Below are positions 1 to 36,007 of a DNA stretch of 36,007 nucleotides, piece after piece (the stretch's first letter is position 1; each line of letters begins with the position of its first letter). The stretch spans positions 1 to 36,007 of the forward strand of contig JAUNJB010000010.1 in assembly GCA_030535375.1 (NCBI GenBank). Direction: 5' to 3'. Made by a program: the position numbers and the translations under genes. Source of the DNA: Clostridia bacterium (lineage in GTDB: Bacteria; Bacillota; Clostridia; Christensenellales; Aristaeellaceae). The notes beneath the pieces were generated by a model that was not told the DNA's origin, did no database searches, and saw only the letters and a program-made list of their open reading frames with translations.

Positions 1-51
1 AAAACGCAGGACCATGCCGCAAACGGCAGCGATGCTTACATCAAAAACTGA
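1..51 (+). CDS. Possible 3' end of a plus-strand gene (partial)
   Basis: The first 51 bases are open in frame 1 and encode KTQDHAANGSDAYIKN followed by TGA. The stop overlaps the 5' arm of a terminator hairpin (45-80), as expected for a gene end. The last residues resemble the conserved peptide-like spacer at 22278-22368 and 4297-4402 (PAMDG followed by AY), so this may instead be another copy of that element. Too little sequence is present to assign a function. Confidence 0.35.
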   Translation, partial: KTQDHAANGSDAYIKN

Positions 52-80
52 GCGCAGGAAACCATTCCCGCGCTCAGTTT
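45..80 (+). terminator. Intrinsic terminator
   Basis: An 11-bp perfect stem (45-55 with 70-80, AAACTGAGCGC paired with GCGCTCAGTTT) with a 14-nt loop runs into TTTTC. It ends whatever plus-strand gene enters the window. From 82 to 176 I see no gene, only a short CTCCCT/AGGGAG inverted repeat near 137-156 behind the minus-strand gene. Confidence 0.75.
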
Positions 81-176
81 TCTTCATCCATATCTCCGGC
101 CGATGGCGGCCAAATCACCGCGCCGAGCGCCTTCTCCCTTTCGCCGGAGGGAGGGGCTGCCCGCGCCTGTTTTTTG

Positions 177-2060
177 TCAGCGCGTTTGGCCAGTCAGGGA
201 AGGAAACAGTATTTTCTCATTGTAGAATACTGATTTTCTCCCGAGCTCCTCAAACAGTCGGTCGTATCCATATTCCTCCGCAAGCGTCTCCCTCTCCGAA
301 AACAGATTGGTGCCCAGCCCAAGACGGTTCCCTTCGATCTCCACGCCGATGCTCGCCAGCGCCGTGGGGAAGAAATCAAGCGTCGTGAATCTTCTGTTCT
401 TCTCCTGCGCGGGTTCCACCACCGCATGGATAAACGCATTGTACACCTTGCGCTCCGTCTCGCCACCGTATTTGTTGTATTCATGCTCGCCATAGAACCC
501 CGAAACCATGCTGCTGTGATCGCCGGTAACGACAATGGTCGTATTCTCATAAAACGGCTGTTCGCTGCACCATTCGATGAAATCGCTGACCTGCTTCGAC
601 GAGCAAGCCAGCACATTGGCAAACTCATTGTCATAGGTGTCCGGGCAGAGCGGGCAGATGTATCCTTCCGGCGTATGCGTATCGACGGTCAGCAAGGACA
701 GCTGGAACGGCTGATCATCCTGGGCGAGCTTGAGCAGCGTCTCCTTCGCCAGCGCATAGAGCTTCTGATCCTCAAACCCCCAGTTGACATAGTAGTCCGG
801 TTCTATGATGCCCTCGTCAACCGCGTAGCAGTAATCGAGGATCTCATAGCCGCCGTGCTGCGTAAAGAACTGACTGCGGCCTCCGAACTCAAAGTCCGAT
901 CCCGCTAAAAAGACGTTGTGGTATCCCGCCTCCTCAAGAATATCGCCCAGGGCTGTGGCGCCGGGCATGAACGCCTCATAGAGGCTCATGCTGTTGTCCA
1001 CTCCCGAGATTCCGTCCTCCTGGGTGTACAGCTTGAGCGGCAGACCTGCCGTCTGCGCCACCAGCCCGGCGATCGTCCAGCCGCAGGCGGGTGCAACAGC
1101 CGCGCCCTCAATCAGCTCCGACTGGGAAAAGCTGACGTTGGCCTTCGCAATCTGCGTCATCTCCGGAATATAGTTGTCCTCAAAGAAGCCGCCGTTGGCC
1201 ACATCCTGGGACGACGTTTCCCCGGACTCGATGTACACCCAGATCAAATTCCGCTTCTGTTCGGGAAAACGCAGGGCAACGGTGCCGGGATCGACATATT
1301 CCTCCTCAATCAGAGAAGACTGGCGCAGCTGATTGAGGAAAAAACCGCTGATAAAGAAGCTTTGATCCGCGCTGACAAACAGCGCGCCAAACCACAGCAG
1401 CATACCCGCCGTCGCGAGCAAAGCGGGCAGCCGCACCGGAAAAACCTGCATGTTCAAGTCCGGGCGCTTTTCCGCCGTCACCCTGTAGACGCGCCCGGAT
1501 GGAAATCTGCACAGCACCTGTGCCGCCGCAAAGATGACGACAGCAGGCAGCGCGGCGTTCAGGGTGAAGTCCTCAATAAAGGAATTGGCCGTTCCCCGAA
1601 GCGGCATGTTGATGTGGAAGATCATCTCCTCGAAGCTGATGTTTCCGTAATTGCTCAGCGCCCAGTGATAGCTGCTGCTCAAAAAAATCAGGACAAACAG
1701 CGGAAGATGGACAGCTATCTGCGTCCAGCACCGCCGGCCCTGCCTCCCCTCGGCCACCGACACGCCAATGCCCAGCCGCTGCTTCAGCCTGTGCGAAGCC
1801 TCGCCGAAAAACACGCCTAACCCCACCGCAAACACGGCGGCCAAAGTGCCGTAAGCAAGATATGGTTTACTGTCCCACGTCACATGCCACGATACCCGCT
1901 GAAACGGAATGAAGATGATCATGGTCACCAGTATAATCGTCACCGCATAGGCCATCCACTCCGCCCATGCAAACACCGCAGGGCGCTTCGTCTTCCTGTT
2001 CCGTCCCGCCAGAAGGAACGCCAGCGTCGGCGGCACGCAAAAGTAAACCAGTTGAAGCAT
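177..2060 (-). CDS. OpgB/LTA-synthase-like phosphoglycerol transferase
   Basis: A 627-aa polytopic membrane protein with an extracellular alkaline-phosphatase/sulfatase-fold domain. The N-terminal ~245 residues hold about five hydrophobic segments; the catalytic part starts near residue 270 (IWVYIESGETSSQ). GWTIAGLVAQ is the nucleophile region, and its WTIAG core is the pattern of OpgB/MdoB phosphoglycerol transferases, in which the threonine carries the phosphoglycerol intermediate. VDTHTPEG and VTGDHSSM give later metal-site residues. Such enzymes move phosphoglycerol from phosphatidylglycerol to a glycan or teichoic-acid-like polymer outside the membrane. GAGGGATCAAC precedes the ATG and supports this start. 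It has its own hairpin upstream (2092-2126), so it is probably transcribed separately from the next gene. The fold is well supported; the acceptor polymer is unknown. Confidence 0.85.
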   Translation of the reverse strand: MLQLVYFCVPPTLAFLLAGRNRKTKRPAVFAWAEWMAYAVTIILVTMIIFIPFQRVSWHVTWDSKPYLAYGTLAAVFAVGLGVFFGEASHRLKQRLGIGVSVAEGRQGRRCWTQIAVHLPLFVLIFLSSSYHWALSNYGNISFEEMIFHINMPLRGTANSFIEDFTLNAALPAVVIFAAAQVLCRFPSGRVYRVTAEKRPDLNMQVFPVRLPALLATAGMLLWFGALFVSADQSFFISGFFLNQLRQSSLIEEEYVDPGTVALRFPEQKRNLIWVYIESGETSSQDVANGGFFEDNYIPEMTQIAKANVSFSQSELIEGAAVAPACGWTIAGLVAQTAGLPLKLYTQEDGISGVDNSMSLYEAFMPGATALGDILEEAGYHNVFLAGSDFEFGGRSQFFTQHGGYEILDYCYAVDEGIIEPDYYVNWGFEDQKLYALAKETLLKLAQDDQPFQLSLLTVDTHTPEGYICPLCPDTYDNEFANVLACSSKQVSDFIEWCSEQPFYENTTIVVTGDHSSMVSGFYGEHEYNKYGGETERKVYNAFIHAVVEPAQEKNRRFTTLDFFPTALASIGVEIEGNRLGLGTNLFSERETLAEEYGYDRLFEELGRKSVFYNEKILFPSLTGQTR

Positions 2061-2091
2061 GTTGATCCCTCACATAGACATCGTACAATTT

Positions 2092-2126
2092 AAAAACCAT
2101 GGAGCCAGGCCGGCCCCATGGTTTTT
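2092..2126 (-). terminator. Bidirectional-looking terminator hairpin
   Basis: An 11-bp perfect arm AAAAACCATGG (2092-2102) pairs with CCATGGTTTTT (2116-2126), with GC-rich loop sequence able to pair further. A/T tracts on both sides would let it work either way. It lies about 130 nt beyond the stop of the minus-strand gene ending at 2256. Confidence 0.75.
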
Positions 2127-2255
2127 GCTCGATCCTATCCATTGCAGTTGTGTTTATCGGGGCCGCCGCTTTATCAGGCATCTGTTCCATGTACAGGGAT
2201 CATTATAACGACAGAACAGAAAACTGTCAAGCGATTCTTGCTCTGCGCGCCCGGC

Positions 2256-3851
2256 TCACTCGCACAGATACTCGTCCTTGCTGTTGTCCGCGCGCACAGC
2301 GGCATACAGGCAGGCAACCGTCACCACCAGCAGCAGCGACGCCCAGAAGATGCCGCTCCACTCCTCGCTTCCGATGCCCAGGAATCCCGAGCTGTATACG
2401 CGCATGGCGACCGCTTCGCCCAGCTGCGCCTGGCCGTCGTCCACAGTCCAGGCCAGCGTCGCGCCGACAAGACGCTCCTTCACATTCTCCAGAGACTCCT
2501 CGGCCTTCACCTGCATCTCCAGCACGCGGGTACTCGCCGTCACACCGCCATCCGTCTCGCTGGCCGCATCCATATGCACGTCGTAGATCAGCGTGTTATT
2601 CTCCTGGCGCATCGCCGGCTCGGCCGCCTCCGTCTCATCCGCAATCACCGCGGCAGCGTCGGGCGTTCCCCGATCCTCCGGGGGCAGGGATGCCTGCGCA
2701 GGCGTGGCGATTTCCTCCTGCTGCTCATCCTCCGCTTCCCCGGCCGCTTCGTCTTCCTTCTGTTCGTCCTCCTCCGGGGTCTTGATCTCCTTCGCATCCG
2801 TCTCTTCGCCGGTCACCAGCGTCAGCCCATCGGGCAGCACGCAGGAGACGCGCACATCGGCATCCGCCAGGCCGGAATTGACCAGCACCACGCGCAGCTT
2901 CATCTCCTCACCGGCCTCCAGGCTGTCGGCATCCGCAAGCAGCTTCGCGCTGATCTTCGCACCGCACACCTGAATGCGCGGCAGCGGGACGCGCTCGCCA
3001 TCCACACGCAGAATGCCCGCCAGCAGGCGTGTGGCATCCTCATCGCCGTCCAAAGCCTGCTCGCTGATGGTTGCCGGCAGGGTGATCACCGCGCGGCTCG
3101 CCGCGGCGCCCGCCTCGTCCAGCTGAGCGGCCTCGGCGCGAACCTGTCCGCTGATGCGGCTGCCCGCGCGCACAAAGCCGGCGGGAAGCTCCTCACCGAG
3201 CTCCACGCTGTCGGGCAGGATCAGCTCAACCTGCACATCCTTGGGCGCCATGCCCGCGTTGAGCACCTCAATCTGATACGTGAACGCATCGCCCGGGCGA
3301 AGCCGTCCGTCCGTCAGCCCCTCGGCAGAAGCGTTTGCGCTGATATCCGCCACACACAGGTCGAGCGGCGCGCTCGCGCGGTAAAAGCGCGTGCCCATGC
3401 TCATCTCGGCCTCAATGGCCGTCTGCTCGCTCTTACCGCCCGGCATCAGCGTGATCTCCCGCGTGAATACCGTCACGGACGGCACAAACGCACCCGTCTG
3501 CGTATCGAGCTTCGCCGGCTCCAGCACGGCTTCCCATGTGGTATCCTGCGCTGCCGCGACGCGCTCGGGCAGCTTGAGTTCAATCTGCACCGTCGTCTCC
3601 TGGGGGCGCGGATTGCCCGCGGTGACGGTCAGCGTGATCGTCTTTCCCTCTTCCACGCGGCCTTGGCTGGGCACGACATCGAGCGTCAGCTCCTGATCCA
3701 CGCTGGCCAGCGCCTGTGATACGCCGGCCTCCAGCCCCTCGCCAATGCCATCATAGACGGCGCTCAAAAAATCCGGCAGTCCCTGCGCCGAGACTGCCGC
3801 CGGCCACAGCAGAATCAGCGCGGCCAGCGTCATCATGCACAATTTTTTCAC
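2256..3851 (-). CDS. Secreted, membrane-anchored repeat-domain (DUF11/NEW3-like) protein
   Basis: About 531 aa. I chose the GTG at 3851: AGGAGG lies 9 nt upstream and the product then begins MKKLCMMTLAALILLW with an AxA-type signal cleavage (SAQG). A TTG three codons upstream abuts the Shine-Dalgarno sequence and is unlikely. The mature part holds at least three beta-sandwich-like repeats with phrases of the conserved-repeat (DUF11) or NEW3 families (VTAGNPRPQETTVQIELKLP; YQIEVLNAGMAPKDVQVELI; LRVVLVNSGLADADVRVSCV). A Glu/Asp-rich linker follows (around 350-400), then one transmembrane helix (GIFWASLLLVVTVACLY) with a short cytoplasmic tail. It probably displays a surface stalk. No enzymatic motif is seen; the specific role is unknown. 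The adjacent phosphoglycerol transferase suggests envelope work, which is inference. Confidence 0.7.
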   Translation of the reverse strand: MKKLCMMTLAALILLWPAAVSAQGLPDFLSAVYDGIGEGLEAGVSQALASVDQELTLDVVPSQGRVEEGKTITLTVTAGNPRPQETTVQIELKLPERVAAAQDTTWEAVLEPAKLDTQTGAFVPSVTVFTREITLMPGGKSEQTAIEAEMSMGTRFYRASAPLDLCVADISANASAEGLTDGRLRPGDAFTYQIEVLNAGMAPKDVQVELILPDSVELGEELPAGFVRAGSRISGQVRAEAAQLDEAGAAASRAVITLPATISEQALDGDEDATRLLAGILRVDGERVPLPRIQVCGAKISAKLLADADSLEAGEEMKLRVVLVNSGLADADVRVSCVLPDGLTLVTGEETDAKEIKTPEEDEQKEDEAAGEAEDEQQEEIATPAQASLPPEDRGTPDAAAVIADETEAAEPAMRQENNTLIYDVHMDAASETDGGVTASTRVLEMQVKAEESLENVKERLVGATLAWTVDDGQAQLGEAVAMRVYSSGFLGIGSEEWSGIFWASLLLVVTVACLYAAVRADNSKDEYLCE

Positions 3852-4086
3852 TGGAATCAACCTCCTTGTGTGCCTTACTTTGGCCCGTTTCAGAGGCGTT
3901 TATACCGGCTCCGGCACACATTTGGCGGACGAATCCGGACGCTTGCGCGCCGTGCCCGCGCCTGCGTCTGAAAAACACCCCAGGTCATCCAGCATAAGGA
4001 AGCGGCGTCAAAATGCGCGTCCTTTTCTCTCTCATGATGGCGAACCGTTTCGCTCCCATTCTCTCCAATCTGCCCGGACAAAACCC

Positions 4087-4425
4087 AAAAGCGCGCCGTG
4101 CGCGCTTCCACTTCCGAAGCGCTTCAACACTCCGAAGTATTTCTGTGCTCGCTGTCCGGTTTTTCGCGCAATTTCCTGGCGGCCAGCGGCCACTTCCACT
4201 TCCGAAGAGCTTTGCAAATCGAACGATTAAGGCGAACGTGCCCGTCTTTGCGTAATTTCCTATCAAGCAAAAAGGCCGTGGGATCATTCCACGGCCTCGG
4301 TGTATTGACATAAGCATCGCCGCCGTCCATAGCGGGGTGTATTCTTCCGGCTATTGCCCGGAGTCCCCTTCCGGGGAAAATATCCCTTCATCGACGGTCT
4401 GTGGCCGCGGGATCATTCCGCGGCC
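4087..4425 (-). repeat. Tandem post-terminator modular element, locus A
   Basis: Read on the minus strand: hairpin 4403-4425 (GGCCGCGG/CCGCGGCC), conserved spacer 4297-4402, hairpin 4274-4296 (GGCCGTGG/CCACGGCC) with TTTTT, module A1 (4273 to about 4193), GC hairpin about 4179-4192, module A2 (4178 to about 4106), then hairpin 4091-4105 (GCGCGC-CGT-GCGCGC) followed by TTTT. A1 contains AGGAAATTACGCAAAGACG and A2 contains AGGAAATTGCGCGAAAAACC; both end in a GGAAGTGGAAG-type tract. Related modules lie at 13963-14047, 21832-21911, 22170-22256 and 33361-33410. The rest of the gap (3852-4086) must contain the start signals of the 2256-3851 gene, but I recognise no promoter or gene there. Confidence 0.7.
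4274..4296 (-). terminator. Intrinsic terminator of the small acidic-protein gene
   Basis: An 8-bp perfect GC-rich stem (GGCCGTGG/CCACGGCC) is followed on the minus strand by TTTTTGC. It lies 141 nt past the stop at 4437. A near-identical hairpin at 4403-4425 sits directly after the stop codon but lacks a T-tract. Confidence 0.65.
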
Positions 4426-4436
4426 CGGCAATCCGT

Positions 4437-4739
4437 TTACTCCTGCCCTTCCGGCTCCTGCGTGTCAGGCGTCTCATCAACGGCGACAAAGACCTCTTCG
4501 TTCTCCTCGATGGTTTCCTCCTCGACCTCGAAAACGTCTTCCTCACCGTCGAGCACGAGGATGTCGTCCTCGCGCGCGGTCTTGGCCTGCACAATCAGCT
4601 CCATCGTGTCCACGTCTACGGCAAAGATCGTCTCCGGAGACGCCGAATGCTCCCTGAGGTACCGGGCAACGGCCGCCGCCTGTTTCCTGTTCATCTTAAA
4701 AACGATCGCACGATGCTCGCTGCGGGTGATTTCATCCAT
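4437..4739 (-). CDS. Small acidic protein of unknown function
   Basis: 100 aa. AAGGAGAG lies 6 nt before the ATG. The first ~55 residues look like a compact alpha/beta unit (RAIVFKMNRKQAAAVARYL, then TIFAVDVDTMELIVQAK). The last ~45 residues are an acidic, probably disordered tail rich in Glu and Asp with few basic residues. No signal peptide or membrane segment is present. I do not recognise the family. It lies between the aldo/keto reductase gene and repeat locus A and has its own ribosome site and terminator, which argues that it is real. Confidence 0.7.
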   Translation of the reverse strand: MDEITRSEHRAIVFKMNRKQAAAVARYLREHSASPETIFAVDVDTMELIVQAKTAREDDILVLDGEEDVFEVEEETIEENEEVFVAVDETPDTQEPEGQE

Positions 4740-4870
4740 ATTATTCTCTCCTTCATACTGGGTCGATGAATTTCATAAGCAGAATGCCTGTCCATGCCAG
4801 GTTTTGCTTCTTATATGCGTTTTCCCCAAAAGCAGGGAAATATTCTGCCGGCAGTCCGCCGGCCTGCCCA

Positions 4871-5998
4871 TCACAGGCCCTTTTTCTGCATGATTTCCGC
4901 GATTTCAGACAGCTTCCTGCGTATCGGAAGCGCCTGCGGGCACGCCTGTTCGCACTTGCCGCACTTTTTGCACGCGCCCGCACGCTCGCCCTCGTCCATA
5001 TCCTTCCAGGCCATGGCCGTGCGGCGCTCATTATTATACATGGCATAGTCGTTCACCACCCGGAAGTTTTCCGGGATGTCCACGCCAAACGGGCACGGCA
5101 TGCAGTAGCGGCAGGCCGTGCAGCCGACGAACACCTTCGCATGCAGCGCGTCGCGGACCTCGCGCACAACCTCCTGCTCCCGCTCGCTGAGCGGCTCAAG
5201 TCTTTCGAATGTGCGCAGATTATCCTCCACCTGTTCCTCACTGGACATGCCCGAGAGGATCACGCGGCAGTTTTCAAGGCTCGCCACCCAGCGCATCGCC
5301 CAGGACGCCACGGACATCTCCGGCCGCACGGCCTTAAAGCGCGCGACGATATCCTCGCTGAGCGTCGCCAGGCTGCCGCCCTTGACCGGCTCCATCACAA
5401 TCACCGGCACGCCCATGCGCGTGGCCAGCTCGTAGCCCTTCATGCCCGCCTGGATGTCCACATCCATGTAATTGAACTGGATCTGGCAGAAGTCCCAATC
5501 ACGATAGGTGAGCATCTCCTCGAAGACCTCGTAGCTGTCGTGGAACGAGAAGCCCAGATGACGGATGCGTCCCAGCCTCTGCTGTTCCAGCAAAAAATCG
5601 AGGATGCCCATCTCAAGCGCCTGATGCCAGCGCTGCGCGTTCATCGCGTGCAGCAGATAGAAATCGAAGTAGTCCGTCTGCAGGGCCTGAAACTGCCCCT
5701 CGTAGATCGCCTTTGCCTCCTCAAGCGAGGAAATGATCGCCATCGGCAGCTTTGTCGCCAGATAAAAGCTCTCCCGCGGATACGCCTTCAGCGCGCGGCC
5801 GACAAACGCTTCGCTCGTGCGCTGGTGGTAGAAATACGCCGTGTCAAAGTAGTTCACGCCCGCCTTGTACGCCGCATCGAGCATCTTCACCGCGCGCTGC
5901 TCGTCGATCGTGCCCTCGGGCGTCGTGGGAAAGCGCATGCAGCCGAATCCAAGACGCGACGGCCGCACGCCCAGCCTTTCAAGATTAGAGTATTCCAT
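4871..5998 (-). CDS. Aldo/keto reductase with C-terminal 4Fe-4S ferredoxin region
   Basis: About 375 aa. The start at 5998 has GGGAGGAAAT immediately before it and gives MEYSNLERLGVRPSRLGFG, the normal start of this family; an upstream in-frame ATG at 6061 would add an unlikely Arg-rich extension. The TIM-barrel carries the expected AKR residues: Asp in NYFDTA, Tyr in AYFYHQ, Lys in LATKLP, His in LLHAMN. The C-terminal ~100 residues add cysteine clusters CTACRYCMPCPFG and CKKCGKCEQACPQ, typical of Fe-S oxidoreductases in anaerobes. It probably reduces a carbonyl substrate using NAD(P)H or low-potential electrons in the cytoplasm; the substrate is unknown. A GCCGGC-based hairpin about 4844-4860 may terminate it weakly. 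Confidence 0.88.
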   Translation of the reverse strand: MEYSNLERLGVRPSRLGFGCMRFPTTPEGTIDEQRAVKMLDAAYKAGVNYFDTAYFYHQRTSEAFVGRALKAYPRESFYLATKLPMAIISSLEEAKAIYEGQFQALQTDYFDFYLLHAMNAQRWHQALEMGILDFLLEQQRLGRIRHLGFSFHDSYEVFEEMLTYRDWDFCQIQFNYMDVDIQAGMKGYELATRMGVPVIVMEPVKGGSLATLSEDIVARFKAVRPEMSVASWAMRWVASLENCRVILSGMSSEEQVEDNLRTFERLEPLSEREQEVVREVRDALHAKVFVGCTACRYCMPCPFGVDIPENFRVVNDYAMYNNERRTAMAWKDMDEGERAGACKKCGKCEQACPQALPIRRKLSEIAEIMQKKGL

Positions 5999-6026
5999 AT
6001 TTCCTCCCGTACATGTCGTCCGCATG

Positions 6027-7313
6027 CTACGCCCTCTGCGGCAGCTCAATGGTAAACGCACTGCCTTTGCCCGGCTCGCTGCTGACCTTCACCTCGCCGC
6101 CGTGCAGCTGCACGATGCGCCTGACCAGCGCCAGCCCCAGGCCAACGCCCTGCGTAGCATGACTCTTGTCCCCCTGATAGAATTTTTCAAAGATATGGGC
6201 CATGGTTTCCTCGTCCATGCCGCAGCCCGTATCGGATACCGTCACCGTAAGCAGCTGGGGTGTGCGGCGCATGGCCACCGAGATCTCGCCGCCCTCCGGC
6301 GTGAACTTGACCGCGTTGCCGAGGATATTGAGAAAGGCCTGGGCCATCAGCTCCTCGTCGGCCACGGCCGCCACGTCCGAGATATCCGCCGTCAGCGTGA
6401 TGTGCTTATCCTCCATCGCGGGAAGCAGTGACGCGGCAATCTCCCGCAGCTGCTCGCCGATGCGATAGCGCGCCGTATTGGCCGACGCGCCCTCGCTCTC
6501 CAGCCGTGACAGGCGGAGCAGGCTGTCCGACAGGCCCGCCAAGCGCCTGCTCTCCCGGGCGATTGCCTGCGCGTAGCCGCGCTGCGTCTGCGCGTCCACG
6601 TCAGGCAGCTGCATCAGCTGCGCATAGGAATGGATCGCGGCGACAGGCGTCTTGATCTCATGGGACACGCTCGATGTGAAGTCCCGCCGCAGATATTCGA
6701 CGCCCGAGAGCGCCTGCGCCATCGCATTGAAATCGTCGATCAGGCCGCGCACCTGCTCGCTCATGTACCTTTGCTGGGGCACGCGCACGGTGAAATCCCC
6801 CTCGGCAATGCGCTTTGCGGCGTCGCTGAGCTCGGTAACCGGGCGAACAAGCCGCCCCGCTGTGAAGCGGCCCATGACCAGCGTCAGCACGCTGAACGCC
6901 GCAGCCGTCATCAGCAGATAAAACAGCAGCATCTTGGACGCAAGCCCCGTATTCGTCTGGCGCACCACGCACATCCGGCCGTCGAGCACGAAGACGGTCT
7001 GCCACCGCCCGGTATCGAAAACCACCTGTCCGCCGCGCGCCTGCGCCGCCGCCTCCGGGGAGATCTGATCCTCCTGGGCAAAAGCGATCCGCTGGCTGCT
7101 GCTGCTGAGCACCCCGAGTATCTCCTCGGCCTCCAGGTCGCTGCGCTGGCGCAGCTCGATGGCCGCCAGCGCCAGGCCGCTCTGGTTCTGCCGCGTCAGC
7201 TCGCGCCTGGCATCCACAAACGCCCATCCCGTGATGCACAGCGTGCTCAGCACGGCCAGCAGCATAGCCAGCACCAGCGAAAAGAACAGCCGCGTGCGCT
7301 CATTTCTCAGCAT
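6027..7313 (-). CDS. Sensor histidine kinase with HAMP domain
   Basis: 428 aa. Topology: TM1 about residues 9-32, an extracytoplasmic sensor stretch of ~95 residues, TM2 about 127-147, HAMP about 148-200 (GRLVRPVTELSDAAKRIAEG), HisKA with phospho-acceptor H218 in SVSHEIKTP, then the ATPase domain with N box (NILGNAVKF), G1 (DTGCGMDEE) and G2 (GVGLGLALV). It should phosphorylate the response regulator encoded directly upstream. Its ATG lies inside the end of that gene (ATGCTGA overlap, 7307-7313), so translation is coupled. The signal sensed is unknown; the linkage to a ROK sugar kinase hints at carbohydrate or cell-wall status, which is inference. Confidence 0.93.
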   Translation of the reverse strand: MLRNERTRLFFSLVLAMLLAVLSTLCITGWAFVDARRELTRQNQSGLALAAIELRQRSDLEAEEILGVLSSSSQRIAFAQEDQISPEAAAQARGGQVVFDTGRWQTVFVLDGRMCVVRQTNTGLASKMLLFYLLMTAAAFSVLTLVMGRFTAGRLVRPVTELSDAAKRIAEGDFTVRVPQQRYMSEQVRGLIDDFNAMAQALSGVEYLRRDFTSSVSHEIKTPVAAIHSYAQLMQLPDVDAQTQRGYAQAIARESRRLAGLSDSLLRLSRLESEGASANTARYRIGEQLREIAASLLPAMEDKHITLTADISDVAAVADEELMAQAFLNILGNAVKFTPEGGEISVAMRRTPQLLTVTVSDTGCGMDEETMAHIFEKFYQGDKSHATQGVGLGLALVRRIVQLHGGEVKVSSEPGKGSAFTIELPQRA

Positions 7314-7984
7314 TTTTTCACCTGGGCGCGGTAGCCAAGCCCGCGCACCGTCGTGATGGCGAAATCGTCAATGCCGTTCAGATGCTCGCGCAGGCGGCCG
7401 ATGTGCACATCCACGGTGCGCTCATCGCTCTCGCACTGCACGCCCCATACCGCCTGCATCAGCTGGCGTCGCGTCATCACCTGCCCGGGGTAAGAGAGCA
7501 GATGGAACAGCAGATCAAACTCGCGGCGCGCCAATTCAATGGTACGTCCGCCGCAGGTGACCGTGCGCGTGCGCCCATCCACGCACGTCTGTCCGACGCG
7601 GATGAGCTGCTCGTTCCGGATGTCCGCGCGGCGCAGCAGCGCGCCGATGCGCAGCATCATCTCATCGAGCTCCACCGGCTTGATCATATAGTCATCCGCT
7701 CCGGAGAAAAAGCCCTCACGCTTGTCCGCCATCTCGCCCTTGGCCGTCACCATCAGGATCGGCAGCGCGGCAAACGCGCCGCGGGCGCGCCTGGCAAGCG
7801 AAAAGCCATCCTCGCCGGGCATCATCACATCGCAGACCATCAGCTGGATGTCCCCGCGCTGGAGACATGCCATCGCGCGGGCCGCGTCCGCAGCCGGAAC
7901 GGCCTCATGCCCACAGCCCGCGATATAGGCGCACAGCGTCGCCCGCTGCGCGGCATCGTCTTCGACAACGAGAATCCGGGCCAT
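7307..7984 (-). CDS. OmpR/PhoB-family response regulator
   Basis: 225 aa. Receiver domain residues 1-115 with the acidic pair EDD near 8-10, phospho-acceptor D52 (MVCDVMMP) and the conserved Lys in MIKPVE; a winged-helix DNA-binding domain fills the C-terminal half (RREFDLLFHLLSYPGQVMTR, then TVDVHIGRLREHL and TTVRGLGY). The start at 7984 gives MARILVVEDD. Its ATG shares one base with the TAA stop of the ROK kinase gene (TAATG), and GAAGGAAG lies just upstream. A longer in-frame reading up to 8233 only runs through the kinase gene in another frame. It is partner to the kinase at 6027-7313. Confidence 0.93.
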   Translation of the reverse strand: MARILVVEDDAAQRATLCAYIAGCGHEAVPAADAARAMACLQRGDIQLMVCDVMMPGEDGFSLARRARGAFAALPILMVTAKGEMADKREGFFSGADDYMIKPVELDEMMLRIGALLRRADIRNEQLIRVGQTCVDGRTRTVTCGGRTIELARREFDLLFHLLSYPGQVMTRRQLMQAVWGVQCESDERTVDVHIGRLREHLNGIDDFAITTVRGLGYRAQVKKC

Positions 7985-8874
7985 TACGCTTCCTTCGCCT
8001 CCAGCGCCTGCGCGCCAAGAAGCAGCGCGCCCGTGACGCCGGAATTGATGCCGAGCGCCGGCGGCACGATATAGGAAGCGATGCCCTCCGGCGTCAGCCT
8101 GTCCGAGGCCACGTAGCCGCCCAGCAGCGCCAGGGTCTTCTCGCGGATGCGCGGGAACAGATGCGCCTGCTGCATCACGCCGCCGCCCAGCACGATGACC
8201 TCCGGCGAAACGGTGACGATCGCGTTGGCGCACATCTGCGCCAGGTAGGTCGCCTCCAGATCCCAGGCGGGGTGATCCTCCGTCATCAGCTTCGCGGACA
8301 GCCCCCAGCGCTTCTCAATCGCCGGGCCGCAGGCCAGTCCCTCAAGGCAGTGCCGATGGAACGGGCACACGCCGTCGGGCATCGGGTCGGCCTCCTCCGG
8401 GCTGAGGATCATGTGCCCCAGTTCCGGGTGCACCAGGCCGTGCACCAGCTGCCCGCCGATGACCAGGCCGCCGCCGATGCCCGTGCCCACGGTGACATAC
8501 AGCAGGCTTTGCAGCCCCGCGCCCGCGCCCATCTTGAATTCCGCCAGCGCGGCCGCGTTCACGTCCGTATCGATGGCGGCGGGCACGCCCAAGCGCTCGC
8601 GCAGCTCAGGCAGCAGAGGATAATTCTGCCACTCGGTCTTCGGCGTATTGGTGATGCAACCATACGTCGGCGAAGCCGGATTCAGATCAAGCGGGCCGAA
8701 CGAGCCGATCCCCAGCGCGCCCACGTCAAACTTGCTGATAAACTCCACAATCTGCGGCACCGTCACCTCCGGCGCGAGCGTGGGAAAGCTCGCGCGCTGC
8801 AAAACGCCGCCCTGCGGCGTGCCAATCGAGCAGACCATTTTGGTGCCGCCCGCTTCCAGTGCTCCAATGAGCAT
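7984..8874 (-). CDS. ROK-family sugar kinase, fructokinase type
   Basis: About 296 aa from the ATG at 8874, which follows AAAGGAGGTAAAAAG. MLIGALEAGGTKMVCSIG is the ATP-binding start of Bacillus YdhR/GmuE-like fructokinases. IDTDVNAAALAEF contains the catalytic Asp; VTVGTGIGGGLV and HPELGHM follow. CPFHRHCLEGLACGPAIEKRWG holds the zinc-binding His/Cys cluster of the ROK fructokinase branch. It should phosphorylate fructose or a related hexose in the cytoplasm. It is the first gene of a three-gene operon with a two-component system, with TAATG overlap to the regulator. A second in-frame ATG at 8970 with AAAGGA upstream would give a 32-residue N-terminal extension. Confidence 0.9.
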   Translation of the reverse strand: MLIGALEAGGTKMVCSIGTPQGGVLQRASFPTLAPEVTVPQIVEFISKFDVGALGIGSFGPLDLNPASPTYGCITNTPKTEWQNYPLLPELRERLGVPAAIDTDVNAAALAEFKMGAGAGLQSLLYVTVGTGIGGGLVIGGQLVHGLVHPELGHMILSPEEADPMPDGVCPFHRHCLEGLACGPAIEKRWGLSAKLMTEDHPAWDLEATYLAQMCANAIVTVSPEVIVLGGGVMQQAHLFPRIREKTLALLGGYVASDRLTPEGIASYIVPPALGINSGVTGALLLGAQALEAKEA

Positions 8875-8999
8875 CTTTTTACCTCCTTTGCCGGCCGGAT
8901 CAGCCGGCCACGCCGCGCGCCCCGCCCTGTCGGCGGATAGGCGCGCACACTTCTGCGCAGGATAACCCATACGCCTTGTTCCTTTCAGTTTCCCTGTTC

Positions 9000-9028
9000 A
9001 TGATACGACACACAAAGGCCGGTGTCAA
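9000..9028 (-). promoter_or_regulatory. Sigma-A-type promoter of the ROK/two-component operon
   Basis: On the minus strand TTGACA (9028-9023), a 17-nt spacer and TATCAT (9005-9000). This is a full -35 with a five-of-six -10. Transcription should begin near 8993, leaving a leader of about 119 nt that contains a GCCGGC...GCCGGC hairpin just before the ribosome site. Confidence 0.75.
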
Positions 9029-9086
9029 ATAAAAAATCATGAAACGCCTTTGTTTTTTAAGCCACCGCAGGCACGAGGAGGACGCC

Positions 9087-10457
9087 ATGCAAAGCCCCAA
9101 TAGAAAGCAGATGCTCTCGGACGATGTGCGCACGCTCACGCTGCGCATCGCCGCGCCGAGCATGATCGCCATGATCGCCACCAGCGTATGCTCCCTGTTT
9201 GATGCGCTGCTGCTCAGCCGCCTGGGCACCGAGATCACCGCAGCCGTCGGCCTGAGCTTTTCGCTGCTGACGATGATCCAGGCCATCGGCTTCACGCTGG
9301 GCATGGGTGCGGGCAGCTTCGTCAGCCGCAGCCTCGGCCGCGGCGAGCGCGAGGAGGCGCAGCGCGCGGCCTCCACCGCGCTGTATACGGCGCTGCTGCT
9401 GGGCGGCGGGCTGTGCGCTCTGGGCTTTTTCTTTCCCGCGCCGCTGCTCACGCTGCTGGGCGCGACGCCCGCCGTGCTCAATCCCGCCGTCGCCTACGCG
9501 CGCTACGTGCTGGGCAGTGGGCCGATGCTCTGCGCCAGCCTCGTGCTCAGCAGCCTTCTGCGCGGCCAGGGACAGACGCTGCCCAACATGGCCGCTTTCG
9601 CCGCCGGTGCCGGCGCGGGTCTTCTGCTGCAATGGCTGCTGGTGGGCAGGCTCGCGCTGGGCATCACGGGCGCGGGGCTGGCGATGATCGTCCGGGAGGC
9701 GCTGACGCTGATCATCCTCATCGCTGTCACGGCAAAAAACAAGGCGCTGGTGCGCCCCTCTCTGCGTCTGTTTTCCCCCGGGCTGCGCGTCTACGGCCAG
9801 ATCATGCGCTCCGGCCTGCCCACGCTGCTGCGCCAGGGGCTGATGAGCGTGTCCAGCGTCATGCTCAGCCGCATCAGCGCGGGCTTTGGGGAGACGGCGC
9901 TGGCCGGCATGGGGCTGGCGGTGCGCGCCGGCGCGCTCGTCTCGTCGGCGGTCATCGGATTTGGCCAGGGCTTTCAGCCGGTGTGCGGCTTTGCCTACGG
10001 CGCCGGGCGCATGGGCCGCGTCCGCGATGCCTACGTCTTTTGCCAAAAGGTCGTCACGGGCGCGCTGCTCGCGCTGGGCGCGGCGGTATTCGTCTTCAGC
10101 CGTCCCCTGCTGATGCTCTTCGGCCCGGAGCCCGCCGTCGCGGATTTCGGCGCGGCGGTGCTGCGCGCGCAAAGCGCCACATTCTTTGCCCAGGGCGCGG
10201 TGATCATGATGAACATGCTCACCCAGGCCATGGGGCTGACGGTGCGCGCCTCGCTGGTCGCCACAAGCCGCCAGGGCTATGTCTTCATTCCGCTTGTGCT
10301 GCTCCTGCCCCGTTTTTTCGGGGAGACAGGCCTGATCCTCGCCCAAAGCGCGAGCGATATCGTCTCCCTCCTGCTGTGCTGGCTGCTCACGCGCGGCGTC
10401 ACAGGTTCCGCGTGCGAACGGAGAGAATATTCGGATGCTCGGACAGCGTGCCGATGA
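9087..10457 (+). CDS. MATE-family multidrug/Na+ antiporter
   Basis: 456 aa from the ATG at 9087, which has GAGGAGG 6 nt upstream; an earlier ATG at 9039 lacks such a site. There are about twelve hydrophobic segments in two similar halves. LRIAAPSMIAMIATSVCSLFD and LSRLGTEITAAVGLSFSL are typical MATE first-half phrases, and MRSGLPTLLRQGLMSVSSVM starts the second half. It exports organic cations or other small molecules in exchange for Na+ or H+; the substrate is unknown. The last 19 codons run antisense over the end of mgtC (10399-10457), and no terminator is visible between them. Confidence 0.92.
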   Translation: MQSPNRKQMLSDDVRTLTLRIAAPSMIAMIATSVCSLFDALLLSRLGTEITAAVGLSFSLLTMIQAIGFTLGMGAGSFVSRSLGRGEREEAQRAASTALYTALLLGGGLCALGFFFPAPLLTLLGATPAVLNPAVAYARYVLGSGPMLCASLVLSSLLRGQGQTLPNMAAFAAGAGAGLLLQWLLVGRLALGITGAGLAMIVREALTLIILIAVTAKNKALVRPSLRLFSPGLRVYGQIMRSGLPTLLRQGLMSVSSVMLSRISAGFGETALAGMGLAVRAGALVSSAVIGFGQGFQPVCGFAYGAGRMGRVRDAYVFCQKVVTGALLALGAAVFVFSRPLLMLFGPEPAVADFGAAVLRAQSATFFAQGAVIMMNMLTQAMGLTVRASLVATSRQGYVFIPLVLLLPRFFGETGLILAQSASDIVSLLLCWLLTRGVTGSACERREYSDARTACR

Positions 10458-11115
10458 TATCCACATAATTGGTGTGTCCGGGCATGGAGAGCATGTACAG
10501 ATTGGTGTAGAGATTTCCTTCGGGCCGGTTCTCCGCGTGGAAGTCGACATCCAGGATCTTGATGCCCATGTTCATGAAGTACTCGCTCAGGAACGCGAGG
10601 GTCTGCGTGCGATGGACGAATTGCACCTCCAGCCGTTTGTACGTGTTCACGTGCACGATGCGCTGCATCAGCCCCAGCACCACCAGCACGATCGCGCCCG
10701 CGGCCACGCCCATGGCGATGAAGCCGGAGCCTACGGCCAGGCCGATGCAGGCCGTGCACCACAGAGACGCCGCCGTCGTCAGGCCGGATATCTTGCGCTC
10801 GGACATAAAGATCGTGCCCGCGCCCAGGAAGCCCACGCCGGAGACGACGCCCGCCGTGATGCGCCCCATGCTCACGCCGATCATGCTTCCCTGATTGAGC
10901 TCAAGCACGCATGCCACCGTCTGATGCTCGATCAGCGAGACGAGCGCTGCGCCCACGCACACCAGCACGTGCGTGCGCATGCCCGCGGGACGGCTCTTGA
11001 TCTCCCGGTCGATGCCGATCGCCGCGCCGATAACCACCGCCACGCCGATGCGCAGCAGGAGCATGCCCAGGGTAAGCGGCCGGCCAAATTCCGCCAATCC
11101 GTCAAACACGGACAT
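10399..11115 (-). CDS. MgtC/SapB-family inner-membrane protein
   Basis: About 238 aa. The N-terminal ~140 residues contain four to five membrane helices with MgtC signatures (GAAIGIDREIKSRPAGMRTHVLVCVGA in parts; GVVSGVGFLGAGTI; GLTTAASLW). A soluble C-terminal ~90-residue ACT-like domain follows. MgtC proteins are linked to growth at low Mg2+ and to control of membrane ATPases; in Clostridia the role is not fixed. I prefer the ATG at 11115 (AAGGAAG 7 nt upstream), although the GTG one codon earlier is possible. Its promoter diverges from that of the beta-lactamase-fold gene. Confidence 0.9.
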   Translation of the reverse strand: MSVFDGLAEFGRPLTLGMLLLRIGVAVVIGAAIGIDREIKSRPAGMRTHVLVCVGAALVSLIEHQTVACVLELNQGSMIGVSMGRITAGVVSGVGFLGAGTIFMSERKISGLTTAASLWCTACIGLAVGSGFIAMGVAAGAIVLVVLGLMQRIVHVNTYKRLEVQFVHRTQTLAFLSEYFMNMGIKILDVDFHAENRPEGNLYTNLYMLSMPGHTNYVDIIGTLSEHPNILSVRTRNL

Positions 11116-11219
11116 CACCTCGCTTCCTTCCGACCCTCTATTGTGCTCAGGACAAGGGCTTTCCTCTCCTTGCGGGAAAAAGCCCCTAAAAAATCTGTGA
11201 ATCGGTTTTTATGCACAGC

Positions 11220-11248
11220 ATTATAACGCTTCTCCCGGCGGAGCGCAA
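11220..11248 (-). promoter_or_regulatory. Sigma-A-type promoter of mgtC
   Basis: Minus strand: TTGCGC (11248-11243), 17 nt, TATAAT (11225-11220). The -10 is perfect and the -35 has the key TTG. The 5' leader is about 95 nt. Confidence 0.6.
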
Positions 11249-11279
11249 CCCATTTGCCGTCGACCGTGCCGATTTCGCG

Positions 11280-11308
11280 TTGACATCGCATGACCGGCGC
11301 ATTACAAT
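11280..11308 (+). promoter_or_regulatory. Near-consensus sigma-A promoter of the 11353 hydrolase gene
   Basis: TTGACA (11280-11285), exactly 17 nt, TACAAT (11303-11308). Start site near 11315, giving a ~38-nt leader to the ATG at 11353. It is divergent from the mgtC promoter, with the two -35 elements about 31 nt apart. Confidence 0.85.
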
Positions 11309-11352
11309 ATCGGTAAACAAAGGCCGTATTCCTCATCTGCGGAGGCTCAAGC

Positions 11353-12561
11353 ATGAAGAATCCAACCCCTGACCAGTTAAGCGCGCTGCGTGAACGCGCC
11401 CGCGCCATTGCCGGCGCGCTGCCGCCGCTTCAGCGCACGGCCGACGGCCGCCTCACGCCCGAAAGCCGCCGAATCCTTGCCGCGCATGTGCAGCGCGTTT
11501 TGCGCAAAAACCGGGCAGTCGGCGCGGCGCTTGTGCTATGCTCCCCCGGCGGCGCCGACGACGTGTTTTGCTGCGGCCATGCGCGGCTCTCTCCCCGCGT
11601 GCCGGTCACAGAAAGCACCTGCTTCCGCCTGGCGTCCGTGTCCAAGCTGGTGATGACCTTCGGCGCGCTCTCCCTTTCGGAGGCCGGGATGCTCGATCTT
11701 GATGCGGATATCTCGTCCCTGCTCGGCTATCCCGTGCGCAATCCCGCCGCGCCGGATGTGCCGGTCACTCCGCGCATGCTGCTCACGCACACCTCCTCCC
11801 TGTGCGACGAGGGCAATTACGGCACGCGCGGCATGCAGCCCGGCTGCACGGTGCGCGAGCTGCTCATCGATCCGAAGAACTGGCTGCCGCAGCCGCCCGG
11901 CAATTCCTTCCATTACAGCAACCTCGGCGCCGGCGTGATGGGCGTGGTCATGGAGCTTGCGGCCCGTCAGCCGTTTGACGACATCATGCAGGCGTGCGTG
12001 TTCAATCCGCTGTCCATCCGCGCGACCTACGATCCCCGCCGCGTCTCCCCGGCGGACGATCTGGCCGACGGCTATGCCGTGCGCGCCTTCCTGCCGCCGC
12101 ACCGCAAATACGACGCCGCCGCGCTCTCCTCGGCCGCGCCCTCCGCATCCCCCTTCGACCCGGAGCACGACTTCCTCATCGCGGCGGGCCGGATGATCAC
12201 CGACAGCCGCGGCATGGCCCGGCTCATTCGCCTGCTCGCCTCCCACGGAGAGATGGGCGTGCTCAGCGCCAAATCCCTCGATCTGATGCGCGCCCCGCAG
12301 GACGGCATCGGGGGCATCGCGCAGGCGGGGCGCGGGCTGAACGTCGCCTTTCTGCCCGGCGTATTCCCAGGCGCGTCGCCCGTCGGCCACCAGGGCGTGG
12401 CCTACGGCATGTGCGCCGAGCTCTTCGCCGATCCCGGGACAGGCGCGGGCGTCGGCGTGATGACCAGCGGCATCCGCCTTCTGCGCGATACGCCGCCGCT
12501 CATGCGCGCCGGGTTTGACCTGCTCGCCCTCGGCTTCGCCGCGGCCGGCGGGAGCCGTTGA
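11353..12561 (+). CDS. Serine beta-lactamase-fold hydrolase (class C/esterase type)
   Basis: 402 aa. GGAGG lies 7 nt upstream of the ATG. The SxxK motif is SVSK at residues 95-98 (FRLASVSKLVMTFGAL), the YxN motif is YSN in FHYSNLGAG, and LLTHTSSL is the family's conserved loop. No signal peptide is present and the N terminus is charged, so it probably acts in the cytoplasm. It could be a D-amino-acid peptidase, esterase or transferase; many of these proteins do not hydrolyse beta-lactam drugs, so resistance should not be assumed. It is monocistronic: strong own promoter upstream and an unrelated gene downstream. Confidence 0.88.
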   Translation: MKNPTPDQLSALRERARAIAGALPPLQRTADGRLTPESRRILAAHVQRVLRKNRAVGAALVLCSPGGADDVFCCGHARLSPRVPVTESTCFRLASVSKLVMTFGALSLSEAGMLDLDADISSLLGYPVRNPAAPDVPVTPRMLLTHTSSLCDEGNYGTRGMQPGCTVRELLIDPKNWLPQPPGNSFHYSNLGAGVMGVVMELAARQPFDDIMQACVFNPLSIRATYDPRRVSPADDLADGYAVRAFLPPHRKYDAAALSSAAPSASPFDPEHDFLIAAGRMITDSRGMARLIRLLASHGEMGVLSAKSLDLMRAPQDGIGGIAQAGRGLNVAFLPGVFPGASPVGHQGVAYGMCAELFADPGTGAGVGVMTSGIRLLRDTPPLMRAGFDLLALGFAAAGGSR

Positions 12562-12704
12562 CCGCGCCATAATTTTGACACATTCTTTCTATGTTTTCTT
12601 AAAGAATCCATCATTATTTCTCCATAGCCTGCCGATATACTATGATCATCACCTGAGCGGTGAAATGAAAATAAAAAGATACCCCCGAAAGGAGATCGAT
12701 TCTC

Positions 12705-13892
12705 ATGCGTACATCCTATTTTCGCCGCATCGCCGCGCTGACAGCCGTTCTGGCGGTCACCGTCACCGCGGGCATGGGCACCCTGGCCCTGGCCGAAACC
12801 AACGGCAAGCAGTTCAGCGTCATCGAGGCCGCTTCAAGCGAAAACTCCCTGTCCATCCCGGAGATCGCCGAAAAGTGCCGCACCTCTGTGGTCGCCATTG
12901 AAACCGAAACCAAGGTCGTCTACAACGATTACGACAGCAATTACTACAATCCGTTCGGCATGTTCGGTTACGGCTATGGCTACGGCAACGGCAGCCGCCG
13001 CGGCACGCAGCGCGAATACACCCAGACGGGCGCCGGTTCCGGCATCGTTCTGTCCGAGGACGGCTACATCCTGACCAACAACCACGTCATCTCCGGAGCG
13101 GACAAGATCACTATCTATGTCAGCGATCAGGACGGCGAGGAAACCACCTATGAGGCCACGCTCGTGGGCACCTCCGAGAGCAGCGACGTGGCGGTGCTCA
13201 AGATCGACGCGACCGGCCTGAACGCCGCGACCTTCGGCGACAGCGATCAGCTTCAGGTCGGTGAATTGGCCGTGGCCATCGGCAACCCGATGGGCAAGGT
13301 GCACGGCTCCGTGACCGCGGGCATCATCTCCGCCACCGAGCAGGAGCTCACCATCGACGACGTGACCATCAGCGCCATTCAGACCGACGCGGCCATCAAC
13401 CCCGGCAACTCCGGCGGTGCGCTGTTTGACTCCTTTGGCAATGTGATCGGCCTGGTCTACGCCAAGTCCTCCTCCGTGAGCATCGAAGGCATCGGCTACG
13501 CGATTCCGGTCAACGCCATCAAGGAGCTCGTCGCCCAGATGATCAACGATCCCGACTCCGTGGAAGCCCAGACCAAGGGCAGCCAGATCATGCTCGGCAT
13601 CACCATCCAGGATGTGACCGAGGAGATGAGCAAGCAGTACTCCATGCCGGTGGGCGTGTACGTCCGCGAGGTTTCCGAGATGAGTGCCGCGGAGCGCGCC
13701 GGCCTGCAGAAGGGCGACATCATCGTCGAATTTGCCGGCAAAACCGTTGAAAACGCCGACGACCTGAACGCCATCAAGGCCGAGCAAACCTCCGGCGACA
13801 CCGTGTCCATCAAGATCGACCGCAACGGCAAGGAAATGACGCTGGACATCGTCATCCCCCAGCCGACCGAGGTGGATACCGTAAGCAACTGA
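12705..13892 (+). CDS. HtrA/DegP-like serine protease with one PDZ domain
   Basis: 395 aa. AAAGGAG precedes the ATG. An N-terminal hydrophobic segment (about residues 9-30) is a signal peptide or signal anchor; ALAE offers a cleavage site. A Tyr/Gly/Asn-rich linker (residues 73-100) leads to the trypsin-like domain with H127 (TNNHVI), D161 (SSDVAVLKID) and S236 (GNSGGAL). A PDZ domain (about 290-385: GVYVREVSEMSAAERAGLQKGDIIV in parts) ends the protein. It degrades or refolds damaged envelope proteins outside the membrane. In the 143-nt gap upstream TATACT (12636-12641) could be a -10, but its -35 is weak. Terminator and repeat locus D follow directly. Confidence 0.93.
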   Translation: MRTSYFRRIAALTAVLAVTVTAGMGTLALAETNGKQFSVIEAASSENSLSIPEIAEKCRTSVVAIETETKVVYNDYDSNYYNPFGMFGYGYGYGNGSRRGTQREYTQTGAGSGIVLSEDGYILTNNHVISGADKITIYVSDQDGEETTYEATLVGTSESSDVAVLKIDATGLNAATFGDSDQLQVGELAVAIGNPMGKVHGSVTAGIISATEQELTIDDVTISAIQTDAAINPGNSGGALFDSFGNVIGLVYAKSSSVSIEGIGYAIPVNAIKELVAQMINDPDSVEAQTKGSQIMLGITIQDVTEEMSKQYSMPVGVYVREVSEMSAAERAGLQKGDIIVEFAGKTVENADDLNAIKAEQTSGDTVSIKIDRNGKEMTLDIVIPQPTEVDTVSN

Positions 13893-13924
13893 CTTCTTCC
13901 AAGCTTTTCTTTCCATATTGTTTG

Positions 13925-13962
13925 CCGGAAGGCGCAGGCGGATATTCCCCTGCGCCTTCCGG
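13925..13962 (+). terminator. Intrinsic terminator of the htrA-like gene
   Basis: A 14-bp perfect stem (CCGGAAGGCGCAGG with CCTGCGCCTTCCGG), 10-nt loop, then CTTTTTGCC. It lies 33 nt past the stop codon. The T-tract is also the start of the locus D module. Confidence 0.9.
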
Positions 13963-14050
13963 CTTTTTGCCTGATAAAATGGCGTAAAAACCGGCCGCGT
14001 TCGTACTCATCGGGCGATTTGCAGCGATTTGGGGAAGGGGAAGCGCCCAC
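13963..14050 (+). repeat. Post-terminator module, locus D
   Basis: Directly after the htrA-like terminator, the plus strand reads CTTTTTGCCTGATAAAATGG, then CGTAAAAACCGGCCGCGTTC, CTCATCGGGCGATTTGCAGC and finally GGGGAAGGGGAAGCGCCC. The same order and direction relative to transcription occur in A1, B and C. This is the only plus-strand copy, and the only terminator here that serves a plus-strand gene and is followed by a module. Confidence 0.7.
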
Positions 14051-14163
14051 TGGTGCATCCGGCATGCGCCCCGATCCCCCTGGGATTCTTTTCCCTTGAT
14101 TGATCCGCCGCATCGCTGTACAATGATGTCAGCAATCGCGCGGCCAAAGGAGCTGACCTGTCC

Positions 14164-15099
14164 ATGACCACCCTATACACCCTGCTGTGCCAAATCGAGG
14201 CCGTATTCGGTGTGCGCATCTGCGTGCACGATATATCCGGCATCACCTTCACCTCACACATGCTGGAGCTTCCGCGCAACTGGAAAAACCACGGCTGCGC
14301 CTACTGCCAGAGCGCCAAGGTATTCGTGGGGGAAAAGCGCTGCATGCTGCAAAAGGACGCCGCGCTGCGCAAGCTGCGGCGCAACGGTGTGCAGCCGTTC
14401 TTCGGCATCTGCAATATGGGCGTGTGCGAATACATCTATCCCGTGCTGCAGGAACGCAAGCTGCTGGCCGTCATCTTCGCCAGCGGCGTCACGCGGGAGG
14501 ACGCGGATACCGCGCGCGAAAAGCTGCTCGCGCAGGCCCAGCGCGCGCACATTCCGCCGGAGGAGGTTCTCCCCTCCTTTGAGCAGTTTGCCCTCCACGC
14601 CGGGACGTCGCGCGAGGCGCTTCTCTTCTTCGCGCAGCTTGCGGAGGATTTTATCCTGCGCCACACCGTGGCCGGCTCCTCCCGCGTCTCTGCCCCCGAC
14701 GGTTCTTACCCCGTGGAGCCCGTGCCGCCCCGCAAATCGGGCATCGCCGCCGCCATCATCGCATATCTGGATGAGAATTACGCCGCCGATCTGTCGCTCA
14801 AGAAGCTCGCCTCGCTGTTTTTCATCAGCGAGGGCCACCTGTGCCGTCTCATCCGGCAGGAGCTGGGCATGAGCGTCATGAGCTATATCAAGCGGCTGCG
14901 CATGGGCGCCGCCGCGCGGCAGCTGGTGCGCACCGATCTTTCTGTCCGGGATATCGGCAGATTGGTGGGCATCTCGGATACCAATTACTTCTGCCGCTGC
15001 TTCCGCAGCGTGATGGGCGTCACGCCCACGGAATACCGGCATCTGCACACGGAATCCCACCCCTGGGACGCGGGCGACGCCCCTCTTCCCCGTGGATAA
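14164..15099 (+). CDS. AraC-family regulator with N-terminal PocR ligand-binding domain
   Basis: 311 aa. AAAGGAG lies 11 nt upstream of the ATG. Residues 1-150 form a PocR domain with its conserved cysteines (GCAYCQSAK; EKRCMLQKDAAL; GICNMGVCEYIYPVLQ; VIFASGVT), thought to bind a small hydrophilic ligand. Residues 195-300 are two AraC helix-turn-helix motifs (DLSLKKLASLFFISEGHLCRLIR; SVRDIGRLVGISDTNYFCRCFR). It probably activates the transport and esterase operon that begins 128 nt downstream on the same strand, on sensing the imported sugar. No terminator is seen between the regulator and that operon. Confidence 0.92.
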   Translation: MTTLYTLLCQIEAVFGVRICVHDISGITFTSHMLELPRNWKNHGCAYCQSAKVFVGEKRCMLQKDAALRKLRRNGVQPFFGICNMGVCEYIYPVLQERKLLAVIFASGVTREDADTAREKLLAQAQRAHIPPEEVLPSFEQFALHAGTSREALLFFAQLAEDFILRHTVAGSSRVSAPDGSYPVEPVPPRKSGIAAAIIAYLDENYAADLSLKKLASLFFISEGHLCRLIRQELGMSVMSYIKRLRMGAAARQLVRTDLSVRDIGRLVGISDTNYFCRCFRSVMGVTPTEYRHLHTESHPWDAGDAPLPRG

Positions 15100-15147
15100 A
15101 ACAGACATGTATGTGAAGATTGTGCTATGACGTCGTCCATTTTGTAT

Positions 15148-15177
15148 AGTGACAAATCACTGTTTTCAGGCCATAAT
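15148..15177 (+). promoter_or_regulatory. Promoter with overlapping dyad, sugar-uptake operon
   Basis: GTGACA (15149-15154), 17 nt, CATAAT (15172-15177), each five of six to consensus. The dyad AGTGA-CAAA-TCACT (15148-15161) covers the -35. A weak promoter under an inverted repeat would suit regulator control, most simply by the upstream PocR-AraC protein, though AraC proteins usually bind direct repeats. Leader about 44 nt. Confidence 0.5.
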
Positions 15178-15227
15178 GACAATAAAGACATCGTTACCAA
15201 CCGCACATCATGAAAGGAGATTGTACG

Positions 15228-16469
15228 ATGAAAAAATGGTTTGCCGCCCTCCTGACCCTGATGCTGGTGCTCGCGTTGGCCGTGCCTGCCATGGCCGAAG
15301 ACACCGTCGCCCTCAAAATCGCAACCTGGACAAGCAACGAATCCCAGCTCGAATTGCTGGGCAGCTTCGTTGAAGAGTTCGCACAGCTCAAGGGCATCGG
15401 AATCGACGTCACGTTCGAATCCATCGACTACAACGAGTACAACACCAAGCTCCTGCTCGAGCTTCAGGGCTCCGATGCGCCCGACCTGTACTGGGTTCTC
15501 GAAACGTCCGCCCCGGCCTTCATCGCCTCCGGCAATCTGGCCAAGCTGAACGACGCGCTGGCCGCCTATGATCCGGACGATATTTCCGAAGGCGCATTCG
15601 CCCTCTGGAAGGACGGCGAGGACGTGTACGCCGTTCCCTTCTCCACCTCCCCGTTCATCCTGATCTACAACGTGGATCTATTCCGGCAGGCCGGCGTCAA
15701 GACGCCCGACGAGCTGATCGCGGAGGACAGCTGGACCTGGGAGACCTTCCGCGAGATCAGCAAGCAGATCAAGGACGCCACCGGCGTCTGGGGCTATCAG
15801 ACCGTCGACGGCGACGGCTATAACACCCGCGTGCTGCACAATCTTCTGCCCATCATCCGCGCCTTCGGCGGCGATGCCTGGGATGAGGACGGCAACGTGC
15901 TGATCGACTCCGAGGAATCCGTGGCCGCCGTGCAGCTGTTCCACGACATGGTGTATGTGGACGGTTCCGTCGTGCCTCCGGGAGACGAGAGCAGCTTCTA
16001 CACCGGCGCCGCCGCGATGACCGTCGGCCAGATCTCCCGCCTCTCCAATCTCGATGAGGTCACCTGGGAATGGGGCATCTGCACGCTGCCGGGCAACTCG
16101 CCCGTCATCGGCCAGGCCGCGCTGGGCGCTTTCTCCGGCAGCAAGAATGTGGAAATCGCCGCTGAGCTCGCCGCCTATATGACCAGCGAGAGCTGCGCGG
16201 CGCGCATCGCCGGCATCTGGCCGCCCACCCGCAAGGCCGTGCTCGACTCCGACGACTTCCTCACCTCCAACAGCCGTATCGCGCCCGAGCAGATGAAGAG
16301 CGCCGTCGCCGCCTCCATCGAGACCGGCCGTGTGCTGCCCGCCCACGTCCTGTATCCGCAGATCGAAGTGGAAGCCAAGATCGCCTATGACAAGCTGTGG
16401 AACGCGAACGCCGATGTCGCCGCCATCATGAAAGACGTGGCCGATGTGTATCGCAGCTATCTGAACTAA
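15228..16469 (+). CDS. ABC sugar transporter, extracellular solute-binding protein
   Basis: 413 aa. The ATG at 15228 has AAAGGAGA 7 nt upstream; an earlier start at 15210 overlaps that site. MKKWFAALLTLMLVLALAVP then AMA|ED is a classic type I signal peptide. The mature part is a CUT1-type binding protein (ALKIATWTSNESQ; DLYWVLETSAPAF; ILIYNVDLFRQAG; WTWETFREISKQIKDATG; AAMTVGQISRL). It should capture an oligosaccharide for the permeases at 16532-18266. There is no lipobox cysteine, which is unusual for a single-membrane bacterium. A terminator-like hairpin after the gene would make this the most abundant product of the operon. Confidence 0.92.
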   Translation: MKKWFAALLTLMLVLALAVPAMAEDTVALKIATWTSNESQLELLGSFVEEFAQLKGIGIDVTFESIDYNEYNTKLLLELQGSDAPDLYWVLETSAPAFIASGNLAKLNDALAAYDPDDISEGAFALWKDGEDVYAVPFSTSPFILIYNVDLFRQAGVKTPDELIAEDSWTWETFREISKQIKDATGVWGYQTVDGDGYNTRVLHNLLPIIRAFGGDAWDEDGNVLIDSEESVAAVQLFHDMVYVDGSVVPPGDESSFYTGAAAMTVGQISRLSNLDEVTWEWGICTLPGNSPVIGQAALGAFSGSKNVEIAAELAAYMTSESCAARIAGIWPPTRKAVLDSDDFLTSNSRIAPEQMKSAVAASIETGRVLPAHVLYPQIEVEAKIAYDKLWNANADVAAIMKDVADVYRSYLN

Positions 16470-16480
16470 CAAACCGATGA

Positions 16481-16517
16481 AGGCTCGACGGCGGCTTCCC
16501 TGCTGTCGAGCCTTTTT
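16481..16517 (+). terminator. Intra-operon attenuating terminator
   Basis: A 14-bp stem (16481-16494 with 16500-16513, two G-U pairs; start AGGCTCGAC, end GTCGAGCCT) followed by TTTTT. It sits between the binding protein and the first permease, 12 nt past the stop codon and 14 nt before the permease ATG. Partial read-through would give more binding protein than permease. Confidence 0.85.
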
Positions 16518-16531
16518 GTATGGAGGTTCTC

Positions 16532-17440
16532 ATGAAAAACGCATCCTCTGCCCGAACGCTCAGGCGGAATGAGGCGCTGGCCGGCTACGCCTTCGTGCTG
16601 CCGCAGATGATCGGCTTTTGTGCGCTGGTGCTCCTGCCGCTTGTCAATGTGTTCATATACTCCTTCCACGACAAGAACATGCTCTTTGGCACAAACCGTT
16701 TCGTGGGCTTTGATCAGTATGTCAAGCTCTTCACCAACGACAAGCTGTTTTACACGACGCTGGGCAACACCTTCATCTTCTCCATCCTGCTGGTGCCGCT
16801 CAACCTGATTCTCTCGCTGCTGCTGGCGCTCTATCTGGGTGAGGGCCGCTTCGGCACGCGCTACATCTGCACGGTCATCTTCCTGCCGGTGGTCACCTCC
16901 GGCGTGGCCTGGGCCATCGTCTGGAAATATCTGCTGCAGGGCGGCACGACCGGGCCGGTCAACTGGTTTTTGTCCCTGCTGGGCATCCAGGGCCCAAACT
17001 GGCTGATGGAAAAGGGCTGGGCGATGTTCAGCGTGGTCGTCAACCGCGTGCTCAAGAATCTGGGCACCAATGTGCTGATCTTCTTTGGCGCCGTCATGAA
17101 TATGCCCTCGGACGTCATCGAGGCCGCGCGCATGGACGGCGCCAGCGGGCTGACGCTGCTGCGGCGCATCAAGCTTCCGCTGCTCATGCCCACCATCCTG
17201 ATGGTCTCCATCGTCACGATGATCGGCTCCATGCGCGTGTTTGACACCATCCGCCTGATGACGGACGGCGGCCCGGAGGGCTCCACCATGGTATTGGTCT
17301 ACTACATCTACCACCAGGCCTTCAAGATGTTCAACACGGGCTATGCCTCCGCCATCGCCGTCGTGCTGTTTGTGATCGTTCTGATGCTGACCCTTGTGCA
17401 ATGGGGACTGAGAGGGAGGCTGTCGCACTATGAAAGCTAA
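16532..17440 (+). CDS. CUT1 ABC sugar permease 1
   Basis: 302 aa. The true start is 16532 (GGAGG 5 nt upstream); the ATG at 16520 lies within the ribosome site. Six transmembrane segments, preceded by a charged N terminus (RRNEALAGYAFVLPQMIGF, typical of MalF/LacF/UgpA-type subunits). The EAA loop is EAARMDGASGLTLLRRIKLP, which docks the ATPase. It forms a heterodimer with the next gene's product. No ATP-binding subunit is encoded nearby, so a shared MsmK-like ATPase elsewhere is likely. Confidence 0.94.
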   Translation: MKNASSARTLRRNEALAGYAFVLPQMIGFCALVLLPLVNVFIYSFHDKNMLFGTNRFVGFDQYVKLFTNDKLFYTTLGNTFIFSILLVPLNLILSLLLALYLGEGRFGTRYICTVIFLPVVTSGVAWAIVWKYLLQGGTTGPVNWFLSLLGIQGPNWLMEKGWAMFSVVVNRVLKNLGTNVLIFFGAVMNMPSDVIEAARMDGASGLTLLRRIKLPLLMPTILMVSIVTMIGSMRVFDTIRLMTDGGPEGSTMVLVYYIYHQAFKMFNTGYASAIAVVLFVIVLMLTLVQWGLRGRLSHYES

Positions 17441-18266
17441 ACGCATTCTCGGCCATGCCGCCCGGATTCTCCTGCTGGCCGCCATCACGGCGCTGTTCGT
17501 CTATCCGTTCTGGTGGATGGTCGTCAACTCGCTGAACACCGCGGCGCAGGTTGTCGGCACACCGACGCTGCTGCCCGTCTCCTGGCGCTGGGAGAACTAC
17601 AGGGAGATTTTCCGCATTCAGCCCTTCGCGCGCCATCTGCTCAACAGCATCGAGGTCGCGCTCGTGGGCACCGCAGGCAACATCCTCCTCTCCGCGCTGG
17701 CCGGATACGGCTTTGCACGCCTCCGCTTCCCGGGGCGCAACCTCCTCTTCGTGCTGCTGCTGACCGCGCTGATGATGCCCATCGAGGTTATCATCGTGCC
17801 GCTGTTCTTTCAGATGCTCGGCTGGGGGATCAACGATTCGCTCATTCCGCTGATGCTGATCCCCATTTTCGGCGCGCAGGGCGCGTTTTCCACCTTTATG
17901 TTCCGGCAGTTCTTCGTCACCGTCCCGCTTGAGCTCGAGGAAGCCGCCCGTCTGGACGGCCTGGGCCATCTGGGCATCTTCGCGCGGATCATGCTGCCCA
18001 TCGCCACGCCGGTCATCAGCTCGGCGGCCATTCTGGCATTCCTGGCGGCCTGGAACACCTATCTGGAGCCGCTCGTGTTCATCAACAGCATCGAAAAGTA
18101 CACGCTGCCGCTTTCGCTGAACAATTTCAACGACGCTTACGGCCAGCCGCAGTGGAACCTGCAAATGGCCGCCACGACGGTTTCCGTGGTGCCCATCATG
18201 CTGGTCTATCTGATTTTCCAGGAAAAGGTAACCGACGCCATGGTAAATTCCGGACTGAAAGGCTGA
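17430..18266 (+). CDS. CUT1 ABC sugar permease 2
   Basis: 278 aa, overlapping the previous gene by 11 bp (translation coupled). Six transmembrane segments; ALFVYPFWWMVVNSL is the MalG/LacG-type first helix, ALMMPIEVIIVPLF a later one, and EEAARLDGLGHLGIFARIML the EAA loop. QWNLQMAATTVSVVPIMLVY is the usual C-terminal phrase. It pairs with the 16532-17440 product in the membrane. Confidence 0.94.
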   Translation: MKAKRILGHAARILLLAAITALFVYPFWWMVVNSLNTAAQVVGTPTLLPVSWRWENYREIFRIQPFARHLLNSIEVALVGTAGNILLSALAGYGFARLRFPGRNLLFVLLLTALMMPIEVIIVPLFFQMLGWGINDSLIPLMLIPIFGAQGAFSTFMFRQFFVTVPLELEEAARLDGLGHLGIFARIMLPIATPVISSAAILAFLAAWNTYLEPLVFINSIEKYTLPLSLNNFNDAYGQPQWNLQMAATTVSVVPIMLVYLIFQEKVTDAMVNSGLKG

Positions 18267-18275
18267 CAACAGATT

Positions 18276-19640
18276 ATGAAGAATCTTCAATACGAATTGG
18301 CGGTGCTCGGCTGCGGCATGGCCGGCATCATGGCCGCCGTCGCCGCAGCAAGACAGGGGCTTCGGGTCATCGCCATTGACGAAGCCGGCTACGCGGGAGG
18401 CTCCCTGACCGCGATGGGCACCGGCCCGATGATGACCTTCCACGCCGGACAGACGCAGGTGATCCGCGGTCTGGCGCAGGAGATGGTGGCGCGCCTTGAA
18501 AGCGAGGGCTTCTCCCCCGGGCACACGGTGGATTCCACCGGCTATACGTATACGGTCACCCCATTTTCCGCCGAGGGCATGAAGCGCGTGCTGGAGCAGA
18601 TGATGCTTGAATCCGGCGTCACGCCGCTGTATCACACGGCGGTGATCCGCGCGAACGTCGGGCAGGGGCGCATGCGCAGCGTGGAATGCTTTTCCTGCGG
18701 CGAGCGCTTCTGCGTGGAGGCGGACGTATTCATCGACGCCACCGGCGACGGCGACGTTCTGGCCATGGCCGGGGTTCCCTTTGAATCCGGCCGCCCGCAG
18801 GACGGCAAAAACCAGCCGATGACGATGAATTTCAAAATCAGCCCGGTGGATACGGACCGCATCCGTTCCATCATGGACGAGCGGCCGGAGCTTTTCCCCT
18901 TTCTCGCAAGCAAGGCCGGCATCGAAAAGCAGGCCGTCCGTCTCTCCGTCTCAGGCTTCAACGAACTGATGCGCCGGGCGATTGATGCCGGCGAGCTGAC
19001 GGTCGACCGCGATACCGTTCTCTGCTTTGAAACGGACAAGCCGCATGAGATGATCGTGAACATGTCTCGCATCAACGGCGAAAACCCGGTTGATCCCTTC
19101 TCCCTCACGTGCGCGGAGATCGAAGGACGCCGCCAGGTTTTTGAGCTGCTGCATCAGCTGCGCGCGCACATCCCGGGATTTGAACATGCCGCGCTGCTCT
19201 TCTCCGGGCCGAACGTGGGCATTCGCTCCTCGCGCCGCATGGTTGGCGACTATTGTCTCACGGCGGACGATATTCTCTCCGCCCGCATGTTTGACGACCG
19301 GATCGCCGTATTCGGCTACCCGATCGACATCCACTCCGCCGACGGAGCGGAGACGGATTCCCGCTTTCTCCAGCCCGGAGCATATTACAGCATCCCCTAT
19401 CGCTGCCTGACCAACGCGGCCGTGCCCAATCTGATGGCCGCCGGACGCAATATCTCCTGTACGTTTGAGGCACAGGCCAGCACGAGGCTGAGCCCCTGCT
19501 GCGCCGCGCTGGGACAGGCGGCGGGCTGCGCGGCCGCTTTGGCCGTTCGGGGGGCCGTGCTTCCCACGCAGATCGACATCGCCGCGCTGCACCGCCTCCT
19601 GCTTGAGCAGGGCGCTTACCTCGGCGAGCAGGAGGCGTGA
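18276..19640 (+). CDS. FAD-dependent oxidoreductase of a carbohydrate operon
   Basis: 454 aa, 9 nt after the permease. Residues 5-40 are a Rossmann FAD-binding fold (ELAVLGCGMAGIMAAVAAAR ending in the acidic IDEAG), DATGDGDVLAMAG is the second FAD contact motif, and PNLMAAGRNISCTFEAQAS near the C terminus is the closing FAD motif of FAD_oxidored (PF12831-type) proteins. Proteins of this family sit beside sugar ABC transporters in many Clostridia and Bacteroidetes, but their substrates are mostly unknown; oxidation or reduction of a sugar derivative is a guess. There is no signal peptide, so it acts in the cytoplasm on imported material. The ribosome site is weak (GAAAGG 15 nt upstream), suggesting coupling to the permease gene. 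Confidence 0.85.
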   Translation: MKNLQYELAVLGCGMAGIMAAVAAARQGLRVIAIDEAGYAGGSLTAMGTGPMMTFHAGQTQVIRGLAQEMVARLESEGFSPGHTVDSTGYTYTVTPFSAEGMKRVLEQMMLESGVTPLYHTAVIRANVGQGRMRSVECFSCGERFCVEADVFIDATGDGDVLAMAGVPFESGRPQDGKNQPMTMNFKISPVDTDRIRSIMDERPELFPFLASKAGIEKQAVRLSVSGFNELMRRAIDAGELTVDRDTVLCFETDKPHEMIVNMSRINGENPVDPFSLTCAEIEGRRQVFELLHQLRAHIPGFEHAALLFSGPNVGIRSSRRMVGDYCLTADDILSARMFDDRIAVFGYPIDIHSADGAETDSRFLQPGAYYSIPYRCLTNAAVPNLMAAGRNISCTFEAQASTRLSPCCAALGQAAGCAAALAVRGAVLPTQIDIAALHRLLLEQGAYLGEQEA

Positions 19641-19642
19641 GC

Positions 19643-20608
19643 ATGCCCGCCTTTGATTTGCCCGTCGGGCAGCTCCGCGTCTATCCGGGCAAAAATCCCC
19701 GTCCGGCGGACTTTGACGCCTACTGGGATCGCGCCCTGCGCGAGATGGAGGCCGTGGACCCGCAGGTCACGCTGATCCCCGCGTCATTCCGCCATCCCGC
19801 CCTGGCCTGCTTCGACCTGTATTTCACCGGAACGCACGGCGCCAGGCTGCACGCCAAATACGTGCGTCCCCACCGGATTTCCGCCCCTGTGCCCGCCGTC
19901 CTGCAGTTCCACGGCTACAGCATGGCCTCCGGGGACTGGAGCGGGCTTCTGCCGATGGCCTCCGCGGGCTTCGCCGTCGCCGCGCTGGACGTGCGCGGGC
20001 AGGGCGGCCTGAGCGAGGATACCGGCGGCGTCCGGGGCATGACGTGGTTCGGACACATCGTCCGCGGCCTCGACGATCCGGACCCCGACAAGCTGCTTTA
20101 CCGGGACATCTTTCTCGATACGGCGCTGCTCTCCCGCATCGTCGCAGGGTTTCCCGAGGTGGACGGGGATCGCCTGGCCGCGATGGGCGGCAGCCAGGGC
20201 GGCGGGCTGACGCTCGCCTGTGCCGCGCTGGCCGATATCAAGCTGGCTGCTCCCAGCTATCCCTTTCTGTCGGATTACCAGCGCGCCTGGGAGCTCGATC
20301 TGGGCACGCGCGCCTATTCCGAGCTGAAGGAGTATTTTCGCCGCTTTGATCCGACGCACGCGCGCGAAACCGAAATCTTCACCAAGCTCGGCTATGTGGA
20401 CGTTCAGCACCTTGCCCCGCGGATTCGCGCCAGGGTGCACATGTTCACCGCGCTCTCGGATATGACCTGTCCTCCCTCCAGCCAGTTTGCCGCATACAAC
20501 AAGATCACCTCGCCAAAGCAGGTCACCTTCTATCCCGATTACGGACATGAATGGCTGCCGGACAGCGCCGACCAGACGCTCATGTGGTTCGTCCGGGAGC
20601 TTCTTTGA
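19643..20608 (+). CDS. Acetyl-xylan esterase / cephalosporin-C deacetylase family hydrolase
   Basis: About 321 aa from the ATG at 19643, with AGGAGG 7 nt upstream inside the end of the previous gene; a GTG at 19637 is too close to that site. It is an alpha/beta hydrolase of carbohydrate esterase family 7: FDAYWDRALRE N-terminal helix, QFHGY oxyanion region, DVRGQGG, nucleophile Ser184 in GGSQGGG, and a C-terminal catalytic His in YGHEWLP. It removes acetyl groups from short xylo-oligosaccharides or similar sugars. No signal peptide is present, so it acts after uptake. It is the last gene of the operon and makes acetylated plant oligosaccharide the likely cargo. Confidence 0.92.
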   Translation: MPAFDLPVGQLRVYPGKNPRPADFDAYWDRALREMEAVDPQVTLIPASFRHPALACFDLYFTGTHGARLHAKYVRPHRISAPVPAVLQFHGYSMASGDWSGLLPMASAGFAVAALDVRGQGGLSEDTGGVRGMTWFGHIVRGLDDPDPDKLLYRDIFLDTALLSRIVAGFPEVDGDRLAAMGGSQGGGLTLACAALADIKLAAPSYPFLSDYQRAWELDLGTRAYSELKEYFRRFDPTHARETEIFTKLGYVDVQHLAPRIRARVHMFTALSDMTCPPSSQFAAYNKITSPKQVTFYPDYGHEWLPDSADQTLMWFVRELL

Positions 20609-20646
20609 CGGGCGTCCGCCCGCGCATGCGCGGATTTATCGCAATC

Positions 20647-20692
20647 AAAAAGGGCCGGTGCGGCCGGATATCTCCCCGCATCAGCCCTTTTC
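20647..20692. terminator. Bidirectional terminator between esterase and rubrerythrin
   Basis: AAAAGGGC (20648-20655) pairs with GCCCTTTT (20684-20691) and TGCGG with CCGCA inside, with a 3-nt internal loop. A and T tracts on the two sides serve the convergent genes ending at 20608 (plus) and 20701 (minus). Confidence 0.85.
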
Positions 20693-20700
20693 TGATGGAA

Positions 20701-21234
20701 TCAATAATTCTCCTTGCGAACCTCGAAGTAGCTCTTCGGGTGCGCGCACACCGGGCACACTTCCGGTGCCTTCTTGCCCATGACGAGGTGACCGCAGTTG
20801 CGGCACTCCCACATGGTCATCTCGCCCTTCTCGAAGACCTGCTGCATCTCCACATTGTTCAGCAGCGCGCGGTAACGCTCCTCATGCGCCTTCTCGATGT
20901 CGGCAACCATCTTAAACTGCACGGCCAGCTTGGTGAAGCCTTCCTCTTCGGCCTCGCGCGCGAAGGTGGCATACATGTCGGTCCACTCGTAGTTCTCGCC
21001 CTCAGCAGCGGAGAGCAGGTTCTGCGCGGTGTCGCCCAGGCCGCCCAGCGCCTTGAACCACATCTTCGCATGCTCCTTCTCGTTGTCCGCGGTCTTCTGG
21101 AAGATCGCGGCGATCTGCTCATAGCCTTCCTTCTTGGCGACGGATGCAAAGTAGGTGTACTTATTGCGTGCCTCAGACTCGCCAGCAAACGCTGTCATCA
21201 GGTTTTTTTCGGTCTTGCTGCCCTTGAGTTCCAT
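20701..21234 (-). CDS. rbr: Rubrerythrin
   Basis: 177 aa, full length. The N-terminal four-helix ferritin-like domain carries the diiron ligands ([49 protein letters not shown]). A C-terminal rubredoxin-like domain has two CxxC knuckles (CRNCG and CPVCAHP). It reduces hydrogen peroxide in the cytoplasm of anaerobes, taking electrons through rubredoxin; a rubredoxin gene lies 0.7 kb away. AAAGGGAGG precedes the ATG. Confidence 0.97.
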
Positions 21235-21300
21235 ATGTGTTCCTCCCTTTCTGCGGAGCCACCCCGCTTCAAACGCGTCGGATATGGCCCCACTTTCATT

Positions 21301-21329
21301 ATTATATCACAGCCACACTCTCCATGCAA
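21301..21329 (-). promoter_or_regulatory. Rubrerythrin promoter
   Basis: Minus strand: TTGCAT (21329-21324), 17 nt, TATAAT (21306-21301), with TGA before it giving an extended -10. Leader about 60 nt. A strong constitutive-looking promoter; no PerR-like box was evident. Confidence 0.75.
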
Positions 21330-21435
21330 TTTATATTTGCTTATATACGCTGCACCCGATTCATTCGGCGCCCGCCTATAAATTCGTCCCGAACCATCCA
21401 TACTGGGATAAACGGTGAAAAGGGAGACATCACCC

Positions 21436-21801
21436 ATGGACTGGCTTTCCGGATTTGATTCCGCCCTCAGCATAGGCATCACGCTCATCATCCACCTGCT
21501 GGAGCTGATGGGCGTGGCCATCATCCTCTTCGGCGCGGTGCGCGATTTCATCTGGTACTTCACCGGCCATCAGGCCAACATCCGCCTGGATCTCGCCCGC
21601 TCGATGGCGCTGGGGCTGGAATTCAAGCTCGGCGGCGAGATCCTGCGCACCGTCATCGCCCGTGACATGCGCGAAATCCTGACCGTGGGCGCGCTCATCG
21701 CTTTGCGCGCTGCGCTCAACTTCCTCATCCATTGGGAAATCGAGCACATCGAAGAGGACGAGGCCGCGGATAAATCGATGCCCTCAGAGGAAGACATCTG
21801 A
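21436..21801 (+). CDS. DUF1622 family membrane protein
   Basis: 121 aa from the ATG at 21436 (GGGAG 9 nt upstream); a GTG at 21415 overlaps the ribosome site. Three hydrophobic segments: residues ~8-38 (ITLIIHLLELMGVAIILFG), a central amphipathic stretch ALGLEFKLGGEILRTVI that is the DUF1622 hallmark, and ILTVGALIALRAALNFLI. The tail is acidic and cytoplasmic. The function of DUF1622 is not known. It is divergent from rubrerythrin across a ~200-nt AT-rich gap, and convergent with rubredoxin. Confidence 0.85.
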   Translation: MDWLSGFDSALSIGITLIIHLLELMGVAIILFGAVRDFIWYFTGHQANIRLDLARSMALGLEFKLGGEILRTVIARDMREILTVGALIALRAALNFLIHWEIEHIEEDEAADKSMPSEEDI

Positions 21802-21811
21802 GCGAACAAAC

Positions 21812-21947
21812 AAAAGGCGGCCAATGGCCGCTTCACCCTCCCGATAATCGCCGCAAATCGCCCGATGAGGGCGAACGCGGCCGTTCTTTACACAATTCCT
21901 ATAAAGCAAAAAGCGGGGCGCACACCCGGCTGCGGTGCGCGTCCCGC
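21812..21947 (-). repeat. Post-terminator modular element, locus C
   Basis: Minus-strand order: rubredoxin terminator hairpin 21913-21947 with TTTTTGC, module C (about 21911-21832, containing TTTATAGGAATTGTGTAAAG then CTCATCGGGCGATTTGCGGC), and a second hairpin GCGGCC-AAT-GGCCGC (21817-21831) followed by TTTTG. The hairpin-module-hairpin-T layout matches locus A. Confidence 0.7.
21913..21947 (-). terminator. Rubredoxin terminator
   Basis: Imperfect GC-rich hairpin (GCGGGGCGCAC against GTGCGCGTCCCGC, one bulge) followed on the minus strand by TTTTTGC, 8 nt past the stop at 21956. Confidence 0.75.
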
Positions 21948-21955
21948 ATGTTTTG

Positions 21956-22111
21956 TTATGCCTCGTAGAATTCCTCTTTCCCCAGGCCGCACCAGGGGCA
22001 TTTCCAATCGTCGGGCACATTCTCCCAGGGGGTTCCGGGCGCGACGCCGTGCTCGGGATCGCCCTGCTCAGGATCGTAGACATAGCCGCATGGGCATTCA
22101 TACTTTTCCAT
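21956..22111 (-). CDS. Rubredoxin with shortened first metal knuckle
   Basis: 51 aa. The ATG at 22111 follows AAAGGAGACGAGATC; longer in-frame readings to 22267 run through repeat locus B and are not real. The sequence is rubredoxin throughout ([33 protein letters not shown]). The first iron knuckle reads ECPCGY, Cys6 and Cys8 separated by one residue, where the classical form is C-x2-C-G-Y; the second knuckle (CPWC) is normal. It is a one-electron carrier, probably to rubrerythrin. It lies downstream of the NfnBA genes and locus B, with no clear promoter of its own. Confidence 0.95.
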
Positions 22112-22256
22112 GATCTCGTCTCCTTTCAGACTGTTTTCCTTATCTTGGCCCGAAGAACGCGGATTCATGCGCGCTCCCACTTCCGAAAACCACTGCAAAT
22201 CACCCGATGAGGACGAACGCACCCGGTTTTTACGCAATTTCCTATAAAGTGAAAAA

Positions 22257-22276
22257 GGAGCAGCCAAAGCCGCTCC
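22257..22276 (-). terminator. Terminator within locus B
   Basis: GGAGCAGCCAAAGCCGCTCC forms a 7-8 bp stem with one A/C mismatch and a CAAA loop, followed on the minus strand by TTTTTC. Together with its perfect twin at 22369-22388 it should end NfnBA transcription and limit read-through into rubredoxin. Confidence 0.7.
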
Positions 22277-22277
22277 T

Positions 22278-22368
22278 CACAGTTTTTCGGCATAAGCATA
22301 GCTGCCGTCCATGGCGGGATAGATTTGTCCAGCCGCTGCCCGAAGGATGTTTCTCCAAAAATTTGAAA
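22278..22368 (-). repeat. Conserved peptide-like spacer between twin hairpins
   Basis: On the minus strand one frame reads LRAAAGQIYPAMDGSYAYAE then KL and TGA, with the stop touching the next hairpin. The locus A copy (4297-4402) reads LRAIAGRIHPAMDGGDAYVN in the same alignment. Several differences are synonymous third-position changes (GCC/GCT, ATA/ATC, GCT/GCC). No ribosome site precedes the internal ATG, so translation is unproven; it may be a decayed gene end. Confidence 0.5.
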
Positions 22369-22401
22369 GGAGCGGCCAAAGCCGCTCCCCTTCAAATCGC
22401 C

Positions 22402-23805
22402 TTACGCGTTCTTGCCCTTGATATACTCGTCAATCGCCTTGGCCGCATGCTTGCCCGCGCCCATGGCGAGGATGACGGTCGCCGCGCCGGTAACCGCGTC
22501 TCCGCCGGCGTATACGCCCTCGCGGCTGGTAAGGCCGTCATCGCCATTGGTGACGATGCAGCCGTGCTTGTTCGCCTCAAGCCCGGGCGTCGTGGAGCGA
22601 ATCAGCGGATTCGGGCTGGTGCCGATGGACATGATCATCGTGTCGACGTCGAGGACGAACTCGCTGCCCTCCTTGACCACCGGACGGCGGCGGCCGGAGG
22701 CATCCGGCTCGCCGAGCTCCATCTCCACGCACCGCATGCCGCAGACCATGCCGTTCTCGTCCCCCAGCACCTCGACGGGGTTGGTGAGCGTCTTGAAGAT
22801 GATGCCCTCCTCCTCGGCATGCTCGACCTCCTCCTTACGGGCGGGAAGCTCTGCCATGCCGCGGCGGTAGACGATGTACACCTCCTCCGCACCCAGGCGC
22901 TTGGCGGAGCGGGCCGCGTCCATCGCGACGTTGCCGCCGCCGACGACGGCGACCTTGTGGCTGTGCTTGATCGGGGTCTTGCTGTCCTTCCTGTACGCCT
23001 TCATCAGGTTGATGCGGGTCAGGTATTCGTTGGCGGAGTACACACCCTTGAGGCTCTCGCCCGGAATGCCCATGAAGCGCGGCAGGCCCGCGCCGGAAGC
23101 GATGTACACCGCCTCAAAGCCCATCTCAAACAGTTCGTCGATCGTGAGCACCTTGCCGATGACCATGTTGGTCTCGATATCCACGCCCATGGCCTTGAGG
23201 CCGTCGATCTCCTTCTGCACGATGGCTTTGGGCAAACGGAACTCCGGAATGCCGTAAACCAGCACACCGCCGGCCAGATGCAGCGCCTCATAGATGGTCA
23301 CCTTATAGCCGAGCTTTGCCAGATCGCCGGCGGCAGTCAGGCCGGACGGGCCCGCGCCGATGATGGCGACCTTGTGGCCGTTCTGCTCCGGCACGACGGG
23401 CGTCTCGTCGGAGTGCTCGCGGTGCCAGTCCGCGACAAAGCGCTCCAGACGGCCGATTCCGACCGGCTCGCCCTTGATGCCGCGCACGCACTTGCCCTCG
23501 CACTGGGTCTCCTGCGGGCAGACGCGGCCGCAGACAGCGGGCAGCGCGGAAGACGCGGAGAGCACCTTGTAAGCGCCTTCCATGTCCTCGTTGGCCACAC
23601 GGGCGATGAATGCCGGGATGTCGATCTGCACCGGGCAGGCGCTCTGACAGGGCTTCTTCGGGCAGTTCAGGCAGCGCTTGGCCTCATTCACAGCCATCTC
23701 ATAGGTATAGCCGAGGGCAACCTCGTCAAAATTCTTATTGCGGATGTTGGGGTCCTGGGAAGGCATCGGGCACTTCTTCGGGTCCATATTGCGAGTCACG
23801 GCCAT
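22402..23805 (-). CDS. NfnB / glutamate-synthase small-chain-like flavoprotein
   Basis: 467 aa. The N-terminal Fe-S domain has clusters CLNCPKKPCQSACPV and CGRVCPQETQCEGKCVRG. Two dinucleotide-binding folds follow: VAIIGAGPSGLTAAGDLAK (FAD) and KVAVVGGGNVAMDAARSAKR (NADPH), then the family's MIMSIGTSPNP and GVYAGGDAVTGAATVI. With the adjacent small subunit it matches NfnAB (NADH-dependent ferredoxin:NADP+ oxidoreductase) and its relative sulfide dehydrogenase SudAB, which bifurcate electrons between ferredoxin, NAD and NADP. It is often annotated gltA or gltD; no glutamate-synthase large subunit is nearby. Start: ATG one base after the upstream stop (TAACATG), so tightly coupled. Confidence 0.9.
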   Translation of the reverse strand: MAVTRNMDPKKCPMPSQDPNIRNKNFDEVALGYTYEMAVNEAKRCLNCPKKPCQSACPVQIDIPAFIARVANEDMEGAYKVLSASSALPAVCGRVCPQETQCEGKCVRGIKGEPVGIGRLERFVADWHREHSDETPVVPEQNGHKVAIIGAGPSGLTAAGDLAKLGYKVTIYEALHLAGGVLVYGIPEFRLPKAIVQKEIDGLKAMGVDIETNMVIGKVLTIDELFEMGFEAVYIASGAGLPRFMGIPGESLKGVYSANEYLTRINLMKAYRKDSKTPIKHSHKVAVVGGGNVAMDAARSAKRLGAEEVYIVYRRGMAELPARKEEVEHAEEEGIIFKTLTNPVEVLGDENGMVCGMRCVEMELGEPDASGRRRPVVKEGSEFVLDVDTMIMSIGTSPNPLIRSTTPGLEANKHGCIVTNGDDGLTSREGVYAGGDAVTGAATVILAMGAGKHAAKAIDEYIKGKNA

Positions 23806-23806
23806 G

Positions 23807-24649
23807 TTATTTGACCTCCTTGTTCATCAGGTTGCAATGGGCCTCGCGGGCATGCTGCTCAAAATCGCGATACATGGCGCCGCGCTTCATCGCCTCGTCA
23901 AAGTCAACGAGATGGCCGTCAAAGTCCGGGCCGTCGACGCAGGCAAACTTGGTCTCTCCGCCGACGGTCAGGCGGCAGCCGCCGCACATGCCGGTGCCGT
24001 CGATCATGATCGGGTTCATGGATACGACGGTCTTCACGCCGTACTTCTTGGTGACGGCGCAGACAAATTTCATCATCACCAGCGGGCCGATAGCGATCAC
24101 CTCGTCGTACTGATTGCCCTCCTGAATGAGCTGCTCAAGCGGCACGGTGACGACGCCCTTTTCGCCATGGCTTCCATCGTCGGTCATCATGATCAGCCTG
24201 TCGGACGCGGCCCTGAATTCATCCTCGAGGATGACCAGATCCTTGCTGCGGAATCCGACAATGGCATGCACCTCGCAGCCCTGCTCATGCAGCTTCTTGG
24301 TGACGGGCAGCGCGATGGCGCAGCCCACGCCGCCGCCGACCACGGCGACCTTCCTGAGCCCCTCGGTGTGCGTTGCCACGCCCAGCGGCCCGACGAAGTC
24401 ATGCAGTTCCTGTCCCTCTTCCATGGTATCCAGCTCCATCGTCGAGCCGCCGACGATCTGATAGATGATCGTCACCGTGCCGGCCTCGCGATCAAAATCG
24501 GCGATGGTCAGCGGGACGCGCTCGCTGTCCTCGAACGCGCGGAAAATGATGAACTGGCCGGGTTCCGCCTTTCGGGCAACGAACGGCGCATCAATCACCA
24601 TCTTGGTAACCGTCGGATTTAAACGCTCTTTCTTGACGATTTTAAACAT
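23807..24649 (-). CDS. NfnA / FAD-NAD-binding ferredoxin-reductase subunit
   Basis: 280 aa. The start at 24649 (MFKIVKKERLNPTV) has AGGAGG 7 nt upstream; an earlier ATG at 24727 lacks one. Residues 1-95 are a ferredoxin-reductase FAD domain (PGQFIIFRAFEDSERVPLTI), followed by the NAD domain (VAVVGGGVGCAIALPVTKKL) and a C-terminal [2Fe-2S] site, GMCGGCRLTVGG followed by FACVDGPDFDGH. This is the NfnA/SudA/PyrK-like layout; being fused to no other domain and paired with the 467-aa Fe-S subunit favours NfnA. It exchanges electrons with NADH in the heterodimer. Confidence 0.9.
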   Translation of the reverse strand: MFKIVKKERLNPTVTKMVIDAPFVARKAEPGQFIIFRAFEDSERVPLTIADFDREAGTVTIIYQIVGGSTMELDTMEEGQELHDFVGPLGVATHTEGLRKVAVVGGGVGCAIALPVTKKLHEQGCEVHAIVGFRSKDLVILEDEFRAASDRLIMMTDDGSHGEKGVVTVPLEQLIQEGNQYDEVIAIGPLVMMKFVCAVTKKYGVKTVVSMNPIMIDGTGMCGGCRLTVGGETKFACVDGPDFDGHLVDFDEAMKRGAMYRDFEQHAREAHCNLMNKEVK

Positions 24650-24978
24650 GATCAATCCTCCTGATTCTACAGCCTGGCGCATGACCGTGCTACACTCCAT
24701 ATGGAATGACTGCGCAGAAAGAAACATTCATTCCGCACAGAAAACGACGCGTTTTTCTCTCCTCCTGAGACATGCGGTCATATCCGGGCAATTATTCGAC
24801 ATGGATTCCCCGCAAACCTGCAAGCATTTGCCGCAAAAAGTCAAATTTCATCGAATATCTTCAGAAAAATCCTGGAAGCTCAGCAAAAGAGGACGCCGCA
24901 CAGCGGCGTCCCCTGCAAATTCACTCGAGCATAGGGGGATGCTTTCTTCACCCGTGAAAAGCCCTTACATCCCTTGAA
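24650..24978. other. Intergenic region, nfn leader and ADH 3' end
   Basis: 329 nt without a credible gene. It holds the ADH terminator (24891-24911) and a 7-bp inverted repeat GGAATGA...TCATTCC (24703-24709, 24728-24734) about 55 nt upstream of the nfnA start. A nearby CCATATGG palindrome lies at about 24697-24704. I find no convincing -35/-10 pair, though nfn should have its own promoter because the ADH terminator precedes it. Confidence 0.5.
24885..24911 (-). terminator. Terminator of the iron alcohol dehydrogenase gene
   Basis: Perfect 9-bp stem GGACGCCGC/GCGGCGTCC (24891-24911, 3-nt loop) followed on the minus strand by TCTTTTGC, 67 nt past the stop. Confidence 0.8.
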
Positions 24979-26196
24979 TCAGAAGTCGACCTCGGTGTCG
25001 TAATAGCAGCACTTGAGCAGCTTCTCCATCTCTTCCTGGCTCGGCTGACGCGGATTGGAGCCGGTGCAGGCATCCGCGATGGCATTCTTGGCGATCTCCG
25101 GCAGGCGCTCAAGGAACACCTCTTCCGGCACAAAGCCCTGCTCGCAGGGATAGCTGTCCGCGCCGTACTGCTTGATGCAGTGCGGGATATTGAGATCGTC
25201 GTTCATCTTGCGCAGGTACGCAATCAGCAGCGCAACCTTCTCGTCATCGTCCTTGCCGCCGAGCTTCATGTAATCCGCGATCACGCCATAGCGCTTCTTG
25301 GCGGTCTCATCCTTGGCATTGTAAGCGATGACCTTGGGCAGGTACATGGCGTTGGCCGCGCCGTGGATGATGTGCGCGCCGTAGTCCGCGAAAACCGCGC
25401 CGGTCTTGTGCGCCATGGAGTGCACGATGCCCAGCAGCGCGTTGGAGAACGCCATGCCGGCCAGGCACTGGGCGTTGTGCATGCGGTCGCGGGCGGCGAC
25501 GTCGCCATTGTAGGACGGCACCAGATCGTTCATGATCATCTCGATGGCGTGGATAGCCAGCGGATCGGTGTAGTCGCAGTTCGCGGTGGAAACGTACGCC
25601 TCGACCGCATGGGTCATCGCGTCCATGCCGGTGTGGGCAACCAGCTTCTTGGGCATCGTCTCGGCCAGATCGGGATCGACGATGGCGACGTCCGGCGTGA
25701 TCTCAAAGTCAGCGATCGGGTACTTGATGCCCTTCGAATAATCGGTGATGATGGAGAAGGCGGTCACCTCGGTCGCCGTGCCGGAGGTGGAGGAAATGGC
25801 GCAGAACTGGGCCTTGCGGCGCAGCGTCGGGATGCCGAACACCTTGCACATGTCCTCGAAGGTGCACTCCGGATACTCATACTTGATCCACATCGCCTTG
25901 GCCGCATCGATCGGGGAACCGCCGCCCATGGCGACGATCCAGTCGGGCTGGAACTTCATCATGGCGTCCGCGCCCTTCATCACGGTCTCCACGGACGGAT
26001 CGGGCTCGATGCCCTCGAAGACCTCAACCTCCATGCCGGCTTCCTTCAAATAGGCGATCGCCCTGTCCAGAAAGCCAAAGCGCTTCATGGAGCCGCCGCC
26101 GACGCAGATCATCGCGCGCTTGCCCTCAAAGGACTTGAGCGCTTCCAAAGAGCCCTTGCCATGATACAGATCGCGGGGAAGTGTAAAACGTGCCAT
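24979..26196 (-). CDS. Iron-containing alcohol dehydrogenase
   Basis: 405 aa, AGGAGG 8 nt before the ATG. The N-terminal Rossmann-like domain has the GGGSPIDAAKAMW cofactor motif. Metal ligands are Asp in the AIVDPDLAETMP stretch region and His residues in HTGMDAMTHAVEAYVS and IVHSMAHKTGAVF, then HGAANAMYLP. ISSTSGTATEVTAFS is the conserved substrate-side loop. It reduces acetaldehyde or butyraldehyde-type substrates with NAD(P)H and resembles the ADH half of AdhE; the exact alcohol is unknown. It is monocistronic, with a strong promoter carrying a dyad at its start site. Confidence 0.95.
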   Translation of the reverse strand: MARFTLPRDLYHGKGSLEALKSFEGKRAMICVGGGSMKRFGFLDRAIAYLKEAGMEVEVFEGIEPDPSVETVMKGADAMMKFQPDWIVAMGGGSPIDAAKAMWIKYEYPECTFEDMCKVFGIPTLRRKAQFCAISSTSGTATEVTAFSIITDYSKGIKYPIADFEITPDVAIVDPDLAETMPKKLVAHTGMDAMTHAVEAYVSTANCDYTDPLAIHAIEMIMNDLVPSYNGDVAARDRMHNAQCLAGMAFSNALLGIVHSMAHKTGAVFADYGAHIIHGAANAMYLPKVIAYNAKDETAKKRYGVIADYMKLGGKDDDEKVALLIAYLRKMNDDLNIPHCIKQYGADSYPCEQGFVPEEVFLERLPEIAKNAIADACTGSNPRQPSQEEMEKLLKCCYYDTEVDF

Positions 26197-26266
26197 ATAA
26201 TTTTCCTCCTGTTTCCTGGAGGCGGAAGACCGCCCCGTCGGTTGATTGTGAAAACCTCTGCTCGAT

Positions 26267-26286
26267 ATTGACTTTGTTTTGTCAAT
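26267..26286. promoter_or_regulatory. Candidate operator over the ADH start site
   Basis: Inverted repeat ATTGAC-N8-GTCAAT, 20 bp, AT-rich centre. It begins about 4 nt past the predicted start site of the ADH promoter, a classic repressor position. A redox regulator such as Rex would fit the gene, but the arms differ from the usual TTGTGA/TTGTTA half site, so the protein is unassigned. Confidence 0.5.
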
Positions 26287-26296
26287 CTCTGCCGGT

Positions 26297-26325
26297 ATTA
26301 TACCTCAGATGCTCACCGATGTAAA
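26297..26325 (-). promoter_or_regulatory. Promoter of the alcohol dehydrogenase gene
   Basis: Minus strand: TTTACA (26325-26320), exactly 17 nt, TATAAT (26302-26297). Start near 26290, leader about 94 nt. Confidence 0.8.
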
Positions 26326-26345
26326 GTGTATATTTCTTGAAAAAC

Positions 26346-26385
26346 TTCTGCATTTTTTATGTATATCCGCCACAAAAATGCAGAA
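26346..26385. repeat. 12-bp perfect inverted repeat
   Basis: TTCTGCATTTTT (26346-26357) and AAAAATGCAGAA (26374-26385) with a 16-nt loop. It lies between the ADH -35 and the kdpE terminator. It may be a second terminator for the minus-strand kdpE transcript (GTTTTTC follows) or an upstream regulatory site for ADH. Confidence 0.6.
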
Positions 26386-26389
26386 TACA

Positions 26390-26419
26390 AAAAAATATAC
26401 AGGAGGAGCGTGCTCCTCC
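26390..26419 (-). terminator. Terminator of the kdpDE-like operon
   Basis: GGAGGAG-CGTG-CTCCTCC stem (26402-26419), followed on the minus strand by TGTATATTTTTTTG. It lies 37 nt past the stop at 26456. Confidence 0.8.
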
Positions 26420-26455
26420 CATATAGTCGATTTTACGTTAATTTATAAACAAATA

Positions 26456-27163
26456 TCAATCCGCCTCGATCATCCTGTATCCCACGCCGACCTCGGTGAA
26501 AATGTACTGCGGTTCCGCAGGATTCTTCTCGATTTTGCGGCGGATATTGGCCATATTCACGCGCAGGATCTGGTTGTCGTACGCTTTGTTCGGCCCCCAG
26601 ATTTCGCGGATCAGATAATCGTACGTCAGCACACGTCCGGCATACCGCCCCAGCAGCGCCACAAGCTTGAACTCATTCTGCGTGAGGCCCGCGTCCCGCC
26701 CGTCGATATACGCGCGGTACTTGTCGTAGTCGATCACAAGCCCCTTTGCCGTAAAGCGGTTTTCCTTGGCGATGCTCGCATTTCCGCTCGTGGTGCGCGT
26801 GTGGCGCACTGCCGTGCGAATGCGCGCCAGCAGCTCCGATGTGCCGAACGGCTTGGTGATGTAGTCGTCCGCGCCCGCGTCCAGCGCCCGCACCTTCTCG
26901 CGCTCGTCCGTACGCGCCGAAACCACGACAACCGGCATCAGCGACCAGCGCCGCAGATCCGTCAGCACCTCCATGCCGTCCATATCCGGCAGCCCCAGAT
27001 CCAGAATCACCACATCCGGGCAATGCGACGCCAACAGGCTGATCGCCTCGCGCCCGGTGTGCACGATCACGGCCTCATAGCCGTTGGCCTCCAGCACCCG
27101 CCTGATGAAATTGCAAATCGCCCGATCATCCTCGATGATCAGCACCTTTCCCTTGACAGCCAT
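26456..27163 (-). CDS. KdpE-like response regulator
   Basis: 235 aa. The start at 27163 gives MAVKGKVLIIEDDRAICNFI. The receiver domain has D55 (VVILDLGLPDMDG), Thr/Ser in VVVSARTDE and Lys in YITKPFG; the winged-helix domain ends with VNMANIRRKIEKNP and TEVGVGYRM, the KdpE pattern. Its ATG overlaps the TAA of the kinase gene (TAATG). Longer readings to 27268 fall inside the kinase gene. It would control potassium or osmotic genes; no kdpFABC genes are in the window. Confidence 0.92.
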   Translation of the reverse strand: MAVKGKVLIIEDDRAICNFIRRVLEANGYEAVIVHTGREAISLLASHCPDVVILDLGLPDMDGMEVLTDLRRWSLMPVVVVSARTDEREKVRALDAGADDYITKPFGTSELLARIRTAVRHTRTTSGNASIAKENRFTAKGLVIDYDKYRAYIDGRDAGLTQNEFKLVALLGRYAGRVLTYDYLIREIWGPNKAYDNQILRVNMANIRRKIEKNPAEPQYIFTEVGVGYRMIEAD

Positions 27164-28263
27164 TATGACTCCTCCTCCATCGGCAGCGTAAAGGATACGC
27201 GTGCGCCGCCCTGCGGCAGGTTTTCCGCGCGCATGTCGCCGCCATGCGCGCGCACGATGCTCATGCACACAGACAAGCCGATGCCCATGCTCCGGCGTCC
27301 GTCTCCGCTCATCTCCTGAGCGTGCGGGAACAGCTCCTCAAACAGCTTGGGCATGATCTCCTCGTCGATGCCGCAGCCGTTGTCGCTCACGGAGAAGACA
27401 GCCGCACTTCCCTCTTTGACGATGCTCAGCTCCATCTCCGTCGCCGTCTGCGCATGAATAACGACATTGTCCATCAGGTTGATGAGCACCTGCTCAATCA
27501 GCGTCGCGTCCATGGGCACAATCAAAAGCTCCGTCGGCACGCTCACCCGCACCGCGATATCGCCCGACCGCTTTTTGAACTTTGTCACCGCTTCCGCGGC
27601 AATCTCCTCCGCCGCCTCCGGATTCTTCCTGATGCGCACGGCGCCCTCGTTGATGCGCGTGATGGAGAGCATATTTTCCACCAGGCGCACCAGCCACTGC
27701 GCATCGTCGCGCACATGGCCGATGAGATCCTTCTTCACCTCGTCGCTGAATTTGTCGTAGTTCTCCAGCACCGCCGCCGACGATCCGATGATCGACGTCA
27801 AAGGCGTGCGCAGATCGTGCGACACCGAACGCAGCAGATTCGCCTTCATCTTCTCCTTCTCGGCCTCGGCCTGGATTCGGCTTTGGCGCTTGACCTGCTC
27901 GGTCAGCATGCCCACGACGAGCGAGACCGTAAACATCGCCAGAAAGGTAAACGGATAGCCGGTAATCGTGAAATTGAATTCAAAGTACGGATATGTGAAC
28001 ACATAGTTGACCCCGATGACCGAAACGATCGTGGCAAAGAAGCTGTAAAAGTATCCGTCCGTCATTCTCGCCGTGATCAGCACGGCCAGCACGAAGACCA
28101 GCGGCACCGCGCTGTCGCTGTTGCCAAATGTATTCATCAGCTTGCAAAGCAGCGCAGCAGTGCCAAGCAAGACCAGCGTCAGCCCCAGATTGCGCATGAT
28201 CTGCCTTCTGTTTTGCCGATGCGGAATCATCATGTCGCGGCACCAGGAAAGCAATCCCCTCAT
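27163..28263 (-). CDS. Short KdpD-like sensor kinase (DUF4118 type)
   Basis: 366 aa from the ATG at 28263, with AAGGAGG 7 nt upstream; an earlier GTG-type start at 28287 overlaps the site. It begins directly with the four-helix DUF4118 membrane domain (about residues 24-125: VPLVFVLAVLITARMTDGYF), then a coiled linker, HisKA with H149 (SVSHDLRTPLTSIIGSSAAV, the KdpD form) and the ATPase domain (NLMDNVVIHA; DNGCGIDEE; GIGLSVCMSIV). The N-terminal KdpD and USP domains of full KdpD (~900 aa) are absent, a natural shorter architecture in Firmicutes rather than a truncation, since the start is well formed. Confidence 0.92.
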   Translation of the reverse strand: MRGLLSWCRDMMIPHRQNRRQIMRNLGLTLVLLGTAALLCKLMNTFGNSDSAVPLVFVLAVLITARMTDGYFYSFFATIVSVIGVNYVFTYPYFEFNFTITGYPFTFLAMFTVSLVVGMLTEQVKRQSRIQAEAEKEKMKANLLRSVSHDLRTPLTSIIGSSAAVLENYDKFSDEVKKDLIGHVRDDAQWLVRLVENMLSITRINEGAVRIRKNPEAAEEIAAEAVTKFKKRSGDIAVRVSVPTELLIVPMDATLIEQVLINLMDNVVIHAQTATEMELSIVKEGSAAVFSVSDNGCGIDEEIMPKLFEELFPHAQEMSGDGRRSMGIGLSVCMSIVRAHGGDMRAENLPQGGARVSFTLPMEEES

Positions 28264-28297
28264 GCCCCGGCCTCCTTCCCGGACCATTTTGGCTTAA

Positions 28298-28306
28298 ATT
28301 ATAGCA
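28298..28306 (-). promoter_or_regulatory. Extended -10 promoter of the kdpD-like gene
   Basis: Minus strand TGCTATAAT, a perfect extended -10, without a good -35. It lies 35 nt from the ATG, so the leader is short. Confidence 0.6.
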
Positions 28307-28406
28307 TGTATCCGCATCAAAATCGTGTTAAGAATTTTCCCCTATGGTTTGTGACAAAACTTCATTGAAATGTAATAATCTTTTCCTGTCCTTTTCCGCC
28401 GCGTTG

Positions 28407-28415
28407 TGCTATAAT
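28407..28415 (+). promoter_or_regulatory. Extended -10 promoter of the 54-aa ORF
   Basis: TGCTATAAT, the same extended -10 as the divergent kdpD promoter about 100 nt away. Leader about 40 nt to the ATG at 28462, with GGGAGG in it. Confidence 0.6.
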
Positions 28416-28461
28416 CCCGTTCTGCGTCCATCCTACGACGCTCAGGGAGGTTCATTCAATC

Positions 28462-28626
28462 ATGCCGCTTATCGTGTGCACCATATTTTTCATCATTCTG
28501 TTCTCCTGCGAGGGCTTCTGGCATCTATCCTGCCTCGCCGACCAGGAGCGCGAGCTCAGCCGCTATCAGGCTATCGAGCATCCGCGCCGCCGCACCAGCG
28601 ATTGCTACCTCGACAGATTGGGATAA
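28462..28626 (+). CDS. Small single-pass membrane protein, 54 aa
   Basis: Starts MPLIVCTIFFIILFSCEGFW, a hydrophobic helix, followed by a charged tail with HLSCLADQERELSRYQAI and an Arg-rich PRRRTSD stretch ending DRLG. It has three further cysteines (positions 6, 16, 24, 48 in all). GGGAGG lies 11 nt upstream and an extended -10 promoter precedes that. I do not recognise the family. The complete set of expression signals for so short a frame, between kdpD and a tRNA, argues that it is real. It could be a small regulator of a membrane partner such as the divergently encoded kinase, but that is speculation. Confidence 0.6.
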   Translation: MPLIVCTIFFIILFSCEGFWHLSCLADQERELSRYQAIEHPRRRTSDCYLDRLG

Positions 28627-28688
28627 ATTCGCCCTTATCCCTTGACTTATTTCCAATAATTCGCTATACTGAGGAAGCTATCCTCTAT

Positions 28689-28775
28689 GCCGGTGTGGTG
28701 GAATTGGCAGACGCCCGGGATTCAAAATCCCGTGTCCGCAAGGACGTGCGGGTTCGACCCCCGCCACCGGCACCA
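28689..28775 (+). tRNA. tRNA-Leu (anticodon CAA)
   Basis: 87 nt including the encoded CCA. The acceptor stem GCCGGTG (28689-28695) pairs with CACCGGC (28765-28771), then ACCA. The anticodon stem CGGGA/TCCCG encloses TTCAAAA, giving CAA. A long variable arm (TGTCCGCAAGGACGTG region) marks the class II tRNA, and GGTTCGACCC is the T arm. It reads UUG codons. Confidence 0.97.
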
Positions 28776-28781
28776 AGAAAG

Positions 28782-28805
28782 AAACCCAGCAAATGCTGGG
28801 TTTTT
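28782..28805 (+). terminator. tRNA-Leu terminator
   Basis: AAACCCAGC-AAAT-GCTGGGTTT, perfect 9-bp stem running into TTTTTC seven nt after the tRNA. Confidence 0.9.
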
Positions 28806-28910
28806 CTGTTTTTCCCTTTTATATTCTACATTTTTTGAGGATTTATTTCCGCATAATGTGCGCAGTTTTCTTCCTTCCCGGCATCTGTTTCCTCAAAAAA
28901 ATTGCCACGA

Positions 28911-28937
28911 AAAAGCCGGGGATTTGCCCGGCCTTTT
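28911..28937. terminator. Terminator downstream of the 29068 gene
   Basis: GCCGGG (28915-28920) with CCCGGC (28927-28932), flanked by AAAA and TTTT. On the minus strand it runs into TTTTTCG. It ends transcripts of the 29068-30204 gene, about 130 nt beyond its stop. Confidence 0.7.
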
Positions 28938-29058
28938 CAGCGCTTCACAATGTGCTCGTCATACTTCGCCGTTTTGTCCTTCACGGCGTCTGTCATCGAC
29001 GAAGGCCCTGCCATTCCGGCAATACGCCCACAGCAGCGTCCAACTGCCTCATCAAATC
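28937..29058 (-). pseudogene. Possible frameshifted gene-end remnant
   Basis: Between the stop of the 29068 gene and its terminator, the minus strand has protein-like sequence in two frames. DDLMRQLDAAVGVLPEWQG (about 29058-29000) runs to a stop, while PSSMTDAVKDKTAKYDEHIV followed by KR and TGA (28996-28937) continues in another frame. Joined by one frameshift they would form a plausible ~40-residue C terminus. There is no start codon with a ribosome site. It may be a remnant or chance; I do not recognise the family. Confidence 0.3.
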
Positions 29059-29067
29059 ATCGTGTTT

Positions 29068-30204
29068 CTATTCCGAAATTACGATAGCCTCCGAGGGCAT
29101 AAATCCGCGCATCGGCGGCTCAGTCAGCGTTTCCACATACGTCCACTCGCTGCCAAACGTCGCCAGGTATCGAACGCCTTCTCCTTCCTTGAGGAGTACA
29201 ACCTCTCCCTTTGTTTTCAGCGGATCATCCGTCAGGCCGCATGCCTTCGAAACGCTCGCCGGGAGATACGCCGGTTCCAGCACCTCCAGCTGGCTTTGAT
29301 CCCGCACGGCCTCGGCAGAAATATAGCCGAAGCGGGACTTCTCGCTGCTGATCGCGTATTGAATCAGCACCATGTCGTTTTCACAGCCGAAAATCTGAAT
29401 CCAGTCGTTGGTGCTCACGGATGCCTTGCCGTTTGCCGCCCGATAATATGTCTCGGATGGGCCGCTGTACACGGGGTATTTCTCATCCTTTCGGAAACTG
29501 CCCGTCTTCCCCTCCGGCAGGGCATCCCGCTGCGTGTTCACGGGCAGAGTCGGCGGCTGCGTCAGCTTCTGTCTGGCCTTGCTCAGGCTCTTGGGGAAGG
29601 AATAGATGTTGAACTCGTCCAAATCCGTATAGATCACGCCGGAGACAGTCGTCTTCTCCGTGGTCTCAACGCTTCCTTTTCCCGTTACATAGGAATACCC
29701 GCAATAAGACAGCCCGCTGCCCGTGGGTTTGATTTCTACAAATTCTGCATTGGGGGTTACGGCGTCATATGTCCAAACACGTACCTGAACCATTTCCCAT
29801 TTTTCTTTATTCTTTCCAGAAGGCTGAAACCAGTATTCTTCCAGCTGGTCTCCAAAGTCATAATAAAAGTTGAAAATCTGATCCAAATAGTCCATCTCAG
29901 GGATTCGATCCCCCGCGTAAAGGGCTTTTTCCCGTTTCACTACCAGCTTCCACTCTCCAGAAGCCCTCGTGAACAGACACAGGATATTTTTCTCTCCTTT
30001 GCTCAGAACCGCCGCAATTACATCTCCCGATTGCCCCCACTTCGTACCGCTGTCTACACTGGTCACCACATAACTGTCCCACGCACTGCCCGACAGAATC
30101 CCATTCACGCCATCGGGCAGTCTCTCATCATAGGCCGCCATACTCGTCGTGCTCATGCACAGCAGGCACACGAGCAGCATCCCTCCAAACAAAACCTTCC
30201 TCAT
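29068..30204 (-). CDS. Secreted SH3-like domain protein (paralogue 1)
   Basis: About 378 aa. The start at 30204 has AAGGGG 5 nt upstream. The signal peptide is MRKVLFGGMLLVCLLCMSTT with cleavage near SMAA|YD; it lacks a clear lipobox. Residues ~25-210 are an unrecognised N-terminal domain. Residues ~220-378 contain two SH3-like units: YPVYSGPSETYYRAANGKAS with DMVLIQYAISS and RFGYI, then KACGLTDDPL to LATFGSEWTYVETL and MRGFMPSEAI. The same two units make up the 33487-34071 protein. Bacterial SH3 domains usually bind cell-wall peptides. Its function is otherwise unknown. The upstream region to cotJ (30205-30500) is AT-rich and shows no other gene. Confidence 0.75.
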   Translation of the reverse strand: MRKVLFGGMLLVCLLCMSTTSMAAYDERLPDGVNGILSGSAWDSYVVTSVDSGTKWGQSGDVIAAVLSKGEKNILCLFTRASGEWKLVVKREKALYAGDRIPEMDYLDQIFNFYYDFGDQLEEYWFQPSGKNKEKWEMVQVRVWTYDAVTPNAEFVEIKPTGSGLSYCGYSYVTGKGSVETTEKTTVSGVIYTDLDEFNIYSFPKSLSKARQKLTQPPTLPVNTQRDALPEGKTGSFRKDEKYPVYSGPSETYYRAANGKASVSTNDWIQIFGCENDMVLIQYAISSEKSRFGYISAEAVRDQSQLEVLEPAYLPASVSKACGLTDDPLKTKGEVVLLKEGEGVRYLATFGSEWTYVETLTEPPMRGFMPSEAIVISE

Positions 30205-30500
30205 ATGAACCCCTTCTTCATACAATTGGATTCTTCCGAATTAAAGGACGGAAAAATACCGGGTTTTCTTCCCCATGATGATCAATTTTTTCCAAAATTT
30301 TGAACCTTTTTATATCTTTCACCAAGGCGCATAATAAAGCGGGTCTTCCGCCAGCGGACGGAATATTTTCCCTCCTCCATATTCGAAAAACATGTCCGCA
30401 TACTGCGCCGCGCTTTCGTTTGGAAATCACTCCCGACAGCCATATCCGCATTTGCCGCGTCACGAGGGGGACGTTCCATACACACCTCCCGGCTGACAGA

Positions 30501-30508
30501 CATAGAAT
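30501..30508 (+). promoter_or_regulatory. Candidate mother-cell sigma -10 for cotJ
   Basis: CATAGAAT matches seven of eight bases of the sigma-E -10 (CATACAAT). No sigma-A box is evident in this gap. It would start transcripts near 30515, about 40 nt before cotJA. The -35 is not clear, so this rests on the -10 and on the genes served. Confidence 0.4.
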
Positions 30509-30555
30509 GTATTGCCCCCGGAAGAATTCATATTTTGAAAGGAGCGATTTCATTT

Positions 30556-30759
30556 ATGCCCGAATACGCCAATCTTCAGTGCGAAAAAAGGCCTGAAGCT
30601 CCGTTAAATAACCCGTCCGCCCGCCGTATTCCCTATGCGATGGCCTATGTGCGCCCGCAGGAATGGGAGATGCCCCTGCGCGCGCAGGAAGCCCTGGCGA
30701 GGGGAACGGCATTCCTTTCCCTTGTCAAGCCCTTTGAAGTCAAGGGGGTGGCACGATGA
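30556..30759 (+). CDS. cotJA: Spore coat protein CotJA
   Basis: About 67 aa from the ATG at 30556; AAAGGAG lies 11 nt upstream, and a TTG at 30535 overlaps that site. ARRIPYAMAYVRPQEWEMPL and LARGTAFLSLVKPF are the CotJA signature (YAM...W......GT.F..L..PF). It is a small component of the inner spore coat, needed with CotJC. It overlaps cotJB by ATGA. Confidence 0.92.
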   Translation: MPEYANLQCEKRPEAPLNNPSARRIPYAMAYVRPQEWEMPLRAQEALARGTAFLSLVKPFEVKGVAR

Positions 30760-30998
30760 ATAATCTGAACAATCTTCTGCTCAACGTGCAGGCCAAATCC
30801 TTCCTGGCCCACGATCTTCTCCTGTATCTCGACACTCACCCCGATGACCGTACCGCCTTTGAGGCCTACCGGCACGCTCTATCCGAGCGCGGTGAAGCGG
30901 TTCGAATCTACGAAAACCAGGTGCGCGCGCTCACGCCCGACGGCCTGCTCTGCCGCCCGGATTTCAACTGGATTGACGAGCCATTTCCCTGGCAGTGA
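30756..30998 (+). CDS. cotJB: Spore coat protein CotJB
   Basis: 80 aa. LLLNVQAKSFLAHDLLLYLDTHPDD and CRPDFNWIDEPFPWQ are typical of CotJB (the C-terminal W...PWPW-like end). It starts inside the cotJA stop (ATGA), so is translation coupled, and the CotJ complex is made in the mother cell during sporulation. Confidence 0.93.
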   Translation: MNNLNNLLLNVQAKSFLAHDLLLYLDTHPDDRTAFEAYRHALSERGEAVRIYENQVRALTPDGLLCRPDFNWIDEPFPWQ

Positions 30999-31016
30999 AC
31001 AAGGAGGCGGTAAAAG

Positions 31017-31640
31017 ATGTGGATTTATGAGAAGATGCTCCAGTATCCCGTGAATATCAAGAACAAAAATGCCAGGCTGGCCAAGATCATCATCAGCCAG
31101 TTTGGCGGCCCCGACGGCGAGCTGAGCGCCTCCGCCCGCTATCTGACCCAGCGCTACGCCATGCCCAACAAGATGGCGGCGGGGCTGCTCAACGATATCG
31201 GCACCGAGGAGCTGGCTCATTTCGAGATGATCGGCGCCATCATCCGTCAGCTCACCCGTGGGCTGAGCGCCGAAGAGCTGCAAAAAGAAGGTATGGCGGA
31301 TTATTATGTGGATCACACCGCCGGCCTATGGCTTCAGGCCGCATCCGGCGCCCCGTTCACCTCGACCTATTTCCAGTCCAAGGGCGATCCCATCACGGAT
31401 CTGCACGAGGATCTGGCCGCCGAGCAAAAAGCCCGAACCACCTACGACAATATTCTCCGCCTGGTGGACGATCCCGATGTGCGCGAACCCATCCAGTTCC
31501 TGCGCCAAAGGGAGATCGTCCACTATCAGCGCTTCGGCGAAGCCCTGCGCAGGGTAACCGACGAGCTGGACGCGCGAAATTTCTATGCCTTCAATCCCGC
31601 CTTTGACCTTAAGCCCGCTCACAACAAGCCCTGCCAATGA
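31017..31640 (+). CDS. cotJC: Spore coat protein CotJC, manganese-catalase-like
   Basis: 207 aa, AAGGAGG 8 nt upstream. It starts MWIYEKMLQYPVNIKNKNAR as CotJC proteins do. The ferritin-like metal site residues lie in GTEELAHFEMIG and EDLAAEQKARTTYDNI, with QREIVHYQRFGEAL later. It resembles dimanganese catalase and may remove peroxide at the spore surface. It is the last gene of cotJABC, and direct evidence that the lineage makes endospores. Confidence 0.95.
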   Translation: MWIYEKMLQYPVNIKNKNARLAKIIISQFGGPDGELSASARYLTQRYAMPNKMAAGLLNDIGTEELAHFEMIGAIIRQLTRGLSAEELQKEGMADYYVDHTAGLWLQAASGAPFTSTYFQSKGDPITDLHEDLAAEQKARTTYDNILRLVDDPDVREPIQFLRQREIVHYQRFGEALRRVTDELDARNFYAFNPAFDLKPAHNKPCQ

Positions 31641-31646
31641 TCGCAG

Positions 31647-31683
31647 AATGGGACGCTTCATCCCCGGGGCGTCCCATTTTTTT
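31647..31683 (+). terminator. cotJ operon terminator
   Basis: AATGGGACGC (31647-31656) pairs with GCGTCCCATT (31669-31678), followed by TTTTTT, 7 nt past the cotJC stop. Confidence 0.9.
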
Positions 31684-31838
31684 CGTCGTCCCCGCATCCG
31701 CCGGTCATTTACCGTGTCACATAACGGCCCGATTCCTCCTTATTTCGACGCTATCGCGCCCGCATTGCTCATCTTTGCACCATATTCTCTTCACATTGCG
31801 CTGGTAAGATAAGGCCATTCGATAGGAGGTATGATTTC

Positions 31839-33353
31839 ATGAAGCGAATTCTCTCCCTTTTTCTCACACTGCTGCTTATCGTGACCAGCGCAGCATCCTT
31901 TGCCGAGGCGGGCGGCACGCCGCCTGCATCGGCTGACGGCGGCGCCCCGGCCGGCGATCCTCAGGCCGACGGTCAGGCTCCCGCCGGTGATCCTCCCTCC
32001 ATGCCGGACGGTGAAATGCCCGGCGGCATGCCCCCAGGAGGCGGCCAAAGCGCCCAGCCCGAGCAGTACGACGCGGTGCTTAACCTGAGCGAGGACACCA
32101 CGCACAGCGATGACGCCATCGCCTCCACGGGCGTCGACGAAAACGCCGTGCTCGTCACAAACGGCGATGTCACGCTTGAAAACATGGAGATCAGCCGCGT
32201 CTCGCAGGAAAGCACGGGCGGTGACACTTCCAGCTTCTATGGCGTCGGCGCGGCGGTGCTCACCACCGGCGGCACCGTGCGCGTAAACGGCAGCACGATC
32301 ACCACCGACGCGGCGGGCGGCGCAGGCGTATTCGCCTATGGCGACGGCGTGGCCTACGTGTCGGATACCACGATCACCACGGCGCAAAACACCTCCGGCG
32401 GCATCCATGTGGCAGGCGGCGGTACGCTTTACGCCAGCAATCTCACGGTAGAGACCCAGGGTGAATCCGCCGCAGCCATCCGCTCCGACCGCGGCAGCGG
32501 CACAATGGTCGTCGACGGCGGCACCTACGTGTCAAACGGCGTCGGCTCGCCCGCCGTGTACGTCACCGCGGACATCTCCATTCACGACGCGGATCTGATC
32601 GCTGCGGGCTCCGAAGCGCTGTGCCTGGAGGGCCTGAATACCGTGCGCCTGTACGACTGCAACCTCACGGGCAATATGGACGACCTCTCCCAGAATGACA
32701 ACACCTGGACGGTCATCCTCTATCAGAGCATGTCCGGCGATTCGCAGATCGGCGAGGGCCGCATGGAAATGGTCGGCGGCACGCTCACCTCGCAAAACGG
32801 CGGCCTGTTCTACACCACGAACACGGAAAGTGAATTTGTGATTTCCGGCGTCGCGATCGACGCTTCGGAGGACTGCGAATACTTCCTGCGCTGCACGGGC
32901 AATGCCAATGAGCGCGGCTGGGGCGCTTCCGGTCAAAACGGAGCGGACTGCACATTCACCGCTATCGCGCAGGATATGCCCGGCGACATCCTCTGGGACA
33001 GCATCTCCACCCTGAATCTCTACGTGACCGAGGGCAGCACGCTCACCGGCGCGATCATCGACGATGAATCCTGCGCGGGCGAGGGCGGCGACGGCACTTG
33101 CAGCCTGTATCTGGACGCTGCGTCTGCCTGGGTGGTCACGGGCGACAGCGTGCTCACCGCAATCGCCGGCGAGGGCACCATCACCGACGTCGACGGACAT
33201 ACCGTCACCATCGCCGGACAGGACGGTACCGTCTTTGTGCAGGGCGACAGCCCGTACACCGTGACGGTGCTCGAATACTCGGATCATTACGACGGCACGG
33301 GTGCAGGCTCCGCCTCCGCATGGAGCGAGCACACCGGCGCGCTGGACGCATGA
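31839..33353 (+). CDS. Secreted right-handed beta-helix surface protein
   Basis: 504 aa, AGGAGG 8 nt upstream. Signal peptide MKRILSLFLTLLLIVTSAAS with cleavage at FAEA, then a Gly/Pro/Asp-rich low-complexity stretch (residues ~24-70). The rest is made of short repeated strands (NGDVTLENMEISR; GTVRVNGSTITTD; GVAYVSDTTITT; GTLYASNLTVETQG; GSGTMVVDGGTYVSNG) that fit a pectate-lyase-like beta-helix of about 15 coils. No pectate-lyase catalytic residues or sorting signal (LPXTG) are evident, so it is more likely an adhesin or polymer-binding protein. Its attachment to the surface is unclear. An RBS-containing ~200-nt gap upstream includes the cotJ terminator; no promoter stood out. Confidence 0.75.
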   Translation: MKRILSLFLTLLLIVTSAASFAEAGGTPPASADGGAPAGDPQADGQAPAGDPPSMPDGEMPGGMPPGGGQSAQPEQYDAVLNLSEDTTHSDDAIASTGVDENAVLVTNGDVTLENMEISRVSQESTGGDTSSFYGVGAAVLTTGGTVRVNGSTITTDAAGGAGVFAYGDGVAYVSDTTITTAQNTSGGIHVAGGGTLYASNLTVETQGESAAAIRSDRGSGTMVVDGGTYVSNGVGSPAVYVTADISIHDADLIAAGSEALCLEGLNTVRLYDCNLTGNMDDLSQNDNTWTVILYQSMSGDSQIGEGRMEMVGGTLTSQNGGLFYTTNTESEFVISGVAIDASEDCEYFLRCTGNANERGWGASGQNGADCTFTAIAQDMPGDILWDSISTLNLYVTEGSTLTGAIIDDESCAGEGGDGTCSLYLDAASAWVVTGDSVLTAIAGEGTITDVDGHTVTIAGQDGTVFVQGDSPYTVTVLEYSDHYDGTGAGSASAWSEHTGALDA

Positions 33354-33360
33354 TGAGTAT

Positions 33361-33410
33361 TTCCGTGCCCGCTACCCGGTTTTTCGCGCAATTTCCTGTA
33401 AGTCAAAAAA
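33361..33410 (-). repeat. Post-terminator module, locus E (shortened)
   Basis: On the minus strand after the terminator of the 33487 gene: TTTTTTGACTTACAGGAAAT, then TTGCGCGAAAAACCGGGTAG and GGCACGGAAATACTC. It stops at the end of the convergent beta-helix gene (33353). It is closest to module A2 (4178-4106), which shares GCGCGAAAAACCGG and GAAATACT, so the family has at least two subtypes. Confidence 0.65.
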
Positions 33411-33442
33411 GGGACGTCAAGGTTTTCTCGCCTTGACGCCCC
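33411..33442 (-). terminator. Terminator of the 33487 gene
   Basis: GGGACGTCAAGG with CCTTGACGCCCC (one A/C mismatch, 8-nt loop), minus-strand T-tract TTTTTT, 45 nt past the stop. Confidence 0.85.
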
Positions 33443-33486
33443 TTTTGACAACGGCTTCAATCAAAAACACACTTTGGCCGGTTTCA

Positions 33487-34071
33487 TCAACGGGATATGC
33501 AATCCAGCGGCACAAATCCTCTCACCCATTCACCGCTTGCCTTCACTTCCACATATGCCCAGTCTTCTTTATCATAATAATCCGCGAGATAGGTAACCTT
33601 GTCGCCAGACGAAAGGCTCACAATTGCCTTGCCGTTGGCGCTAATCGGATCCTGTGTCATGGAGCAAGACTGAGAAATCTTCGCGGAAGTATACGAAAAG
33701 CTAAGCTCGTCCGCGCTGAGCGTATACTGAAGTGTCGAACGATCAATGTAGCCAACGCGATAACCGCTGCTGATTTCATAGAGAATTAAAACCCAATCAC
33801 CCTCGCGGCCGGCAGCCCAAATCGCTTCATCCGTCGATACCTTAGCCCAGCCGTTCGAAGCGCGATAATATTCATAACCGGGACCACTGTATACGGGCAG
33901 CGATTGACCGCCGTAAAAGGACTTGTTCCTAAATACAATTGTAGGCTTTCCGTTTGCAGCCGTGTATGATGTCGAGCTTTTGCCTTCCTGCAATATCGGC
34001 TGCGCGCAGGCGCTGACGCTTGCCAAGATTAGAAAAATACCCATCAAGATCAAGGCCCATGCTTTTTTCAT
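33487..34071 (-). CDS. SH3-like domain lipoprotein (paralogue 2)
   Basis: 194 aa. The signal MKKAWALILMGIFLILAS is followed by VSAC, an acceptable lipobox, so it may be lipid-anchored; AxA cleavage (ACA|QP) is the alternative. The mature part has two SH3-like units: LPVYSGPGYEYYRASNGWAK with DWVLILYEISS and RVGYI, then SCSMTQDPIS to LADYYDKEDWAYVEV and VRGFVPLDCI. These align with the C-terminal half of the 29068-30204 protein, which has an additional N-terminal domain. The ribosome site (AAAGGA 13 nt upstream) is weak. It is probably a wall-binding surface protein; function unknown. Confidence 0.78.
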   Translation of the reverse strand: MKKAWALILMGIFLILASVSACAQPILQEGKSSTSYTAANGKPTIVFRNKSFYGGQSLPVYSGPGYEYYRASNGWAKVSTDEAIWAAGREGDWVLILYEISSGYRVGYIDRSTLQYTLSADELSFSYTSAKISQSCSMTQDPISANGKAIVSLSSGDKVTYLADYYDKEDWAYVEVKASGEWVRGFVPLDCISR

Positions 34072-34157
34072 CTGTTGTTTTCCATCCTTTTCACAAGTCG
34101 TAAGTTTTAAAGCATCAGTAATCCCGTCATGCTATCCGGCCCTCTATCCCTTTGCGG

Positions 34158-35327
34158 TCAGGCTCTCGCCTTCGCCTCGCGGAAATCCTCCCACATCTTC
34201 GGCAAAAGCGCGGAATCGGAGAGGATATCGCACACGGTGCCTGCCAGCGTCTTTGCGCCGTACACGATGGCATTGTGGCCGTCCTCAGTCTTTCCGGCAT
34301 CCACGAACGCCTGGGAATGGCTGGATGTTCCCGCCGGCACAAACTTCACACGAATGCAGCATCCCGGCATGTGATTGGTGACATTGCCAAAATCCGTGCT
34401 GCCGGTCTTCTTGCGCACCGGGCCAAGCCCCGGCGCACCGCACGCCGCCGCATTCGCCATGATCACGTCGTTGAGCGCATAACAGGGCACCTTGTTGTCG
34501 AGCGACTTTTCCTTGTAGATTTCGTAATCGACATCCGCCATCATGGCCGCGCCCGCAATGATCTTTTCAAACCGCCGGCACACATCGTCGAGCACCTCCC
34601 TCGAGTAGCTGCGCAGGGAGAACTCGCCGATCGCCCTGGACGGCACCACATTGGTCGGCCCCGGGCTCTCGGTAATCGTGTAGTGCATCCGCGTGTCCTC
34701 CCGGACGTGCTCCCGCAGGAACTCAATGCCGTTAAACGCCAGCAGGAGCGCGTCGAGCGCGCTGCGGCCCTTATCCGGTGCCAGCGCGGCATGCGCGCCG
34801 ATCCCCTTGAACGTCACCACGTAGTTGGAAAGCGCAAGGCTCTTTTCGTCGACGCAGGTATCCGGTCCGCCGTGCATCATCAGCGCAATATCCATGTCGC
34901 GGAAATACCCGTCCTCCCACATGGACACCTTGGCGCTGCGCGTCTCCTCCGCCGGCGTGCCGTACACCACCAGGCTGAACGGCTGCTCAAAGCCGGCATC
35001 CTTGAGCGCGGCGGCCACAGCGCAGATGCACGGCCCCTGCATGTGATGGCCGCAGCCATGGCCAAGCCCGCGAAGCGCGTCGTATTCGCACAGCAGGCCG
35101 ATGCGCGGGCCGCCCTCGCCCTGGCTGTAGACGGCCCGGAACGCCGTCGGCCATCCCTTAAGGCCGCGCTCCACGGCAAAGCCGTTCTGCTCCAGATATT
35201 CCTCGAGCATCGCGCTGGCCTCGTATTCCTCGCCGTCGTATTCGGGATGATCATGGATATAATCGGCCATCTCAAACAGCCTTCCGCGCTGCGCATCGAT
35301 GAGCCGGTACAGCTTTTCCTTCAACAC
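34158..35327 (-). CDS. M20 family amidohydrolase / metallopeptidase
   Basis: About 389 aa. Metal-site residues: GHGCGHHMQG (His ligands), EYDALRGLGH, PAEETRSAK (catalytic Glu region) and a late His near GTSSHSQAF. A central dimerisation domain lies around residues 170-290 (FKGIGAHAALAPDKGRSALD). It resembles AbgB and aminoacylase-like M20D enzymes that cleave N-acyl or aminobenzoyl amino acids in the cytoplasm. GGAGGG precedes either GTG (35327) or TTG (35324); I kept the longer form. It starts 10 nt after the transporter gene, so both form an operon: import of an N-acylated amino acid or dipeptide, then its cleavage. Confidence 0.9.
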   Translation of the reverse strand: MLKEKLYRLIDAQRGRLFEMADYIHDHPEYDGEEYEASAMLEEYLEQNGFAVERGLKGWPTAFRAVYSQGEGGPRIGLLCEYDALRGLGHGCGHHMQGPCICAVAAALKDAGFEQPFSLVVYGTPAEETRSAKVSMWEDGYFRDMDIALMMHGGPDTCVDEKSLALSNYVVTFKGIGAHAALAPDKGRSALDALLLAFNGIEFLREHVREDTRMHYTITESPGPTNVVPSRAIGEFSLRSYSREVLDDVCRRFEKIIAGAAMMADVDYEIYKEKSLDNKVPCYALNDVIMANAAACGAPGLGPVRKKTGSTDFGNVTNHMPGCCIRVKFVPAGTSSHSQAFVDAGKTEDGHNAIVYGAKTLAGTVCDILSDSALLPKMWEDFREAKARA

Positions 35328-35337
35328 AATCCCTCCA

Positions 35338-36007
35338 TCACATCGGGCCGAAGCCGATCATCTGCGCGATCACGACGAGCACGGCGCCCACCGCAAACCA
35401 CGCGAGGAACAGCTTCCACATGAAGCGCATCCAGCGGTCATACGGCACGTTGCCGGCGCTCAGGATGCCCATCAGCGCGGTGGACGTCGGCAGGATATAG
35501 TTGCAGAAGCCGTCGCCAAAGTTGAAGGACAGCACGCAGGTCTGGCGCGTCACGCCGAGCAGATCGGACAGCGGAATCATGATCGGCATCACCGCCGCCG
35601 CCTGGCCGGAGCCGGAGGTCAGGAAGACGTTGATCACCGTATTGGCAAACAGCATGCCTACGCCCAGCAGCGCGGAGGGCAGGCCCGTCAGCATCACGGC
35701 CAGCGCATGCACGATCGTATCGGTGATGACGCCCGCGGAAAGCACGCTGCCGATGGCGCGCGCAAAGCCGATGATGAAGCCGGCCGAGAGCATCTTCTTG
35801 CAGCCGTTGATGAATTCCACGCAGATCTTGTTCGCGTCAAAGCCCGCGATGATGCCCACAACGACGGAGAACACGAGGAACGCCGCGCTCTGCTCGGCAA
35901 ATCCCCAGCCCTGATAGATGCAGCCGTAGACGATGACCACGAGCACGACGATCAGCGCGATGATGCACAGCACCTTGCGCGTATCCATCACGCCGAAATC
36001 CTCCAGC
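35338..36007 (-). CDS. YfcC/DcuC-type carrier, C-terminal part (runs off the window)
   Basis: The frame is open to the window edge (LEDFGVMDTRKVLCIIALIV), so the true start is beyond 36007; the internal GTG/ATG codons near 35986-35991 are not starts. About 220 residues with six hydrophobic segments are seen, including FANTVINVFLTSGSGQAAAVMPIMIP and FGDGFCNYILPTSTALMG, the characteristic loops of the YfcC/C4-dicarboxylate anaerobic carrier family. Related proteins take up dicarboxylates, amino acids or peptides. It shares an operon with the M20 enzyme, which suggests an N-acyl amino acid or dipeptide as cargo. Confidence 0.88.
   Translation of the reverse strand, partial: LEDFGVMDTRKVLCIIALIVVLVVIVYGCIYQGWGFAEQSAAFLVFSVVVGIIAGFDANKICVEFINGCKKMLSAGFIIGFARAIGSVLSAGVITDTIVHALAVMLTGLPSALLGVGMLFANTVINVFLTSGSGQAAAVMPIMIPLSDLLGVTRQTCVLSFNFGDGFCNYILPTSTALMGILSAGNVPYDRWMRFMWKLFLAWFAVGAVLVVIAQMIGFGPM

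Follow-up and report, generated by a model that had tools for sequence, protein, structure and literature searches.

The stretch of DNA analyzed here, a window of 36,007 nt that is contig C131 of a Clostridia draft genome (G000; 3,300,972 bases in 265 contigs), carries six short non-coding modules at five predicted intrinsic terminators. We consider it quite probable that these modules are non-autonomous mobile elements with terminators as their landing sites. A mobile element targeting terminators was among the readings offered in the original prediction, and it is strongly supported by copy number, by docking behind terminators and by orientation in the sense of the upstream gene.

Modules in the window and their anatomy

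All six predicted modules are present, at or near the positions first proposed for them. The modules and the host terminators behind which they sit are as follows.

4274..4296, minus strand: host terminator hairpin of site A, then TTTTT
4179..4268, minus strand: module A1, type I; linker GCTTGAT and AGGAAATTACG up to the end hairpin GGCCGCTGGCC
4087..4178, minus strand: module A2, type II; directly joined to the A1 end hairpin, no T-run between them; right end GCGCGCACGGCGCGC and TTTT
13924..13963, plus strand: host terminator hairpin of site D, 3′ of an HtrA-like gene
13969..14056, plus strand: module D, type I; left end eroded to ATAAAATGGCG
21913..21947, minus strand: host terminator hairpin of site C, 3′ of a rubredoxin-like gene
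21812..21907, minus strand: module C, type I; end hairpin GCGGCCATTGGCCGC and CTTTT
22257..22276, minus strand: host terminator hairpin of site B, 3′ of an NfnB-like gene
22169..22251, minus strand: module B, type I; right end eroded
33411..33442, minus strand: host terminator hairpin of site E
33356..33404, minus strand: module E, a remnant of type II, truncated to model positions 2-52

Modules B, D and E have an eroded or cut right end. Every module had been said to begin in a T-tract, which is true of five of the six only, since A2 is fused to the end hairpin of A1 without a T-run. The names given to the upstream genes held in part. Pfam domains identify the gene upstream of module D as HtrA-like (Trypsin_2 and PDZ) and that upstream of module B as NfnB-like (Fer4_20 and Pyr_redox_2), and the rubredoxin-like gene upstream of module C was read by eye from its frame, but the proteins that had been called acidic and 'SH3' matched no Pfam family at E 0.001.

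A module unit is ~95 bases long and consists of a short linker, AGGAAATTGCG, internal hairpins, an end hairpin of its own and usually a T-run; a complete unit covers everything between the ends of two successive T-runs. The linker has seven bases, and its commonest form depends on the species (GCTTTAT, ACTTTAT or GACTTAT in G000; GCCATAT in G096, a related species). The single shared core that had been proposed survives as a common left end (AGGAAATTGCG) and a purine tract around GGAAGTGG, but the middle differs and divides the modules into two types: type I (A1, B, C, D) with the signature ..CGTTCG..ATCG..CGATTTGC.., and type II (A2, E) with ..AGCGRGCAC.GAAA.., in which the CTCATCGGGCGATTTGC stretch is absent. 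Complete modules of both types also share a feature that had gone unmentioned, a terminal GC-rich hairpin of their own, usually followed by T. The sequence of this end hairpin is variable and its pairing is kept. By eye, the consensus has no inverted copy of the left end ATAGGAAATTGCG at the right end, and GTGG is found 5′ of the right hairpin in many copies of the genus and not in the other families read. GTAG is absent from the module consensus.

To describe the structure, we aligned 24 sequences (18 from relatives in the same genus and 6 from G000) and named three helices. In these helices, 89.3% of the cells are paired and 35 cells are double-changed, versus at most 42.3% and at most 14 when the partner is slid by 1-3 columns, a control that flatters the helices because they were named from the same 24 sequences. 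The double changes are distributed as none in helix 1, 15 in helix 2 and 20 in helix 3, which is the end hairpin. RNAalifold alone gives a different fold for helix 2, and two of five measures do not clearly beat the shuffles (pairs with a double change, 49/500; pair types, 188/500). On this alignment, one internal hairpin clearly covaries.

We note a separate repeat at two of the sites in the window. At site A (4274-4425) and site B (22257-22388), the host terminator hairpin occurs in two copies, separated by 129 and 112 bases, respectively; between the copies lies a homologous stretch (..CCCGCYATGGACGGCRGCKATGCTTATG..). The same stretch is found with 3-6 mismatches at three further loci (L030, L205 and L241), and it looks like a second dispersed repeat around which the hairpin is duplicated at sites A and B. 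Duplication of the host hairpin as a general insertion footprint was rejected, as it occurs in only 2 of 98 array heads.

Docking behind host terminators

Docking was measured on 103 of 131 arrays in G000, namely those whose left end is intact and whose 70 upstream bases are known. A run of at least three T lies within 20 bases upstream in 102 of these 103 heads, leaving one head without. A hairpin of -10 kcal/mol or better that ends no more than 3 bases from the T-run is found in 91 of the 102 heads, versus 38 of 102 after shuffling; with the threshold at -8, the counts are 95 and 48, and seven heads have no such hairpin. The median hairpin energy is -18.3 kcal/mol, compared with -7.0 for shuffled sequences. 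The distance from the end of the T-run to the AGG of the module is 6-8 bases in 87 of the 102 heads. The host hairpins themselves appear unrelated in sequence; they are kept, and the T-run lies on the same side of the module in 102 of 103 heads.

The modules also follow the direction of the genes. Among 108 heads, the called neighbor within 400 bases upstream is in sense orientation in 80, antisense in 7 and absent in 21, so that 80 of the 87 called neighbors are in sense; no called gene overlaps any of these 108 heads. The prediction had named as its test a large copy number with almost every copy beside a terminator and in the sense of the gene, and this is what we observe (205 core matches versus 10 in the control described below, 102/103 heads and 80/87 neighbors). 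Within the sampled loci, 84 of 250 sites with a strong hairpin and a T-run are followed by a module left end, which is not a genome-wide rate because these loci were chosen for their modules.

Copy number and arrays

The core pattern AGGAAATTRCGYAAA, with up to 2 mismatches, matches G000 205 times, versus 10 for the backward pattern. A profile model of type I (from 34 modules) matches G000 at least 140 times and one of type II (from 28 modules) at least 139 times; these counts are floors, given that 141-142 candidates were scored in each model search. When nhmmer was run on 131 sources (130 loci and the window; 341,652 bases with overlaps, 320,396 distinct), at least 287 module places, whole or partial, were distinguished by contig coordinate in this sampled tenth of the genome. 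These 287 places hold 286 unique module sequences; the best match is type I at 147 places and type II at 140, and 231 places are at least 80 bases long. A module starts within 300 bases of a contig start at 38 of the 287 places, which suggests that modules probably break the assembly of G000 and that the true copy number is probably higher.

Modules are commonly arranged in tandem. The 131 arrays of the sampled G000 loci, including those cut by contig ends, comprise 46 with one unit, 45 with two, 20 with three, 15 with four and 5 that are longer, up to a maximum of eight. Inside the arrays, the T-run is a less constant feature: of the 104 internal modules whose left end is intact, a T-run precedes 62 and not the other 42, and 94 of 156 internal junctions have no run of four T. 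The predicted start in a T-tract therefore applies genome-wide to array heads (102/103) and fails for these 42 internal modules. One T-less composite junction (GGCCGCTGCGC) was found 16 times at 14 loci, and this recurrence indicates that pairs of modules probably also spread together. In search of an autonomous parent copy, we inspected array ends that carry half modules for a gene flanked by the two ends of the element; such array ends look like truncations, gaps or contig ends.

T-runs on both sides of a unit could be read as a target duplication, a reading that the data do not favor: the lengths of the left and right T-runs are uncorrelated (rho 0.06, n=54). One of three identical copies in G096 moreover has an extra C between the T-run and the linker. 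Both observations make it likelier that the right T-run is the element's own, and it is probably not a target duplication.

Copies at unrelated sites in relatives

In G096, three module sequences occur in identical form at 3, 2 and 3 unrelated terminators, out of 16 distinct module sequences at 21 sites. The median similarity of type II copies is 0.84 within G000 and 0.88 within G096, higher than the 0.72 between the two genomes; for type I copies in G000 it is 0.78. Type II matches are found in 19 of the 29 genomes of the genus, G000 being one of the 29, and type I matches in 13; 10 of the 29 have no match to the type II model.

Positions are seldom shared between species. No module is present at site A in any of 24 loci from other genomes of the genus, a set in which two loci have no upstream gene visible and several match the gene only partly. 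An upstream frame is present at 39 array heads in relatives, and at five of them the upstream protein is similar to one upstream of a G000 array; three are plausible orthologues (94, 74 and 50% identity) and two are more distant (32 and 27%). No base-exact empty site was found among the relatives, in which the site A gene is at most 85% identical and the terminators are unalignable. The queries used found no copies on viral contigs, phages or plasmids. Taken together, the identical copies at unrelated terminators, the result at site A (0/24) and the small number of shared sites point to modules that are mobile, as judged by comparison of genomes.

These data also bear on a function for the host. 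Modules could be 3′ elements selected as back-up terminators, RNA stabilizers or protein platforms and copied by ordinary recombination, and it is true that complete modules add a hairpin and usually a T-run, that arrays resemble serial terminators and that the structure is kept. Yet positions differ between species, type II matches are lacking in ten genomes of the genus, and identical copies at unrelated sites need both copying and targeting. We find this explanation quite unlikely. The RNA 3′-end element or binding platform suggested originally may be a side effect of the modules, but it does not explain the species-specific sites, the identical copies at unrelated sites or the arrays.

Carriers in other clostridial families

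Relatives show the same docking as G000. In a set of same-genus loci together with the genomes G175 and G176, 48 of 52 heads have a T-run, and 47 of these 48 have a hairpin of -8 kcal/mol or better, versus 19 after shuffling. A search of 144 other family members, all outside the genus, with the longer core mostly gave few matches, the highest excess being 13 versus 1 in the control (G020). With the shorter left end TATAGGAAATTGCG and one mismatch, G173 has 60 matches versus 0 in the control. This shorter pattern was then applied to 391 genomes of the class, among which G203 (41 versus 6), G434 (42 versus 2), G464 (35 versus 1) and G353 (24 versus 5) stand out.

Up to 12 loci were read in each of these distant genomes. 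A T-run precedes 10 of 12 heads in G173, 8 of 10 in G434, 6 of 6 in G203, 7 of 7 in G464 and 5 of 5 in G353. A hairpin of -8 or better accompanies 5 of the 6 T-run heads in G203 (0 after shuffling) and all 5 in G353 (1 after shuffling); the hairpin test is weaker in G173 (5/10; shuffled 1), G434 (5/8; shuffled 1) and G464 (5/7; shuffled 0). All five genomes display similar docking and the same left end, with unrelated interiors. On these sequence comparisons, the same left end and docking, joined to unrelated interiors, is present in other clostridial families. Two further candidate carriers were rejected: Acetobacterium, with 3 matches versus 1 in the control and one of them behind a hairpin and T-run, and an Actinomycetes MAG, with two records and no terminator.

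Other repeats and RNAs were seen near these loci. At locus L281, another repeat-like stretch (..CCTCCCCTTTCAGGGGAGG..) lies directly behind a module left end. In G096, a raiA RNA lies near a module array (L172, 428-633, plus strand). In G266, a MITE at L326, L336 and other loci has inverted ends, TATAGGTAATTGCG, that resemble the module left end, with no terminator docking.

G266 had been considered as a carrier (24 matches versus 3) and was rejected because its matches belong to this MITE, which has inverted ends and no terminator link. It serves as a negative control, with a T-run in 4 of 8 heads and a hairpin in none of these 4. The comparison is relevant to the idea that the modules are ordinary REP- or MITE-like repeats that insert anywhere and survive only behind terminators. 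The space behind terminators is safe, and REPs are placed downstream from coding regions (PMC3733652), although the part of that paper available to us does not mention docking behind existing terminators. Survival alone gives no reason for a single orientation or for the 6-8 base spacing from the T-run, and the MITE of G266 has a look-alike end and does not dock. We regard this explanation as very unlikely.

Search for a mobilizing enzyme and known RNAs

Searches for reverse transcriptase, Y1 transposase and IS110 families found no mobilizing enzyme common to the carriers. PF00078 (RVT_1) is absent from G000, G135, G161, G071, G160 and G159, of which G000, G135 and G071 are ~93% complete; in G096, a single RVT_1 match exceeds the cut-off (E 4.4e-12, in a 458-aa frame). 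PF01797 (Y1) is absent from G096, G161 and G160, and has four partial matches in G000. PF01548 (IS110) is absent from 9 of 12 carriers and has a match in the other 3. Each of the three was rejected as a shared resident mobilizer, being missing from several carriers, and we note that such absence is moderate evidence, as draft genomes can miss genes. The module left end TTATAGGAA is reminiscent of a Firmicutes dif arm, and for this reason a dif-like (Xer) pattern was searched in 18 genomes; nothing was clearly above the control, the largest excess being 6 versus 3 in G434. Neither the window nor seven module loci gave an Rfam intron match, and no module matched an Rfam family above the gathering score. 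A BcKCsr7 match near module locus L290 (E 0.19; 25 bits versus a gathering score of 59) is at chance level.

These results weigh on a route through RNA, in which reverse transcription of a short transcript that ends at its own terminator would switch template to the 3′ end of a second terminated transcript, and the product would be recombined into the genome. A unit bounded by the ends of two successive T-runs resembles a terminated RNA, the paired structure is kept, and G096, which has recent copies, is the genome with the RVT_1 match. Group IIC introns, too, are reported as RT elements able to target terminators (PMC4424553). The six carriers without an RVT_1 match, three of them ~93% complete, and the lack of an Rfam intron match in the window and the seven loci speak against this route, which we judge unlikely.

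Discussion

We assign the modules to none of the known systems with which we compared them, and they behave like a non-autonomous mobile element. Integron cassettes are head-to-tail units, each ending in a hairpin that is recognized by its structure and doubles as a target; unlike them, the modules have no genes inside and many separate landing sites. IS200/IS605 elements move without target duplication. Like these elements and REP/RAYT, as far as the sources available in part describe them, the modules have subterminal hairpins and a putative single-strand logic; they differ in that no Y1 match was found in G096, G161 and G160, in that the consensus has no GTAG, and in that the module target includes the hairpin.

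Terminators are known targets of other elements. Group IIC introns insert at intrinsic terminators and show that RT elements can target them (PMC4424553), so they have the class of target in common with the modules, and by analogy the target choice of the modules would otherwise be known from these introns. Group IIC introns, however, consist of a ribozyme and a reverse transcriptase, whereas the modules are ~95 bases long, have no Rfam intron match and occur in six carriers without an RT match. IS1272/TnSha1 of the IS1182 family targets terminator hairpins without target duplication (PMC4923244); according to the portion of that report available, it removes part of the hairpin and can insert in either orientation, while the modules leave the hairpin intact and take one orientation. 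Pneumococcal BOX elements are short and modular, and SPRITE elements are terminator-like and enriched near the 3′ ends of genes (PMC3049150), but docking behind an existing terminator and a self-renewing target are not described in the accessible part of that paper. We found no description of terminator-docking modules among the open-licence papers searched.

For a mobile element with terminators as landing sites, we propose the following mechanism. Because the unit typically ends in its own hairpin and T-run, a copy recreates the kind of site behind which the unit sits, and arrays would grow in this manner. The machinery may read 'hairpin then T-run' both as the right end of the element and as the target, and the left end of the element would be joined to the end of the host T-run with no target duplication. 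It would act on one strand only, with folded single-stranded DNA as the favored form. A guide function is possible for the conserved AGGAAA, which could base-pair with the T-run across a loop of 6-8 bases; we liken this pairing to the partly consulted account of IS200/IS605, in which the guide that pairs with the target adjoins the hairpin (PMC6006769). An insertion that follows a terminator and supplies a second one should be nearly neutral for the host.

Beyond this, we tentatively suggest that the modules may represent a new class of mobile element, one that uses intrinsic terminators as attachment sites, moves by single-strand, structure-reading recombination and has 'hairpin plus T-run' as both right end and target. 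Its members would be non-coding cassettes that have the left end in common, differ in their interchangeable interiors and form arrays behind genes in several Clostridia families. If this is true, these bacteria harbor a mobile element whose choice of site depends on terminator shape and follows the sense of the gene, and which restores its target as it lands. Such behavior would amount to a safe-harbor strategy, could supply the host with serial terminators and would offer a route to an undescribed enzyme that reads a hairpin plus T-run.
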